From Proteus penneri (GTDB lineage Bacteria; Pseudomonadota; Gammaproteobacteria; Enterobacterales; Enterobacteriaceae), in contig NZ_PHFJ01000001.1 of the NCBI RefSeq assembly GCF_003144535.1, positions 434,001 through 498,000 on the forward strand: 64,000 nucleotides of DNA, written 5' to 3'. Numbering within the stretch: the stretch's first letter is position 1; every line of letters begins with the position of its first letter. A program made the translations under genes and the position numbers. Below, in pieces: positions 1 through 64,000 of this stretch. Under the pieces are notes generated by a model. That model saw only the letters and a program-made list of their open reading frames with translations, searched no databases and was not told where the DNA came from.

Positions 1-498
1 AATAATAAAAGTGAATATTTAATAATCTATAAATATTTTTATATTAGAATTGTTATTCAGTTTAGAGATGAATTTATTGTTATTTTAAATTAATTTCAAA
101 GAGAAATTTTTTACAAATAAAGCATCATAAAGTTCTGTGAGTTAAGTAAAACCCATCCTAATTATATTAAATTTGTGAGCTGAGTAGGTTTTCTATCTAT
201 AAAACTTGCATGATGTTAATTTAATGTTTATTTGTTGTTTTGTTCCTCTCGATATATATATTTTATTTTCTCAGGATAGAACTCTAGAGGGCTCAATAAA
301 GTTAAGTGATAAGAATACCGCATTAATTGACAAAATTTACGATAAGTGTAAAAAAGAAGAGTGTTGGTATCATTTTTATCTCATAAATATCTTTAAAATC
401 TTTAAGAGCCACAAATATTACAATCAAAATTTAACAACGATACATATCGTTAATTGAGCGACCCCGCTATAAATTATTGTTTATTAGGAGAGGTACCC
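1..498. other. AT-rich region upstream of the first oppA gene
   Basis: I see no convincing gene here. A short open frame in the second half starts with TTG, has no ribosome binding site and resembles nothing I recognise. The end of the stretch carries the AGGAG ribosome binding site of the next gene and probably its promoter, which I cannot place exactly. Confidence 0.5.
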
Positions 499-2136
499 AT
501 GAAAAATAAAGCCACGTTAAAAACAGTGTTCCCACTTAGTATTATGTCACTTGTATTAACCTCCTTTTTTTCTCATGCCATTACTCTTCCTGAAGGCACT
601 ACTCTGGCCAAACAACAGAATATTGTGATTAATAACGGTACTGAAGTTTCATCTCTTGACCCGCATAAAGTAGAAGGCGCACCAGAAACTAATATTATTT
701 TAAATTTATTAGAAGGTCTGACTTATGTGGGGCCTAATGGCGAGAGCATGCCGGGCGTTGCACAACGCTGGGAAACGGATGATAACAAGGTGTGGACATT
801 CTATTTGCGAGAAGATGCAAAGTGGAGTGATGGTACACCAGTGACCGCTGAAGACTTTGTTTATAGCTGGCGTCGAGTGGTCGATCCTAAAACAGGTTCA
901 CCTTATGCCAGTTATCTTGAATATGCTTATGTTGAAAATGTTGCAGATATTCTTAGTGGAAAAAAAACGCCTGAAGCACTAGGTGTGAAAGCGATAGATC
1001 CTCATACTTTGCAAATTAATTTAACCAAGCCAATTCCCTATTTAGTCGATATGGTCAGCCATACGCCATTAAAACCAGTTAAAAAAGAGGTTGTTGAAAA
1101 ATATGGCGTGAATTGGACTCGTCCTGAAAATTTTGTCGGTAATGGTGCTTATGTTATTGAAAATTGGGTTGTGAATGAAAAGGTGACTTTAAAACGTAAT
1201 CCACTTTATTGGGATAATAAAAACACCATTATTGAGCAAGCTACATTTTTACCAATTAGCTCAGAAACCAGTGATATTAATCGCTATCGTAGCGGTGAAA
1301 TAGATATCACTAATAGCGCTATTCCTCCTGTTCTGTATAGAAAAATGAGGCAAGAACAGCCAGAGAATTTACATGTCACACCGTATTTATGTACTTTCTA
1401 TTATGAATTAAATAATAAAAAAGCGCCTTTTGATGATCCTCGTGTTCGTGAAGCGGTGAAACTGACACTTGATAGAGAAGTTATTGCTGAAAAAATAATG
1501 GGACAAGGGCAAATACCCGCTTATTCTTTTACTCCCTCTTTTATTGGTAACGGTAATTTTAAAGCGCCTAAATGGGCTTATTGGACACAACAGCAACGTA
1601 ATGAGAGGGCGCGTGAATTATTAAAAGAAGCGGGATTTGATGCTCAAAATCCTCTAACTTTTACTTTGCTCTACAATACGTCTGATCAAAATAAACAGCA
1701 GGCCATAGCTGCTGCATCAATGTGGAAAAAAAGTATTGGTGCAAATGTGACGTTGCAAAACCAAGAGTGGAAAACCGCATTAGAAAATCGTAATCAAGGA
1801 AATTATCAAGTTGCGAGAGCAACGTGGTGTGCAGATTACAATGAACCAACCTCGTTTTTAAATTCATTTCTTTCCACAAGTAGTCTTAATACAGTCTTTT
1901 ATGAAAATAATGATTACGATGACGCATTAAATAATGCTTCAATTGCGGTTGATAAAGAGGCTCGACATCAACTCTATCAGCGCGCTGAAGCCTTGTTAGA
2001 CATGGACTCGGCGATAGTACCTGTTTATTATCGTGTCAGTGTTAGATTAGTTAGTCCAAAAGTAGGCGGATTTATAGGTAAAGACCCCTTTGATTATACG
2101 GACTTAAAGCGCTATTTTATAAAGGCAGATAACTAA
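499..2136 (+). CDS. oppA: periplasmic oligopeptide-binding protein, first of two OppA paralogues
   Basis: This is a family 5 solute-binding protein of 545 residues, the usual length of OppA, which captures peptides in the periplasm for the OppBCDF importer. Residues 1-27 form a signal peptide ending SHA. The family signature is clear: the LDPHKVEG segment near residue 55, then DGTPVTAEDFVYSWRR near residue 115. I chose the ATG at 499 because AGGAGAGG lies just upstream and the signal peptide starts there; a start at 454 would bury the signal peptide. The next gene is a second OppA of the same length and high similarity, so this is a tandem duplication. It may have a different peptide preference (for example murein tripeptide, as in MppA); the sequence does not settle that. 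Confidence 0.93.
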   Translation: MKNKATLKTVFPLSIMSLVLTSFFSHAITLPEGTTLAKQQNIVINNGTEVSSLDPHKVEGAPETNIILNLLEGLTYVGPNGESMPGVAQRWETDDNKVWTFYLREDAKWSDGTPVTAEDFVYSWRRVVDPKTGSPYASYLEYAYVENVADILSGKKTPEALGVKAIDPHTLQINLTKPIPYLVDMVSHTPLKPVKKEVVEKYGVNWTRPENFVGNGAYVIENWVVNEKVTLKRNPLYWDNKNTIIEQATFLPISSETSDINRYRSGEIDITNSAIPPVLYRKMRQEQPENLHVTPYLCTFYYELNNKKAPFDDPRVREAVKLTLDREVIAEKIMGQGQIPAYSFTPSFIGNGNFKAPKWAYWTQQQRNERARELLKEAGFDAQNPLTFTLLYNTSDQNKQQAIAAASMWKKSIGANVTLQNQEWKTALENRNQGNYQVARATWCADYNEPTSFLNSFLSTSSLNTVFYENNDYDDALNNASIAVDKEARHQLYQRAEALLDMDSAIVPVYYRVSVRLVSPKVGGFIGKDPFDYTDLKRYFIKADN

Positions 2137-2321
2137 AACTGGTAAATTATCGACATTCTATAGTTATGTGCGATTTAATTATTAAAAGTTATTTAAAAAG
2201 TAGTGAAACAATAAAAAACTACCCAAAAAAGATAGCGGCATTAAAAAAATTATAATGCTATCAGGCAATTAAGAACTGATAGCAAATAAACAAAATTGAT
2301 TTATTTTTTGTAAAAACAATA

Positions 2322-2380
2322 AGTTGTGTAAACCGTTCTAAAACACAACTGAACATCACAGAATGGTTGTCTAACAACCA
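2322..2380 (+). promoter_or_regulatory. oppA leader with two hairpins and a GcvB-like target
   Basis: Two perfect inverted repeats lie just upstream of the second oppA. The first pairs AGTTGTGT (2322-2329) with ACACAACT (2343-2350); the second pairs TGGTTGT (2364-2370) with ACAACCA (2374-2380). ACACAAC is the kind of C/A-rich target bound by the GU-rich region of the small RNA GcvB, which is known to repress oppA in enteric bacteria. That this leader is a GcvB target is inference from the motif and the known regulation. Confidence 0.4.
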
Positions 2381-2407
2381 GCTCACTAACTGGGAGTATT
2401 TTATAAG

Positions 2408-4045
2408 ATGAGTAATTTAACTAAAAAGAGTGCGTTGGCGATTGCAATAAGCGCAATCTTTGGATTGTCAGCGCTAACAGCTAACGCTGCTGTTGTTCCT
2501 GACGGGGTGAAATTGGCTGAAAAACAAGTGCTGGTGCGTAATAATGGCTCTGAACCACAATCACTTGATCCTCATAAAATCGAAGGTGTACCTGAGTCTG
2601 CATTAGCGCGTGATCTTTTCGAAGGCATTACTATTGTTGGACCAGATGGTGAAATTTTACCAGGCTCCGCAACGAGTTGGGAAAATAAAGATTTTACTGT
2701 TTGGACATTTAAAATTCGTGAAGGTGCTAAATGGTCGAATGGTGAACCTGTTACAGCGCAAGATTTCGTTTATAGCTGGCAACGTTTAGCGGATCCTAAC
2801 ACTGCATCTCCTTATGAAAGTTATCTGCAATATGCGCATATCGTGAATATCGACGATATTATTGCAGGTAAGAAAAAAGCCACAGAATTAGGTGTTAAGG
2901 CATTAGATAACAACACATTAGAAATCACTTTATCTGAAGCTGTGCCTTATTTACCAAAATTATTAGCTCACTCCTCCATGTCGCCAGTTAACCAAAAAGT
3001 GATTGAAAAATTTGGTGAGAAATGGACGCAACCTGCTAACTTCGTCGGTAACGGCGCTTATCATTTAAAAGACTGGACAGTCAACGAACGTATTGTGTTA
3101 GAGCGTAGTCCAACTTATTGGGATAACAAAAATACTGTTATTGATCAAGTGACGTTCTTACCTATTTCATCAGAAGTCACTGATGTAAACCGCTATCGTG
3201 CGGGTGAAATCGACATGACATATAGCAATTTACCAATCGAATTTTTCCAAAAATTGAAAAAAGAGATCCCTGATGAATTGCGTATAAGCCCATATTTATG
3301 TACTTATTATTATGAAATTAATAATGAGAAGGCTCCGTTTAACGATCCTCGTGTTCGTGAAGCACTGAAACTGTCAATGGATAGAGATATCATTACTTAT
3401 AAAGTGAAAAACCAAGGTGATATCCCAGCTTATGGCTTTACCCCTCCATTTACAGATGGAATTAAAGAGAGCAAACCTGAGTGGTTTGCAAGTTGGACTC
3501 AAGAACAACGTAATGAAAAAGCACGCCAATTATTAGAAGAGGCGGGCTATAATAAAGCAAATCCACTAAAATTTAAGCTTCTGTACAATACATCCGACTT
3601 ACATAAAAAAGTCGCGATCGCCGCTTCTTCAATTTGGAAGAAAAACTTAGGTGCTGATGTTTCTCTTGAAAACCAAGAGTGGAAAACGTTCTTAGATACT
3701 CGTCATCAAGGAACTTATGATGTTGCTCGTGCCGGTTGGTGTGCAGATTATAATGAACCTTCTTCATTCCTTAACATGATGCTGTCTTACAGCAGTAACA
3801 ACACTGTTCACTATAAAAACACAGAATTTGACGCATTGCTCAAAGAGTCGTTACGTGTGAAATCTGATGATGAACGTGCCGCTATTTATCAAAAAGCTGA
3901 AGGTGTATTAGATAAAGATTCGGCCATTGTTCCACTTTACTATTATGTAAACACCCGTTTAGTTAAACCTTATGTGGGTGGTTATTCAGGTAAAGATCCA
4001 TTAGATAATTTACATACTAAAGACTTGTATATTATTGCTAAATAA
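2408..4045 (+). CDS. oppA: periplasmic oligopeptide-binding protein OppA
   Basis: This 545-residue family 5 solute-binding protein delivers peptides to OppBCDF. Residues 1-27 are a signal peptide (AIAISAIFGLSALTANA). The body carries the same landmarks as the upstream copy: LDPHKIEG, NGEPVTAQDFVYSW, and the segment NDPRVREALKLSMDRDII. A GGGAG ribosome binding site sits about 12 bases before the ATG. It directly precedes oppB, separated by a hairpin terminator, the arrangement in E. coli that gives far more OppA than permease. It is therefore the more likely orthologue of enteric oppA, and the upstream gene the extra copy. Confidence 0.95.
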   Translation: MSNLTKKSALAIAISAIFGLSALTANAAVVPDGVKLAEKQVLVRNNGSEPQSLDPHKIEGVPESALARDLFEGITIVGPDGEILPGSATSWENKDFTVWTFKIREGAKWSNGEPVTAQDFVYSWQRLADPNTASPYESYLQYAHIVNIDDIIAGKKKATELGVKALDNNTLEITLSEAVPYLPKLLAHSSMSPVNQKVIEKFGEKWTQPANFVGNGAYHLKDWTVNERIVLERSPTYWDNKNTVIDQVTFLPISSEVTDVNRYRAGEIDMTYSNLPIEFFQKLKKEIPDELRISPYLCTYYYEINNEKAPFNDPRVREALKLSMDRDIITYKVKNQGDIPAYGFTPPFTDGIKESKPEWFASWTQEQRNEKARQLLEEAGYNKANPLKFKLLYNTSDLHKKVAIAASSIWKKNLGADVSLENQEWKTFLDTRHQGTYDVARAGWCADYNEPSSFLNMMLSYSSNNTVHYKNTEFDALLKESLRVKSDDERAAIYQKAEGVLDKDSAIVPLYYYVNTRLVKPYVGGYSGKDPLDNLHTKDLYIIAK

Positions 4046-4052
4046 TCGGGCG

Positions 4053-4084
4053 AGACCTTGTCTTATTAAGACGAGGTCTTTTTA
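4053..4084 (+). terminator. partial terminator between oppA and oppB
   Basis: GACCTTGTCTT (4054-4064) pairs with AAGACGAGGTC (4068-4078), with one G-U pair and a three-base loop, followed by TTTTT. It lies between oppA and oppB in the same operon, so it probably trims transcription so that the binding protein is made in excess. Confidence 0.8.
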
Positions 4085-4123
4085 TCGTCACGCCTGAATA
4101 GGTTTGTATTATAGGAACGGGCA

Positions 4124-5044
4124 ATGCTCAAATTTATTTTTCGTCGCTTTTTAGAAGCGATACCGACTCTATTTATTCTAATAACGATTTCGTTCTTTAT
4201 GATGCGTTTAGCCCCGGGTAGTCCTTTTACGGGTGAAAGAAAACTCCCGCCTGAGGTTATGGCAAATATTGAAGCGAAATATCACTTAAATGATCCCATT
4301 TATAAGCAATACTTCGATTATTTAATTCAATTGTCGAAAGGGGATTTAGGGCCTTCTTTTAAATATAAAGACTACAGTGTAAACACCTTAGTCGGTAAAG
4401 CATTCCCTGTTTCAGCTAAATTAGGGCTGTCGGCATTTATTTTTGCTGTCATTTTAGGTGTGGGGGCAGGCGTGATAGCCGCACTGAATCAAAACACCAA
4501 ATGGGATTATACCGTCATGACTTTTGCCATGACGGGGGTTGTAATACCGAGTTTTGTTGTCGCACCACTATTAGTGCTTATTTTTGCGATTACCTTAAGG
4601 TGGTTGCCAGCAGGGGGCTGGAATGGCGGAGCTGTACAATATATGTTGTTGCCAATGATCGCACTGTCGCTTTCTTACATTGCTAGTATCTCGCGTATTA
4701 CCCGTAGTTCAATGATTGAAGTATTACACTCAAACTTTATTAGAACGGCAAAAGCGAAAGGCTTGCCGATGAAAAGAATTGTACTGCGCCATGCTTTAAA
4801 ACCCGCGTTGCTACCTGTTATCTCTTATATGGGGCCTGCATTTGTCGGTATTATTACGGGCTCAATGGTTATTGAAACCATCTTTGGATTGCCGGGTATC
4901 GGACAATTATTCGTTAATGGTGCTTTAAACCGAGATTATTCATTGGTATTAAGCTTAACCATTATCGTAGGTGCATTAACGATCTTCTTTAATGCCATTG
5001 TCGATATCTTATATGCCGTTATTGATCCGAAAATTCGTTATTAA
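4124..5044 (+). CDS. oppB: oligopeptide ABC transporter permease OppB
   Basis: OppB is one of the two inner-membrane permease subunits of the oligopeptide importer. The protein has the expected 306 residues. It opens with the typical first helix (MLKFIFRRFLEAIPTLFILITI reads as positively charged then hydrophobic) and the MRLAPGSPF segment. The EAA-type cytoplasmic loop that docks on the ATPases is at about residues 200-225 (FIRTAKAKGLPMKRIVLRHA). It is followed after 18 bases by oppC. Confidence 0.96.
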   Translation: MLKFIFRRFLEAIPTLFILITISFFMMRLAPGSPFTGERKLPPEVMANIEAKYHLNDPIYKQYFDYLIQLSKGDLGPSFKYKDYSVNTLVGKAFPVSAKLGLSAFIFAVILGVGAGVIAALNQNTKWDYTVMTFAMTGVVIPSFVVAPLLVLIFAITLRWLPAGGWNGGAVQYMLLPMIALSLSYIASISRITRSSMIEVLHSNFIRTAKAKGLPMKRIVLRHALKPALLPVISYMGPAFVGIITGSMVIETIFGLPGIGQLFVNGALNRDYSLVLSLTIIVGALTIFFNAIVDILYAVIDPKIRY

Positions 5045-5062
5045 TAGACACTGGAGCACGTT

Positions 5063-5971
5063 ATGTTATCACTGAAGGAAAACAGCGAAGCTCTGGGGAA
5101 TTTCTCGGAGCAGCTAGATATTGAAGGTCGTAGTTTATGGCAAGATGCTCGTCGTCGTTTTATGCACAATAAAGCTGCGATCACGAGTCTTGTGTTACTT
5201 TTCTTTATTTTATTATTTGTTATTTTTGCCCCAATGTTATCGCCCTTTGTTTATGACGATACTGATTGGGAAATGATGTCGATGGCACCTGACTTTGCCT
5301 CTTCTCACTATTTTGGCACTGACTCATCAGGTCGTGACTTATTAGTACGGGTTGCGATTGGTGGTCGTATCTCATTAATGGTCGGTATCGCCGCCGCCTT
5401 TGTTGCTGTTATTGTTGGTACGCTGTATGGCGCAATGGCGGGTTATATTGGTGGGCGTGTTGATTCAATTATGATGCGTTTACTGGAAATATTAAACTCA
5501 TTCCCATTTATGTTCTTTGTTATCTTACTGGTGACATTTTTCGGTCAAAATATCCTACTGATTTTCGTTGCGATTGGGATGGTATCTTGGCTCGATATGG
5601 CGCGTATTGTAAGAGGACAAACCTTAAGTCTAAAACGTAAAGAGTTTATTGAAGCTGCATTAGTTTGTGGTGTGTCATCACGCAATATCGTGTTAAGACA
5701 TATCGTACCTAACGTACTCGGTGTGGTGGTGGTTTATGCCTCTTTATTAGTGCCTAGCATGATTTTATTTGAATCCTTCTTAAGCTTCTTAGGTTTAGGA
5801 ACACAAGAGCCATTAAGTAGTTGGGGAGCACTATTAAGTGATGGTGCAAACTCAATGGAAGTTTCTCCTTGGTTGTTACTTTTCCCGGCTTCGTTCTTAG
5901 TTGTCACACTGTTTTGCTTTAACTTTATCGGTGATGGCTTACGTGACGCATTAGATCCGAAAGATCGTTAA
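5063..5971 (+). CDS. oppC: oligopeptide ABC transporter permease OppC
   Basis: This is the second inner-membrane permease subunit, 302 residues as in enteric OppC. A cytoplasmic N-terminus (about 35 residues, with the basic stretch RRRFMHNKAA) precedes the first membrane helix. The HYFGTDSSGRDLL segment and the EAA loop (about residues 192-215, FIEAALVCGVSSRNIVLRHI) are diagnostic. It sits between oppB and oppD with only short gaps, so it is co-transcribed with them. Confidence 0.96.
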   Translation: MLSLKENSEALGNFSEQLDIEGRSLWQDARRRFMHNKAAITSLVLLFFILLFVIFAPMLSPFVYDDTDWEMMSMAPDFASSHYFGTDSSGRDLLVRVAIGGRISLMVGIAAAFVAVIVGTLYGAMAGYIGGRVDSIMMRLLEILNSFPFMFFVILLVTFFGQNILLIFVAIGMVSWLDMARIVRGQTLSLKRKEFIEAALVCGVSSRNIVLRHIVPNVLGVVVVYASLLVPSMILFESFLSFLGLGTQEPLSSWGALLSDGANSMEVSPWLLLFPASFLVVTLFCFNFIGDGLRDALDPKDR

Positions 5972-5981
5972 GGAGAACAAA

Positions 5982-6968
5982 ATGACAAATACAGCAAATA
6001 AGTCGTTATTAAGCGTTAAAGATCTCAGTGTCACTTTTGGTACCGCAGATGGTGATGTCACCGCAGTTAATAAACTCAATTTTGAATTAGCCGCAGGTGA
6101 AACTCTAGGCATTGTTGGTGAGTCGGGTTCAGGTAAATCGCAAACAGCTTTCGCATTGATGGGATTATTAGCAAAAAATGGTCGCACAGCGGGTAGCGCA
6201 AACTTTAATGGTCGTGAGATCTTAAATCTTCGCCAAAGTGAATTAAATAAAATGCGTGCTGAAGAAATATCCATGATATTTCAAGATCCAATGACCTCAT
6301 TAAATCCCTATATGAAAGTGGGTTCACAGCTTATTGAAGTCTTAATGCTTCATAAAGGCATGAGTAAAAACGATGCATATGCAGAATCTGTGCGTATGTT
6401 AGATGCCGTAAAAATGCCTGAAGCGCATAAACGAATGAGTATGTACCCCCATGAATTTTCAGGTGGGATGCGTCAACGTGTCATGATTGCAATGGCATTG
6501 CTGTGTAAGCCTAAACTATTAATTGCTGATGAGCCGACAACAGCGCTTGATGTGACGGTTCAAGCACAAATCATGACACTGTTAAATGAGCTTAAGAATG
6601 ATTTAAACACCGCAATTATTATGATCACCCATGACTTAGGGGTTGTTGCAGGAATTTGCGATAAAGTATTGGTAATGTATGCAGGGCGCACGATGGAATA
6701 TGGGAATGCGCGTGATATTTTTTATCAACCATCACACCCTTATTCTATCGGGTTGCTACAAGCCGTTCCGCGTTTAGACGGTGAAGATGAGCGACTAGCG
6801 ACTATTCCGGGTAATCCGCCTAACTTATTGCGTTTACCAAAAGGCTGTCCATTCCAACCTCGTTGCCAGTATGCAACAGAGCAATGCTTAACGAGTGAAC
6901 CTCAATTAGAGCAATTTGCACAAGGGCGATTACGTGCCTGTTTTAAAGCGGTGGAGGAATTGGTATGA
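5982..6968 (+). CDS. oppD: oligopeptide ABC transporter ATPase OppD
   Basis: OppD is one of the two different ATPases powering oligopeptide import. Visible motifs: Walker A GESGSGKS near residue 46, the Q-loop MIFQDPMTSL, the ABC signature SGGMRQR, Walker B LLIADEPTTALD and the H-loop ITHD. The C-terminal oligopeptide/dipeptide transporter domain has a cysteine cluster (CPFQPRCQYATEQC). The length of 328 residues is close to normal. The last four bases overlap the start of oppF (ATGA), implying translational coupling. Confidence 0.96.
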   Translation: MTNTANKSLLSVKDLSVTFGTADGDVTAVNKLNFELAAGETLGIVGESGSGKSQTAFALMGLLAKNGRTAGSANFNGREILNLRQSELNKMRAEEISMIFQDPMTSLNPYMKVGSQLIEVLMLHKGMSKNDAYAESVRMLDAVKMPEAHKRMSMYPHEFSGGMRQRVMIAMALLCKPKLLIADEPTTALDVTVQAQIMTLLNELKNDLNTAIIMITHDLGVVAGICDKVLVMYAGRTMEYGNARDIFYQPSHPYSIGLLQAVPRLDGEDERLATIPGNPPNLLRLPKGCPFQPRCQYATEQCLTSEPQLEQFAQGRLRACFKAVEELV

Positions 6969-7972
6969 CTCAAGCCATGTTACAAGATAGAAAAGTTATT
7001 CTCGAAGTGAATGACTTAAAAGTTTATTTCGATGTTCAAGATAATAAACAGTGGTTCTGGCAACCTAAAAAAAGCCTCAAAGCCGTTGATGGTGTCACGC
7101 TACGTTTATATGAAGGTGAAACATTAGGGGTTGTTGGTGAATCTGGTTGTGGTAAATCGACATTTGCGCGGGCCATTATTGGGTTAGTCAAAGCCTCTGG
7201 TGGAACAGTCACTTGGTTAGGTAATGATTTACTGGGAATGGGGAATAAGCAATGGCGCGATATTCGCCAAGATATCCAGATGATATTCCAAGATCCGCTG
7301 GCTTCTCTAAACCCAAGAATGACGATTGGCGATATCATTGCTGAACCATTAAAAACTTATCACCCTAAAATGAAACAGGCTGAAGTTGTTGAAAAAGTCA
7401 AAGCAATGATGATGCGAGTCGGATTATTGCCAAACTTAATCAACCGTTATCCTCATGAATTCTCTGGTGGGCAATGTCAGCGTATCGGTATTGCTCGCGC
7501 GTTAATTCTAGAGCCTAAATTAGTGATTTGTGATGAATCCGTTTCAGCATTAGATGTATCAATTCAGGCTCAAGTGGTTAACTTGCTGAAAGATATTCAA
7601 AAAGAGATGGGATTATCTTTAATCTTTATTGCGCATGATTTGGTAGTGGTAAAGCATATTTCAGATCGTGTTTTGGTGATGTATTTAGGGCATGCGGTAG
7701 AATTAGGAACCTATGATGAAGTTTATCATCATCCACTACATCCTTATACTAAAGCGTTGATGTCAGCAGTACCTATTCCTGATCCCGATAAAGAGCGTAA
7801 TAAGCACATTGATTTATTAGAGGGGGAGTTGCCTTCTCCGATTAATCCACCATCAGGTTGTATTTTCCGTACACGTTGTCCTATGGCGGATGAAGAATGT
7901 GCAAAAACACGACCTTTATTAGAAGGAAGCTTCCGCCATGCCGTCTCTTGTTTAAAAGTCGATCCACTTTAA
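6965..7972 (+). CDS. oppF: oligopeptide ABC transporter ATPase OppF
   Basis: OppF pairs with OppD to form the ATPase heterodimer. It has 335 residues with Walker A GESGCGKST, Q-loop MIFQDPLASL, signature SGGQCQR, Walker B LVICDESVSALD and H-loop IAHD, then the C-terminal cysteine cluster (CIFRTRCPMADEEC). DES instead of DEP in Walker B is normal for this subunit. It is the last gene of the operon and is followed by a strong terminator. Confidence 0.96.
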   Translation: MTQAMLQDRKVILEVNDLKVYFDVQDNKQWFWQPKKSLKAVDGVTLRLYEGETLGVVGESGCGKSTFARAIIGLVKASGGTVTWLGNDLLGMGNKQWRDIRQDIQMIFQDPLASLNPRMTIGDIIAEPLKTYHPKMKQAEVVEKVKAMMMRVGLLPNLINRYPHEFSGGQCQRIGIARALILEPKLVICDESVSALDVSIQAQVVNLLKDIQKEMGLSLIFIAHDLVVVKHISDRVLVMYLGHAVELGTYDEVYHHPLHPYTKALMSAVPIPDPDKERNKHIDLLEGELPSPINPPSGCIFRTRCPMADEECAKTRPLLEGSFRHAVSCLKVDPL

Positions 7973-7999
7973 TTTTTAATAAAATTATACTAATGGATA

Positions 8000-8030
8000 A
8001 AAAAAGTCTGAATTTATTCAGACTTTTTTT
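8000..8030 (+). terminator. terminator of the opp operon
   Basis: AAAAAAGTCTGAA (8000-8012) pairs with TTCAGACTTTTTT starting at 8017, around a four-base loop, and the descending arm runs into a run of seven T. It lies 28 bases after oppF. Confidence 0.9.
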
Positions 8031-8771
8031 ATCATAAAATATGAACGTCAATTCTATGTTGTTTAATAAGCAAAAAATATTTTATTAATACACCTTGTTT
8101 TAGTGCTTATCATTATTTTTTCAAAAAGCTTAAGAAGCCTAGTTTTATAATTAATATTCTAATTATAAACCAATTAAGTTGCTTATTTTTAATGTTAACC
8201 ATATCTATTGTGTTTAGATATCTTAATATATTGAAAAAAATATTATTTTTTAATGAGTTAGGTGTGGTTTAAGTGAGACTTATACTTTCACTATTGTAAT
8301 GAAATATTAATTAACACAAAGTTTGATTTTCATCAACAAAACTCAGCAGGAATTAGTTATATTTTACAATTAATAAGATTAGTTAATGCCTTCATCTCTT
8401 TAACTTAATTCAAAAGGATGAAAAAGACTGTTTTTTAGCTTTGTCTTTGTTTTTACTTTTAATTAAATATTAATCCCTCCAAAATTATTCTTTTATCATA
8501 CAATGATAAGTGTTTACCTTTCCTATAAATGCAGAATATTATCTTTTATTTTGTCAAATAATCATTGTTTTTTAGATTTTATCACCTTACAAAAAAGATG
8601 ATATAAATAAAATAAATTATTAACCTCCTGATATAAGGTGATTGAGTATATTTACTTACACTTATTTGGTGTTTTATTATGTGCATCTTAATTGGTTAGA
8701 AAATTTTGAATGTTTGATTTTATTAATCTTATATCGTAAATTAAATACAAATACATTTGGGGAAGATAATT
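8031..8771. other. 740-base AT-rich gap before the fimbrial operon
   Basis: No gene is seen. This presumably holds the promoter of the fimbrial regulator. At 8199-8223 the half sites CCATATCT and AGATATCT lie close together and resemble a longer inverted repeat found again in front of the major pilin gene. I saw no pair of long inverted repeats of the kind that would mark an invertible promoter, and no recombinase gene nearby. Confidence 0.45.
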
Positions 8772-9107
8772 TTGGAAATAAATGATTTCTCATTGAATTT
8801 TAAATATATCTCAGAAAGAAAGATATTTTGTCATTCGATAGGATATGAACTCTCTCTCTTACGACAACGTAATTTTATGACGGGGGCTGAACTAGGAAAA
8901 ATATTAAATATTTCTCAACAACAGATATCTCGTTATGAACGAGGTATAAATAAAATACCTGTAGATATATTATGTTATATACTAAATATATTTGATATTT
9001 CAATTAGTGATTTTTTTGATCGAGTAAGAAATAGAGTAATTACACTAAAGTATAAAATAAAATATGATACTGATAATAACATTCCTTTTTTTAAAAATGT
9101 TATTTAA
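8772..9107 (+). CDS. MrpJ-family XRE regulator of the fimbrial operon
   Basis: This is a small helix-turn-helix protein of 111 residues. The helix-turn-helix covers about residues 22-72 and contains SQQQISRYERG, the hallmark of MrpJ paralogues in Proteus, which are encoded with fimbrial operons and repress flagellar genes when fimbriae are made. The best start is the TTG at 8772, because GGGGAAG lies six bases before it; the TTG at 8757 has nothing suitable upstream, and there is no ATG before the helix-turn-helix. In mrp the regulator gene is last, whereas here it lies before the structural genes, 265 bases ahead of the pilin. Control of this operon and of motility is inferred from the family. 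Confidence 0.85.
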   Translation: MEINDFSLNFKYISERKIFCHSIGYELSLLRQRNFMTGAELGKILNISQQQISRYERGINKIPVDILCYILNIFDISISDFFDRVRNRVITLKYKIKYDTDNNIPFFKNVI

Positions 9108-9238
9108 TATATTTTTGATTTTTTAATTTATATAGATATACCAATATTACACTTTTAATAAGGATTTAAATTAAATCCTATTTATGTAATATCGACATGT
9201 CTATTGAGTTATTGTTACTTGATACTTTATTTTAATAT

Positions 9239-9267
9239 CCATATCTTAATTTTATATTTAGATATGG
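9239..9267. promoter_or_regulatory. inverted repeat upstream of the major pilin gene
   Basis: CCATATCTTAA (9239-9249) and TTTAGATATGG (9257-9267) form an inverted repeat with one mismatch, about 105 bases before the pilin start. There is no T run, so it is unlikely to be a terminator. The half sites also occur upstream of the regulator gene (8199-8223). An operator for the XRE protein encoded just upstream is a reasonable guess, untested. Confidence 0.4.
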
Positions 9268-9372
9268 AAATCCATTATTAATATTTCTCTTTAATATGAG
9301 TTTTATTGCCTTGAGTATATTTTGAAGTGAAGATGTTGTTTATATTTACCTGTAATATAAAAGGAAAAGTCA

Positions 9373-9933
9373 ATGCTTAAAAGAAAAATGCTAGTTAAAA
9401 CCGTATTAGCTGTATCAGTTTTATCACTGAGTAGTATTGCTTCGGCGGCTACTATTGTTAATGGTGGTAAAATTAATTTTACGGGGCAAATAGTAAATGC
9501 TGCATGTGCTGTTAGTGCAAAGTCAATGAATCAAACTATCAATATTGGTCAATATCGAACAGCCCAATTTGATAGTGTTGGTAAAACTGTTGGAAACACT
9601 GATTTTTCGATTGATTTAGAAGCGTGTGATACTACAGTTGCAAAAAATGCCTCAGCATCATTTTCAGGTGTTAGTGATTCAAATGACAAAACAGTATTAG
9701 CTGTCAGTAATATTACAACTGGTGGCGCAGGCGCAGCCACAGGTGTTGGTATTGAGATTACAGACCATACGGGTAAAATTTTATCACCAGATGGTTCTGT
9801 GTTCTCTACCGCTAAACAGTTAATTGACGGAGCTAATACTTTGAATTTTGTTGCCCGCTATAAATCAACATTAGATACAGTAACACCGGGTCAGGCTGAT
9901 GCCAATGTGACTTTTAGAATGCAATATGAATAA
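9373..9933 (+). CDS. type 1-like major fimbrial subunit
   Basis: This is a FimA/MrpA-type pilin of 186 residues. Residues 1-26 are a signal peptide ending ASA. The mature protein has the paired cysteines of the pilin fold (GQIVNAACAVSA and LEACDTT), and the penultimate tyrosine of chaperone-dependent subunits (FRMQYE at the end). GC content and codon choice look closer to ordinary genes here than in the rest of the operon, as expected for a highly expressed protein. A ribosome binding site AAAGGAAAAG precedes the ATG. The hairpin that follows suggests that it is made in excess over the assembly proteins, fitting a role as the main rod subunit. Confidence 0.92.
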   Translation: MLKRKMLVKTVLAVSVLSLSSIASAATIVNGGKINFTGQIVNAACAVSAKSMNQTINIGQYRTAQFDSVGKTVGNTDFSIDLEACDTTVAKNASASFSGVSDSNDKTVLAVSNITTGGAGAATGVGIEITDHTGKILSPDGSVFSTAKQLIDGANTLNFVARYKSTLDTVTPGQADANVTFRMQYE

Positions 9934-9952
9934 GTCTAATTAGTTTATTGAG

Positions 9953-9986
9953 AAGTATGGCCTAATAATAAAGGCCATACTTTTAT
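9953..9986 (+). terminator. partial terminator after the major pilin gene
   Basis: AAGTATGGCC (9953-9962) pairs perfectly with GGCCATACTT (9973-9982), followed by TTATAT. It lies inside the operon, 13 bases before the next gene, and probably lowers read-through into the minor subunit and assembly genes. Confidence 0.75.
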
Positions 9987-9998
9987 ATCGAGGCAAAT

Positions 9999-10541
9999 AT
10001 GAAATATAGCTTAATATATTCTATTGCACTGTTTTTTTCTATTTCATTTACAACATATTCTATAGAAAGGAATAAAACATTTTTAGATGATGGTATTGTT
10101 TATTTTAGGGGAGGTATTGTTGAACCAGCATGTACAGTATCTCCAGAAAGTAAAAATCAGATTGTTGATTTAGGTATTATTAGTAGTAATCAATTTAATG
10201 GTGTAGGAAGTCATTCAATAAAGCTCCCTTTTTTTATTAAATTAATGAATTGTAATAAAAATATGGCTGATAAAGTCAGTTTATATATTTTAGGTGATGT
10301 CAATAGTATAGATAAACGATTATTTAATATTACAGAAAAACAAAATTCAGCTTCAGGTGTTGGTGTTGCACTATTTAATTCTGAAGATGAGATGATAATT
10401 CCAAATAATATTAATAAATATAAGTTTATTAAAGAAAATGAGTTAAAAATAGAATTTAAAGCAAGCTATTTAGCAACAAAAGAAACGGTTATTGGCGGTA
10501 AGGCCGATAGTGTTGTGTGGTTTGTTTTTAGTTATCACTAA
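9999..10541 (+). CDS. minor fimbrial subunit
   Basis: This is a pilin-family protein of 180 residues with a signal peptide (about residues 1-21) and two cysteines in the usual places (VEPACTVSPESKNQ and LMNCNKN). The SPESKNQxVDLG segment is shared with the last pilin of the operon and with MrpB-type minor subunits or terminators. The C-terminus ends in alternating residues with a tyrosine (WFVFSYH), the donor-strand groove strand. It is probably an adaptor, initiator or terminator of the fibre; which one cannot be told from sequence. Confidence 0.82.
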   Translation: MKYSLIYSIALFFSISFTTYSIERNKTFLDDGIVYFRGGIVEPACTVSPESKNQIVDLGIISSNQFNGVGSHSIKLPFFIKLMNCNKNMADKVSLYILGDVNSIDKRLFNITEKQNSASGVGVALFNSEDEMIIPNNINKYKFIKENELKIEFKASYLATKETVIGGKADSVVWFVFSYH

Positions 10542-10565
10542 TTAAACCTGTTACTCGAGGCTCAT

Positions 10566-11258
10566 ATGTATTTAATATATAGAAACTATATTATTTTATT
10601 TTTTCTCTTTTGTTTTTCTTCATTCTCTTATGCTGGAGGTGTAGCATTGGCTGCAACTCGAATTATATATCCAATGGATGCTAAACAGACATCAATTACT
10701 ATTAATAATACAGATAAAAAATTACGTTTTTTAATTCAGTCGTGGATTGATGATAACGATGATAAAAAAACAAATGAATTTATTGTGACTCCACCTCTTT
10801 TTGTAAGTAAGCCTGAAAGTGAAAATAAATTAAGAATTATATATGCAGGAAAAATTTTACCTACTGATAGAGAAAGTTTATTTTGGCTAAATATGAAAGC
10901 AATACCTGAAATTGAAAGAGAAGAAATTAAAGATAAAAATATATTGCAATTGGCCGTGTTATCTAGAATAAAAATATTTGTTAGGCCACAAGGCTTGGTA
11001 TTTAGAACTGAAGATGTTCCTAGTAGTATTGAATTTATACCTTCAGGGAAAAATTTAACAATAAAAAATCCAACACCATATTATGCAACCTTAATTAATA
11101 TAAAAGTCGGAGAAGAAAAGTTGAATAGTACTATGGTGCCGCCTAAAGGATCTATAGAAATAAAAGTCAATAATCCTAGCTATAATCAAATATCTTATCA
11201 AACTATTAATGATTATGGTGCCAGTACGCCAATAATAATAAAAAAGGTTAGTAAATAA
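10566..11258 (+). CDS. periplasmic fimbrial chaperone
   Basis: This is a PapD-like chaperone of 230 residues. A signal peptide (about 1-23, ending SYA) precedes the first immunoglobulin-like domain with GVALAATRIIYP, the F1-G1 hydrophobic strand (LQLAVLSRIKIFVRP) and the conserved RIIYAGK and DRESLFWLN segments typical of this family. It holds unfolded pilins by donating a strand and hands them to the usher encoded 33 bases downstream. Confidence 0.93.
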   Translation: MYLIYRNYIILFFLFCFSSFSYAGGVALAATRIIYPMDAKQTSITINNTDKKLRFLIQSWIDDNDDKKTNEFIVTPPLFVSKPESENKLRIIYAGKILPTDRESLFWLNMKAIPEIEREEIKDKNILQLAVLSRIKIFVRPQGLVFRTEDVPSSIEFIPSGKNLTIKNPTPYYATLINIKVGEEKLNSTMVPPKGSIEIKVNNPSYNQISYQTINDYGASTPIIIKKVSK

Positions 11259-11291
11259 TACTACAAGATTAATTAATGATAAGGTTTTATT

Positions 11292-13883
11292 ATGTTAAAA
11301 TCTAAGACTATAATTTTTAATCTCTATTTCGTTTTAGGATCTTTTTATTCTAGCATTAGTTATGCAGATAGCTTTTTTAATCCTAATTTGATATCGAGCA
11401 TTGATAGTGAAGTTGCAGATTTATCACGCTTTGATAAAGGTGAAGGCCAGCCAGAAGGAATCTATTCAGTCGAAATTTATGTCAATAATGAATATATTGA
11501 AACTAAAAGTATTCCCTTTTATGAAAATAATAAATCATCTGATGGAACAGGGTTGCTACCTTGTTTAAACAATAAAGAATTAAAAAATATAGGTGTGAGT
11601 TTAAATGATGATAGTAAAAAAATTAATAGTAAAGAGTGTATTGATATATTAGATGAGATTGAAAAGTCAAATATTAGATTTGATTTTGAAAGTCAAAAGT
11701 TATTTTTAAGTATTCCACAAGTAATGTTTAAAAATAATGTTCGTGGCTATATTCCTCCAGAAAAATGGGATAATGGTATTAATGCCTTTTTGTTAAATTA
11801 TAATTTTACAGGAAGAAATAGTAAAAATTTCAAAGATAATATTAATAATAATAATTACTTTTTAAATCTAAACCCTGGTATTAATGTAGGATCATGGCGA
11901 CTACGTAATGAAAGCACATGGATGTACGCTAGTGGTGAAAATAACCAGAATAAATGGCGTAATATAAGAACATATGTACAAAAACCGATAATTCCATTAA
12001 AAGCAGAGCTGACAGTGGGTGATTCATTTTCTAGCGGTATCATTTTTGATAGCCTTGGTTTTAGAGGTGCTAAACTAGAATCTGATGATAATATGCTACC
12101 TGATAGTATGAGAGGATTTGCTCCTACAATTAAAGGGATTGCAAATAGCAATGCGATTGTTACTGTTAAACAAAATGGCTTTGTTATCTACCAAATTTCT
12201 GTTCCTCCTGGTGCATTCGAAATAAAAGATCTTTATGCAACATCAAGCAGTGGTAATTTAGATGTGGTAATCAAAGAGAATAATGGAGAAATTACTCAAT
12301 TTGTTGTGCCTTATTCAAATGTTCCTATTTTGCAACGTGAAGGACGCCTTAAATATGAGTTTATTGGAGGGGAATTTAGAAGTGGGTCTGATTTTCAGGA
12401 TAAACCTAATTTTGGGCAATTAAATTTAATTTATGGTTTGCCTTATAATTTAACCCTCTATGGGGGAAGTCAATTTTCGAATAACTATCAAGCTTATGCT
12501 ATTGGTCTAGGTGGAAATTTAGGAAATTTAGGTGCGATATCAGCAGATGTTATTCAAGCAAATAGTATTTTACCAAATGATGAACATAAAAAAGGACAAT
12601 CATTTCGTCTACTTTATGCGAAGTCAATTAATAGCACAGGGACAAACTTTCAAATTATGGGGTATCGATATTCGACTCAAGGATATTATACGTTAAATGA
12701 AGTTAGTTACAATAAAATGGAAGGACGTGAAATTATCACTTCTGATGGAATAATAAGGGATAATGAAAGTTTATCTAACTATTATAATTTAAATTATTCT
12801 AAAAAAGGACGTTTTCAAGTTAATATAAATCAGCAAGTGACGGATAACAGTTCTTTATATTTATTGGGTTCTTATCAAAATTATTGGCGAACAACAGAAA
12901 CAGAACAATTATGGCAAATTGGTTATAATGGAAATATAAAGCAAATTAATTATAGCTTGAATTTTTCTAAATCTAAATCGCCAGGTATGAGTGGAGATAA
13001 TAAAAATATTGCATTTAATATTTCTATTCCTATTAATGATCTTTTTAATCAAAATAGAGTTAATGATTTAAACGCTAGTCGAAATAGTATGTATGCCGTT
13101 TATTCTATGAATAGAAGTAATGACAATGTATGGGTTCAACAAGCTGGATTAACAGGAACATTACTTGAGGATAATAATTTAAATTATAATATCCAACAAG
13201 GGTATGCTCATAACGGTGGTGGTTACTCTGGAATGGTTTATGCTAACTATAAAGGAAAGTATGCTAATCTGGGGAGCGGATATAATTATAATAACGATTG
13301 GCATGAATTAAATTATAATTTAAATGGTGGTGTTGTTGCACATTCTGGTGGAATTACTTTAAGCCAGCCTTTAGGTGATACAAATATTCTTATTAAAGCA
13401 AATGATGCTAATAACATTAGAGTTGAGAATGCTAATGGTATATTAACTAATAATAAAGGATATGCCGTTCTACCTTATGCATCTATTTATAAGAATAATC
13501 GTGTTTCTTTGGATATAAATTCATTAGGTGAAAATATTGAATTAGAAAATGCAATTATGAATGTTATTCCTACTAAAGGAGCATTAGTGCAGGCTAATTT
13601 TAAAACCAATATCGGTTATCGAGCAATAGTAAATTTAAAGAAAAAAAATGGTGCGATTATCCCATTTGGTGCAATGGTTATTGACGAATCGCGTTCTGTA
13701 AGTGGTATTGTTGGTGATAACGGGAATGTCTTTATTTCTGGATTAGCACCTATAGGGAAATTAAAAGCTAAGTGGGGAAGAATGGAAGACCAACAATGTA
13801 CATTTGATTATGAAATTAACGATAAATCATCTAAAGAAAAAGGGATTTATTTTATCTCTTCTACTTGTCAATCTGATAAATAG
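11292..13883 (+). CDS. outer-membrane fimbrial usher
   Basis: This is a FimD/PapC-family usher of 863 residues, full length. A signal peptide ends near residue 25 (ISYA). Then come the N-terminal chaperone-docking domain (FFNPNLISSIDSEVADLSRFDKGEGQPEG, seen in parts), a 24-strand beta barrel with plug (about residues 140-680, including the conserved RGFAPTIKGIANSNAIVTVKQNG region) and C-terminal domains with cysteines at the end (DQQCTFDYE, SSTCQSD). It forms the pore that assembles and secretes the fibre. Confidence 0.95.
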   Translation: MLKSKTIIFNLYFVLGSFYSSISYADSFFNPNLISSIDSEVADLSRFDKGEGQPEGIYSVEIYVNNEYIETKSIPFYENNKSSDGTGLLPCLNNKELKNIGVSLNDDSKKINSKECIDILDEIEKSNIRFDFESQKLFLSIPQVMFKNNVRGYIPPEKWDNGINAFLLNYNFTGRNSKNFKDNINNNNYFLNLNPGINVGSWRLRNESTWMYASGENNQNKWRNIRTYVQKPIIPLKAELTVGDSFSSGIIFDSLGFRGAKLESDDNMLPDSMRGFAPTIKGIANSNAIVTVKQNGFVIYQISVPPGAFEIKDLYATSSSGNLDVVIKENNGEITQFVVPYSNVPILQREGRLKYEFIGGEFRSGSDFQDKPNFGQLNLIYGLPYNLTLYGGSQFSNNYQAYAIGLGGNLGNLGAISADVIQANSILPNDEHKKGQSFRLLYAKSINSTGTNFQIMGYRYSTQGYYTLNEVSYNKMEGREIITSDGIIRDNESLSNYYNLNYSKKGRFQVNINQQVTDNSSLYLLGSYQNYWRTTETEQLWQIGYNGNIKQINYSLNFSKSKSPGMSGDNKNIAFNISIPINDLFNQNRVNDLNASRNSMYAVYSMNRSNDNVWVQQAGLTGTLLEDNNLNYNIQQGYAHNGGGYSGMVYANYKGKYANLGSGYNYNNDWHELNYNLNGGVVAHSGGITLSQPLGDTNILIKANDANNIRVENANGILTNNKGYAVLPYASIYKNNRVSLDINSLGENIELENAIMNVIPTKGALVQANFKTNIGYRAIVNLKKKNGAIIPFGAMVIDESRSVSGIVGDNGNVFISGLAPIGKLKAKWGRMEDQQCTFDYEINDKSSKEKGIYFISSTCQSDK

Positions 13884-13901
13884 CAACTGAATGGGTTTTT
13901 T

Positions 13902-14897
13902 ATGATGAGAATATTATTATTTACGATAATAGCCATTGCTTCAAATAGTGCTATTGCTGTTAACTGCATCAGTGGTTGTAATGCTAATGAAATTTCAACA
14001 CTCAGTGGACAGTTAACAAAGAATGAAAATAAAGTAGGGGTCACTAAAGATGCTTCTGATATTAATTTAACAAATCGAACAACATTAAGGTGGAATGCCG
14101 GTCAAGGACAAACTTGGGCAACATATTCTAATGGTAATATTCCTACAGCTAACACCAGTAATAATGATTGGGTATACTCAAGAATAGATGACTATATATC
14201 TGTGGCTTTAAGGATGACAAATAATTGTAGAACAATTTATGTTCCTTATAATGTACCAACTTTAAGTTCTACTTGTGGTCCTCGTTCTTATACAGAAGGT
14301 GAAGAAGGGGTTGTTTCTACACGAAAATATCAGACACGAATAAAAATAGATAAAGCGATTATTTCAGGTACTTATGTAAATAATATTTTTGTCGGTGAAT
14401 TTGGATTCTGCCAACCACAAAATTGCGCAACAAAACAAGCGGTGATCACTAAGTTATTTTTAAATCTTTCGATATCTGTACCACAATCTTGTGTGATTAA
14501 TTCGGGTCAAGTGTTAAATATTGATTTTGATAATATTCCTGCATCAAGTTTTAAAGAAGCGGGGAAAAAAGCGGAAGGAGTAAATACAATTTCGCGTAAT
14601 TTAAATATTCAATGTGACAATATAGAGGCCAGTGCAGATTTGACAATGCGTTTACAAGCCGATTCTGTATACGGTAATGCAATTGTTTCTAATAATAAAA
14701 GTGTTGGATTTATTATTGCGAACGCTAACGGTACGGAGTTAACCCCTAACGATTTATCCAGTTTTATTCCTTTTAAACTAAATGGAAATTCTGACTCTAA
14801 TGTTACTATTAATGTGTATCCTGTCAGTATTGATGGAAAAACACCAGCAGAAGGTTCCGTGACATCTAGTGGTTTCTTAAGAGTCGATTTCCCTTAA
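13902..14897 (+). CDS. probable fimbrial tip adhesin
   Basis: This two-domain protein has 331 residues. After a signal peptide (about 1-19) an N-terminal domain of roughly 170 residues is rich in cysteines (CISGCNANE, NNCRTIY, STCGPRS, GFCQPQNCATK), as in tip lectins; the C-terminal part (from SVPQSCVINSG) is a pilin domain with the usual cysteine pair. Position between usher and last minor subunit fits a tip adhesin. The ligand cannot be predicted. ATG codons at 13902 and 13905 are both possible starts. Confidence 0.82.
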   Translation: MMRILLFTIIAIASNSAIAVNCISGCNANEISTLSGQLTKNENKVGVTKDASDINLTNRTTLRWNAGQGQTWATYSNGNIPTANTSNNDWVYSRIDDYISVALRMTNNCRTIYVPYNVPTLSSTCGPRSYTEGEEGVVSTRKYQTRIKIDKAIISGTYVNNIFVGEFGFCQPQNCATKQAVITKLFLNLSISVPQSCVINSGQVLNIDFDNIPASSFKEAGKKAEGVNTISRNLNIQCDNIEASADLTMRLQADSVYGNAIVSNNKSVGFIIANANGTELTPNDLSSFIPFKLNGNSDSNVTINVYPVSIDGKTPAEGSVTSSGFLRVDFP

Positions 14898-14916
14898 ATT
14901 TATATAGGCTCACATC

Positions 14917-15474
14917 ATGAATGAGTTATTTTATAGTAACAAAATAATGCGCTCTTTATTATGGATACTATTTTTATTGATAGGGTGTTCAATATTTCTA
15001 GTTCAAGACGCAAAAGCTGAATTGGCAAATACCAATATTGTTATAAAAGCAAATATTGTTGCAAATACATGTAGAGTAAGTCCTGAATCAATGAATAAAT
15101 TCGTAGATTTAGGTGTGTGGGGAACGAAAGACTTTCAGCAAAACAAAACAACAGAACCGATAAAGTTTACGCTTAACTTAACGGATTGTAGTGTATTTAC
15201 GACGGGAGTGAAAGTGACCTTTAAAGGGGATACTGATAATCAAGATAATACACTATTTAAATTGTCAGAAAATGACTCTGCAAAAAATGTTGGGATCGCA
15301 ATTTTAGATAAAAATAAAGATAAGGTATTACCAGGTGAAAGTAGTGTTATTTATCCAGTAGGAACAATCAATAATATTGCTCTTGATTTTTATGCGCAAT
15401 ATGTATCAACAGGGTCGTCTGTTGTCAGTGGTAGTGCAAATGGCGAAGTTTTGTTTTCTTTAGAATATCTTTAA
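14917..15474 (+). CDS. minor fimbrial subunit, last gene of the operon
   Basis: This is a pilin-family protein of 185 residues. The hydrophobic stretch at about residues 12-30, ending DAKA, is the signal peptide; the N-terminus is longer than usual, and the ATG at 14950 would give a more typical leader. The pilin core has paired cysteines (ANTCRVSPESMNK and LTDCSVF) and a FSLEYL end. It resembles the minor subunit near the start of the operon, so the two may fill adaptor and anchor roles. Confidence 0.82.
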   Translation: MNELFYSNKIMRSLLWILFLLIGCSIFLVQDAKAELANTNIVIKANIVANTCRVSPESMNKFVDLGVWGTKDFQQNKTTEPIKFTLNLTDCSVFTTGVKVTFKGDTDNQDNTLFKLSENDSAKNVGIAILDKNKDKVLPGESSVIYPVGTINNIALDFYAQYVSTGSSVVSGSANGEVLFSLEYL

Positions 15475-15479
15475 ATTAT

Positions 15480-15510
15480 AAAGGGAACGTTTTAGTTCCC
15501 TTTATATATA
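15480..15510. terminator. hairpin ending the fimbrial operon
   Basis: AAAGGGAAC (15480-15488) pairs with GTTCCCTTT (15495-15503) around six bases. The T run is weak on both sides (TTTATATATA). It lies between convergent genes and may serve both directions. Confidence 0.65.
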
Positions 15511-15542
15511 AACTATTATGAGTGAATTTGAATAAAATAAAA

Positions 15543-16700
15543 TCAAATCCAGCCTTTAGTTCGAAACTCTTTTAAGGTTGCGACGAAATAGCTCATCTCT
15601 TCGGGTGTGCCTAAAGTTAAACGGCTCCAACCCAAAGCAGGTGGAAATTCACGACCCACCATAATATTCGCGTCTTTCATTCTATTTTGATAGGTTTTTA
15701 CATCGCCTTTAACTTTATGAAATATAAAGTTTGCATGAGAAGGTGCGTATTCAATATTCAGCTCTTTTAAGGCATCAACGACTATCTGACGTGAAACATC
15801 AATCGATTTACGACTATATTCCACATAAGCTTTATCTTTTAGTGAGGCTAATGCGGCAACTGCACCTGCAGTATTAGTATTATCAATAGAAACAAAGGAA
15901 TCAATTTGTGAGATTACTTCTGGGACAGCAACGCCATAACCTACACGTAACCCAGCTAAGGCATAAATTTTTGAGAAAGTACGGGCGACAATCAGATTTT
16001 TATATCCTGCAGCAACTAACGAAATTGCACTGATAAATTCAGGTGTTGAAACAAACTCAGCGTAAGCTTCATCAATAATAAAAAAGACATTCTCTTTTGC
16101 TGATTTTACCCAGTTCGATAATTCTGCACTAGGGGTTAACATTGCTGTTGGATTATTCGGATTGCATAAATAGACCATACTGATACCGTCAAATTCTTGC
16201 GCTTTTTTCTGCATGGTTGTTAAATCGAAAGCTAGAGTATTATCAACGGGTACTTTAACGATTTTTACACCTAAAGGTTCAGCATAAAGCTCGGCATAGT
16301 TAAATGTCGGGTCAGGAACAATAAGTTGAACTGCTTTACCTTCTTTTTGTGCTTTGTTTGCCACAAATTGTACGGCTGCTTGAATTGTCTCAGATGAGCC
16401 ATTTCCTAAGGTAATATGTTTATCTGAAAGTTTAAATTCTTTCCCTAATTCGCTAATTAATGCGCTACGTGCATCATCTGGATATCTGAAAGCATTGGGT
16501 AAAGCATCGATAATAGCCTGTTTCGCTTTTTGCGACATGCCAAGTGAATTTTCATTAAAATTGAGTAGTAACGGATTTTCTGCATTAAATACCAATTTAT
16601 TTTTCAATGGTTCATTGGCATAAGCAGAGCTAACAAAGGAACTTAACGAAAGCCCCCCAATCACTAGGCTGGATGATGTTAAGAATGAACGACGATTCAT
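15543..16700 (-). CDS. Tat-exported HisC-like aminotransferase
   Basis: This is a fold-type I PLP aminotransferase of 385 residues, related to histidinol-phosphate aminotransferase. The PLP-lysine motif FSKIYALAGLRVGYG and the substrate segment CNPNNPTAM are clear. Unlike HisC it begins with a twin-arginine signal (NRRSFLTSSSLVIGG, ending SAYA), so it is predicted to be exported folded with its cofactor to the periplasm. I chose the ATG at 16700, which has GGGA upstream; the TTG at 16715 only adds four residues before it. It stands alone, convergent to the fimbrial operon. The substrate is unknown. Confidence 0.85.
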   Translation of the reverse strand: MNRRSFLTSSSLVIGGLSLSSFVSSAYANEPLKNKLVFNAENPLLLNFNENSLGMSQKAKQAIIDALPNAFRYPDDARSALISELGKEFKLSDKHITLGNGSSETIQAAVQFVANKAQKEGKAVQLIVPDPTFNYAELYAEPLGVKIVKVPVDNTLAFDLTTMQKKAQEFDGISMVYLCNPNNPTAMLTPSAELSNWVKSAKENVFFIIDEAYAEFVSTPEFISAISLVAAGYKNLIVARTFSKIYALAGLRVGYGVAVPEVISQIDSFVSIDNTNTAGAVAALASLKDKAYVEYSRKSIDVSRQIVVDALKELNIEYAPSHANFIFHKVKGDVKTYQNRMKDANIMVGREFPPALGWSRLTLGTPEEMSYFVATLKEFRTKGWI

Positions 16701-16864
16701 GTGATGTTTTCCCAAGTAAATTATTCTATGTTTTATTAGTTCACATAGATTACTAAAAAGAAAACCAAAGTAAATAGTTATGTAATAAAAATAATTAAAT
16801 ATTCACTTTTTTTCTTGCGTGGTTCTTTGGAAAACATTGTCTAACACGGTTCAATATCAATATA

Positions 16865-16898
16865 ATAAAAAAGGGAAATCGTTTATCAGATTTCCCTT
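16865..16898 (-). terminator. terminator of betT
   Basis: AAGGGAAATC (16871-16880) pairs with GATTTCCCTT (16889-16898); on the minus strand the hairpin is followed by TTTTTTATTA. It lies 26 bases after the betT stop. Confidence 0.85.
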
Positions 16899-16923
16899 AG
16901 ATATTAATGGCTATTTATAGCTT

Positions 16924-18960
16924 TTATTCAGGAAAAGTTAGTGTCGATCCGGGTGCTTCACGACTAAGATGAATAAAGTTCAGGTGTTTTTCATATTGGT
17001 CTAAAATATCTGTAATAATTTGCTCTTTGGTGTAATCCATTAAGTCATTACCTTGTGTACCTTCCCATAAATAGGTCTCTAAACGGTAATAGTCTGATTT
17101 ACCTCGACGAGCACGATAAGTAAATGCAGGTACTGAGTATTTCTGTGGCCAAATTTGATAAATAAAATTTTGCTCTTGGCCAAGATCGACCACAAGTTCT
17201 AAATGATGTAAGCGTTCATTATCTTCGATTGGGTAATAATTGAATTCAACTTTCGCTCCACGTAATAAAAGTTCTTTAGCCACATCTTGCATTGCTGGCA
17301 TACAGGTTAAATCTAACATGCGTTGTGTATAGGTGGTTCCTGGGAAATTCATAACCCGCCCTAAACGCTGTTTCCAATTCATCGTCGTATTACCATAAAG
17401 TGGTGCCGGCGCATTGGTATTTAGCGAACTAACTCGTCTGAAATCTTCAACTTTTAATGACTTATAAAGTCCGGCCATAATAAAGAAAATAACAAAGCTA
17501 AAGGGCAATCCCATTATTATTGTCGTGTTTTGTAAGGCAGAAATACCATCTGCCATTAACATACCTAACGTTAATAAACCAATAGCAATAGACCAGAAAA
17601 TGCGAAGCCAATTGGGTGCATCGTTATTAACATGGCTTAATTGAGAGGTGAAATTGCCTAATACTAATGAACCAGAGTCGGCAGAAGTGACATAAAATAA
17701 TAATCCCGTCATTGTGGCGACAGAAGCCGTTAAACCAAAACCGGGATAGAGTTCTAATAAAGAATAGAATCCTTTTTCGGGGGCTTCTAATACGGTTTGT
17801 GCGAGTGCTTTATTGCCATGGATCACTTCATATAAAGCGCTATTACCAAAAATGGATAACCATAACAGTGTAAAAACAAAGGGAATAATTAAAGTACCTA
17901 TGACGAATTGTCGAATTGTTCGTCCTCTTGAAATACGTGCTAAAAAGAGTCCAACAAAAGGTGACCATGCAACCCACCAAGCCCAGAAAAACAGTGTCCA
18001 GCTATTCATCCAATCTGTTGGTCTATCAAATGCAAAACTATTTAATGTCATGCTTAAAAAACGATTAGTGTAATCACCGACATTTAATACCAGTGCATTT
18101 AATAAAAACTCAGTATCCCCTGCAAATAAGATAAATAAAATAAGCCCCAATGCGAGTAATACGTTCAGTTCAGATAAAATCCTGATCCCTTTATTAACGC
18201 CCGATGTTGCCGAAATAACGGCCATAATAACGGATAATAGAATTAATCCACCTTGGACACCTAATCCTTGGGGTAAATCAAAAAGAACTTTTAAGCCATA
18301 ATTAAGTTGTACAACACCAATACCTAACGTTGTTGCAATACCAAAAATGGTACCTAATACCGCAGCAATATCAACTGTATGACCAATTGGGCCATAAATA
18401 CGATTTCCAAAGATAGGATAAAGTGCAGAGCGTATGGTTAATGGCAAATTGTAACGATAGCTAAAATAACCTAGTGCGATACCAATAAGTGCATACATAG
18501 ACCAGCCCGTCAGGCCATAGTGGAATAAAGTCCACACCATCGACTGACGGGCTGCTTCTATTGTTTCACCTTCGCCGGTTGGCGGTAACATATATTGTGT
18601 AATCGGCTCTGCTACAGAGAAAAACATCAAATCAATCCCAATACCGGCTGCAAATAACATCGCAGACCAACTTAAAACACTAAATTCAGGTTTCGATTGT
18701 TCAGGTCCTAATTTGATATTTCCAAAACGAGATGTGGCAACAAAAATAACAAAAACAATGTATAACGTGGCTGCCAATAGATAGTACCAACCAAAGGTTT
18801 TTGATACCCATCCCAGTGTTGCCACAATCCATGTATTTGCTGTTTCTGTCATCAAAATAGTGAAGAAAGAAAACGCTAAAATCAGCGTTGCTGAAGCGAA
18901 AAAAACGACAGAATTTAGCTTGTCTTTCTGTGGTTTTTTTGTGCTGTTAAGAGTTGTCAT
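16924..18960 (-). CDS. betT: high-affinity choline transporter BetT (BCCT family)
   Basis: BetT brings choline in, coupled to protons, for conversion to the osmoprotectant glycine betaine. The protein of 678 residues matches enteric BetT (677) and has twelve hydrophobic segments, the BCCT signature around WAWWVAWSPFVGLFLARISRGRT, and the long soluble C-terminal tail of about 170 residues that senses osmotic stress in this subfamily. The ATG at 18960 has GGAA six bases upstream; the in-frame TTG at 18972 is less likely. The gene is divergent from betIBA. Confidence 0.95.
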   Translation of the reverse strand: MTTLNSTKKPQKDKLNSVVFFASATLILAFSFFTILMTETANTWIVATLGWVSKTFGWYYLLAATLYIVFVIFVATSRFGNIKLGPEQSKPEFSVLSWSAMLFAAGIGIDLMFFSVAEPITQYMLPPTGEGETIEAARQSMVWTLFHYGLTGWSMYALIGIALGYFSYRYNLPLTIRSALYPIFGNRIYGPIGHTVDIAAVLGTIFGIATTLGIGVVQLNYGLKVLFDLPQGLGVQGGLILLSVIMAVISATSGVNKGIRILSELNVLLALGLILFILFAGDTEFLLNALVLNVGDYTNRFLSMTLNSFAFDRPTDWMNSWTLFFWAWWVAWSPFVGLFLARISRGRTIRQFVIGTLIIPFVFTLLWLSIFGNSALYEVIHGNKALAQTVLEAPEKGFYSLLELYPGFGLTASVATMTGLLFYVTSADSGSLVLGNFTSQLSHVNNDAPNWLRIFWSIAIGLLTLGMLMADGISALQNTTIIMGLPFSFVIFFIMAGLYKSLKVEDFRRVSSLNTNAPAPLYGNTTMNWKQRLGRVMNFPGTTYTQRMLDLTCMPAMQDVAKELLLRGAKVEFNYYPIEDNERLHHLELVVDLGQEQNFIYQIWPQKYSVPAFTYRARRGKSDYYRLETYLWEGTQGNDLMDYTKEQIITDILDQYEKHLNFIHLSREAPGSTLTFPE

Positions 18961-19013
18961 CAGAAATTCCAAAAAATTTATTTATCTAAAAGTTAAAAGT
19001 TGCATTCTTTGTT

Positions 19014-19119
19014 AACTAATTGAATTAGTTGCAAAGATTCAAATTTTCACAATATCCTCCCATATAGAAATGTAAATTAATTGTGATAAACAATAGTTAA
19101 TATTGATTGAATGTTCAAT
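19014..19119. promoter_or_regulatory. betT-betI intergenic region with two palindromes
   Basis: Two perfect inverted repeats lie between the divergent genes: AACTAAT-TGA-ATTAGTT (19014-19030) and ATTGAA-TG-TTCAAT (19106-19119). The second, and the related TTCAATG further on at about 19143, resemble the short AT-rich dyads bound by TetR-family proteins. BetI is known to bind this intergenic region in E. coli and is released by choline. Assigning either dyad to BetI is inference. Confidence 0.5.
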
Positions 19120-19170
19120 TAAAAAAACGTTTAATGAATATGTTCAATGTATTTTTTAGGTCTTTAAAAC

Positions 19171-19773
19171 ATGCCGAAGATAGGAATGCAGTCGATACGT
19201 AAACAGCAATTAATCCAAGCGACGTTAGCAGTTATTAATGAGGTTGGAATGCAAGAGGCGAGCATCGCATTGATCGCTCGAAAAGCCGGTGTTTCTAACG
19301 GCATTATTAGCCACTACTTTCGTGATAAAAATGGATTGTTGGAAGCTGCTATGCGCCATATCCAGTATCAATTGGGTTTTGCGGTGGCGATACGTTTAAG
19401 AATGTTAAGCGATGCAACACCTAAGCGACGTATCCAAGCCATTGTTGAAGGTAACTTTGATACTACGCAAACCAGTGAAGCTGCCATGAAAACATGGCTA
19501 GCGTTTTGGGCGAGTAGTATGCATCAGCCTAATTTGAATCGTCTACAAAAGGTCAATGATAGAAGACTTTATTCCAATTTAAGTTACGAGTTTGGGCGTG
19601 TTCTTACTAAAGATCAAGCACGTTTGGCTGCGAAAGGTTTAGCCGCATTAATAGATGGTTTATGGCTACGAAGTGCATTAAGTAATGCACCATTTTCTCT
19701 TGAAGAGGCCAAAACCATTACTAATGAATATATCGATATGCAACTTACAAATCGGAGTCAAATAAAGACTTAA
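19171..19773 (+). CDS. betI: choline-responsive repressor BetI
   Basis: This TetR-family regulator of 200 residues begins [19 protein letters not shown], nearly identical to enteric BetI. The helix-turn-helix is at about residues 30-50 ([19 protein letters not shown]). It represses betT and betIBA until choline is present. The betB gene follows after 24 bases in the same operon. Confidence 0.96.
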
Positions 19774-19797
19774 AAAACTAATAATAAAGGAGAAACT

Positions 19798-21273
19798 ATG
19801 CCAAACCCACCGTTACATAAACTTTATATTCATGGTGGATATGTCGATTGTGCAGAGCCAGAGTGTGAACAATTTGATGCGATTAATCCTGCTAATGGCG
19901 AAGTGATTGCACATTTACAATCTGCAAGTGAAGAAGATATCAATTGGGCCGTCGAGAGTGCGAAGCAAGGGCAAAAAATTTGGCGTGCAATGACCGCGAT
20001 GGAACGCTCTCGAATTTTACGACGGGCTGTTGATATTTTACGTGAACGTAATGATGAATTGGCTTATTTAGAAACCCTAGATACAGGCAAACCCCTATCT
20101 GAAACACGTTATGTCGATATTGTGACGGGCGCTGATGTTTTAGAGTATTACGCAGGTCTTATTCCTGCACTTGAAGGAGAGCAAATTCCACTAAGAGAAA
20201 CGGCTTTTGCTTATACTCGCCGTGAACCATTGGGAATTGTTGCTGGTATCGGTGCTTGGAATTATCCGATTCAAATAGCGTTGTGGAAGTCTGCACCTGC
20301 ACTTGCCGCAGGTAATGCCATGATCTTTAAACCAAGTGAGATGACTTCATTAACAGCATTAAAACTTGCCGAAATATACACTGAGGCAGGATTGCCAAAG
20401 GGCGTTTTTAATGTTGTTACAGGAAAAGCTAATGTGGGACAGTGGTTAACACAGCATCCTGATATCGCGAAAGTTTCTTTCACTGGTGGAATTGAAACGG
20501 GTAAAAAGGTAATGGCAAATGCTTCTGCTTCAAGTTTAAAAGAAGTAACCATGGAGCTTGGTGGAAAATCGCCTTTAATTATTTTTGATGATGCAGATTT
20601 AGATACCGCCGCTGATATTGCGATGATGGCGAATTTTTATAGTTCGGGGCAGGTGTGTACCAATGGCACTCGTGTTTTTGTTCCCGAAAGATTAAAGGCT
20701 GCATTTGAAGCGAAAATTATAGAGCGCGTATCACGTATTAGGATCGGCTCTCCTCTTGAGATGGATACCAATTTTGGTCCACTGGTCAGTTTTCCTCATC
20801 TTGAAAAAGTCTTGAATTATATTGAGTTAGGCAAAGCTCAAGGGGCAAGATTACTTTGTGGTGGTCACCGTTTGTTAGAAAGCAATTTTGCGCAAGGTGC
20901 TTATGTTGCACCGACGGTTTTCACTGATTGCACTGATGATATGAAAATTACGCAAGACGAAATATTTGGCCCAGTGATGAGTATTTTGAGTTATCAAACT
21001 GAAGATGAAGTGATTTCACGCGCAAATAATAGCGTTTATGGTTTAGCCGCAGGTCTTGTCACTAAAGATTTCACAACAGCTCATCGTGTTATTCACCAAT
21101 TGGAAGCTGGAATTTGTTGGATTAATACATGGGGCGAGTCTCCAGCAGAAATGCCAGTTGGTGGCTATAAACATTCTGGGGTGGGGCGCGAAAATGGCCT
21201 AGTTACATTACAAAATTACACGCAAATAAAATCTATTCAAGTTGAACTTGGGGAGTTTTCATCCGTTTTTTAA
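19798..21273 (+). CDS. betB: betaine aldehyde dehydrogenase BetB
   Basis: BetB oxidises betaine aldehyde to glycine betaine with NAD(P)+, the second step after BetA. The 491-residue protein has the aldehyde dehydrogenase catalytic set: Asn155 (IGAWN), Glu253 (MELGGKSP) and the nucleophile Cys287 (SSGQVCTNG). AAAGGAG lies just before the ATG. It is the middle gene of betIBA. Confidence 0.97.
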
Positions 21274-21312
21274 TCCATTCTTTTTTTAATGACTGAAACA
21301 GAGGAGATAACA

Positions 21313-22983
21313 ATGGTCTATGACTACATTATTATCGGTGCTGGTTCAGCCGGTAACGTTCTTGCTACCCGCTTGACAGAAGATCCTGAAGTTACTGTGC
21401 TGCTCCTTGAAGCTGGAGGTCCGGACTACAGGTTCGATTTTCGTACACAAATGCCAGCGGCATTAGCTTATCCGTTACAAGGTAGGCGATATAATTGGGC
21501 TTATGAAACAGAGCCTGAACCTTATATGAATAACCGACGCATGGAATGTGGTCGTGGGAAAGGGCTTGGTGGATCATCATTAATTAATGGTATGTGTTAT
21601 ATCCGTGGTAATGCGATGGACTTTGATGGTTGGGCAAAACTCCCCGGCCTTGAAGAGTGGGATTACTTAAGTTGTTTACCTTATTTTCGTAAGGCAGAAA
21701 GTCGCGATATTGGTGCCAATGATTATCATGGTGATAAAGGCCCTGTAAGTGTGACTACGCCGAAAAAAGGCAATAATATCTTATTTCAAGCAATGATTGA
21801 GGCGGGTGTACAAGCAGGATACCCAAGAACGATTGATCTTAACGGCTATCAGCAAGAGGGTTTTGGCCCGATGGATAGAACCGTCACACCTAAAGGCCGT
21901 CGAGCAAGCACAGCAAGAGGCTATCTTGATCAAGCGAAAGCACGCAAAAACTTAACGATCGAGACACATGCAACGACCGATATTATTGAGTTTGAAGGCA
22001 AAAAAGCCGTAGGCGTTCGCTATTTTTTAGGGAGAAATACCACTCCTCACCATGTAAAAGTTCGCCGAGAAGTATTGCTTTGCGCTGGTGCAATTGCTTC
22101 GCCCCAAATTTTGCAACGTTCTGGTGTTGGGCCTGAAAAAGTACTAAATGAATTTAATATTCAACCAGTACATGTATTACCTGGAGTTGGGGAAAATCTG
22201 CAAGATCACTTAGAAATGTATTTGCAGTATGAATGTAAAAGGCCTGTTTCACTTTATCCTGCTTTAAAATGGTATAACCAGCCTAAGATTGGTGCGCAAT
22301 GGCTATTTCAAGGAACAGGGATTGGGGCAAGCAATCAATTTGAAGCGGGAGGGTTTATTCGCTCTAGCGAAAAGTTTGCCTGGCCTAATATTCAATTCCA
22401 TTTTTTACCTGTTGCCATTAATTATAATGGCACCAATGCGGTAGAAGTACATGGTTTCCAAGCGCATGTGGGCTCTATGCGTTCACCCAGTCGAGGGCGA
22501 GTAAAATTAGCATCTATAGATCCTCATCAACATCCCAATATTTTATTTAATTACATGTCCACAGAACAAGATTGGGAAGAGTTTCGTTCAGCTATCCGTA
22601 TCACGCGAGAAATAATGGCACAACCGGCATTAGATGCTTATCGTGGTGAAGAAATTAGTCCAGGCAAACATATCCAAAGTGATGAAGAGCTTGATGCTTT
22701 TGTTAGAGAACGTGCTGAAACAGCATTTCATCCTTGTGGTACGTGTAAAATGGGAACGGATGAAATGGCTGTTGTTGATGGTGAAGGTCGAGTACACGGC
22801 ATGGAAAACTTAAGAGTTATTGATGCATCTATCATGCCACTAATAATCACTGGGAATTTGAATGCGACTACAATTATGATTGCAGAAAAGTTAGCTGATA
22901 AGGTGAGAGGGATTAAACCTTTACCTAAAAGTCAGGCAAAATACTATGTTGCAGATAATACTCCGGTGAGAAGACGAAATTAA
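21313..22983 (+). CDS. betA: choline dehydrogenase BetA
   Basis: BetA is a membrane-associated FAD enzyme (GMC oxidoreductase family) that oxidises choline to betaine aldehyde. The N-terminal dinucleotide fold [12 protein letters not shown] is at residues 4-15, the GMC signature [15 protein letters not shown] near residue 82, and the catalytic histidine is in [10 protein letters not shown] near residue 465. I chose the ATG at 21313, preceded by GAGGAGATAACA, which gives 556 residues as in E. coli; an upstream start at 21289 only adds eight residues. Confidence 0.97.
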
Positions 22984-23275
22984 GCAAGTTATTTACAATA
23001 TGCAAAAGGGGGATGAAAGTTCCTCTTTTGTGCGTTTATCAATAATTTCTTTTTATTGCTTTCAATTTAAATAAGAAATATTTATGTAATTTGAGGTTTT
23101 CGAGAGAGGGAATGTGATTAATCTTTATCATAAATATTCCTAAATAAAATTACTTGATAAGTCGTATTCGAAATAACGAGATAAATTCAAGTAAAACAAC
23201 GATTGTTCTGCCATTTCTGTGACGAATATCAACTCTCCATAAGTGAAGCATTCCATTAATTATAATAAACAGACG
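22984..23275. other. gap between betA and codB
   Basis: No gene is seen. An imperfect hairpin (CAAAAGGGG at 23003-23011 with TTCCTCTTTTG at 23020-23030) without a T run may help end betIBA transcription. The rest presumably holds the codB promoter. Confidence 0.4.
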
Positions 23276-23291
23276 ACGAAAACGTTTGCAT
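23276..23291. promoter_or_regulatory. PurR-box candidate upstream of codBA
   Basis: ACGAAAACGTTTGCAT agrees at 14 of 16 positions with the PurR consensus ACGCAAACGTTTGCGT, including the central AAACGTTT core. It lies 65 bases before codB. The codBA operon of E. coli is known to be repressed by PurR, so position, sequence and precedent agree. Confidence 0.82.
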
Positions 23292-23356
23292 AATATTTTT
23301 ATGTAGATAGAATTCGCCAGATTTTTTTGGCCTGGTGAAATTAATAGGGGGTTAAA

Positions 23357-24607
23357 GTGTCTCAGGACAACAATTATAGTCAGAGCCCAGTGCCCATATC
23401 CGCAAGAAAGGGTGGATTAGCGTTAACCTTTGTGATGTTGGGATTAACGTTTTTTTCAGCCAGTATGTGGACTGGCGGCGCTCTTGGTACTGGTCTTTCC
23501 TTTAATGATTTCTTCCTCGCAGTTCTAATTGGTAATCTTCTTCTTGGTATCTACACCGCATTTCTTGGTTTTATTGGTTCAAAAACAGGTCTTACTACTC
23601 ATCTTCTCGCGCGTTACTCTTTCGGTATTAAAGGTTCTTGGCTTCCCTCATTTTTACTCGGTGGTACTCAAGTTGGTTGGTTCGGTGTGGGGGTGGCAAT
23701 GTTTGCCATCCCAGTAGGAAAAGCCACTGGTATTGATATCAATCTCCTCATCGCCGTTTCCGGCATTTTAATGACCATCACTGTATTTTTCGGCATTTCC
23801 GCTCTCACCGTTCTCTCTATCATTGCTGTTCCCGCTATTGCTATCCTTGGAAGTTACTCTGTTTATCTTGCCATACATGATATGGGCGGGCTTTCTACGT
23901 TAATGGCTGTTAAACCTACTCAGCCATTAGATTTTAATTTAGCGCTGGCGATGGTTGTCGGATCGTTTATTAGTGCGGGTACACTGACGGCTGATTTTGT
24001 CCGCTTTGGACGAAACCCTAAAGTCGCAGTGGTTGTTGCAATTGTCGCCTTCTTCTTAGGCAATACATTGATGTTTGTCTTTGGCGCAGCAGGCGCCGCT
24101 TCACTGGGAATGGCAGATATTTCTGATGTGATGATTGCGCAAGGATTATTGCTGCCGGCTATCGTGGTGCTAGGTTTAAATATCTGGACAACCAATGATA
24201 ATGCGTTATATGCATCAGGATTGGGCTTTGCCAATATCACTGGTTTATCAAGTAAAAAACTTTCTGTAATAAACGGTATCATTGGTACGCTGTGTGCATT
24301 ATGGCTTTATAATAACTTTGTTGGTTGGCTTACCTTTTTATCTGCAGCAATTCCACCAGTAGGAGGTGTTATTATTGCAGATTATCTGATGAATAAAGCA
24401 CGCTATAACAGCTTTAATGTTGCTACAATGCAATCGGTTAACTGGGTTGCATTACTCGCTGTTGCAATTGGTATTATCGCAGGGCACTGGTTACCGGGTA
24501 TTGTGCCTGTTAATGCCGTGTTGGGGGGAGCAATAAGTTATGCTGTGTTAAATCCCATATTAAATCGTCGTACAGCTCGACAAGCGGAGATAAATCATGC
24601 TGGGTAA
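23357..24607 (+). CDS. codB: cytosine permease CodB
   Basis: CodB is an NCS1-family inner-membrane transporter with twelve hydrophobic segments that imports cytosine. The 416 residues match enteric CodB closely from the first residues ([12 protein letters not shown]). The start is a GTG with GGGGG six bases upstream. It overlaps codA by 11 bases. An oddity: between about 23480 and 23900 almost all leucines use CTT or CTC, while the start and second half of the gene use TTA/TTG like the neighbours. Confidence 0.97.
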
Positions 24608-25874
24608 AAATATCGAACAAATTAACCATGCTCGTCTAGTTGGAAAAGAAGGTTTGTGGCGCATTACGCTAAAAAATAACAAAATTGAAGCGATAGAGCC
24701 TCAGCCTGAAAATAATTTTCATCTTGAGTCATTAGATGCGCAAGGTGGTTTAGTTCACGCTCCTTTTGTTGAACCTCATATTCATTTAGATACTACACAA
24801 ACTGCGGGGCAGCCGAATTGGAATCAATCAGGTACGTTATTTGAAGGTATCGAGCGCTGGGCAGAGCGAAAAGCATTGTTAACTCATGATGATGTTAAAC
24901 AACGTGCATGGCAAACGCTTCAATGGCAAATTGCTAATGGTATTCAACATGTTAGAACTCATGTGGATGTTTCGGATGCATCGCTCACCGCATTAAAAGC
25001 AATGCTGGAAGTGAAAGAAGAAATTAAACCTTGGGTTGATTTACAAATCGTTGCTTTTCCACAAGAAGGTATTTTGTCTTACCCTAATGGTGAAGCTTTA
25101 TTAGAAGAAGCATTAAAATTAGGTGCTGATGTTGTAGGTGCTATTCCACACTTTGAATTTACGCGTGAATATGGTGTTGAATCATTGCATAAAACCTTCG
25201 CATTAGCACAAAAATATGATCGTTTAATTGATGTTCATTGTGATGAAATTGATGATGAGCAATCTCGCTTCGTTGAAACCGTTGCCGCTTTAGCACATAA
25301 AGAAAATATGGGCTCAAGAGTTACTGCAAGTCATACAACCGCAATGCACTCTTATAATGGGGCCTATACTTCGCGCTTATTCCGTTTATTAAGAATGTCA
25401 GGCATTAACTTTGTGGCGAATCCTTTAGTGAATATTCACTTGCAGGGGCGTTTTGATACATATCCAAAACGTCGTGGTATTACTCGCGTAAAAGAGATGC
25501 TAGAAAGTAATATTAACGTCTGCTTTGGTCATGATGATGTTTTTGATCCGTGGTATCCATTAGGTACAGCAAATATGCTTCAAGTTTTACATATGGGGCT
25601 GCATGTTTGCCAATTAATGGGTTATGGTCAAATTGATAACGGATTACAGTTAATTAGCCACAACAGTGCAAAAACACTCGCTTTAACAGATTATGGTGTT
25701 GAAGTAGGAAATAGTGCAAACTTTATCATTCTACCCGCTGATAATGGATTTGATGCTTTACGTCGCCAAGTACCAGTGCGTTATTCCGTTCGTCAAGGTA
25801 AAGTGATCGCACAAACAGAGCCAGCAAAAACAGAAATTATGTTAGATAAGCCGACACTAGTTAATTATAAATAA
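24597..25874 (+). CDS. codA: cytosine deaminase CodA
   Basis: CodA hydrolyses cytosine to uracil and ammonia in the cytoplasm. It belongs to the amidohydrolase superfamily: metal ligands His61 and His63 (EPHIHLD), a histidine in [11 protein letters not shown] with its catalytic Glu near residue 217, and the Asp of [11 protein letters not shown] near residue 313. Length 425 residues, close to the 427 of E. coli. The start lies inside the end of codB, and GCGGAGA just before it serves as ribosome binding site. Confidence 0.97.
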
Positions 25875-25892
25875 TAACCCAATAATTGTAGT

Positions 25893-25924
25893 AAAAGTCA
25901 TCTTTATTTAGGATGACTTTTTTA
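25893..25924 (+). terminator. terminator of codBA
   Basis: AAAAGTCATC (25893-25902) pairs with GATGACTTTT (25912-25921) and runs into a run of T. It is 18 bases past the codA stop. Confidence 0.9.
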
Positions 25925-26271
25925 TATAAGTAAATTAATAAATTGAATAATAAATAGACATGTAATGCTTAATTATTTTATGTTTTTTTTATTTGTATTA
26001 TTTAACTTAAAAATCAATATTTACCTTATGGTTGTGAAATGCAATTCCTAAACGCAAATAAATATATTTAAATTATTATTATCTCATGTTTGGTGTTTTA
26101 TATAAAACAAGAAGATAGTTAATCTATTTAGAATACTCTTTGTTTTCTTATTTCAAGATTTATTGAATAAAAATGAATCATTGCAGATTTACCTAATTTA
26201 ATTAAAATAAGACGCTGTTAGATCCTCTCCGTATTACTGCGGCTGCTATCCCTTTAATCTGAGAGGTTTTT
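25925..26271 (+). other. AT-rich gap with a structured leader before the small basic gene
   Basis: Most of the gap is featureless. Its end (about 26219-26271) is less AT-rich: CCTCTC at 26224-26229 can pair with GAGAGG at 26261-26266, which is also the ribosome binding site of the next gene and is followed by five T. A small CCG/CGG stem sits inside. This could hide the ribosome binding site or act as a terminator. Confidence 0.4.
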
Positions 26272-26490
26272 ATGTCTACACAAAGAGATCGTGGTTGGCG
26301 CCAATGTGTTAACCGAAAAAATAAACATCAAGAAATGGGTTGTTCACGAGTGATGTTTAAACCAGAAAAAAAATGGTCTAATTTATATACTCGATCACTT
26401 AAAATGACCAGAGCTACACAACTAGGAATTGAATACCCAAGAATTTCTCGTAGTCAGCGTCGATTAAATGCGTTATCTGATAGTGAGTAA
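26272..26490 (+). CDS. small basic protein of unknown function
   Basis: I do not recognise this gene. It encodes 72 residues with many Arg/Lys (MSTQRDRGWRQC, NRKNKHQ, RISRSQRRLN), two cysteines near residues 12 and 24, no signal peptide and no membrane segment. A strong AGAGG site precedes the ATG, and its stop is two bases before the start of a LMW-phosphatase-like gene, so the two are almost certainly translated as a pair. Being basic it might bind nucleic acid, but that is only a guess. Confidence 0.7.
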   Translation: MSTQRDRGWRQCVNRKNKHQEMGCSRVMFKPEKKWSNLYTRSLKMTRATQLGIEYPRISRSQRRLNALSDSE

Positions 26491-26492
26491 TA

Positions 26493-26837
26493 ATGAATAT
26501 CTTATTTATTTGCAGTAAAAACCAATGGCGAAGCCCGACTGCTGAACTATTGTTTGCAGATAGAGAAGGGATTAATACACTTTCAGCGGGTACGCGCAAA
26601 GATGCGCAATGTGTTGTTGATAACGAATTGCTAAAATGGGCTGATTTAGTCCTTACTATGGAATCTAAACATTTAAATCGCTTATCTGCACATTTTCCTG
26701 CAACCATGCGCTATAAAAAAGCCCATGCATTGGGAATACCTGATAATTATCGCTTTAATGATCCGGCATTAATTGAACGCCTTGAACAGAAAGTTCAGCC
26801 TTATTTATCGATGGAAGCAAAGCTTTCAACTAAATAA
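26493..26837 (+). CDS. low-molecular-weight protein tyrosine phosphatase-like protein
   Basis: This 114-residue cytoplasmic protein has the LMW-PTP active-site loop at its N-terminus, Cys7-x5-Arg13 followed by Ser (CSKNQWRS), and a candidate general-acid Asp90-Pro91 near the C-terminal end. It is shorter than classic LMW phosphatases such as Wzb (about 147 residues) and fits the small, uncharacterised group of predicted tyrosine phosphatases (COG4551 type). There is no capsule kinase gene nearby. It is co-transcribed with the basic protein before it, and followed by a terminator. Confidence 0.8.
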   Translation: MNILFICSKNQWRSPTAELLFADREGINTLSAGTRKDAQCVVDNELLKWADLVLTMESKHLNRLSAHFPATMRYKKAHALGIPDNYRFNDPALIERLEQKVQPYLSMEAKLSTK

Positions 26838-26854
26838 TTTATTTATCTTGATCA

Positions 26855-26894
26855 AAAACGCTCAGTTCAAAATATAAGACTGAGCGTTTTTTTA
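26855..26894 (+). terminator. terminator after the phosphatase-like gene
   Basis: AAAAACGCTCAGT (26855-26867) pairs with ACTGAGCGTTTTT (26880-26892) and continues in T. The A run on the left arm means it can also work for the convergent HIT gene. Confidence 0.9.
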
Positions 26895-26944
26895 TATTTG
26901 AAAGCCTTGGGTATAAAAAATAAGTTAAATTTTATTTGTTGTAT

Positions 26945-27409
26945 TTATTGATTATTTTTTCTGATCAAGGCGGCTAATTGTGCAAGTTCTTCATCACTCG
27001 CTCGTTCAAAATCGTGAGATGAAAGATAACCTGGATATTTATCAAAGAAAATCTTCTGCTTATTTTCAATGGGTGCCCATTTAGTCATATCACCAGTGCC
27101 ATGCATTGGACTAAGTTTACTGTGAACATGATCAACACCAAATCCTTCAAAAAACATGCCTGTACGGGAGACATCAGGGAATGTTTTATCTAAGATTTTT
27201 GCCACTTTTTTTGTGGCAATCACTAATAAAGCTAAGGCTTCATCACTAAGATCAAAAACGTAACTTGGATAGTGTTTTTTAGGAATAACAACAGTAAAGC
27301 CTTTGGTGTTTGGAAATATAGACAGAAATGCAAGGTGGTGTTCGTCTTCCCAAATTTTATGGCAAGGTGCCTTTCCAGCAACGATTTGACAGAAAATACA
27401 ATTATCCAT
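26945..27409 (-). CDS. HIT-family nucleotide-binding protein with a variant histidine triad
   Basis: This 154-residue protein belongs to the HIT superfamily of nucleotide hydrolases/transferases. N-terminal CIFCQIVAGKAPCHKIWED has the Cys-x2-Cys pair and the typical HIT opening. The triad reads DHVHSKLSPMHG: His94 and the catalytic His96 are there but the third position is Lys98. I recall related proteins with HVHAKL at this place, so this is a subfamily trait rather than damage. The ATG at 27409 has GAGG upstream; a start further up would add a meaningless 13 residues. Confidence 0.85.
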   Translation of the reverse strand: MDNCIFCQIVAGKAPCHKIWEDEHHLAFLSIFPNTKGFTVVIPKKHYPSYVFDLSDEALALLVIATKKVAKILDKTFPDVSRTGMFFEGFGVDHVHSKLSPMHGTGDMTKWAPIENKQKIFFDKYPGYLSSHDFERASDEELAQLAALIRKNNQ

Positions 27410-27570
27410 AGTAACCTCATAGCCAAAAATGAGCTGATATCTCAGCAAAATTAATGTTGAAAAGATAGCCCTATGTGTAATTTATTTCAAAATTAAACTA
27501 AATAATGACAAGAAAATCAAAATGATAAGAATAAAGGCAATAGGCAAAAGAAAGAGGATATTACAAAGGA

Positions 27571-27604
27571 AAACCCTTAGCGAGTCATTTAACTTACTAA
27601 GGGT
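27571..27604 (-). terminator. terminator of hemB
   Basis: AAACCCTTAG (27571-27580) pairs perfectly with CTAAGGGTTT (27597-27606 region) across a 16-base loop. It lies just after the hemB stop on the minus strand and is followed there by TTTTCCTTTG. Confidence 0.7.
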
Positions 27605-27621
27605 TTGTCATACTTGGCGAA

Positions 27622-28599
27622 TTACAGTAGGTTTCTTTCAGCTAAATCAAGTGCAAAGTAAGACAGAATTAAATCTGCTCCTGCACGTTTAATTGAACCT
27701 AAAGTTTCCATTACCACACGATCTTCATCGATTGCACCCGCTAATGCCGCAAATTTAATTTGCGCATATTCACCGCTGATTTGATAAGCGGCTAAAGGTA
27801 ACAAAGTACGTTCACGCACATCGCGAATAATATCTAAATAAGCACCCGCTGGTTTTACCATCAGCATATCAGCGCCTTCTTGCTCATCAATTAATGATTC
27901 ACGGATCGCTTCACGGCGGTTCATTGGATTCATTTGGTAAGTTTTACGATCACCTATTAAGCGCGAGCCTGCTGCATCACGGAAAGGGCCATATAATGCG
28001 GAGGCAAATTTAGTCGAATAAGAGACAATGCCTGTGTCGCTAAATCCTGCTTTATCAAGCGCTGCGCGAATGGCTGCGACTTGGCCATCCATTGCCGCAG
28101 ATGGCGCGATAAAATCGGCACCAGCTTGTGCTGCTGCAACAGCTTGAAGACCTAAATTATAGATAGTTTCATCATTATCAACATGTTCACCATGTAAAAC
28201 GCCACAGTGACCATGTGAAGTGTATTCACAAAAACAGGTATCAGACATGACAATCATTTCTGGTACTGCATCTTTACAAATACGAGACATGCGAGAAACT
28301 AAGCCATCACTTTTCCAAGCATCACTCCCAGTTTCATCAAGATGATGGGATACCCCAAAAGTCATGACAGTTTTAATGCCAGCTTTGGCAATGCGTTCAA
28401 TTTCATAAGCAAGACGCTTTTCAGGAATACGAACCACTCCCGGCATACTTTTAATAGGCTGATAATCATCAAGCCCTTCTTCAACAAAAATAGGCAAAGC
28501 GAGATCATTTTTAGTTAAGGTTGTTTCTTGAAAGAGAGCGCGCAGGTTTTCTGACTGGCGTAGTCTTCTTAAACGCTGGATGGATTGTTCGTTGCTCAC
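27622..28599 (-). CDS. hemB: delta-aminolevulinic acid dehydratase (porphobilinogen synthase) HemB
   Basis: HemB condenses two molecules of 5-aminolevulinate to porphobilinogen, an early haem step. The 325-residue protein has the zinc cysteine cluster ([15 protein letters not shown], near residue 120) and the two active-site lysines ([15 protein letters not shown] near 195 and [10 protein letters not shown] near 248). An AGGAGAT ribosome binding site precedes the ATG. It is a single-gene unit. Confidence 0.97.
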
Positions 28600-28692
28600 A
28601 ATATCTCCTTTTTATGGCCAGTACTAACAAGTATTTACCGAGGTATTATAAACCTTAATATTGATAGATAGATACTGCATAATTGATAATCG

Positions 28693-28757
28693 TTATACTT
28701 CAAGTTGTAGTGTTATGATTATTCTTATTCACTTGCCGCCTAGCTATACCTTGAATT
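28693..28757. repeat. degenerate palindromic dispersed repeat
   Basis: ATACTTCAAGTTGTAG at the left and CTATACCTTGAATTAT at the right are imperfect inverted copies (12 of 16 positions), with CTTGCCGCCTAGC between them. The core GCCGCCTAGC recurs, reversed, at about 45612 in this window. Short palindromic elements with this TTCAAGTT / CTAGGCGGC pattern are, from memory, spread through Proteus-related genomes. The rest of the gap between hemB and the next gene shows nothing else. Confidence 0.5.
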
Positions 28758-28905
28758 ATCTAGAATATGGAAAGTTAGTTATAGAGAAAAAAGAGAAAGG
28801 AAAAATAAAAGGGAAGAAAAATAAGTGATGGAGAAGGCGAAATAAAAAAGAGCAGGATAATTTCTACTCTTTAAATTGATTTCTACCGATTCTTTATTGA
28901 GAAGA

Positions 28906-29268
28906 TTATTTTTTTTGCTCTTCTAATGCAGAGATCATTTGAATTTTACAAGCGGCAACAATTTGAGTTAGGCCTTCTTGGAATTCTGCTCGAGAGCCAA
29001 TTTCAGCTTTTGCGTCACGTAAAGAGTTAACAACTTCGATAGTGCCTTCAGTAAATTGAGCTTCAGTTGCTTCTAATTTTGCGAAATCAAATTTCTTTGC
29101 ATTTAAAGAGGCTACTGCATCTTTGGCAATTTTCTCTGCTGGTTCTTTTGTATCATAAGCTTTAATTGAGATATCTTTAAAGGTATCGCAGTAATCATCA
29201 GCCATTTTGGTTGGGTTAGCAAAAGCAACTGCGGGCAATAATAGCAGAGATAAGAGAAGTGGTTTCAT
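28906..29268 (-). CDS. small periplasmic protein of unknown function
   Basis: This encodes 120 residues with a clear signal peptide (about 1-17, LLLLPAVAFA), then a probably all-helical, charged mature part. Two cysteines (DDYCDTF and VAACKIQ) could form a disulfide linking the ends. I do not recognise a family. It stands alone on the minus strand. Confidence 0.75.
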   Translation of the reverse strand: MKPLLLSLLLLPAVAFANPTKMADDYCDTFKDISIKAYDTKEPAEKIAKDAVASLNAKKFDFAKLEATEAQFTEGTIEVVNSLRDAKAEIGSRAEFQEGLTQIVAACKIQMISALEEQKK

Positions 29269-29814
29269 TTTAGCCTCATGTTTATTTTTTGGTACGTACT
29301 CATTGAGTGTAACATATAAATAGGAGTGACGATAAATCAGAATAAGTGTAAAAATATGAATAATTAATATTTTTAATCCTATTGATTTTAGCTATTTTGG
29401 TTATAATTGTGTTTAGGGACAATAAGCTAGCAATTTTTACTTAATAAAATTTAATTATTTACAATAAATAAATTAACTCAAAATATAATAATATTAGGAT
29501 TTATCTTTATTTACATCTCACACAGCTATTTTTTATTTATGTTAAAAATAAAAAATCTGCGCTTTAAATACAAAAATCAGAATAAAAAAGAGTTAAGTGA
29601 ACATCAGCTATCATAAAGGTAACTTTAATGTATTGTATTTCAAAGGTTAGTTTATGCTCACATTGGCAATAATAGAAAAGTTTCTAATTCTACTCTTTAA
29701 TCTAAATAGTATTAAATAAAAAAGAAGCTATGACGGTGACTATTAGATAAAAAAACATCAAAAAGAAAACAAACTCATTATCATTTGAATAGAAAAATTG
29801 AAGGAATAAAAGAG
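29269..29814. other. AT-rich gap without a recognisable gene
   Basis: Nothing gene-like is seen in either strand. The left end holds the promoter of the small periplasmic protein. A small RNA could be hidden here, but I see no strong hairpin to support one. Confidence 0.4.
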
Positions 29815-29844
29815 AAAAAATCCCCTCTACAAAGATAGAGGGGT
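29815..29844 (-). terminator. terminator of yecF
   Basis: CCCCTCTA (29822-29829) pairs with TAGAGGGG (29836-29843) around six bases; on the minus strand the hairpin is followed by ATTTTTTC. It lies 140 bases after the yecF stop. Confidence 0.8.
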
Positions 29845-29985
29845 AGCTAAATGAATAAAGAATGGTTTATTTCGAGATTGAGTATATAGGAAGTTTTAAA
29901 CCAACTTTTGTTTATTTGTGCAGCACAAAAAGTTTAGAAAATGGAATAAAAATATGTGCAAGTACTCTATTTGAAAATAAACGTA

Positions 29986-30207
29986 TTATTGACGATAGGC
30001 TGTTTTAATTTGGCTAATCGTATTGCGGAAAGTCTCTGCTTGTTTTTCGTCATCAACTTCAGCAATAGCACGTTCAATATTTAAAATAACACGCCCAGCA
30101 TCTGCTTGACCTAATGCTTTTAACATATAGGTGACTAGTGTTTTTAAGCAAGCCACTTCTTCTGCTAATGTTTCCACATCTGCTTGTGTTTTAAACTTCT
30201 CGTTCAT
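29986..30207 (-). CDS. yecF: DUF2594 family protein YecF
   Basis: This 73-residue cytoplasmic protein matches E. coli YecF (74 residues), notably in the segments EVACLKTLVTYMLKALGQ, ADAGRVILNIE and the QIKTAYRQ end. It is probably all helical. Its function is not known. AAGGAACG precedes the ATG. In E. coli it sits by sdiA/uvrY, whereas here it is divergent from an NAD(P)HX dehydratase gene. Confidence 0.9.
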   Translation of the reverse strand: MNEKFKTQADVETLAEEVACLKTLVTYMLKALGQADAGRVILNIERAIAEVDDEKQAETFRNTISQIKTAYRQ

Positions 30208-30481
30208 TATTTACGTTCCTTTGTTTTCAATTTATAAATCATATCAAGCGAGATCATTAGAATAGCAAAGTCTCAGCAAGGTATGAATAGTGATAATGAA
30301 AGCATTTTATCATATTGAAATGGTTAGCATGATAAAGAGATAAAATAGCTAGTGCCCCCATTTATTTGTTGAAATCACGCTATACTTTGAACGTTATGTT
30401 TTGAACGTTAATACAAGCCGAATGTGGTAAAGCAATCATTGCAAGAAATCAGAAGAAATGCAGAAAAACAGGGAGAATAAT

Positions 30482-31366
30482 ATGAATGAAGAACAACTAT
30501 TACAGGCGATCACTCATTATCCCGCACTTTATCAGCGTAAATCAGGAAATACACATAAAGGGACATTTGGCACATTAGGCATTGTAGGTAGTGCGGAAGG
30601 AATGAGCGGTGCTATTGTGTTAGCAGGTAAAAGTGCATTAAAAGCAGGATGTGGAAAAGTATTTCTCGGTTTTGCTCAGCCACAACTTCCTCTCCCTTTT
30701 ATTGATAGTGCGCCAGAACTTATGCTTAAAACAGCACAAGAATTAATAAATCGGCAAGATATTTCTGCTTGGGCGATTGGCTGTGGATTGGGATTATCTG
30801 CAAATTCTGAAAAGATCTTATCAATAGCTTTAGCACAGCGTAATGAAGATAGACCTTATGTTTTTGATGCGGATGCATTAGTGTTAATGGCTAAATTTAA
30901 ATCAGCACTCTCACTTAATCAGCACTGTGTTTTAACCCCACATCCTAAAGAAGCGTCTATTTTGCTTAATTGCACACTCAATGATATTCAAAATAATAGA
31001 GAAGAAGCGGCAAAAGAAATTGCGAAAACTTATCATTGTTGGGCCATTATTAAAGGTCAAAATACAGTTATTACTTCTCCTGCAGGGGAGATAATAATTA
31101 ATAGAACAGGTAACAGTGGATTATCAACAGCAGGGAGTGGTGATGTGCTAACAGGCGTGATGGGAAGTTTTTTAGCACAAGGGATGACAATGTCTGATGC
31201 GGTAAGAAGTGCAGTTTGGATACATGGAATGTCGGCGGATATCTTAGTTAAAAAAGGTATTGGTCCAATAGGATTAACTGCATCAGAATTGATTGATTCG
31301 ATCCGCAATATTCGCAATCAAATATGGACGTTAACACAGCAACATAATGCAAATTATTTTGAATAA
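30482..31366 (+). CDS. nnrD: ADP-dependent NAD(P)H-hydrate dehydratase, stand-alone
   Basis: This enzyme repairs damaged NADH/NADPH (the 6-hydrate form), using ADP. The ribokinase-like fold shows in GTLGIVGSAEGMSGA near residue 32, LTPHPKEAS near 157 and the catalytic NSGLSTAGSGDVLTG near 213. It has only the dehydratase domain (294 residues); E. coli has it fused to the epimerase NnrE, which is not seen in this window. I chose the ATG at 30482 because GGGAGA lies before it. Confidence 0.9.
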   Translation: MNEEQLLQAITHYPALYQRKSGNTHKGTFGTLGIVGSAEGMSGAIVLAGKSALKAGCGKVFLGFAQPQLPLPFIDSAPELMLKTAQELINRQDISAWAIGCGLGLSANSEKILSIALAQRNEDRPYVFDADALVLMAKFKSALSLNQHCVLTPHPKEASILLNCTLNDIQNNREEAAKEIAKTYHCWAIIKGQNTVITSPAGEIIINRTGNSGLSTAGSGDVLTGVMGSFLAQGMTMSDAVRSAVWIHGMSADILVKKGIGPIGLTASELIDSIRNIRNQIWTLTQQHNANYFE

Positions 31367-31508
31367 TCACTTTTATTTTTTAGCTTAACATATTAATAAT
31401 TAAAGTAGGTTTATATTAAGATTAGGTTGTTTTTAGTTAATTCACTCACAGTAATCTTTGGGTTATTGCGATAGGATTAAGGTAAATGGAGAGTTGAGAG
31501 GAGTTATT

Positions 31509-31937
31509 ATGTATAAAACGATTTTAGTGCCTATTGATATTGTGGAAGAAGAGTTAACCAGTAAAGCGGTACGACATGCTGTGTATTTAGCAAAAGAAAC
31601 AGGAGCTAACTTACATTTAATTCATGTTCTTCCTATCTCTTCAGCAATCATTAATGCTTATTCATTGGGTTATCCAGAAATTAAAGATAAAGCAACAGTA
31701 AAAGCAGAAAATGATATGCAAATATTGGTAGATTCGGTGGATTTGCCTGCTGAAAAGGTCGCTTATACGGTTACTTTTGGCTCGCCTCGTGATGAAATTT
31801 TAGTCACAGCAAAAGATATTCAAGCAGACTTAATTGTGATTGGCTCACGTAGACCTAATATTAGCACTCATTTATTAGGCTCTACAGCTGCGGGAGTTGT
31901 TCGCTATGCTGAAATTTCAGTTTTAGTTGTTCGTTAA
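31509..31937 (+). CDS. universal stress protein, UspF-like (first copy)
   Basis: This 142-residue cytoplasmic protein begins MYKTILVPIDI like enteric UspF and has the nucleotide-binding tail G-x2-...-G-x9-G (IGSRRPNISTHLLGSTAAG, near residues 112-130) ending ILVVR-like SVLVVR. The ATG at 31509 is preceded by GAGAGGAG. It is similar to the copy at 32461; the two flank a small membrane protein. Confidence 0.9.
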   Translation: MYKTILVPIDIVEEELTSKAVRHAVYLAKETGANLHLIHVLPISSAIINAYSLGYPEIKDKATVKAENDMQILVDSVDLPAEKVAYTVTFGSPRDEILVTAKDIQADLIVIGSRRPNISTHLLGSTAAGVVRYAEISVLVVR

Positions 31938-32055
31938 TATATTACTAATATGCTATGAGCATCCCTCATAGCATATTTTTTAGTTTTTTTGCGTAGCTTA
32001 TCTTATTTATTTCATCAGCAGTTTATTGAATAAACAGTCTAGAAAGTGGATAAGA

Positions 32056-32394
32056 ATGGAAAAATTTACCGAAGAACTTTTAAGGCTCGATCATTTTATT
32101 CTACGCATCTTACGCTATTATGTAATAGGCTCTATTTTCTTTTTTTTAGGATTATTACCAGGCGTATTAGGATTTTATTTAATTGAAGGGCATACCTTTA
32201 TGGAATCTTCATTAAATGCAATCTCTATGTTAAGTGGCCAACCCGTAGAGCCAGCACCTGCAACCCCAACAGGACGCTTTTTTATTGCAATCTATGGTTT
32301 ATTTCTTCAGTGTGTTTTTATTTTATCAATTGGGCTTGTAGTGACACCTTTTATTCATCGACAATTGCATAAATGGCATCTTGAAGAAGATTAA
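32056..32394 (+). CDS. small two-helix membrane protein resembling a potassium-channel pore module
   Basis: I do not recognise a named family. The 112 residues are laid out like a 2-TM channel subunit: an amphipathic start (1-20), a first helix (about 21-44), a re-entrant-looking stretch TFMESSLNAISMLSGQ (about 47-62), a proline-rich turn, and a second helix (about 75-100) ending in a basic tail. In potassium channels the stretch after the pore helix is TVGYG; here it is SGQPVEP, so it would not select potassium. The ATG at 32056 gives the shortest cytoplasmic start; an ATG at 32026 is possible but lacks a good ribosome binding site. Its place between two UspF-like genes suggests a stress-linked membrane role. 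Confidence 0.65.
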   Translation: MEKFTEELLRLDHFILRILRYYVIGSIFFFLGLLPGVLGFYLIEGHTFMESSLNAISMLSGQPVEPAPATPTGRFFIAIYGLFLQCVFILSIGLVVTPFIHRQLHKWHLEED

Positions 32395-32460
32395 ATAAGC
32401 AAGCTGAGGGGTTAACGCTACAATAATAAACAGACAATAATCTGATAATGAGGAGTTGCT

Positions 32461-32898
32461 ATGTACAAGACAATTCTAGTACCTGTTGATATTTCAGAAG
32501 ATGAGTTAACGACTAAAGCCTTACAACATGCTGTTTATATTGCCAAATTAGAAGGTGCGAAACTGCATCTTTTCCATGCTATTCCTGATATTTCACGTTT
32601 CTCTATTAGTTATAGTTACCATTATGACATGCTCAGTTCTTTTGCAAATAAAGCACTTGAGCGAGTACAAGAACAACTGCAAGAATTAGCTAATAGTATT
32701 GATTTACCAAATGAACAAGTTGAATTTTCAGCTGTATTTGGTTCTGTAAGAGATAAGGTTTTAGAACTCGCTGAAAAAATTCATGCTGATTTGATTGTAA
32801 TAGGCTCTCGTCGGCCAAGTATTTCAACACACCTATTGGGATCGAATGCATCAGGTATTGTCGCTTATGCTAAACAATCCGTGTTAGTCGTTCGCTAA
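32461..32898 (+). CDS. universal stress protein, UspF-like (second copy)
   Basis: This encodes 145 residues, starting MYKTILVPVDISEDELT, closer to enteric UspF than the first copy. The ATP-binding tail IGSRRPSISTHLLGSNASG is intact. GAGGAG precedes the ATG. It follows the channel-like gene by 66 bases and is closed by a strong terminator, so the three genes may be one unit. Confidence 0.9.
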   Translation: MYKTILVPVDISEDELTTKALQHAVYIAKLEGAKLHLFHAIPDISRFSISYSYHYDMLSSFANKALERVQEQLQELANSIDLPNEQVEFSAVFGSVRDKVLELAEKIHADLIVIGSRRPSISTHLLGSNASGIVAYAKQSVLVVR

Positions 32899-32927
32899 CA
32901 TTTTTATAAAATTAGAAATTAGTACGC

Positions 32928-32956
32928 AACCCCTAAATCCCTATTTAGGGGTTTTT
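32928..32956 (+). terminator. terminator after the second usp gene
   Basis: AACCCCTAAAT (32928-32938) pairs with ATTTAGGGGTT (32943-32953) around four bases and continues in T. Confidence 0.92.
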
Positions 32957-33284
32957 ATTTTTGCATACAAGCATGGTTAATTTTAGATTGATTTGTGAAT
33001 GTAATTGCTTAAATTAGTTTATAAAGCACTTTGTATGAGTGTTTTTTATTAAACCAGTAATAGCTATTTGATTGAGCAAGTTAAAAATAAGAGAAGGTAT
33101 TTTATCATTACACCGTACTTCTTATGTCAATATTTATAACCATCCATCTATAAAATTGATCTGCTTACTGCCTAAAATATTTTATTTGTTCATAATAGTA
33201 GTGAAAGATGATAGAGCGAGGAGCGGACTATGCGATAAAGTTTATAGTCGTAATAGCTCGTTTTGATTAAAACTAAGGCATAGT

Positions 33285-34088
33285 ATGGATAATGAGATAA
33301 TGGCGGAGTGCACTGCCATTTCACAAGATAAACAGCGTGAAATTACTAAGTTATGTATTCAAACTGCGCTGTTGCTATTGCAACATGGTGCAGAAAGTAT
33401 GCTGGTTGAACAGCTTTCAACTCGTCTAGGTTTAGCTTTAGGTGTACATCAAGTCGAAAGTGCAATTTCTGCTAATGCGGTTGTATTAACCACTATTGTT
33501 AACGGGCATTGCCAAACATCAACACGAAAGATAGTCGACCGTGGCATTAATATGCATGTTGTGACAGAAGTTCAGCATATTGTTATTTTGGTCGAACATC
33601 ACCTAGCAGATATTTATGAAGCAAGAAAACGATTTGAGCATATAAAACCATTACGTTATCCACGTTGGGCGATTATTTTTATGGTTGCCTTATCGTGTGG
33701 TTGTTTCTCTAAACTAAATGGTGGTAATTGGGATGGCTTTTTAGTTTCTGCTATTGGCGGTGGCCTTGGTATGTTTGTCCGCCAAGTATTAACACATCGT
33801 CAAATGAATCCATTAATTAATTTCTGTATTACGGCATTTGTAGCGACTTCAGTCTCAGGTCTATTATTAAAACTCTCTTATTTTCAAACTACGGCGACTA
33901 TTTCAATGGCTGCCAGCGTCTTATTATTAGTTCCCGGATTTCCTTTAATTAATGCTGTTGCTGATATGTTTAAAGGGCACGTTAATACTGGCTTAGCGCG
34001 TTGGGCAATGGCAACAATGTTAACATTGGCAACCTGTTTAGGGGTTATTTTAGCTATGGCAGTATGGGGGTTAAGAGATTGGGCATAA
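33285..34088 (+). CDS. yjjP: succinate exporter subunit YjjP (ThrE family)
   Basis: YjjP with YjjB forms a split ThrE-type exporter, shown in E. coli to export succinate under anaerobic conditions. The 267-residue protein has the ThrE N-terminal cytoplasmic domain ([20 protein letters not shown]) and then about five membrane segments (from residue 125). AAGG lies before the ATG. It overlaps yjjB by ten bases. Confidence 0.92.
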
Positions 34089-34552
34089 TAACGATAATCC
34101 TTACCTTGATTGAAGATATGATTTTAGCAGCTATTCCTGCTGTGGGTTTTGCGATGGTATTTAATGTGCCTATAAGAGCATTAAAATATTGTGCACTATT
34201 AGGAGCAATAGGCCATGGCTCTCGTACTGTATTAGTAATGAGTGGTATGAATATTGAATGGGCAAGTTTTTGTGCTGCTATTTTAGTGGGGTGCATTGGT
34301 ATTCAGTGGTCACGCTGGTGGCTTGCACATCCAAAAGTCTTTACTGTTGCTGCTGTTATTCCGATGTTTCCCGGAATAAATGCATATATAGCGATGATCT
34401 CAGTGGTGAAGTTAACGCAAATTGGTTATAGCGCAGAAATTTTTGAAGCTTTAGTTACTAATTTCCTTAAAGCTTCATTTATTGTCGGTGCGCTTTCTAT
34501 CGGGCTATCTTTGCCGGGATTATGGTTATATCGCAAGCGTCCGAGTGTATAA
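34079..34552 (+). CDS. yjjB: succinate exporter subunit YjjB
   Basis: This is the smaller membrane half of the exporter, with about four or five helices ([37 protein letters not shown]). I chose a TTG start at 34079: it gives 157 residues, the exact length of E. coli YjjB, aligns from the first residue ([14 protein letters not shown]), and GGGGG lies upstream. This start is inside the end of yjjP, which implies coupled translation. Starts further upstream would add residues in the wrong frame of yjjP. Confidence 0.9.
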
Positions 34553-34556
34553 TGAC

Positions 34557-34739
34557 TTATATTGCGTGTTGCAGAGAGTTTAATGTAATATCCAATTCAT
34601 TTTTATCGGAAATAATAATTTGAATTCGTAATTTATTTTCAGATTCTAAACTGGCATGTGCTTTAACATCTTCGTTATTCGCATGCTTTTTTGTTATTTC
34701 GACTAATTCATCCATCAAATTCAGCATATTCTCATTCAT
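34557..34739 (-). CDS. possible small cytoplasmic protein of unknown function
   Basis: This frame encodes 60 residues starting MNENMLNLMDELVEITKK, preceded by GGAG at a usable distance (about ten bases). It is hydrophilic, with a helical start and a strand-rich second half (KLRIQIIISDKNELDITL). I recognise no family. Convergent to yjjB with a gap of four bases. Confidence 0.45.
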   Translation of the reverse strand: MNENMLNLMDELVEITKKHANNEDVKAHASLESENKLRIQIIISDKNELDITLNSLQHAI

Positions 34740-34992
34740 TTTTAAGTTTCTCCAAATCATTGATGGATTAAACCATAGCAAATCCCCTTTACGTTAATGT
34801 CGAGAATAACGGCTTTTTCTATCACCATTCACGCTTATTGTTTTATTTTTTATATAAAAAATAGCAAGAAAGATTGCCAAAAATAAATAAAAAAAAGGTA
34901 AGATTAGGCGAAATAAAAATAAGATTATCAGTTGGTTATTAAAGATAATTCTTATTGGGTTTAATAAAACAAAGAGTAAGGCAGATACCACT

Positions 34993-35970
34993 TTGAGAAA
35001 AATATTACACTATACCGCGATTGTGTTGGGTTTGTTTTTTATTACGCTAAATATTCAAGCACAGGCACCTGAAAATTTTACAAAAGCGAAAGAGATAGCA
35101 AAAGAACGTATTTATTATGATCAAAATCAAAAGTCACAAGGTACTATTTATTGTGGTTGTGATTGGAAATGGGTAGGTAAATCTGGAGGGCGTGTTGATT
35201 TAGCTAGTTGTGGCTATAAAGTCAGAACCCAGCAAACAAGAGCGGAACGTATAGAGTGGGAGCACATTGTACCTGCATGGGTTTTTGGTCATCAACGTCA
35301 ATGTTGGCAAAATGGAGGCCGAACTAATTGTGTGAAAAACGATCCTATATTTGGCAAGATTGAAGCAGATTTACACAATTTGGCGCCATCTATAGGTGAA
35401 GTTAATGGCGATCGTAGCAATTTTAGTTTTGGGCAATTACCTGTACAAGCGCCTTACTATTATGGTCAATGCCATAGTCGCGTTGATTTTGCTTCACGAA
35501 CCTTTGAACCTCGTAATGAAGTTAAAGGCCAAGTAGCAAGGGTTTATTTCTACTTACATGATCGCTATAACCTTTCTATGTCACGTCAGCAACAACAGTT
35601 ATTAATGGCTTGGGATAAAGCTTATCCACCAACAGCATGGGAAAAAGAGCGTGATAATCGTATTGCTCGTATTGTTGGATATCACAATCCCTTTGTGACA
35701 GGTGAAATGAAATGGCAATTAGGGCATAAAAATAGTGGTATCGGATTAGTTGCAACAAATAGTACGCAGACCACTAAAATTGAAACATCTAAACAAGTAA
35801 ATGCATCACAATCTGAAAGTATTAAAGGTAATATAAATAGCAAGATCTACCATTTTGCACATTGCTCCGGTTATAAAACAATGTCAGATAAAAATGCGGT
35901 TTTGTTTAAAACGGAGAGTGAAGCAATTAAGGCTGGTTACCGTTTAGCTAATAACTGTAAACAACCCTAA
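34993..35970 (+). CDS. endA: periplasmic endonuclease I with a C-terminal Ada-like domain
   Basis: Endonuclease I degrades double-stranded DNA in the periplasm. Residues 1-22 form a signal peptide. The nuclease core has the expected cysteines and the beta-beta-alpha metal motif: RIEWEHIVPAWVFGHQRQCW near residue 90 and DLHNLAPSIGEVNGDRSNF near 127. At 325 residues it is about 90 longer than enteric EndA (235). The extra end (about 280-325: SKIYHFAHCSGY ... EAIKAGYRLANNC) looks like the small Ada-type metal-binding domain, with Cys291 and Cys322. The start is TTG with AGTAAGG about eleven bases before it; no ATG is available before the signal peptide. Confidence 0.9.
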   Translation: MRKILHYTAIVLGLFFITLNIQAQAPENFTKAKEIAKERIYYDQNQKSQGTIYCGCDWKWVGKSGGRVDLASCGYKVRTQQTRAERIEWEHIVPAWVFGHQRQCWQNGGRTNCVKNDPIFGKIEADLHNLAPSIGEVNGDRSNFSFGQLPVQAPYYYGQCHSRVDFASRTFEPRNEVKGQVARVYFYLHDRYNLSMSRQQQQLLMAWDKAYPPTAWEKERDNRIARIVGYHNPFVTGEMKWQLGHKNSGIGLVATNSTQTTKIETSKQVNASQSESIKGNINSKIYHFAHCSGYKTMSDKNAVLFKTESEAIKAGYRLANNCKQP

Positions 35971-35975
35971 TCGTA

Positions 35976-36419
35976 TTACATCCAACGACGAACGTGGCGA
36001 CAATATTGTTGCCACGCTTGCGGAAATAACTCACTTAAGATTTTCTCTTCACGTACTATCGTATAGCGATCAGTAATAAAGTAAAACGCAATTGCTGCAC
36101 CCAAAAATCCCCAATTACCAAAAATAAAAAACAACCCAATACTAATGTCTAAAAAGCCGAGATACATAGGATTGCGACTTATTTTATAAGGACCACTTGT
36201 GACTAATTGTCGAGGTGTGTGATTGGGATTAGGAGACGTTTTTTGTTTAATAAAAAATGAAAGGCAATAAAAAAGCCAGATCCCAGAAGTCGTAATGGTG
36301 AGTAAACCGAGGTAAAAAAAGAAGCCCATTTTGAGAGAACCAGAGTGAAGTTCAAAACCAATAAATGGAATTAGGTTAAGTAGTAACCAATAAATAAAAG
36401 GTAATCGCAAGAAATTCAT
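35976..36419 (-). CDS. isoprenylcysteine carboxyl methyltransferase family membrane protein
   Basis: This 147-residue inner-membrane protein has about four hydrophobic segments and the ICMT/phospholipid methyltransferase motif LVTSGPYKISRNPMYLG near residue 75, with the later RYTIVREEKIL...FPQAWQQYCRHVRRW segment that binds S-adenosylmethionine. The natural substrate of bacterial members is generally unknown. Confidence 0.85.
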   Translation of the reverse strand: MNFLRLPFIYWLLLNLIPFIGFELHSGSLKMGFFFYLGLLTITTSGIWLFYCLSFFIKQKTSPNPNHTPRQLVTSGPYKISRNPMYLGFLDISIGLFFIFGNWGFLGAAIAFYFITDRYTIVREEKILSELFPQAWQQYCRHVRRWM

Positions 36420-36507
36420 TTACTCCCCCCAAAAATAACACTTATTGTTATTTTTATGTTAAGTCCATCTCGTTATAAATCATCTTAGTATTGAAAATAT
36501 TTTTCTT

Positions 36508-36529
36508 TTGTCATTATACTGTCATAAAG
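36508..36529 (+). promoter_or_regulatory. Pho box upstream of phoH
   Basis: TTGTCAT-TATA-CTGTCAT-AAAG is two 7-base PhoB half sites (one of them a perfect CTGTCAT) spaced by four bases, the exact layout of a Pho box. It lies 242 bases before phoH and just upstream of a long leader. E. coli phoH is a known PhoB target. Confidence 0.85.
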
Positions 36530-36566
36530 CTTCGTTAATTTTCACTCTAACTCCATGATGGGGAAT

Positions 36567-36665
36567 ATGAATGACAGAAGCAATGGAAATATCTCGTTAC
36601 TCACAGAAAACCGGCAACAACCGTTCATTGATGTTTAATGTTCAGGATTGTGACCGGTTTTTTTG
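36567..36665 (+). terminator. phoH leader: short open frames ending in a terminator-like hairpin
   Basis: ACCGG (36610-36614 region) with the following CAACAA can pair with TTGTGACCGG (36648-36657), and the right arm runs into seven T. It lies between the Pho box and phoH, so it could cut transcription short. Just upstream, GGGG precedes an ATG at 36567 that opens a 23-codon frame (MNDRSNGNISLL...) ending inside the loop; an overlapping ATG at 36571 opens a 37-codon frame running through the hairpin. Translation of such a leader could decide whether the hairpin forms. Confidence 0.5.
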
Positions 36666-36770
36666 TTTTCTGCGACTAGACAGAGTCTGAAGGGGACTCA
36701 TCGGTAAGTGAATGGAATACAAACAGAGATGTCGATGACTTTTTGAAGACTAACAAGGGTAAATACCACT

Positions 36771-37556
36771 ATGAGTAGACAAAAAGCAGCAACACGTTTA
36801 CGCCGAGAAAATAAACGCACTTCACGTAAAGAACAACGTAATGGGGCATACCGAGATAATGTTATGGTTTTACCGGGATTTGGGGATATTGATACTATTG
36901 GCATGGCGAGAGAAAAACGTGATGAACGTGTGTTATCTCCTCGCAATGAAGTGCAACGCCAATATATGAATGCAATAAAGCATCAGAATCTTATTTTTGC
37001 TACAGGGGAAGCCGGCTGTGGTAAAACGTTCCTCAGTGCTGCAATGGCTGCCGATGCTTTAATTCATAAAGAAATAGAACGTATCATTGTTACTCGACCT
37101 GTGTTGCAGGCTGATGAAGATCTCGGTTTCTTGCCTGGTGATATTGCTGAAAAGTTTGCACCCTATTTTCGTCCTGTCTACGACGTATTAGTGAAACGTT
37201 TAGGTGCTTCATTCTTACAATATTGTTTACGTCCTGAAATTGGAAAAGTTGAAATTGCACCTTTTGCTTATATGCGAGGCCGTACTTTTGAAAATGCATT
37301 TGTTATTTTAGATGAAGCACAGAATGTTACTGTTAATCAAATGAAGCTATTCTTAACCAGAATGGGTGAAAATGTCACTGTTGTGGTCAATGGAGATATT
37401 ACACAGTGTGATTTACCTTCTGGTGTATCGTCTGGATTAGCGGATGCTCTTATTCGATTTGAGGCTAATAGTCGAGTAGGTGTGATTAAATTTATGCAAG
37501 AAGATTGTGTACGTTCTACATTATGCCAGCATGTATTAGCTGCTTATAATAATTAA
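36771..37556 (+). CDS. phoH: phosphate-starvation-inducible ATPase PhoH
   Basis: PhoH is a cytoplasmic P-loop protein, likely an RNA-handling ATPase, made on phosphate limitation. The 261 residues open with a basic stretch (SRQKAATRLRRENKR), then show Walker A GEAGCGKT (79-86), TRPVLQADEDLGFLPGD, and Walker B FVILDEAQN near residue 172. The match to the E. coli PhoH core is very high. Start ATG at 36771 preceded by AAGGG. Confidence 0.95.
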   Translation: MSRQKAATRLRRENKRTSRKEQRNGAYRDNVMVLPGFGDIDTIGMAREKRDERVLSPRNEVQRQYMNAIKHQNLIFATGEAGCGKTFLSAAMAADALIHKEIERIIVTRPVLQADEDLGFLPGDIAEKFAPYFRPVYDVLVKRLGASFLQYCLRPEIGKVEIAPFAYMRGRTFENAFVILDEAQNVTVNQMKLFLTRMGENVTVVVNGDITQCDLPSGVSSGLADALIRFEANSRVGVIKFMQEDCVRSTLCQHVLAAYNN

Positions 37557-37584
37557 ATAGAACAGAAGAATTTTATATTGAGTG

Positions 37585-37616
37585 AAAAAGGCCACATTAA
37601 TATGTGGTCTTTTTTA
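37585..37616 (+). terminator. terminator of phoH
   Basis: AAAAAGGCCACAT (37585-37597) pairs with TATGTGGTCTTTTTT (37601-37615) with a G-U pair and a tiny loop, ending in six T. Confidence 0.9.
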
Positions 37617-38012
37617 TTGATTTTTTAGATTTTATTTTTATCTATTTTTTTATTAATCAAGGAATAATTAATTCAAATAAATAATTCCAATGATGTTTTT
37701 TAGTATTTTTTTAGATTTGTTATTAATAAATTAACTGTTATTGTTTTTATATTTATTGTTTTTTGTGTTTATTATCTATGAATTTTGTAATGAAATTAAA
37801 TTTTAATGTTCTATATGTTGGTAAAGAGTGGTTGCTAATTATATTTGACTTAAATCACAATTTTTAAAAAATAAAAAAATTTTATTTGTTGAGTTTTTAA
37901 AGTATGGCTAATATCAAATTGACTAGGGTATCCTTTCACACCTTTAGTTAATGATGGCAATAATAGAATCTTATTTTTGCTAATTAAATATTTATCTATT
38001 CTGGAGTTATAT
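37617..38012. other. AT-rich upstream region of the second fimbrial operon
   Basis: No gene is seen in these 396 bases. The end carries the TGGAG ribosome binding site of the pilin gene and probably its promoter. I saw no invertible-element repeats and no regulator gene here. Confidence 0.45.
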
Positions 38013-38603
38013 ATGTTTAAAAATAAACTCCCACTGTCATTATTATCAGTGGCTATATTGTCGTCGTCGGCATTTGCTGCAACAAATAGCGCAGGAGGAA
38101 TAATTTCTTTCTCTGGTGCTATTAGTGATACCACTTGTACTATTAATGGAGGAAATAGTGCGGACTTTTCTATTCTATTAGATCCTATTACCGTAACGGA
38201 TGCAGGAACAACAGCAAATACTGTTATTGCCAAAAATCAAAAAGAGTTTGCTTTGACATTCTCTGATTGTGCTCCAGCATCTACACCAAGTGGCAGTAAT
38301 TTAAAGATACATTTCTCATCTGCAAATACTATTTCAACAAGTGGATTATATTTAGTCAATGATACTGCGAATGAAAATGATCCATTAGTTGCAAAGAATG
38401 TTGGTTTTAGTTTATCAACACCTGCTGCGCCAACAGTTGCTATACCTCTAAATGCAACTTTTGATACAGGTATTAAAGGCGATAAAACAGCGCCAGATTC
38501 AGATACTCTACGCTTAATTGCCAGTTACTATAAAACAAATGCAACAGCAGCTAAAACAGGACCTGTACACTCTAACGTTATTTATACAGTATCTTATTTA
38601 TAA
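38013..38603 (+). CDS. fimbrial major subunit of the second operon
   Basis: This pilin-family protein has 196 residues. The signal peptide is about 1-22 (SVAILSSSAFA). The mature protein starts ATNSAGGIISFSGAISDTTCTING and has the second cysteine in TFSDCAPA; the C-terminus ends NVIYTVSYL with the tyrosine typical of donor-strand pilins. The ATG at 38013 is chosen because it starts the signal peptide and follows TGGAG. The strong hairpin right after it suggests that it is the abundant subunit. Confidence 0.88.
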   Translation: MFKNKLPLSLLSVAILSSSAFAATNSAGGIISFSGAISDTTCTINGGNSADFSILLDPITVTDAGTTANTVIAKNQKEFALTFSDCAPASTPSGSNLKIHFSSANTISTSGLYLVNDTANENDPLVAKNVGFSLSTPAAPTVAIPLNATFDTGIKGDKTAPDSDTLRLIASYYKTNATAAKTGPVHSNVIYTVSYL

Positions 38604-38606
38604 TAT

Positions 38607-38638
38607 AAAAAGCCAGACTCAATGGGTCTGGCTTTTTT
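38607..38638 (+). terminator. strong hairpin between pilin and chaperone genes
   Basis: AAAAAGCCAGAC (38607-38618) pairs with GTCTGGCTTTTT (38626-38637 region) and ends in six T, only about a dozen bases before the chaperone ATG at 38650. It looks like a full terminator, so chaperone, usher and adhesin depend on read-through. Confidence 0.85.
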
Positions 38639-38649
38639 GGGTGCTTATA

Positions 38650-39342
38650 ATGAAAAAATTAATATTACTTTTAATTATCTTGATATTACCTTCAGCCGTA
38701 TTAGCAAACATTATTATTAATGGTACCCGCGTTCTTTACTATGAAGGTGTTGATAGTGTTAATATCGAATTGACAAATAATGGTAATTTAGCTTCTTTGG
38801 TACAAAGTTGGATTGATGATGGAGATATAAACTCAACGCCTGAAGATGCGAACTCTCCTTTTTATTTATATCCACCTATTGTAAAAATTGCAGGAATGCA
38901 AGGGCAAACATTAAGAATAAAAAATTCCGATAAGATACCATCGGAAAATCTTGAAAAAGTATATTATTTAAATGTATTAGATATTCCAGAAAATGTGGAA
39001 GCATTAAAAGGAAAGAGTTATCTTCAATTAGCAATGAAAACAAGAATTAAAGTTTTTTATCGCCCCAAAGGACTTACTGATAACCCAGAGACTGTTAATG
39101 AAAAAATTACTTACCAATTAAATGGCAATAAAGTTCTAGTAAAAAATAACTCACAGTATCATTTCACAATAGCATCTATTTCTACACAAGAGACACCTCG
39201 TATTACGCTTGTTGATTCTGAAATGATCCCTCCGTTATCTTCTCGTGAGTTGCCATTAATTAATACATTAAAAAGTAATTCCGTTGTTGTTATTTATGTT
39301 GATGATTTTGGTGTTTATAAATCACAAAATATTAAACTCTAA
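38650..39342 (+). CDS. fimbrial chaperone (first of two in this operon)
   Basis: This PapD-like chaperone has 230 residues: signal peptide about 1-19 (LPSAVLA), then GTRVLYYEGVDSVNIELTN, the SLVQSWIDDG segment, the LEKVYYLNVLDIP segment, and the LQLAMKTRIKVFYRP strand. The ATG at 38650 begins the signal peptide; the open frame extends upstream but would overlap the terminator. Confidence 0.92.
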   Translation: MKKLILLLIILILPSAVLANIIINGTRVLYYEGVDSVNIELTNNGNLASLVQSWIDDGDINSTPEDANSPFYLYPPIVKIAGMQGQTLRIKNSDKIPSENLEKVYYLNVLDIPENVEALKGKSYLQLAMKTRIKVFYRPKGLTDNPETVNEKITYQLNGNKVLVKNNSQYHFTIASISTQETPRITLVDSEMIPPLSSRELPLINTLKSNSVVVIYVDDFGVYKSQNIKL

Positions 39343-39355
39343 TCGAGATAACATC

Positions 39356-41869
39356 GTGAATAATCCAAGATATCTCTCAATCCTTATTTTTTTAGGAATA
39401 CAACATTACACTCAAAATCTGTACGCAGAGGGATTTGACACATCTTTGCTTGTTGGGAATTCAAAGAATGGAGATATTTCACGATTTTATATCGACGATA
39501 AAATCCCTGAAGGAAAACAACTTGTTGATGTTTATGTTAATCAAGAATGGAAAGGGCAATTTGAAATAAATGTAACGGGTGAACATGCAGAGGTTAGTTT
39601 TGAGCCAGTAGATGTAAATAAACTGGGCTTAAATTTATCTTTATCCGCAAAACAAAAACTTGTGCAACAAAAAACAATATTATCAAATGAATTGGCAAAA
39701 GGTGTGACATCGGTATTAGATATAAATAAATTAAGGCTTGATATTAATGCTCCCCAAATTTCGGTGAAAAAATCAGAAGTTGGGTATGTTGATCCGAGTT
39801 ATTGGCAACAAGGTATTTCTGCACTGATTTTGTCTTATAATTTGAATTACTATAACTATAAAGAAAAAAAAGGAAGTAAAAGCAATAACGAAAATTTTTT
39901 TGCCAATATTCATTCAGGTATTAATTTAGGTGCGTGGCAGTTTAGAGATGAATCTAACTACTCTTATTATTCTCATGGTAACAGCCAATGGAAAAACAAT
40001 ACACGCTATGTTTATAAGGCGTTTAGTCAGATAACTTCGGGATTAACAATTGGTGATTTTTATACACCAGCAACACTTTTTACCAGCATTGCATTTAGAG
40101 GAGCATCGTTGGCAACAGAAATGGGAATGCTACCTAACTCAAGTCAAGGTTTTGCTCCTATTATTCGAGGTGTTGCACAAACAAACGCATTAGTTAGTGT
40201 TTATCAAAATGAAAATTTAGTTTTTCAAGAAAATGTACCTCCTGGGGAGTTTTCTTTTCGAGATATTCAACCCACAGCTGGTGGTGGTGATCTATTAGTG
40301 GTTGTTCAAGAAGCTGATGGTAGAAGAGAGTCATTTACGGTGCCATTTTCAGCCGTGCCCGACATGCTAAAAGAAGGTGTATATCGCTATAACGTGATAC
40401 TGGGGGAATCACGGATTAATAATACTGATTACCGACCTAAATTTGCACAAGGTGAGTTTCATTATGGCTTAAGTAACCTTGTTACACTTTATGCTGGAGG
40501 CATTGCCAGTGAAGATTATTACTCTGCATTGATAGGTAGTGGCTGGAATTTTAGATTCGGGGCAATTTCAGCAGATATAACACATGCAAGTGCAGATTTA
40601 CAGACGGGTAAAAAAACCGGACAAAGCTTTCGTCTCGCTTATAGTAAATATATGGATGCAACATTAACCAATTTAACATTGGCTGCTTATCGTTATTCTA
40701 CTCGTGATTATTATAGCTTTGTAGATTCAATTTATGCCCATGACAACTATAAAGCTTGGAAAGATTATCAAAATGATATTGCTCAACAACAAAATAATAA
40801 TAATGCAATATCTGATCTTGATTTATCAACGTTTGATGCACTACGAGGTTCTAGAGCAAAAAATACGTTTACTATAAATCTTAATCAATATTTGGGTGGA
40901 CAACGTGGTGTTATTTTTCTTTCAGGGACACATCGAAACTATTGGAATACAGATGAGAGTAATCGCGAGTATCAGTTAGGCTATTCAAATAATTATAAGG
41001 ATATTGCGTATAATCTTTCTGTCTCAAAGTTAAGAAATTACGATAATAAAGACGAGACTCGTTATTATTTTAATATTAGTGTGCCGATTTCATTTTTTGA
41101 TAAAAGAGCCAATATTAATAATTCAATTTATGCGGCTGATTCACGTTACCAGCAATCTACAATTAGTATGAGTGGAACAGCAGGTAAAGATGACCTAGTT
41201 AATTATACTTTAACAGGTTCAAATCAAACGGGTGGAAATAATTTAGTCGGTGCAAATGTCAGTTATCGTCATCCATATAGCACATTATCTGCATCTTATA
41301 CGGAAGCAAATAATTATCGCCAGGGGGGATTAGGTGCTCGAGGAACAGTTGTTGCCGTACCTAATCATATTGTTTTTTCAGGTAATACAGGGAATACCTA
41401 TACTCTTATCGAAGCACCTATGGCCAATAATATGATGGTTAATGGAAATAAAGCCACATTAACCAATAATCAAGGAATAGTATTAGTGCCTAATAGTATC
41501 CCTTATCGTACAAATAATTATACTTTGACAAATACCGAAATGCCTTCAAATGCCGAGCTTGTTGGAAATACAACTCAGGTGGCTCCGTATTTAGGCGCAG
41601 TTAATTACCTCACATTAACAACGGATAAACGTAAGACATTTATTATTAAAGCATCTTTAGAAAATAATGAAAGTTTACCTTTCGGTACGGAAGTTTTAAA
41701 TAGTAAAAAAGAGAGTATTGGTTATGTCGGACAATCAAGTGTGCTTTATTTAAAAAGTGATGAGTTACCTTCTTCACTCTTTATAAAATTAAATAAAGCT
41801 GAAAAGATGGAATGTGTTGTGGAGCATTTAATAAATACGATGGATAAAAATAGTAATATTTGTCGATAA
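39356..41869 (+). CDS. fimbrial usher of the second operon
   Basis: This outer-membrane usher has 837 residues, close to full length. I chose the GTG at 39356, preceded by GAGAT and giving a usable leader (NNPRYLSILIFLGI ... LYA). Landmarks: N-terminal docking domain (FDTSLLVGNSKNGDISRF), RGVAQTNALVSVYQNENLVFQENVPPG read in parts near residue 265, barrel repeats to about 690, and a C-terminal cysteine pair (MECVVEH, NSNICR). Confidence 0.94.
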   Translation: MNNPRYLSILIFLGIQHYTQNLYAEGFDTSLLVGNSKNGDISRFYIDDKIPEGKQLVDVYVNQEWKGQFEINVTGEHAEVSFEPVDVNKLGLNLSLSAKQKLVQQKTILSNELAKGVTSVLDINKLRLDINAPQISVKKSEVGYVDPSYWQQGISALILSYNLNYYNYKEKKGSKSNNENFFANIHSGINLGAWQFRDESNYSYYSHGNSQWKNNTRYVYKAFSQITSGLTIGDFYTPATLFTSIAFRGASLATEMGMLPNSSQGFAPIIRGVAQTNALVSVYQNENLVFQENVPPGEFSFRDIQPTAGGGDLLVVVQEADGRRESFTVPFSAVPDMLKEGVYRYNVILGESRINNTDYRPKFAQGEFHYGLSNLVTLYAGGIASEDYYSALIGSGWNFRFGAISADITHASADLQTGKKTGQSFRLAYSKYMDATLTNLTLAAYRYSTRDYYSFVDSIYAHDNYKAWKDYQNDIAQQQNNNNAISDLDLSTFDALRGSRAKNTFTINLNQYLGGQRGVIFLSGTHRNYWNTDESNREYQLGYSNNYKDIAYNLSVSKLRNYDNKDETRYYFNISVPISFFDKRANINNSIYAADSRYQQSTISMSGTAGKDDLVNYTLTGSNQTGGNNLVGANVSYRHPYSTLSASYTEANNYRQGGLGARGTVVAVPNHIVFSGNTGNTYTLIEAPMANNMMVNGNKATLTNNQGIVLVPNSIPYRTNNYTLTNTEMPSNAELVGNTTQVAPYLGAVNYLTLTTDKRKTFIIKASLENNESLPFGTEVLNSKKESIGYVGQSSVLYLKSDELPSSLFIKLNKAEKMECVVEHLINTMDKNSNICR

Positions 41870-41880
41870 AGGAAAGCGCT

Positions 41881-42960
41881 ATGAAATCACCAGCTTTTAT
41901 ATTTATAATTTTATTAGGTGCGATAAGCCAACAGGCAATTGCTAATTGTAAACCTGAGGAAACTATTACGGCACCCAATATTAACTTTGATTTATCTGCA
42001 GATTTAAATGCAGCTTCAACAACTGTAACAAAAACGAGTAGAACAACATTTCCGGGTACCTTTAAATGTAATGCAAGAGGAGTATTATTTCCTAATACTG
42101 TGGGTATTGCCTCACCTTTTAATGATGGTCGAACGGGAACAATTGGTTTTAATGGTGGGAAGCAGTTTGTCTCTATTACATTAACGGCATTAGAAAAAGA
42201 TAATGTAACGAATATTTCAGCGGGAACACACCCTGCATCAGATTTAGATACTAATTTCACCTTAAAATTTACGTTATTGAGTAGTAAACCCTCGACCAAT
42301 TATAAAGAGGTGAGTGGAAATACAGCGGTTGTTAATCCTGTTATTTTAGCGTCAGATGCATCGAGTGTTGGGTTAGTTCAGTGGTTACTTAATATTGTTA
42401 TTAAACTTGTGCAATTCTTATTAACGTGGCAATGGCCAGTTGATCAAAATGATATTTTCTTACAACCAATGCTAATTACTTATAATCCTGTCATGACAAC
42501 CTGTAATTTTTCTAATGCGGGTTTAGTTGTTTCATTGCCATTAATCAGTGTAAAAGATGCAAAAACGGTAGATAAAGCAGGATACACGCCTTTTACATTA
42601 AATTTTACGTGCCAAGACTTTTTAAGTGGTTCAAAAGCGTCTAGAAATATTAAGATGTTTTTATCGAGCCAAAATTTATTGGCGACAGACAAAACTATAT
42701 TAACTAATACAACAGCGCAAGGTGCGGGGGGGATCGGATTCCGTGTAGTAAAAAGTGATAATATCAATAGCCCCGTTATTTTTTCTGACAATATTAATTC
42801 TCAAGGCAGTGCGACCAGTATTTTCAGTGTTAATCAAGGTGGCAACTTATCCTCTGCATTTTCGATAAATATGGGGGCTTATTATTATCCTTATAGTGTT
42901 AATTCAGTTACTCAAGGGAAAATAACAAGCACTGCGACATTAGTGATGTCTTATGACTAA
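41881..42960 (+). CDS. probable tip adhesin of the second operon
   Basis: This exported protein has 359 residues: signal peptide about 1-22, an N-terminal domain with only one close cysteine pair (Cys23 and Cys63), and a C-terminal pilin-like domain from about residue 205 (TCNFSNAGLVV ... FTCQDF). An unusual feature is a strongly hydrophobic stretch at about residues 161-184 (SVGLVQWLLNIVIKLVQFLL) between the domains. It has no close resemblance to FimH that I can see. AAAGGAAA precedes the ATG at 41881. Position after the usher supports an adhesin role. Confidence 0.72.
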   Translation: MKSPAFIFIILLGAISQQAIANCKPEETITAPNINFDLSADLNAASTTVTKTSRTTFPGTFKCNARGVLFPNTVGIASPFNDGRTGTIGFNGGKQFVSITLTALEKDNVTNISAGTHPASDLDTNFTLKFTLLSSKPSTNYKEVSGNTAVVNPVILASDASSVGLVQWLLNIVIKLVQFLLTWQWPVDQNDIFLQPMLITYNPVMTTCNFSNAGLVVSLPLISVKDAKTVDKAGYTPFTLNFTCQDFLSGSKASRNIKMFLSSQNLLATDKTILTNTTAQGAGGIGFRVVKSDNINSPVIFSDNINSQGSATSIFSVNQGGNLSSAFSINMGAYYYPYSVNSVTQGKITSTATLVMSYD

Positions 42961-42972
42961 AGAGTGTATCTA

Positions 42973-43680
42973 ATGAAAAAAATAATAAATGTTAGTTTTA
43001 TTTTATTATTTACGCTTATAACATCCATAGCAAAGGCAAGTGTGGTACTTGAACGTACACGTTTAATTTTCCCCATGGACAAATCAACACTATCATTGCA
43101 AATTTTTAATCGCAGTGAACAGCCAACATTAGTTCAATCTTGGATAGATGATGGTGATATTGCATCAACGCCTGAGACGACAACAGCGCCTTTCATTGTA
43201 ATTCCTCCTATAATGAAAGTCTCTGCTAATGGGGGAGCACAATTAAAAATACAACAATTAGAAAATAAATTGCCTCAAGATAGAGAATCTATTTTTTATC
43301 TTAATGTGCTTGATATTCCACCTAGACCTAACAGCAGCGAAAATGCCAATACGTTACAATTAGCATTACAAACTCGCATCAAGCTTTTCTATCGTCCTAA
43401 ACAACTTGAATTAACCAGTAGCACTATTTTTAAACAGATTGAAATTATAAAGAAACAGCAGAATTTAGAGATTAATAATCCTTCAGCATATTTTTTTACG
43501 ATTTCAAAAATGTATACACAAGAGAATATAGAGCAATCTTTAATTGAGCCCACCATGATAGCGCCTTTCTCAAAACAGGAAGTCGAATATAAAGGACGAA
43601 TTAATACTAACCAAGTTATTACAGTCATCTATATAGATGATGATGGAAATTATCAGCAAGATAAGAAGAATATACATTAG
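42973..43680 (+). CDS. fimbrial chaperone (second of two in this operon)
   Basis: This is another complete PapD-like chaperone of 235 residues (signal peptide about 1-21, VVLERTRLIFPMD, TLVQSWIDDGD, DRESIFYLNVLDIPP, LQLALQTRIKLFYRP). It differs clearly from the first copy, so it is not a recent duplication. Being next to the adhesin gene, it may be a dedicated adhesin chaperone. The ATG at 42973 is preferred to the GTG at 42964. Confidence 0.9.
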   Translation: MKKIINVSFILLFTLITSIAKASVVLERTRLIFPMDKSTLSLQIFNRSEQPTLVQSWIDDGDIASTPETTTAPFIVIPPIMKVSANGGAQLKIQQLENKLPQDRESIFYLNVLDIPPRPNSSENANTLQLALQTRIKLFYRPKQLELTSSTIFKQIEIIKKQQNLEINNPSAYFFTISKMYTQENIEQSLIEPTMIAPFSKQEVEYKGRINTNQVITVIYIDDDGNYQQDKKNIH

Positions 43681-43692
43681 TTATATTTTATA

Positions 43693-43734
43693 ATAAAAAA
43701 GACTGCATATTACTGAAGAAGTTAATATGCAGTC
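43693..43734 (-). terminator. terminator of the siderophore-interacting protein gene
   Basis: GACTGCATATTA (43701-43712) pairs perfectly with TAATATGCAGTC (43723-43734); on the minus strand it is followed by TTTTTTATTA. It may also stop the convergent fimbrial operon. Confidence 0.85.
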
Positions 43735-43766
43735 CGTACAGCCAACGCTTAGTCTTTAATTATCGC

Positions 43767-44630
43767 TTAGCTTACGTCTTCGTTATCCATAACATGGTGA
43801 CGTTCAGCGTGATAGCCTTCTTCGTCATAACCAAAACGCCAATAAGGAATAGCATAAATTAAGCTGCGATCGAAACCGTTATCACGGCGAATATGACGTC
43901 TTAATGCACGAATGATTTTGTCTTCACCAGCAATCCAAAATGCCACATCTTCAGTTGGTAATTTCCACGACGTAAATTCATTAATCAAGTTTTGAGTTTG
44001 TTCTTCAACAGAACCGATTAACCAGATTATCTCTAAGCCTTTAGGACGTTTAATTTCTTGGCGATGCGCTTCGTCCTCTACTCGTATAATGACTTTCCCT
44101 TGAACATTAGGTTGCATGGTTTCTATCAAAGCCATTAAAGCAGGTAATGAACTTGGATCAGCTGCCATATAGTAATGCGACGCTGGTGCTAATAAAGGAG
44201 CAGGTCCACCCGGATTAGTGATCCCAATATAGTCTCCTTGCTTAGCATTTAGTGCAAAATGAATAGCAGGGCCAGCATCGTCATGTATTGCAAATTCAAT
44301 ATCTAACTCTTTTTGTTCGGGGCGAATAGCACGAACACTGTAAGTACGTACAATCGATTTTGGTTCGCCTTCAGGCCATGTAGGGCCTTTCTCAGAAAAG
44401 CCTGGTACTGTTGGTTTAACTTGGCCTTCTAAAGGTAAGAATATTTTTAAATGTGCCCCCGCAGTATCTGCTGGGTAAGTATCTAAATCATCACTCGTAA
44501 AGGTGATGCAGCGCATTCCCGGTGTAACATCAGTAATATGTTTTACTTGAACTAGGCGAGGAGGAGCGGGTTTATAAATGTTTTTTTCTTGAGATATTTT
44601 TTGGTTACTCACTTTTTTTACCTGACTCAT
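43767..44630 (-). CDS. siderophore-interacting protein / NADPH ferric-chelate reductase
   Basis: This cytoplasmic SIP-family flavoprotein of 287 residues releases iron by reducing ferric siderophores. It has the FAD-binding site RTYSVR near residue 95, the GPAIHFALNAKQGDYIGITNPGG segment and the C-terminal IAGEDKIIRALRRHIRRD ... YWRFGYDEEG typical of YqjH/ViuB proteins. A good Fur box lies upstream, so it is expected to be induced by iron limitation. No siderophore genes are next to it. Confidence 0.92.
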   Translation of the reverse strand: MSQVKKVSNQKISQEKNIYKPAPPRLVQVKHITDVTPGMRCITFTSDDLDTYPADTAGAHLKIFLPLEGQVKPTVPGFSEKGPTWPEGEPKSIVRTYSVRAIRPEQKELDIEFAIHDDAGPAIHFALNAKQGDYIGITNPGGPAPLLAPASHYYMAADPSSLPALMALIETMQPNVQGKVIIRVEDEAHRQEIKRPKGLEIIWLIGSVEEQTQNLINEFTSWKLPTEDVAFWIAGEDKIIRALRRHIRRDNGFDRSLIYAIPYWRFGYDEEGYHAERHHVMDNEDVS

Positions 44631-44668
44631 TTAATTTTTTATTGATGTAGATATTATCATTTTCAATT

Positions 44669-44687
44669 AATAATGATAGTCATTATC
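44669..44687. promoter_or_regulatory. Fur box
   Basis: AATAATGATAGTCATTATC matches the Fur consensus GATAATGATAATCATTATC at 17 of 19 positions. It lies 39 bases before the siderophore-interacting protein gene (minus strand), where it would overlap the promoter. The rest of the gap up to 44933 shows nothing else. Confidence 0.9.
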
Positions 44688-44933
44688 AATATTAATATTG
44701 ATTTAGTAAAGGAATGCGTATTTTTTATTTATATAGTGTGATTAGGTTCAAATTAAAAATAAGAAGATAATAATCAATGTGATAAGTATGATTTGATAAC
44801 GTTGAGGCATTAGCTAAAGAAGTCAAAGGTAAATAAAAATACGAAGCGCAATGTGGGATAAGATGAGTTGGTGTTATTTTCTTTAAAGAAAAGATGTTTT
44901 CAGATGGTCGTAATAAAGGCGGGAGAATAAATG

Positions 44934-44975
44934 AATACAGTGAGTAAACTTATTAGTAGGCACACTCACTGTATT
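44934..44975 (-). terminator. hairpin downstream of the DUF805 gene
   Basis: AATACAGTGAGT (44934-44945) and ACTCACTGTATT (44964-44975) form a perfect 12-base stem with an 18-base loop. The T run on the minus strand is poor (ATTCATTTATTC), but position fits a terminator. Confidence 0.65.
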
Positions 44976-44997
44976 GTTATATTAATTTAGTAATAGA

Positions 44998-45381
44998 TTA
45001 AGCTTTAGGATCTGGGCCGAATCGGTTGTCACCTTTAGTACCTTCAAGGCACATAAAGACAAAAACAATTAATCCACCAACAGCAGGAATAAATGCAAGT
45101 AAGAACATCCAACCTGATTTATCTTGGTCGTGGAAACGACGAATAGTCACGGCAAGGCTAGGGATGATAATAGCTAAAGAGTAAATACCTAAAATGATAC
45201 CAACAATTGAACCTAACCCACTCATTTCACCCGTATTCATGTCTATTGATGAAATCACAATAGCATATAGGATGGTAATAATAATGGTATTTACTAGAGT
45301 AAACATCCAATATTCTTTTCTACGAGCACGTCCTGAAAAGTTAGCATAATTATTTTTAATGACTTCCAAATACCAATTCAT
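44998..45381 (-). CDS. DUF805 inner-membrane protein, YhaH-like
   Basis: This encodes 127 residues with the DUF805 opening (NWYLEVIKNNYANFSGRARRKEYW), three or four membrane segments, the conserved VTIRRFHDQDKSGW near residue 85 and the closing GTKGDNRFGPDP. Function of the family is unknown. E. coli YhaH (121 residues) is a close relative. It stands alone. Confidence 0.9.
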   Translation of the reverse strand: MNWYLEVIKNNYANFSGRARRKEYWMFTLVNTIIITILYAIVISSIDMNTGEMSGLGSIVGIILGIYSLAIIIPSLAVTIRRFHDQDKSGWMFLLAFIPAVGGLIVFVFMCLEGTKGDNRFGPDPKA

Positions 45382-45589
45382 GATTTCATCCTTAATTTAG
45401 TAGCAACAATGAGTAAGCCTAGTGTAAGTGATCTTTCTTAGCAATTAAGATAAATCTAAATTATCAAAATATGTATTTTGAACAGAGATCATCTATTATC
45501 CATCCTTTTTAATAGGGAGTGGATTTAATTCTTGAATTAGTCATAAGGCATATCTAAATGACACATTTTTTGTGCCTTTATAGAATAAT

Positions 45590-45660
45590 ACAGATATGAA
45601 CCTGCTAGGCGGCGATATCATAATTACTTTGAAAACTTAATTCAACATTCATTCCAGCTT
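45590..45660. repeat. second degenerate copy of the dispersed repeat, in a gene-poor gap
   Basis: The core GCTAGGCGGC (about 45607-45616) is the reverse complement of the core of the repeat at 28693, with AT-rich, TTCAA/TTGAA-containing flanks on both sides that are more decayed here. The surrounding 45382-45950 shows no gene; a 60-codon frame at 45818 has no ribosome binding site and no recognisable content. Confidence 0.4.
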
Positions 45661-45953
45661 ATTTTTAGAAAAGATAGTTTTTACAGGATTTTCTACATCT
45701 TTATTTATCGAAAATGAATACATAAAAAAGATTTTATCTCTTATTATTAATCAAAAATGATGTAATTAAAGTGATTTTATCAAATAATTTGATTTAAATT
45801 TAGTTAATTATGGATAAATGAAAATATTTACTTTTGTGCCTTATTTTTATAACAAAAAACTTTATATAAAATTAGTTACTAAAAGAATATTTAATAAGAA
45901 TAGGTTAAGTTTTAATGACATGAAAGAGCAATCCACTATCTTAAATAAAGATA

Positions 45954-45985
45954 AAAGGGCCGAAGATAACTTCAGCCCTTTCTTT
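45954..45985. terminator. terminator of the cytochrome bd operon
   Basis: AAAGGGC-C-GAAG (45954-45965) pairs with CTTC-A-GCCCTTT (45970-45981) with one internal mismatch. T-rich sequence follows on both strands; for the minus-strand cyd operon it lies about 65 bases past the last stop. Confidence 0.75.
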
Positions 45986-46045
45986 AATTTTATTTTATAG
46001 TTTATCGTATTTGGTGTTAATTATATTGCTGTATATACTTTACCT

Positions 46046-46207
46046 TTATTTGACTTTCATTCCGGCTAACGTCATTAAAAAGCGAAAGAGGGAAGAAACA
46101 GTGAATAAGGCTAAAACACTACAAAACCAAATAGTAATTAACCATCCCCATTTTTTTAATAATGAGGGTTTACTTTGTATTTGTGGATCAGTGATAACCT
46201 TCTTCAT
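46046..46207 (-). CDS. DUF2474 single-helix subunit of the cytochrome bd oxidase
   Basis: This 53-residue protein has one membrane helix (about 21-43, WGWLITIWFCSVLALFTVSSLF) and the FLMTLAGMK end of DUF2474 proteins, which accompany CIO-type cytochrome bd genes much as CydX accompanies CydAB. The start at 46207 lies inside the end of cydB (20-base overlap), so translation is probably coupled. Confidence 0.85.
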   Translation of the reverse strand: MKKVITDPQIQSKPSLLKKWGWLITIWFCSVLALFTVSSLFRFLMTLAGMKVK

Positions 46208-47195
46208 AATTTGTTTTTCCTCTGAAAACGTAATAACTCCAGAATGTGTAAACGAGAATAATAGGGATGATAAACAGCGCGCCAACTAACATAAATCCTT
46301 GGCTTTCTGGTGGAGCCGATGCATCTACAAAACTAATTGCAGGTGGAATAATGTTAGGCCAAATGCTTATCCCTAACCCAGCAAAACCCAAGAAAATTAA
46401 AGCGAGCGCGCCAAAAAAAGGAAGGTAATGCCCTTGTCTTTTCACTGAGCGCAAAATTAACCAAGTACTGTACAACACTAAAAGAGGAACAGGTAAAAAG
46501 AAGAAAAGGTTAGGCAATGTGAACCAACGTTCAGCAATTGCAGGTTGCGCTAATGGTGTCCATACACTGACGACCACAATAACGGCAAGCATAATGAGAG
46601 CAAGAGGTTTAGCAACCTTATATAGATTTTGTTGTAAATGATCTTCGGTTTTCATAATCAACCAGCCACATCCTAATAAGGAGTAGGCGACAACTAAACC
46701 AAAACCACAGAAAAGTGCAAAAGGCGACAGCCAATCAAAATAGCTACCTGCAAAGGCGCGATTAACAACCGGTAGACCTTGAACAACGCTACCAACGACA
46801 ACACCTTGCATAAAAGTGGCTAAGATAGAGCCAAAGATAAATGATTTATCCCAAAAACCTTTGTGATTATTATCGGCTTTAAAACGAAATTCAAAGGCAA
46901 CACCACGGAAAATTAGTGCGACAAGCATTAATGTTAAAGGCATTGCCAAAGCATCAAGAATAACCGCATAAGCTAATGGGAAGGCGCCAAATAATGCTGC
47001 TCCTCCTAGAACTAACCATGTTTCGTTACCATCCCATACAGGGGCAACAGTATTCATCATTACGTCACGATCTTGGTCACTTTTAATCAATGGATAAAGC
47101 ATACCGATACCAAGATCGAAACCATCCATCACGATATACATTAGCGTACTAAATACAATAATGATGAACCAAATAACTGGTAAATCAATTCCCAT
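46188..47195 (-). CDS. cydB: cytochrome bd (CIO-type) quinol oxidase subunit II
   Basis: This is the second large subunit of a bd oxidase, 335 residues with eight or nine helices. The opening DLPVIWFIIIVFSTLMYIVMDGFDLGIGMLYPL, seen in parts, and NTVAPVWDGNETWLVLGG near residue 48 are diagnostic. It overlaps the cydA-like gene by 11 bases. The subunit appears intact even though subunit I is interrupted. Confidence 0.95.
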   Translation of the reverse strand: MGIDLPVIWFIIIVFSTLMYIVMDGFDLGIGMLYPLIKSDQDRDVMMNTVAPVWDGNETWLVLGGAALFGAFPLAYAVILDALAMPLTLMLVALIFRGVAFEFRFKADNNHKGFWDKSFIFGSILATFMQGVVVGSVVQGLPVVNRAFAGSYFDWLSPFALFCGFGLVVAYSLLGCGWLIMKTEDHLQQNLYKVAKPLALIMLAVIVVVSVWTPLAQPAIAERWFTLPNLFFFLPVPLLVLYSTWLILRSVKRQGHYLPFFGALALIFLGFAGLGISIWPNIIPPAISFVDASAPPESQGFMLVGALFIIPIILVYTFWSYYVFRGKTNYEEGYH

Positions 47196-48519
47196 GATGA
47201 ACCTCCGGTGTACCTTTGCGGATCAGTTTTAACATATAGGCATATCCAACACCGAATACAGAGCTATAAACGACTAAGAAGATCAGCAGGCTTATACTCA
47301 TATGCATTTCACCATGTGCAGATACAGCATCTCGTGTTCGCTGTATGCCATAAACAACCCAAGGTTGACGACCTACTTCCGTTGTAAACCAACCAGCAAG
47401 AATAGCGATAAGTCCCGAAGGCGCCATTAAAAACGTTAAGCGTAAGAAGGTCTTAGATTCATAAAGTTTCTTTTTATATCGCAGTCAAGTTCCCCAAACA
47501 CCGACGAAAATCATTAATATGCCAAGGCCAACCATAATGCGGAAAGACCAGAAAACGATAAGTGAGTTAGGTCGATCTTCTTTAGGAAACTCTTTTAATG
47601 CTGGAACTTGTTTCTCTAAGCTATGAGTTAAGATCATGCTACCAAGATAAGGAATTTCTATTTTATATTTCGTTTCTTCGGCATCCATATCAGGTACACC
47701 AAAGAGAATTAACGGTGTCGCTTCTCCCGGTTCATTCTTCCAATGACCTTCAATAGCGGCAATTTTAGCGGGCTGATGTTTTAAGGTGTTTAAACCATGA
47801 ACATCACCAATGAGTGCTTGAATTGGTGCTAAAATTAAAATCATCCATAAAGACATTGAAAGCATCTTTTTCATGGCTGATGTTTTATGGCCTTTGAGTA
47901 GATGCCATGAGGCAGATGCCGCAATAAAGAAGGCAGAGGCAAGGAAAGCGGCAACCCCCATATGAGCAAGACGATAAGGGAACGATGGATTGAAAATAAC
48001 GGCGATCCAATCTACTGGAACGACTTGGTTATTTATAATTTCAAACCCTTGCGGTGTTTGCATCCAGCTATTTGAAGCCAAGATCCAAAACGTAGACATT
48101 AATGTGCCTAATGCCACCATACAAGTGGCGAAAAAGTGAAGTTTTTCACCTACTTTATTCCAACCAAACAGCATCACGCCTAAGAAACCTGCTTCTAAGA
48201 AGAAAGCGGTAAGTACTTCATAAGTAAGTAGAGGGCCTGTAATTGAGCCCGCAAAATCAGAGAAAAAACTCCAGTTGGTTCCAAATTGATAGGCCATGAC
48301 CAAACCAGAGACAACGCCCATCGCAAAGTTAACAGCGAATATTTTTGACCAAAAATGAAATAGCGCTAAATAATCCTTATTGCGCGTTTTTAACCATAAA
48401 CCTTCCAGTACGGCTAAAAAACTAGCCAGTCCAATAGTAATTGCGGGGAAGATAATATGAAAAGAAACTGTGAACGCAAACTGGATACGCGCCAAATCAA
48501 AGGCACTTAACCCAAGCAT
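47185..48519 (-). pseudogene. cydA: cytochrome bd (CIO-type) quinol oxidase subunit I, interrupted by an in-frame TGA
   Basis: Read through, the frame encodes 444 residues of a bd-oxidase subunit I with a short Q-loop (CIO type). His21 (SFHIIFP) is the axial ligand of haem b595, LEAGFLGVML and RLAHMGVAA are conserved, and SFRIMVGLG near residue 330 carries the methionine ligand of haem b558. A TGA stands at codon 345 (plus-strand 47485-47487) in GVWGT-stop-LRYKKKLYESK; related proteins have a large aromatic, usually Trp, there, and one base change (TGG to TGA) explains it. The frame continues undisturbed for 99 codons (FLMAPSGLIAILAGWFTTEVGRQPW in parts), containing the last two helices. Either a recent nonsense mutation, a sequence error, or read-through (the base after TGA is C, a leaky context). 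The first ATG is at 48519. Confidence 0.88.
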
Positions 48520-48655
48520 AAAAACCTCGTTTTATTGATATAAAAATGTAAATCGCAGGTAAATCGTGTGGATTAGTAGACCATATGACAGTAAGCTATA
48601 ATAGTGACAATAAGTTTAAAAATAACTATAACAGTTTTGAGGTAAACAGTTTTAT

Positions 48656-50071
48656 ATGACTCGATATGAACAGCTTGCAGCGCAAATACGTCAACAAATT
48701 GAAGATAATATCTGGCAATCTGGCGACCGTTTACCTTCATTACGGGATACGGTGAAACAATCTGGTTTAAGTTTAATGACGGTTTTACAATCGTATCAGT
48801 TATTAGAAAGTCAAGGATGGATAGCAGCGCGACCACAATCAGGTTATTACGTTGCACATCGTAATAACCGTTTCGGTCAAGTGACAGCCAGCAAAGGGTT
48901 ACACATGAGTGAAAATGTTGAAATAAGCACCTCTATTTTCAATGTACTTCAAGCGTGTAAAGATCCTGACATTATTCCTTTTGGTTCCGCTTTCCCCGAT
49001 CCCAGTTTATTTATTCAGCCTAAATTAAGTAGGGCGTTAGCTTCTGCTGCAAGACATTTAGCGCCGCAAAGTTCAGTGATCAATCTACCTCCGGGAAATG
49101 AAAAGTTACGCCGTAACATTGCACAACGTTATGCATTACAAGGAATTCATGTCTCTCCAGATGAAATTGTGATTACTGCCGGCGCAATGGAATCACTAAG
49201 TTTTAGTTTGCAAGCCGTTACTGAACCGGGTGATTGGGTTGTGATTGAATCACCTGCATTTTATGGTGCATTACAAGCAATAGAGCGTTTGCGATTAAAA
49301 GCGATTGCCATTAGAACAGATCCAGTAACAGGAATTTGTTTAGATGAACTCGAAAAAGTGGTTGAGCAATACGATATTAAAGCTTGTTGGTTGATGAGTC
49401 ATTGTCAAAATCCATTAGGTGGAACAATGCCTGATGAAAATAAAATAAGGCTGGTGGGCATATTAGCGAAGAAACAGATAACGCTAATCGAAGATGATGT
49501 TTATGGTGAACTCTATAACAGCCAGAAAGCACCTATGCCAGTAAAAGGGTTTGATAAAACAAATAGCGTTTTACATTGTGCTTCTTTTTCTAAATGTCTT
49601 GCGCCAGGATTTCGTGTAGGTTGGGTTGCCGCTGGAAAACACGCAACAAAAATACAGCAGTTGCAAATGATGAGTACAGTATCTGCGAGTATGCCAACAC
49701 AACAAGCTATTGCCGATTATTTGTCACAAGGTGGTTATGATACGCATCTTCGTCGATTAAGATTAGTATTAGAACAAAGACGTTATCGTATGTTACAGGC
49801 GATACAAACGTATTTACCAGAAGATGTAAAAGTAAATATTCCATCAGGAGGATATTTTCTTTGGTTAGAGTTTGAATCAACATTTGATGCGAATAAACTC
49901 TATCATTTTGCACTAGAAAGAGGTGTCAGTATTGCGCCTGGTTCAATGTTTTCCACTAGCTCCCAATTTGATCATGCATTTCGTTTAAATTCTTCTTTTC
50001 AATGGAATAGTCGTACTGAAAAAGGAATGGAAATAATAGGTGCAGGGTGCAAGAACTTACGACGTAAATAG
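48656..50071 (+). CDS. ydcR: MocR-type regulator (GntR plus aminotransferase domain), YdcR-like
   Basis: This 471-residue regulator has an N-terminal winged helix (YEQLAAQIRQQIEDNIWQSGDRLPSLRDTVKQSG in parts, about 4-70) and a C-terminal fold-type I aminotransferase domain with the PLP lysine in SFSKCLAPGFRVGW near residue 305. It is close to E. coli YdcR (468 residues) throughout. The effector and targets are unknown. It is divergent from the cyd operon (136-base gap) and is followed by ves. Confidence 0.9.
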   Translation: MTRYEQLAAQIRQQIEDNIWQSGDRLPSLRDTVKQSGLSLMTVLQSYQLLESQGWIAARPQSGYYVAHRNNRFGQVTASKGLHMSENVEISTSIFNVLQACKDPDIIPFGSAFPDPSLFIQPKLSRALASAARHLAPQSSVINLPPGNEKLRRNIAQRYALQGIHVSPDEIVITAGAMESLSFSLQAVTEPGDWVVIESPAFYGALQAIERLRLKAIAIRTDPVTGICLDELEKVVEQYDIKACWLMSHCQNPLGGTMPDENKIRLVGILAKKQITLIEDDVYGELYNSQKAPMPVKGFDKTNSVLHCASFSKCLAPGFRVGWVAAGKHATKIQQLQMMSTVSASMPTQQAIADYLSQGGYDTHLRRLRLVLEQRRYRMLQAIQTYLPEDVKVNIPSGGYFLWLEFESTFDANKLYHFALERGVSIAPGSMFSTSSQFDHAFRLNSSFQWNSRTEKGMEIIGAGCKNLRRK

Positions 50072-50185
50072 CTGACGTCAGTGCACACTTTTAAAAGTTA
50101 CCTATTGATTTATTGGCGGTAATCTCCAGTGATTAATCCTTAACCTCATTATCAGACTGATAGCCAGATATTGCAGGAGGATACA

Positions 50186-50755
50186 ATGAAGCTACGTTGT
50201 TTTGATCAACAAGAGTTACCGTTTATATCATGGAATAATCAAAAAGGCACAACGCAAGAAATTGTGTGCTGGCCAGTTAATAATGATTTTTCATGGCGAG
50301 CGTGTTTAACCTCTATCGAAGAAAATAGCTCATTAGGTCAATTTCCTGATATTGAACGGCAAATAGTGTTATTAGAAGGTAATGGTATCAATTTAATTAG
50401 TCCAGATTTTCTTAGTCATTCCGTTACAGACGCTTATCAGTCTTTTAATTTTTCAGGTGATACCTATGTTAAATCTGAACTTATTAAAGGCAGCGTAAAA
50501 TGCCTAAATATTATGGTGCGAAGAACATGCTGGAAAGCAGAGACGACTTTAGTAACACAACCGCTTATTTTGCCTAGCTCTCATGCGGGGTTAATTTATG
50601 TCACTCAAGGTGAATGGACTTTACTAGGCGCGACTTGCCAAAGTTTATCAAAAGGACAGGGGGCTTGGTGGCTACCTGATATTCGAGAAGGTGAAATAAG
50701 ACCGTTAACCGCAAATTGCCAATTATTATGGTCAGATATTCGACCACTTAAATAG
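50186..50755 (+). CDS. ves: HutD/Ves family cupin protein
   Basis: This 189-residue cytoplasmic protein matches E. coli Ves (191 residues): FSWRACLTSIEENSSLGQFPDIERQIVLLEG in parts (about 35-65), KCLNIMVRR, and the GLIYVTQGEW segment. It is a double cupin fold of unclear function; ves of E. coli was named for a cold-linked trait. The ATG at 50186 is preceded by GGAGGA. It lies 114 bases after ydcR. Confidence 0.85.
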   Translation: MKLRCFDQQELPFISWNNQKGTTQEIVCWPVNNDFSWRACLTSIEENSSLGQFPDIERQIVLLEGNGINLISPDFLSHSVTDAYQSFNFSGDTYVKSELIKGSVKCLNIMVRRTCWKAETTLVTQPLILPSSHAGLIYVTQGEWTLLGATCQSLSKGQGAWWLPDIREGEIRPLTANCQLLWSDIRPLK

Positions 50756-50811
50756 AGGCATTCTTGTGGTCAAATACTGACTAGAATAATAAATAGTGCT
50801 TAGGATTAAGG

Positions 50812-51423
50812 TTAATTTAAAGCCAAATTAATTGCCGCAAAAGTGAGTAATCCACCTGCAATACCATCGTTATAGCGACGACGTTTTTCACTTAAACCGC
50901 CTTTTAAGCCAATATAAGCAAAAAAGGTGCCGAGTAGACCATAAATAATTAAACAAGTCGTGATAAATATCCCAGATAACAGCAATGATTGTGTTGCTAT
51001 ATCATTATGATGATCAATAAAGTTTGGTAAAATAGCGAGATAAACTAATAGCCCTTTAGGATTAAGAAAACTAGTTAAAAAACCTTTACGAAATAAGTGT
51101 GAGGTTTTTGAGGCATCGAGAGCTAATTGGCCTTTTTTGCAGGCGGATATCAACATTTTGACTGCAAGATAACTGATATAAAACACACCAACCCATTTAA
51201 GTAAATGAAATAAAATGGGGGATGCTGATACTAAGGCGGCAAGCCCTAATGCACTCAATAATGCATGAGTTAAATAGCCTGATATAACGCCAGTGTTGGC
51301 AATCCATGCTGATTTCATACCTCCGGATAGTCCTTGGGATGAGATAAAAAGAATATCGGGCCCAGGTGTACATATCAGCGGTAGAACAGTCAGTGCAAAT
51401 AATAATAAAGTGTTAAATTCCAT
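50812..51423 (-). CDS. LysE/RhtB family amino-acid exporter
   Basis: This 203-residue inner-membrane protein with about six helices has the LysE signature CTPGPDILFISSQGLSGG near residue 18 and SFLNPKGLLVYLAILPNF near residue 115. It exports an amino acid or derivative, identity unknown. It is divergent from an Lrp-type regulator, a standard arrangement for exporters induced by their substrate. Confidence 0.9.
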   Translation of the reverse strand: MEFNTLLLFALTVLPLICTPGPDILFISSQGLSGGMKSAWIANTGVISGYLTHALLSALGLAALVSASPILFHLLKWVGVFYISYLAVKMLISACKKGQLALDASKTSHLFRKGFLTSFLNPKGLLVYLAILPNFIDHHNDIATQSLLLSGIFITTCLIIYGLLGTFFAYIGLKGGLSEKRRRYNDGIAGGLLTFAAINLALN

Positions 51424-51584
51424 CTTTTCACCTGACAGAGATAGTTTAAGAGAAAGATCGTTTTTGCTGTGAAATTTAGCGGAAAGATTATATGATGTTT
51501 TCGAAAAAATCGGGTTGCTTTGTTGCTAACAAAAAGAATTAATTGGCAATAAAATTCCACAAATAGAATTAAGGTTAATCTTTG

Positions 51585-52049
51585 ATGTCAATAAAATTAG
51601 ATAAAATAGATAAACATATTTTGCAGGTGCTTCAGCGTGATGGCAAAATCCAGAACATTGAGCTAGCAAAAGAGGTTGGACTCTCACCTTCTCCTTGTCT
51701 TCGTCGTGTGCGTTTACTTGAAGAATCGGGTGTGATCACTCGTTATGTTGCTGTATTAGATGGTAGTAAGGTTGATGCGGGATTATCTTTATTTGCAAGA
51801 ATTTGGTTTAGAGCACAAGATGCTGAAACTATTGAAGAATTTGTAAAGGCGATCAAAGTATTACCTGAAGTGGTTGAGTGCCATTTAATGGCGGGTGAAT
51901 GCGATGCTCTTATTCGAATAGTGACGAAAGATTTAGCAACATATCGTCGCTTTCATGCCGATTATTTAACGCAAATTCCAAGCATCCAAAGTATAAAAAC
52001 AGAAGTACCAATGGAAACGGTAAAAGTGAGTTTTGCTTTACCACTTTAA
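51585..52049 (+). CDS. Lrp/AsnC family regulator
   Basis: This 154-residue protein has a helix-turn-helix (LDKIDKHILQVLQRDGKIQNIELAKEVGLSPSPCLRRV in parts, 4-42) and the ligand-binding RAM domain (from about 66, SLFARIWFRAQD ... EVVECHLMAGECDALIRIV). It is shorter than Lrp itself and probably controls the divergent LysE exporter in response to an amino acid. The ATG at 51585 is preferred to the adjacent TTG. Confidence 0.9.
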   Translation: MSIKLDKIDKHILQVLQRDGKIQNIELAKEVGLSPSPCLRRVRLLEESGVITRYVAVLDGSKVDAGLSLFARIWFRAQDAETIEEFVKAIKVLPEVVECHLMAGECDALIRIVTKDLATYRRFHADYLTQIPSIQSIKTEVPMETVKVSFALPL

Positions 52050-52106
52050 TTTTCTAATCATCTAGATTTAGTTGATTTTTAATCATCACATAATATGTGA
52101 GTAGAG

Positions 52107-52142
52107 AAAGCCTCTAGTTCAAAATTGAACTGAGGCTTTTTT
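52107..52142 (+). terminator. terminator of the Lrp-type gene
   Basis: AAAGCCTC-T-AGTTCAA (52107-52122) pairs with TTGAACT-GAGGCTTT (52125-52139), with one bulged base, ending in six T. It can also stop the convergent beta-lactamase transcript poorly, if at all. Confidence 0.88.
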
Positions 52143-52254
52143 ATAACTACTTTTTGTAACTATAAGTTAAATAATCCCGCTTTAATAATGGAGCTAATAA
52201 ATAGCTTTATTATATTTAATTTCTTGTTTAGATTATCAATAAAGAAATTTATTT

Positions 52255-53145
52255 TTATTGAGATGAATTGGCAAACTCTTTTGTGACAATTTCAGTAGCT
52301 TTAGCAATAATATCTTTACGGTATTTTGCATCTTTTTCTTGTTGTGTAAAATAAACGACTAAAATTAATGGTGCATGGTTTTCTGGCCAAATAACGGCAA
52401 TATCGTTAGTTGTACCATAATCACCACTACCGGTTTTATCGCCAACAATCCAGTGTTTTGGTAAACCCGCTTTAATACTGTGATCACCTGTTGTATTACC
52501 TTTTAACCAAGTAACAAGTTGTTGGCGTTGAGATTGACCTAATGCGTCACCTAATGTTAATGCTTGAAGGCTTTTAGCCATCGCAATTGGAGAGGTGGTA
52601 TCACGAGGATCACCATGAATGGCTGTATTTAATTCAGGCTCTTTGCGATCTAGGCGATAAGTTACATCATTAATTGAACGTGCAAATTGAGTAACGCTGG
52701 AAGGTCCTCCTAAATAATCTAGAATTTTATTCATTGCCGTATTATCACTATATTGCAAGGTGGCTGCACTTAATTGAGCTAAAGACATTCCTGTTACTAA
52801 ATGCTTTTCTGTAATAGGACTGTAAGCAACCAAGTCAGATTTTTTAATCGCAATGTTCTTATCTAATAATCCCGCTTGTTTTTCACTCTCTTTTAAAACA
52901 GCCGCAACAGCCATAACTTTACTTGTACTTGCCATCGCAAAACGTTCTTCACCACGGTATGTTATTTGTGAGTTATCTTCCGTGTTGATTAAAGCCACTC
53001 CTAAACGACCTTGATTGTATTTTTCAAGCTCACTTAATTGCGCTTCAATTGTATTATTGGTGTTAGCCCATAGAGTGGCGGATGCCAATAGAGATATTAA
53101 TGAAACTGCGATCGCAGCAGTTTGGCGAAATGTTTTTTTAAACAT
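52255..53145 (-). CDS. hugA: class A beta-lactamase, HugA/CumA-type cefuroximase
   Basis: This periplasmic serine beta-lactamase has 296 residues and hydrolyses penicillins and oxyimino-cephalosporins such as cefuroxime in its known relatives. Signal peptide about 1-27 (ending LWA). Catalytic motifs: Ser73-Thr-Ser-Lys76, SDN near 132, the omega loop RKEPELN with the catalytic Glu, and KTGSGDYG near 236. The overall sequence is what I recall for the chromosomal enzymes of P. penneri (HugA) and P. vulgaris (CumA); I cannot separate these by eye. It is divergent from its LysR regulator, so inducible expression is expected. Confidence 0.95.
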
Positions 53146-53301
53146 AGTTATTGTTGCTCATATTAATTTAATGAAGAAAATATCAATATAAATAGACAGT
53201 TATTGCGTAGATATAGAGCCGTTTATTTATACGGTGCAATATCCTATTTAATTGATTTATTGACAATCGATAATAAATCACCTTAGCTTATAGAAAATCT
53301 A
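53146..53301. promoter_or_regulatory. divergent promoter region of hugA and its regulator
   Basis: The 156 bases between the genes hold both promoters and, by analogy with ampR-ampC, the LysR-type binding site. TTGACA at 53261-53266 region (plus strand) fits a -35 element. I see short dyads (ATTGAT / TTATTGACAATCGATAATAA) near 53250-53275 but cannot assign the operator with certainty. Confidence 0.4.
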
Positions 53302-54195
53302 ATGGCTAAACGTACTATGCGAACTCATCTCCCCCTAAATGCATTACGTGCATTTGAAGCTTCAGCAAGACATCTTAATTTTACCAAAGCGGCATTAGAA
53401 CTGTATGTCACTCAAGGGGCTGTTAGCCAACAAGTGAGGATGTTAGAAGATCGACTTGGTGTTACTCTTTTTAAGCGACTACCTCGAGGCTTAGAAATGA
53501 CTGATGACGCGCAGATCTTATTTTCAGTATTAACAACAGCTTTTAGTGATATTGAGCGTGTATTTAAACAATTTGAATGTGGTGAATATCGAGATGTGGT
53601 TTCCATTGCGGCTGTCGGCACATTCGCTGTGGGATGGTTATTACCCAGATTGGCTGAATTCAGGCAACTCTATCCAAGAATAGAAGTAAATTTGAGAACC
53701 AATAATAATGTGGTTAATTTGGCTACCGAAGGATTGGATTTTGCTATTCGATTTGGTGAAGGGTTATGGCCTTTAACTCATAATAAAGCCTTATTCTCTG
53801 CACCATTAACGGTCTTGTGCTCACCAACAACAGCAAAACGACTACATTATCCAACTGACTTAATAAATGAAAATTTATATCGCTCATATCGAGAAGATGA
53901 GTGGTTAAAATGGTTTGAAAAAGCAGAAATATCACCGATAAAAATAACGGGTTCTATTTTTGACTCCTCACGTTTAATGATTGAAAGTGCAATTTATGAA
54001 GGGGGAGTTGCATTAGCTCCAGCAAAAATGTTTTCAAGAGAAATTAAGAATGGACAGTTAGTACAGCCCTTTAAAATAGAAGTTGAAATGGGTAAGTATT
54101 GGTTAACGTATTTAAAGTCAAAACCAATGACCGCCTCAATGGAAATATTTCAGCAGTGGCTAATAAATGAAGCACTAAAAGAGTGTTGTGAGTGA
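53302..54195 (+). CDS. hugR: LysR-type regulator of the beta-lactamase (HugR/CumR, AmpR-like)
   Basis: This 297-residue LysR regulator has an N-terminal helix-turn-helix (LPLNALRAFEASARHLNFTKAALELYVTQGAVSQQV in parts, about 10-50) very like AmpR, and a C-terminal effector domain (VSIAAVGTFAVGWLLPRL near residue 95). AmpR homologues sense cell-wall fragments and switch the divergent beta-lactamase on. Function follows from the family and position. Confidence 0.93.
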   Translation: MAKRTMRTHLPLNALRAFEASARHLNFTKAALELYVTQGAVSQQVRMLEDRLGVTLFKRLPRGLEMTDDAQILFSVLTTAFSDIERVFKQFECGEYRDVVSIAAVGTFAVGWLLPRLAEFRQLYPRIEVNLRTNNNVVNLATEGLDFAIRFGEGLWPLTHNKALFSAPLTVLCSPTTAKRLHYPTDLINENLYRSYREDEWLKWFEKAEISPIKITGSIFDSSRLMIESAIYEGGVALAPAKMFSREIKNGQLVQPFKIEVEMGKYWLTYLKSKPMTASMEIFQQWLINEALKECCE

Positions 54196-54199
54196 TATA

Positions 54200-54230
54200 A
54201 AAAGCACTGATGAGTTTCAGTGCTATTTAT
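54200..54230. terminator. bidirectional terminator between hugR and lhgO
   Basis: AGCACTGA (54203-54210) pairs with TCAGTGCT (54217-54224). T-rich sequence follows on the plus strand and TTTTT on the minus strand, so it can serve both convergent genes. Confidence 0.8.
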
Positions 54231-54258
54231 TATTTTTACTCGCAGTATCGTCTTTCAA

Positions 54259-55461
54259 TTACAAAGAAAAATGCTCTTTTACTATTTCTCGTCCTATCTC
54301 AATAGACGCTGTTGCAGCAGGTGATGGGGCATTACACACATGTAATGAACGTTTACCTTTCACAAAATGGAAATCATCTACTAATTTCCCTTCGCGAGTT
54401 AATGCTTGAGCTCGAACTCCCGCAGGACCAGGATGAATATCTGCTTCACGTAAATCAGGAATGAGTTTTTGTGCATTTGCCGTAAATAGTTTTCGTGAAT
54501 ATGAGCGACGAAGCTCCGCCATTCCTTCACCTAAATAATTTCCAGCAATTTTCCAAAATCCTTTATAAGTGAGCACTTCAGCAAGATCTTTTAAGTTAAT
54601 ATCGCTTTTTTTATAACCTTCACGTTTAAATGCCAATACTGCATTAGGCCCAACATCGCGATGTCCGTTATACATACGCGTAAAATGTACACCTAAGAAG
54701 GGAAAGTCAGGGTTAGGAACGGGATAGATAAGATGGTTTACTAAGTAGTTTTTATTAGTATTAAGCATAAAGTATTCACCACGGAATGGGACTATTTTCA
54801 TACCTGTGTCATAGCCTGCCATTTTAGCAATACGATCGCTAAATAAACCGGCGCAATTAATCAACCATTTGCTTGTAAATTGATTATTGGATGTTGTGAT
54901 GGTGACAGTATCATCGGTTTCATTAATGGCTGTAACCGCTTGTCCAAACGCAAATTTCCCACCTCGTGATTGAATAATTTCAACATGTTTCGCCGCAATT
55001 TCAGGGTAATTCACAATACCTGCATCCGGAACTAATAGAGCTGCAATACCATTGACATAAGGCTCTCTGACTTTAAGCTCAGCTTCCGTCATTTTGATCA
55101 CTTCAAGCCCGTTTTCGATACCACGTTGATAGATATTTTCTAATGCTTTTAACTCTGCTTCATTGGTAGCAACAATAACTTTGCCACAACGGTCATAATA
55201 GAGATTATGTTGTTGGCAAAACGCATATGTCGTAATATTGCCTTGTTTTGCTAACCTTGCTTTAAGGCTTCCTGGTGTGTAATAAATACCTGAATGAACA
55301 ACATTACTGTTATGCCCACTTTGGTGAACAGCAGGGCCTGATTCTTTATCAATCACCAGTAATTTAAGTTCAGGTTGGCTTTCTTGTAATGCACTGGCAA
55401 CGCCTAATCCGACTAATCCTGCACCGATGATAATAACGTCATAAGTCATAATATTATCCAT
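54259..55461 (-). CDS. lhgO: L-2-hydroxyglutarate oxidase/dehydrogenase LhgO
   Basis: LhgO is an FAD enzyme that oxidises L-2-hydroxyglutarate to 2-oxoglutarate, passing electrons to the quinone pool. The 400-residue protein opens with YDVIIIGAGLVGLGVA and has HQSGHNSNVVHSGIYYTPGSLKA near residue 46, VPFRGEYFML near 228 and CNAPSPAATASIEIG at the end, as in E. coli LhgO. It is the last gene of an operon with a TRAP transporter. The ATG at 55461 is 16 bases from the regulator's stop. Confidence 0.92.
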   Translation of the reverse strand: MDNIMTYDVIIIGAGLVGLGVASALQESQPELKLLVIDKESGPAVHQSGHNSNVVHSGIYYTPGSLKARLAKQGNITTYAFCQQHNLYYDRCGKVIVATNEAELKALENIYQRGIENGLEVIKMTEAELKVREPYVNGIAALLVPDAGIVNYPEIAAKHVEIIQSRGGKFAFGQAVTAINETDDTVTITTSNNQFTSKWLINCAGLFSDRIAKMAGYDTGMKIVPFRGEYFMLNTNKNYLVNHLIYPVPNPDFPFLGVHFTRMYNGHRDVGPNAVLAFKREGYKKSDINLKDLAEVLTYKGFWKIAGNYLGEGMAELRRSYSRKLFTANAQKLIPDLREADIHPGPAGVRAQALTREGKLVDDFHFVKGKRSLHVCNAPSPAATASIEIGREIVKEHFSL

Positions 55462-55476
55462 TTTACAAAGAGTGAA

Positions 55477-56190
55477 TTAACTGATTTTTTGTTGTAAACG
55501 CTTTAATTTGCCACGTACGTTGGTTAAATGAAGACGCATTCTATGGCTTGTTTCATCGTGATCTTGTTGGCGTATAGATTCAACAATTGCTTCATGTTCT
55601 GCAATAACACGTTCTGTTTCCATTTCTCGACCTTTATTTTGGCTTAATGAATACATTAATACCCCAAGATAAAGCTCATGCATGTTATCTAAAATCCGAA
55701 CAAAAAAAGGATTATGGGAAGCGACCATAATAGATCGATGAAATTGATAATCTTCTTCATGACCAATGTTTTTATTTTGCTTAGTTGCCAAAATAAAGGC
55801 TTGATGCGCGTTTTCAATAGTAAGTAATTCTTCAGGTGTCCGACGTAAAGCGGCAATAGCTGCCGCTTCATGTTCAATGACCTCACGCATTTCAAGCAAA
55901 GAATCTATCTCTTGAGGACGTGCAATTTCCATTACAATAGGTTCATATTTACTCAAGATAGAATGGTCTATAACACGTCGTCCTCCACCTTGACGAGAGG
56001 TAATAATTCCACTCGCTTCTAAGACACCTAATGCTTCTCTGATAGGGACTCGACTGACGCCAAAGGCGTCAGCAAGTACATTTTCAGAAGGTAACTTTTC
56101 ACCAATAGGGTAAGTTCCGTTGCTAATATTTTGCTTTATCTGCTCAAGAATTTGATGCGACGCTTTTTGGCGTGAGATCTTTTGTATCAT
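55477..56190 (-). CDS. FadR-type GntR regulator (FCD domain)
   Basis: This 237-residue regulator has an N-terminal winged helix (about 8-75; GEKLPSENVLADAFGVSRVPIREALGVLEASG in parts) and a C-terminal all-helical FCD domain that binds carboxylic acids, with the metal-ligand type histidines in EDYQFHRSIMVASHNPF and around RMRLHL. It starts right after the permease stop and probably controls this operon in response to the organic acid transported. Confidence 0.93.
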   Translation of the reverse strand: MIQKISRQKASHQILEQIKQNISNGTYPIGEKLPSENVLADAFGVSRVPIREALGVLEASGIITSRQGGGRRVIDHSILSKYEPIVMEIARPQEIDSLLEMREVIEHEAAAIAALRRTPEELLTIENAHQAFILATKQNKNIGHEEDYQFHRSIMVASHNPFFVRILDNMHELYLGVLMYSLSQNKGREMETERVIAEHEAIVESIRQQDHDETSHRMRLHLTNVRGKLKRLQQKIS

Positions 56191-58158
56191 CTAGTTTTCT
56201 CCAGATACATGCCCCATATTGGTTAACTGTTTTTTAGACCGTAATAAATGGAATGTACCGGTTAATAGGATCAAGGCGACACCTAAAAGGTCGGTATATA
56301 AGCCTGGTTTAATCATTAGAATTGCCGCTGCTGCAAATGCAATACGCTCAAACCACGTTGTTTTAATCATCCAAAAGTTTGCTGTTGCGATACTGAGTGC
56401 ATAAATTCCGACTAATGCAGTAATAATCATTAATCCAATGGAAAGTACACCTAAATTATCACCTTGCATCAGTAAAGCTGGGTTATAGACTAAAATAAAC
56501 GGAATAATAAAACCGGGAAGTGCTAAGCGAACCGCATCCCATGATGTTTGCATTGGATCAGCTCTTGCAATACTCGCTGCGGTATAACTTGCTAATGCTA
56601 CTGGTGGGGTAATATTGGATAAAGCACCAAACCAGAAAACAAAGAAGTGAGCCGCTAAAGGCATTACACCCGCTTTAATTAAAATAGGTGACACTGTAAC
56701 TGCTACGACAATATATAACGCTGTTGAAGGCAAGCCCATACTTAATACGATACACACCAGCATAACGACTAACAAGATCATCCATAAGGTGTTATCCGTC
56801 ATTGAAACAATATTAAAGGCGAGTGTTGCACCAATACCTGTCATCGTAACAACACAGATAATGACGCCAATGGCCGCACAAGCAACAGTCACTTGAACAG
56901 AACCACGAGCTGCTTCAGCTAAGGCGTCAGCCACTTTAGTTAATGTCATACGGACTGATTTATCAGGCGTTATCCAACTTGCAACAATAATGGTTAGAAT
57001 ACCTAAGAAACCGGCATAAATAGGTGTTTTCCCCACTAATAAGGTGCCAATAACAATAATTAAAGGTAGTAATAATAAACCTCGCGCTTTCAATACGGCT
57101 TTAACTTGTGGAATATTCTCTTTACTTAAACCTTTTAATCCTTGTTTTTTAGCTTCAATATCAATGGCCATAATTAAGGCTGCGTAATACAACAAGGCTG
57201 GAATAATTGCTGCAATAACAATGGTGGTATAAGAAATACCTAAAAATCCCGCCATAATAAATGCAGCAGCCCCCATAATAGGTGGCATTATCATACCGCC
57301 TGTTGATGCTGTCGCTTCTACGGCACCGGCAAAACGAGGCGTTAATCCAATGTTTTTCATTAAAGGAATGGTAAAAGTACCCGTTGTTGCGACGTTGGCG
57401 ACAGCACTACCACTTAATGAACCGGTTAATGCGGATGAAATAACGGCAACTTGGGCAGGCCCTCCACGACGACGACCAGCCATAGCCAATGCTAAATCAT
57501 TAAATAAAGCAGTAGCACCACTGACACTCAAGAATGAACCAAAGAGAATAAAGACCACAATAGCGGTGGAGGCCGTTGAAAGTGTAATACCAAAAATCCC
57601 TTCACTGGTCATAAATAAACGGTATAACAATCTTTCTACAGAAAATCCTGCATGACCGAAAATACCCATAAAATACTGACCAAATAAAGCATAGATAATG
57701 GCAAAAGTTGCAAGTCCTGGAATGAAATACCCAGTAGTTCTTCTTGCTGCTTCAAACAGTACAATAATTCCTAATATAGCCATGACATAATCGGTAGTAT
57801 TTGGAATACTTTTTCTCACAACGTGAAGATCAACGTAATTAAAGAAAAAGTAGCCATAACTGATTAATGTTAAAGCAATAAAAAGATAATCCCATCCATT
57901 AAATTTAGGCGTTGAAAAACGCTTGGAAAATGGAAACAAAATAAAGCCTAAAATTAAAATACCGCTAAGAAAAATCGTATTACGGTAAAATTCTTGAGTA
58001 TTTGATAATGCGTTGGAATAAATAGCGTAAAGCGAAATTAATATTGCAAGAGTCGTGGTAATTTTCAGGTAAATACCTGCAAGTTGGCGATTGCCGGAGC
58101 TTGCTTCTTTATCTAATGCAGGTGGCTCTACCGGAGTTAGGTGGTCATTGTTAGTCAT
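56191..58158 (-). CDS. TRAP transporter permease, fused small and large subunits
   Basis: This 655-residue inner-membrane protein joins the 4-helix DctQ-type part (about 30-150) to the 12-helix DctM-type part, as is usual for TAXI-TRAP systems. The segment GSLSGSAVANVATTGTFTIPLMK near residue 250, TASTGGMIMPPIMGAAAFIM and the later GLPSTALYIVVAV and FGALSNITPPVALA are family marks. It works with the binding protein encoded 12 bases upstream to take up an organic acid using the sodium gradient. Confidence 0.94.
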   Translation of the reverse strand: MTNNDHLTPVEPPALDKEASSGNRQLAGIYLKITTTLAILISLYAIYSNALSNTQEFYRNTIFLSGILILGFILFPFSKRFSTPKFNGWDYLFIALTLISYGYFFFNYVDLHVVRKSIPNTTDYVMAILGIIVLFEAARRTTGYFIPGLATFAIIYALFGQYFMGIFGHAGFSVERLLYRLFMTSEGIFGITLSTASTAIVVFILFGSFLSVSGATALFNDLALAMAGRRRGGPAQVAVISSALTGSLSGSAVANVATTGTFTIPLMKNIGLTPRFAGAVEATASTGGMIMPPIMGAAAFIMAGFLGISYTTIVIAAIIPALLYYAALIMAIDIEAKKQGLKGLSKENIPQVKAVLKARGLLLLPLIIVIGTLLVGKTPIYAGFLGILTIIVASWITPDKSVRMTLTKVADALAEAARGSVQVTVACAAIGVIICVVTMTGIGATLAFNIVSMTDNTLWMILLVVMLVCIVLSMGLPSTALYIVVAVTVSPILIKAGVMPLAAHFFVFWFGALSNITPPVALASYTAASIARADPMQTSWDAVRLALPGFIIPFILVYNPALLMQGDNLGVLSIGLMIITALVGIYALSIATANFWMIKTTWFERIAFAAAAILMIKPGLYTDLLGVALILLTGTFHLLRSKKQLTNMGHVSGEN

Positions 58159-58170
58159 AACTCACTCCTG

Positions 58171-59205
58171 TTATTTATTATTAGTCTGCGTTTGAGCTTC
58201 TGGTGGAATAAGGTAATCAGGGATCTCTAACCCGATTTCTTTGTAGTAGCGGTAAGCCCCTAGATGTAATGGTACAGAAACACCTTTTAATGCATTTTCT
58301 GTGGTGATGTACTTAGCTGCACTATGAACTTGGTGAACCTCAGGAAGGTTCTCAAACATGGTTTTTGTCAACTCATAAACCAGTTCGTCATCAATACTGG
58401 TTGTGGTCATTAAGATATTAGGTTGAGCAATCGTATTAACCATTTCAGTTTGACGAGGGTAGGTATTGGCGGGGATTTCAAAACGGAACCATGAATTCGC
58501 CACATGATTGATATCATCAAGTTGCTTATCTGTGACTTCGAGTAATTTTGCACTGACACCACTTGCGTACATATCAGTTACCGCAGAAGCGGGCACTCCA
58601 GCAGGTAATGCACCTCCATCAAGGCGACCATCTCGCATGGCAGAAACGGTATCGCCATATCCCAGATATTCAGGGGTAATATCTTTTTTAGTTAAATTAA
58701 CGCCTTGAAGAATAATAATCGTGGATTGTTCAGTACCACTAGCTTGAGGGCCTACAGAAAAGCTAGTCGCGCGAATATCGTCTAACGTGCCAGTTTTTAC
58801 TTTGTTATCCATTAAAACAAAGTGTTCAACATTAGGCCATAGCATAGAAATTGAGCGCAGATCTTTTTCTGGTTTGCCTTCAAAATTACGCACGCCTTCA
58901 TAAGCTTCTACGGCTAAAAGGCTTTGTAGTATTGAAAGTTGAGCTTCATTTTTCTGCATTAAATAGATATTTTCTATTGAGCCTGCAGAAGATTGTCCTG
59001 TGACTTGAACACCTCTATCCTTAAGATGTGTACTCCATACGTTTGCTAAACCCACTCCCATCGGATAATACGTTCCTCCTGTTGAAGCGGTTGCTACAGA
59101 GAGAAATTGTTTATTCGCATTCTCTTTTTTGCCGATTACTGCTAATGAGACAACAGCAATAACAGCAACAATACCGATGGCAAGCTTTGTTTTTCTTATT
59201 CTCAT
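58171..59205 (-). CDS. TAXI-family TRAP transporter binding protein
   Basis: This 344-residue protein captures the substrate in the periplasm. It starts with a signal or anchor helix (about 8-24, LAIGIVAVIAVVSLAVIG), followed by FLSVATASTGGTYYPMGVGLANVWS, the TAXI family opening. The ATG at 59205 with AGGAA upstream is chosen; the open frame runs 54 codons further without any sensible content. Glutamate or 2-oxoglutarate-like compounds are known substrates of the family. Confidence 0.93.
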   Translation of the reverse strand: MRIRKTKLAIGIVAVIAVVSLAVIGKKENANKQFLSVATASTGGTYYPMGVGLANVWSTHLKDRGVQVTGQSSAGSIENIYLMQKNEAQLSILQSLLAVEAYEGVRNFEGKPEKDLRSISMLWPNVEHFVLMDNKVKTGTLDDIRATSFSVGPQASGTEQSTIIILQGVNLTKKDITPEYLGYGDTVSAMRDGRLDGGALPAGVPASAVTDMYASGVSAKLLEVTDKQLDDINHVANSWFRFEIPANTYPRQTEMVNTIAQPNILMTTTSIDDELVYELTKTMFENLPEVHQVHSAAKYITTENALKGVSVPLHLGAYRYYKEIGLEIPDYLIPPEAQTQTNNK

Positions 59206-59252
59206 GATGTTGTTCCTGTACATAAAAACGCAGGTGAATGTTTCACACCAAC

Positions 59253-59262
59253 TTGTATACAA
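59253..59262. promoter_or_regulatory. FadR/GntR-type operator candidate
   Basis: TTGTATACAA is a perfect palindrome 48 bases before the TAXI gene. It fits the T-x-G-T-n-n-n-A-C-x-A pattern bound by FCD-type GntR regulators, and such a regulator is encoded in this operon. Confidence 0.6.
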
Positions 59263-59594
59263 CATGACAACTTTTATAGAAATAAGGAACGTTAAGAAAT
59301 TGTGAGGTAGGTTAATTAAATTGAAACAAAAAAATAACACTTTGTGATCAATATAGTAATTATGCAATTTTTAATCATAATTATGGTGATAATCATAAAA
59401 CACAAAAGAAAATATTAATAACTTGCTAGCGAAACGATAAAATTAGCTAAAAAATAGCCTATTAATCGATAATAAAAAATAAAATGAAAAAATAGACGGA
59501 TCAGAAAATCGTTAAATCATCTGATAAAGAAAGGAGAAAAATAGGCTATTTTAGTGTTAAGAAAATAAGTAAAGTTTAGTAATAATTACAGACC
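59263..59594. other. gap between the TRAP operon and the DedA gene
   Basis: No gene is seen. A weak ATCAGA / TCTGAT hairpin near 59500-59523 could end the DedA/ECF transcript on the minus strand; the rest is featureless and AT-rich. Confidence 0.35.
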
Positions 59595-60107
59595 TTATAG
59601 CGCAATGGAAAGTACACCTGTCGCAATCAGCACAAACATCGCTGACCAAATTAATGCAGAAATAGCACTGGTAATGTAAATACCGTATGTAGGTAGTTTT
59701 AGCAAACCGGCACTGAAAGGGGTTAAATAACGAAATACTGCAAGGAATCGAGAAATAAATAAAATGTAGTGAGTTTTATTTTTCAGTAGTTGCTGAACAC
59801 GATTAATTTTTGCCTGATAACGCTTAACCCATGCTTTAAGTCGAGGAAATCGATAAATAGAACGACCTAATTCATAACTAATAATTGAGCCTAAAAGTGC
59901 GCCACAACTGGTTGCTAACCAAAGAAAAACGGGTGAATAAAAAGGTAAGCAGGCACTGAAAATAAAGATTAACATTAAAGATGCAGGAGGCAAGAATGAA
60001 GAAATACCAATAGTCGATTTTCCTGCTGTGATTAATATAATGGAAAGAAAAAGTGTAATAGGAGATAAATGACCCAATGAATTTAATAGAGAGTGAATAA
60101 GTTCCAT
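59595..60107 (-). CDS. DedA family membrane protein
   Basis: This 170-residue inner-membrane protein has the DedA/VTT motif LGSIISYELGRSIYRF near residue 72 and FISRFLAVFRYLTPFSAGLLKLP near residue 116, with about five hydrophobic segments. DedA proteins help recycle lipid carriers such as undecaprenyl phosphate. It is a little shorter than common members (about 200) at the C-terminal end. It lies 68 bases after the ECF genes on the same strand and might be read with them. Confidence 0.88.
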   Translation of the reverse strand: MELIHSLLNSLGHLSPITLFLSIILITAGKSTIGISSFLPPASLMLIFIFSACLPFYSPVFLWLATSCGALLGSIISYELGRSIYRFPRLKAWVKRYQAKINRVQQLLKNKTHYILFISRFLAVFRYLTPFSAGLLKLPTYGIYITSAISALIWSAMFVLIATGVLSIAL

Positions 60108-60175
60108 TTTATTGTCTCCAACAAGAAAATAAACAACAACGAAGACTAATAATAGATAAATAAACCTTAAGAGTA

Positions 60176-60997
60176 TTATGCGTTAATTTGACGATTTTTA
60201 TTCATTTCAACTAGCATTGTAGCCCATTCAATGGGAGAATTTTTAATCGGTAATTTTAACTTTTGGCTTAATGAGTATAGCGTAGGTGCAGGTATATCTG
60301 AAAGGGATTGCAGTGTTGAACTCATTAATACGCTTTCAGGGGTGCCATCAGCAATTAGTTTTCCTGAAGATAAATGGATAATCCGCTGAAAATGACGCGC
60401 CGTAAAATCAAGATCATGGCTTATAGCAAGAACAGATGTGCCTAATGTTTTTTGTACCTGAAGCCAGTTCTCAAAGCATGTTAGCCAATATGCATCGAAA
60501 TCGCGAGTCGGTTCATCAAGCAGTAATATTTGAGGAGATAAAATACTCAAACTAGCGACAGCAACCATTCTGCGTTGACCTGCGTGTAAATCTAAAGGAT
60601 GAACATCAGCAACATCACTTAAACCGCAAAGCATCAATGTTTCATCTAAACGTTTTTTAATCTCTTCTTTAGAAAACTTGCGTTGCTTTAGGCCAAAAGA
60701 GACTTCTTTTTCTACTGTATTATGAAATATTTGTCGTTCAGGTTCTTGGAATAATACACCAATATATTGAGCACGTTGCTCAGCTTTCATTTGAGATAAT
60801 GACTGATGGTTGAGTGTTACTTCACCTTCATTTGGCGTTAACAATCCTGCAATTAAACGTAATAAGGTTGATTTACCCGCACCATTATCACCAACGAGTG
60901 TTATCCATTCACCTTGATTTAACGTTAAAGATAATTGAGAAATACAGGGGGGAACATCCTCACTCCAACGATAAGTCACTTTATTAAGCTGTAACAT
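60176..60997 (-). CDS. ECF transporter ATPase (second ATPase subunit)
   Basis: This 273-residue ABC ATPase has Walker A GDNGAGKSTLL near residue 40, Q-loop LFQEPERQIFH, Walker B ILLLDEPTRDFD and H-loop ISHD. The ABC signature reads DLHAGQRRM in place of LSGGQ, a variant worth noting. The ATG at 60997 has AAGGAA upstream and lies 14 bases inside the end of the other ATPase gene; the longer frame overlaps it more and has no ribosome binding site. Confidence 0.9.
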   Translation of the reverse strand: MLQLNKVTYRWSEDVPPCISQLSLTLNQGEWITLVGDNGAGKSTLLRLIAGLLTPNEGEVTLNHQSLSQMKAEQRAQYIGVLFQEPERQIFHNTVEKEVSFGLKQRKFSKEEIKKRLDETLMLCGLSDVADVHPLDLHAGQRRMVAVASLSILSPQILLLDEPTRDFDAYWLTCFENWLQVQKTLGTSVLAISHDLDFTARHFQRIIHLSSGKLIADGTPESVLMSSTLQSLSDIPAPTLYSLSQKLKLPIKNSPIEWATMLVEMNKNRQINA

Positions 60998-61826
60998 AGA
61001 ATTCCTTAAAAGCTTTAAGTAAAGCTTTATCGTTATGTACAATATTTTTATTCCAATGATGATTTTCAATTAACCAATTTAAAGCTAGCCAAGCATCAGG
61101 TGCATTAATTGTTGTAAATAAAAAAGGAAATATATCTTCTAAGGCGCCTGCTACTTTTGTTTTTCCGGCTTCTAATAATAAAAATTGTTCACTCAGTGTT
61201 ATTGCTGGCAATAAGTTACGTTCAAAAATAATCACACTACATTTGTGCTCTTGTGCATACTGTTTAATGCGTTGTTGCAATTGTTGTGTTGCATTCGGTG
61301 TTAAACGACTAAATGCTTCATCAAGTAATAATAATTTGGGATGCATAGCAAGAGCGCTTGCAATCACAACACGCTGTGCCTCTCCACCAGAAAGAGTAGA
61401 AGGGGGGCGAAAACGAAGGTTGTCACATTGTGTTAACTTCATTGCTTCTTTTATACGAAATCGAACTTCATTATCACTTAGCCCTAAATTTTCAGGGCCA
61501 AAAGCAATCTCTTGCTCTACTGTAAAAGCACAACCTGAAAGTTGTAATTGAGGGGATTGTTGAACAAGTTGTCTTCCTGGGGCGAGTGATACTAACCGAC
61601 CCTTATCTAGAGCAATGTTTTGTACAATACCCAAGCCTTGTACAGAGCCTGTTAATAAATCGGGATACCAACCTGCTAATAGCTGGGCAAGAAGACTTTT
61701 TCCACTGCCATTTCCTCCCAAAACAACAAGCCATTCCCCTTGTTTTAGTTGCAGATCAATAGGGCCAAGAATAGGTTTTTCGTCGCCTTTGGGGGTAAAA
61801 CTAAATTGCTGAAGATTTAATACCAT
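60984..61826 (-). CDS. ECF transporter ATPase (first ATPase subunit)
   Basis: This 280-residue ABC ATPase has Walker A GGNGSGKSLL near residue 35, signature LSGGEAQR, Walker B LLLLDEAFSRL; the H-loop histidine appears replaced (IIFERNL). Together with the second ATPase it powers the energy-coupling module. The ATG at 61826 overlaps the stop of the T-component gene (ATGGTATTAA), a sign of coupled translation. Confidence 0.92.
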   Translation of the reverse strand: MVLNLQQFSFTPKGDEKPILGPIDLQLKQGEWLVVLGGNGSGKSLLAQLLAGWYPDLLTGSVQGLGIVQNIALDKGRLVSLAPGRQLVQQSPQLQLSGCAFTVEQEIAFGPENLGLSDNEVRFRIKEAMKLTQCDNLRFRPPSTLSGGEAQRVVIASALAMHPKLLLLDEAFSRLTPNATQQLQQRIKQYAQEHKCSVIIFERNLLPAITLSEQFLLLEAGKTKVAGALEDIFPFLFTTINAPDAWLALNWLIENHHWNKNIVHNDKALLKAFKEFYVTA

Positions 61827-62521
61827 AGCCAAATAACTCCTTCAACAAAGATAAGCAGTAAAATAAAATAGCGTAACATCTCTTGTAGTGGTGTATCGAC
61901 AGGAGGAGAAAGCGTGGTACGTTTTGCAATAATACGAAATCCTCGCATATCTAATGCAGCACTACGAATAGTCAAATCACTTAATACATGACTAATCAGT
62001 GGTAGGATAATGGCAGGTAATGTTATTAGGCGTTGCCAAAATGAACCATCAAGAGGTACACCTCGTGCTAATTGTGCTTCTCTTATATTGTGTAATTGTT
62101 GGCGTAGCTGTTCTACAAGTAACAAAGGACCTGCAAATAAATAGGAAAGGCTTATAGGTAGGCGGCTAGCAAATAAGGCTCTAATAAATTGTTCAGTTGT
62201 AGTGTACTGCAACCACAATTGAGCACCACTTATTATTGCTAATAATCTTAGCCATAGCGTTATTGCCATGGTTTGTTTACTGGTATCTAAAATGCCACCT
62301 GTTAACCAATAAGCAAGCCAACCGCTATGAACTAACCATAAACCTATCGCCATGGGGATCATCAGCCATGCAATAAGACGCCAACGCCAGCGAGAGGCTT
62401 TCCAAAGTAATAAGCCAATAAAAGTACCACTGCTGATAATCAACAGTGGTAAGCTTAATGATAAGAAAAGCACACTAGCACTTAGCCAAAGCCATAATGC
62501 CAGTGAGGTAAAGGGATGCAT
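61817..62521 (-). CDS. ECF transporter transmembrane component (EcfT/CbiQ type)
   Basis: This 234-residue protein has five or six helices and the two coupling-helix motifs ending in Arg-Gly that dock on the ATPases: REAQLARGVP near residue 140 and RSAALDMRGF near 195. It joins the two ATPases to the substrate-binding S component encoded just upstream. Confidence 0.92.
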   Translation of the reverse strand: MHPFTSLALWLWLSASVLFLSLSLPLLIISSGTFIGLLLWKASRWRWRLIAWLMIPMAIGLWLVHSGWLAYWLTGGILDTSKQTMAITLWLRLLAIISGAQLWLQYTTTEQFIRALFASRLPISLSYLFAGPLLLVEQLRQQLHNIREAQLARGVPLDGSFWQRLITLPAIILPLISHVLSDLTIRSAALDMRGFRIIAKRTTLSPPVDTPLQEMLRYFILLLIFVEGVIWLWY

Positions 62522-62523
62522 TA

Positions 62524-63105
62524 TTAGCGAACCTTAGCCATTGCAGGAAAATTACGTTGTGTTCTTTGAGGTAATTGACGTACTAATAACCAAGCAATAA
62601 TCGCTGATAATATTTTATCGGCGAGATTGGCACCTAATACAGTGATTGCAACGGATTCAATCAGCCCTTCACCAACCGCATGGAAATAAGCGACAAAGAA
62701 ATCTGCACCACTGCCTGTGGCACCACCAAATAAATAAGTACGAATTGGAACGGCAACGATCATTAACGCTAAAGTAATAATAGTGCCTGAGCCAATAACT
62801 CGAATTAATGAACGAAAACCGCCTGCACGCGCTAATAAACCTGCACTTAATCCTATCATCATGGCAACGGGTGCAAATGCAGCCGCTATTGGACCACTAA
62901 TTAATCCCCATAATAAGTTGGTTAATAATCCAGTAAATAATGCAACCCATGGGCCACCTAATAAGGCACAAATAAGTGTACCGATAGAGTCTAAAAAGAT
63001 AGGAAGTTTGACCATTGAGGTGATTTGACCACCGATCATATTTATTGCAATAGAAACGACAATGAGCACAAGAGTGCGGCTCGAAATTTGAGGAGTTGTA
63101 GACAT
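62524..63105 (-). CDS. ECF transporter substrate-binding (S) component, substrate unknown
   Basis: This 193-residue membrane protein has six hydrophobic segments and the typical S-component opening (VKLPIFLDSIGTLICALLGGPWVALFTG read in parts, about 33-62, and NLLWGLISGP). I cannot match it to a named vitamin family such as ThiT, RibU or BioY. It sits between DUF296 and the T component, only two bases from the latter. Confidence 0.85.
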   Translation of the reverse strand: MSTTPQISSRTLVLIVVSIAINMIGGQITSMVKLPIFLDSIGTLICALLGGPWVALFTGLLTNLLWGLISGPIAAAFAPVAMMIGLSAGLLARAGGFRSLIRVIGSGTIITLALMIVAVPIRTYLFGGATGSGADFFVAYFHAVGEGLIESVAITVLGANLADKILSAIIAWLLVRQLPQRTQRNFPAMAKVR

Positions 63106-63185
63106 AGTTTAAAAAGCCTTTACAAAGGATAGTTATTATTGGTTTTATTATTTTGCGTCAATAAGGTTCTCTGCAAAAAAGACGA

Positions 63186-63611
63186 TTAACGCGGTGTGAT
63201 GACCAACTCCTCATAACCAGAGTATTCACAAGGCTGACGGCTAAAAGTCACTTGCTCTAACTCACCAATAACGAGCTCTAGCGTCGTGCGCACTATACAA
63301 CCTGGCATCATATGTCCACCACACATAATTCCATTTTCATCTGATACGGCTAAATGAAGATGCTCGCCGGTGGCATCTAATGTGCCAATCAGTGAGACAA
63401 CTTCGAATTTACCAGTAAGATAGCGATTTTCTTCGCGTCCTGCAAAGCGCAATGCAACATCGGTTAGGCTACCTACACAACCTGCAATGTAAGACGATTG
63501 CAGTTGATTATCGGCGATTATCTGTCGTAATGCCACAATCACATCTTCACCTGGAATAAGGCGAACCGCAATAAAGCGGACATGAGAAGAGGGACACTGT
63601 GTTTGAGACAT
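63186..63611 (-). CDS. DUF296 (PPC domain) protein, first gene of the ECF operon
   Basis: This 141-residue cytoplasmic protein has the PPC/DUF296 fold marks: FIAVRLIPGEDVIVAL, SYIAGCVGSL near 40 and GTLDATGEHLHLAVSDENG...GGHMMPG. His84, His86 and His100 correspond to the three-histidine metal site of this family (seen in related structures with zinc). It is sometimes labelled DNA-binding because a plant AT-hook protein carries the domain, but this protein lacks an AT hook. Its place suggests a role in using or sensing the ECF substrate. Confidence 0.88.
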   Translation of the reverse strand: MSQTQCPSSHVRFIAVRLIPGEDVIVALRQIIADNQLQSSYIAGCVGSLTDVALRFAGREENRYLTGKFEVVSLIGTLDATGEHLHLAVSDENGIMCGGHMMPGCIVRTTLELVIGELEQVTFSRQPCEYSGYEELVITPR

Positions 63612-64000
63612 GATGATTTACCTTATGATTAATTGCACCGCATTAGTGAAGTTAGCTAATTCTAAAGGTTGTTATTATTAGGCGAGATAAGAGTAAATAC
63701 AATTTATTCTGTTTATAAGATAGAAAAGGGCATATAACCTAATTTATCTTTAAACTCGATTTTGCAGTATTACTCTTTATAATCGTTACCAGTATTACTG
63801 ACTAAAGCTGTAGCATTCCAACATTTCATATTTACTATTGTATTGTACGGAATTTTGGCAAAGTGGATTTGCTACCTGTTCTGTTGATAAGCAGATGGTT
63901 AGTGTGGTAACTATAAACGACAATGATTTTATAATATTTTTAAATCTTAATGTTGTTCCTTTTATTATAGCGTATTTGATTAATGATTTTTATAGTGTTT
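63612..64000. other. upstream region of the ECF operon
   Basis: No gene is seen. I searched by eye for vitamin riboswitch cores (thiamine, cobalamin, flavin) and found none, which leaves the substrate of the ECF operon open. AAGG before the DUF296 ATG is its ribosome binding site. Confidence 0.4.

What the first reader, a model, noticed from the sequence alone, without database searches (positions are those of the whole stretch)
47185..48519. Cytochrome bd subunit I gene split by a single in-frame TGA
The frame of the subunit I gene is intact on both sides of one TGA at 47485-47487; the parts before and after it are strongly conserved oxidase sequence. A TGG to TGA change explains it. The stop is followed by C, the leakiest context for TGA. 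Subunit II and the DUF2474 subunit remain intact, which argues for a very recent loss, a sequencing error, or functional read-through. The protein cut at 344 residues would lack its last two helices.
Basis: seen in the sequence. Interest (0 to 1): 0.72.

Follow-up and report, generated by a model that had tools for sequence, protein, structure and literature searches.

The report
Spare oxidase gene with premature stop
In this Proteus genome the main gene of a spare oxygen-using respiratory enzyme has a single stop signal inside it; it looks like an ordinary, very recent gene breakage (or a sequencing error), not a new kind of decoding.

Summary
The 19 other genus genomes searched each carry a full-length orthologue without a stop, with one and the same sense codon at the aligned place. 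The gene shows no decay: no private residue besides the stop, and dN/dS on both sides as low as in intact orthologues. So the stop is very young, an assembly error, or tolerated. The cut chain ends between two haem ligands (Met329 before, Glu381 after), so it should not form an active oxidase. The genome keeps open genes for bd-I subunits I and II and for a haem-copper oxidase subunit I, so loss is affordable; another genome of the genus has deleted nearly all of a second CIO operon. No sign of programmed read-through: tRNA-Trp ordinary, RF2 open, no RNA fold after the stop, no stop in the relatives examined; a tRNA-Sec gene exists, but no hairpin for it. Best reading: recent nonsense mutation, null CIO. 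Error cannot be excluded without reads. Ordinary; low interest.

The parts
47185..48519 (-). Interrupted gene for CIO-type cytochrome bd subunit I (444 codons read through plus terminal stop)
47485..47487 (-). In-frame TGA, codon 345, next base C
47488..48519 (-). Part before the stop, 344 aa, with the equivalents of His19, Glu99, His186 and Met393 of E. coli CydA (His21, Glu101, His186, Met329 here; pairing read by hand from the alignment)
   Evidence: Glu99, His186, Met393 and Glu445 as ligands in PMC6853902 passages; His19 in PMC5322542 passages
47185..47484 (-). Part after the stop, 99 codons plus terminal stop, two hydrophobic segments, Glu381 (equivalent of Glu445) and GRQPW
46188..47195 (-). 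Cytochrome bd subunit II, open, overlaps the end of subunit I by 11 bases, own GGAGG in front of its ATG
46046..46207 (-). DUF2474 small membrane subunit (CydX-like), 53 aa, open
   Evidence: DUF2474 as a character of CIO subtype C in PMC5322542 passages
48656..50071 (+). Divergent neighbour: MocR-type regulator (GntR domain plus aminotransferase-like domain), open; a regulatory link to the operon is not shown

Best explanation
A single-base nonsense substitution arose recently in this lineage in the subunit I gene of its CIO-type cytochrome bd operon. Translation ends after residue 344, at the end of the seventh hydrophobic region; the last two helices and the Glu that binds haem b595 are missing, so CioAB is not assembled in active form and the operon is a fresh pseudogene. 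The cell tolerates this because a bd-I oxidase and a haem-copper oxidase remain. Shown: the stop in the assembly, stop-free relatives, lack of decay, open genes of the other oxidases. Inferred: that the sequence is true, that termination is efficient, that the truncated protein is inactive, that the other oxidases work.
For: Stop in 1 of 20 genus genomes, the own one; the other 19 without. Same sense codon in 19 of 19 at the aligned place; 80 of 80 loci from genome contigs without a stop and with a residue there (the best 80 of 578 kept, at least three of them genes already seen). Median dN/dS against the 19 relatives 0.021 before and 0.060 after the stop, within the range of the intact genes (0.014-0.046 and 0.046-0.099); no private residues in the own gene. 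8 private codons whose residue is shared against 0 private replacement codons, which bounds the unconstrained share of the private branch at about one eighth (rough). Glu445 of E. coli aligns with Glu381, after the stop (counted by hand from the printed alignment; ligand role from PMC6853902 passages). Other oxidase genes open: bd-I subunits I and II on C18, haem-copper oxidase subunit I on C21. Precedent for loss: G013 retains only the first part of subunit I of a second CIO operon that G002 has whole; loss of spare oxidase loci by premature stops or deletion, cio included, is described in Bordetella (PMC11257404, passages).
Against: No decay at all can equally mean a sequencing error or a still useful gene. 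No second isolate of the same species and no raw reads were available. Inactivity of a 344-residue chain was not tested. Under the same test four of five relatives show no gene with a stop or frame break in this stretch, so a break here is not routine.
Confidence: 0.68

Rival explanations
1. The stop is a base error in a 26-contig draft assembly; the strain's gene is intact.
For: It is the only replacement-type private difference in an otherwise fully constrained gene; the genome is a draft of 26 contigs; broken genes are rare in this stretch in five relatives.
Against: The assembly is rated 100% complete with 0.26% contamination, and no other gene placed in the window is disrupted relative to five relatives, so errors are not frequent here.
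Confidence: 0.22
2. The stop is real but leaky: near-cognate decoding by tRNA-Trp yields a few per cent of full-length subunit I, enough for some oxidase.
For: UGA is the leakiest stop in E. coli reporters (PMC11126739, passages) and UGA-C is described as inefficient in bacteria (PMC5289835, passages). Constraint after the stop is undiminished.
Against: No relative examined has a stop here, so no conserved read-through device. Among the places of the 71 RF00005 hits ARAGORN reads one tRNA-Trp, anticodon CCA, and no UCA anticodon; that tRNA-Trp is identical in 16 of the 20 genus genomes, own included. A tRNA-Sec gene, which reads UGA by nature, lies on C7, but no hairpin follows this UGA, z -0.26. 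RF2 is present with its frameshift site and an Ala before SGAGGQ, the efficient form as I recall it.
Confidence: 0.07
3. Split protein: the downstream part is made from an internal start (ATG at 47427, 80 aa) and joins the 344-residue part in the membrane.
For: The break falls between hydrophobic segments 7 and 8; an 80-aa frame starts 57 bases after the stop.
Against: By eye no ribosome-binding sequence stands before that ATG (sequence printed), and the start (residue 365) lies within the next hydrophobic segment.
Confidence: 0.02

Closest known systems
CIO-type (subtype C) cytochrome bd oxidase, cioAB plus DUF2474
   Same: Short subunit I of 444 codons without the long Q-loop extension, subunit II, DUF2474 gene appended (PMC5322542 passages)
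   Different: Subunit I is cut by a stop at codon 345
Recently inactivated terminal oxidase genes in bacteria (Bordetella cco, cio, cyo loci)
   Same: Spare oxidase loci lost by premature stops or deletion while others remain (PMC11257404, passages)
   Different: Here one nonsense codon with no further decay, seen in a single genome
Bacterial UGA recoding (prfB frameshift site, selenoprotein UGA)
   Same: UGA followed by C, as at the prfB site (PMC5289835, passages), which this genome also has; a tRNA-Sec gene is present
   Different: No relative examined shares the stop, no downstream structure, and a +1 shift would leave the frame that continues after this stop

Membership tests
CIO-type cytochrome bd oxidase | Subunit I of cytochrome bd family | tested here: met
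   PF01654 matches both parts
CIO-type cytochrome bd oxidase | No long Q-loop extension in subunit I | tested here: met
   444 residues against 514-522 in E. coli bd-II and bd-I; the E. coli chains align in two pieces with about 65 extra residues between them
CIO-type cytochrome bd oxidase | DUF2474 small subunit after subunit II (subtype C) | tested here: met
   PF10617 at 46046-46207
CIO-type cytochrome bd oxidase | All haem ligands in one open frame | tested here: not met
   Met329 before and Glu381 after the stop
CIO-type cytochrome bd oxidase | Cyanide-insensitive oxidase activity | not testable with these tools
   needs a respiration assay
Programmed UGA read-through | Stop conserved in relatives with constraint on both sides | tested here: not met
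   no stop in 19 of 19 genus orthologues nor in 80 of 80 loci
Programmed UGA read-through | Suppressor tRNA or altered tRNA-Trp | tested here: not met
   tRNA modifications and weak tRNA-like genes below the RF00005 first look not tested
Selenocysteine insertion | tRNA-Sec in the genome | tested here: met
   RF01852 match over cut-off on C7, 80.4 bits against 47
Selenocysteine insertion | Stem-loop right after UGA | tested here: not met
   63 bases from the UGA fold no better than shuffles, z -0.26
Recent pseudogene | Inactivating change absent from close relatives, little further decay | tested here: met
Recent pseudogene | Inactivating change present in the DNA of the isolate, not only in the assembly | not testable with these tools
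   no reads available

The most novel reading that the evidence does not exclude
The stop is a leaky switch: the strain makes low, condition-dependent amounts of full-length CIO by near-cognate decoding of UGA-C, so the operon is throttled rather than dead.
Probability: 0.06. Interest if true: 0.5.

Novelty: new member of a known kind. Interest (0 to 1): 0.12.

Why it matters
It is a clean example of how a spare terminal oxidase may start to be lost, caught before any other decay, and a reminder that two gene calls here are one interrupted subunit I gene. It would matter more only if full-length protein were shown despite the stop.

Tried and rejected
Rejected: selenocysteine at this UGA (no hairpin; relatives hold an ordinary sense codon), although a tRNA-Sec gene is present. 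Rejected: a changed genetic code or suppressor tRNA (no other gene split in the window). Rejected: a +1 frameshift as at prfB; the site shares UGA-C with prfB, but the open frame continues in frame 0. Rejected: long-standing pseudogene. In one search the further flags in the window were judged from their coordinates to be a last-codon length difference, an upstream extension and an antisense frame, and they drop out under the rules. One search also flagged a gene in G003; one search shows that it runs off the end of the fetched stretch, so it is not a break. Under one rule for all six genomes the own genome has one disrupted gene, G013 one (a frame break without a stop in a fimbrial-cluster gene), G002 two partial placements without stops each seen from one relative only, and G009, G014 and G003 none apart from frames at the edges. 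One search was wrong (some loci stood on the other strand) and was redone; its numbers are not used. (392 genomes of the family, 283 with a match) prints no stop except in the own genome, but its list is cut by the tool, so no rate is claimed. One search (plasmids collection) found two Proteus mirabilis records of about 4.1 Mb at 82% identity over the whole stretch; not examined further. Literature: (Proteus, cytochrome bd, premature stop codon) gave one paper, on another organism by its title; (Proteus mirabilis, cioA) listed 10 of 31 papers, none on this gene by title; (cytochrome bd, pseudogene, cydA, premature stop) listed 15 of 62. That no report of this stop was found rests on these listings only.

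Full report
What is there. The minus-strand frame 48519-47185 encodes a cytochrome bd subunit I of 444 codons with one internal TGA at codon 345 (47487-47485), followed by C. Each side matches Pfam PF01654 alone and the two matches follow on in the profile. Subunit II starts 11 bases before the end of subunit I, has its own GGAGG, and is open; a DUF2474 gene follows. The finding's coordinates, residue count and context are correct.

What enzyme. The best solved relatives by sequence are E. coli bd-II and bd-I and chain 5doq_A, a bd-type quinol oxidase. The short subunit I and the DUF2474 gene are marks of the cyanide-insensitive (CIO) type and its subtype C in PMC5322542 (passages). Scanned as two parts, subunit I matches the NCBIfam equivalog models of E. 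coli bd-I and bd-II far under their cut-offs, in line with a different type, though the split lowers the scores. The genome is of the genus Proteus: locus L020 of handle G007, called same genus, has the contig length and range of a record of Proteus hauseri ATCC 700826.

Is the stop shared? Not in what was searched. The 19 other genus genomes each have the full-length orthologue, 91-99% identical, without a stop, and one and the same sense codon at the aligned place. Eighty loci from genome contigs, the best 80 of 578 that one search confirmed, cover the place with a residue (six kinds, the commonest in 65) and no stop; at least three of these 80 are genes already seen. In the family search of 392 genomes, 283 with a match, no printed row but the own one has a stop; the list is cut.

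How old is it? The own gene has no private residue besides the stop; the other 19 have 0 to 16. Median dN/dS against the 19 is 0.021 before and 0.060 after the stop, inside the range of the intact genes. Synonymous distances to the closest sequence on the tree (L006) are 0.26 before and 0.20 after the stop, so there was time for changes. Eight private codons whose residue is shared with others, and no private replacement codon, bound the share of the private branch without constraint at about 12% (rough: Poisson, transition bias set to 2, private codons taken as branch changes). The gene was thus maintained until very recently, or still is.

Error or real? This cannot be settled here. The assembly has 26 contigs and is rated complete and clean, and this is the only disrupted gene placed in the window against five relatives (51, 46, 49, 57 and 47 frames placed). 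With the same rule turned round, one of the five relatives (G013) has a gene with a frame break in the same stretch, G002 shows two partial placements without stops, each from a single relative, and the other three show none away from the edges. So a broken gene in such a stretch occurs in the genus but is not routine.

What the stop does. In E. coli CydA haem b558 is held by His186 and Met393, and Glu445 binds haem b595 (PMC6853902, passages). In the printed alignment Met393 pairs with Met329 and Glu445 with Glu381 (counted by hand; positions). The stop lies between them, and two hydrophobic segments follow it. A 344-residue chain should therefore lack a haem ligand and two helices. Loss of activity is inferred, not shown.

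Can the cell afford it? The genome has open genes for bd-I subunits I and II on contig C18 and for a haem-copper oxidase subunit I on C21. Within the genus, five of the 20 genomes have a second CIO subunit I, 76-77% identical to this one, and in G013 most of that second operon is deleted, leaving pieces of 58 and 25 codons between flanks that match G002. Loss of spare oxidase loci by premature stops or deletion is described for Bordetella (PMC11257404, passages).

Read-through? UGA is the leakiest stop in E. coli reporters (PMC11126739, passages). UGA-C is called inefficient in bacteria, but +4A is the base linked to misreading by tRNA-Trp in E. coli (PMC5289835, passages), and another data set points to G (PMC11126739), so 'leakiest' is not agreed. 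The genome has 71 RF00005 hits; at their places ARAGORN reads one tRNA-Trp, anticodon CCA, and no UCA anticodon. That tRNA is identical in 16 of 20 genus genomes, own included, with a five-pair anticodon stem, read by eye from the sequence printed; four-pair stems are tied to UGA decoding in PMC13092985 (start of abstract, listing). A tRNA-Sec gene, which reads UGA, lies on contig C7, but the 63 bases from this stop on have no notable fold. prfB is present, has its frameshift site with UGA-C, and an Ala before SGAGGQ, which I recall as the efficient form. Basal leakage remains possible; a special device does not show.

Verdict. A real sequence feature as far as the assembly goes, most likely a fresh nonsense mutation in a dispensable CIO subunit I gene, with assembly error as the main rival. 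Ordinary in kind.

Noticed in passing
G013:C1 about 3278808-3279039 (L210) against L211: A second CIO operon, whole in G002, is reduced in G013 to the first part of subunit I between conserved flanking DNA.
   Followed up: partly
G013 syntenic stretch, fimbrial-cluster gene matching window 41860-42960: Frame break without a stop in G013 relative to four relatives.
   Followed up: partly
window 52255-53145: Chromosomal gene that looks like a class A beta-lactamase (motifs recalled, no family call made); open as a frame.
   Followed up: no
window 48656-50071: MocR-type regulator diverging from the oxidase operon; best NCBIfam match PdxR is under its cut-off, so its effector is open.
   Followed up: partly
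L208 (G000:C20): prfB keeps the programmed frameshift site with UGA-C, so UGA recoding is expected in this genome at that gene.
   Followed up: partly
window 9373-15474 and 37977-43680: Two clusters that look like chaperone-usher fimbrial genes on the plus strand, judged from the frames without a family search.
   Followed up: no
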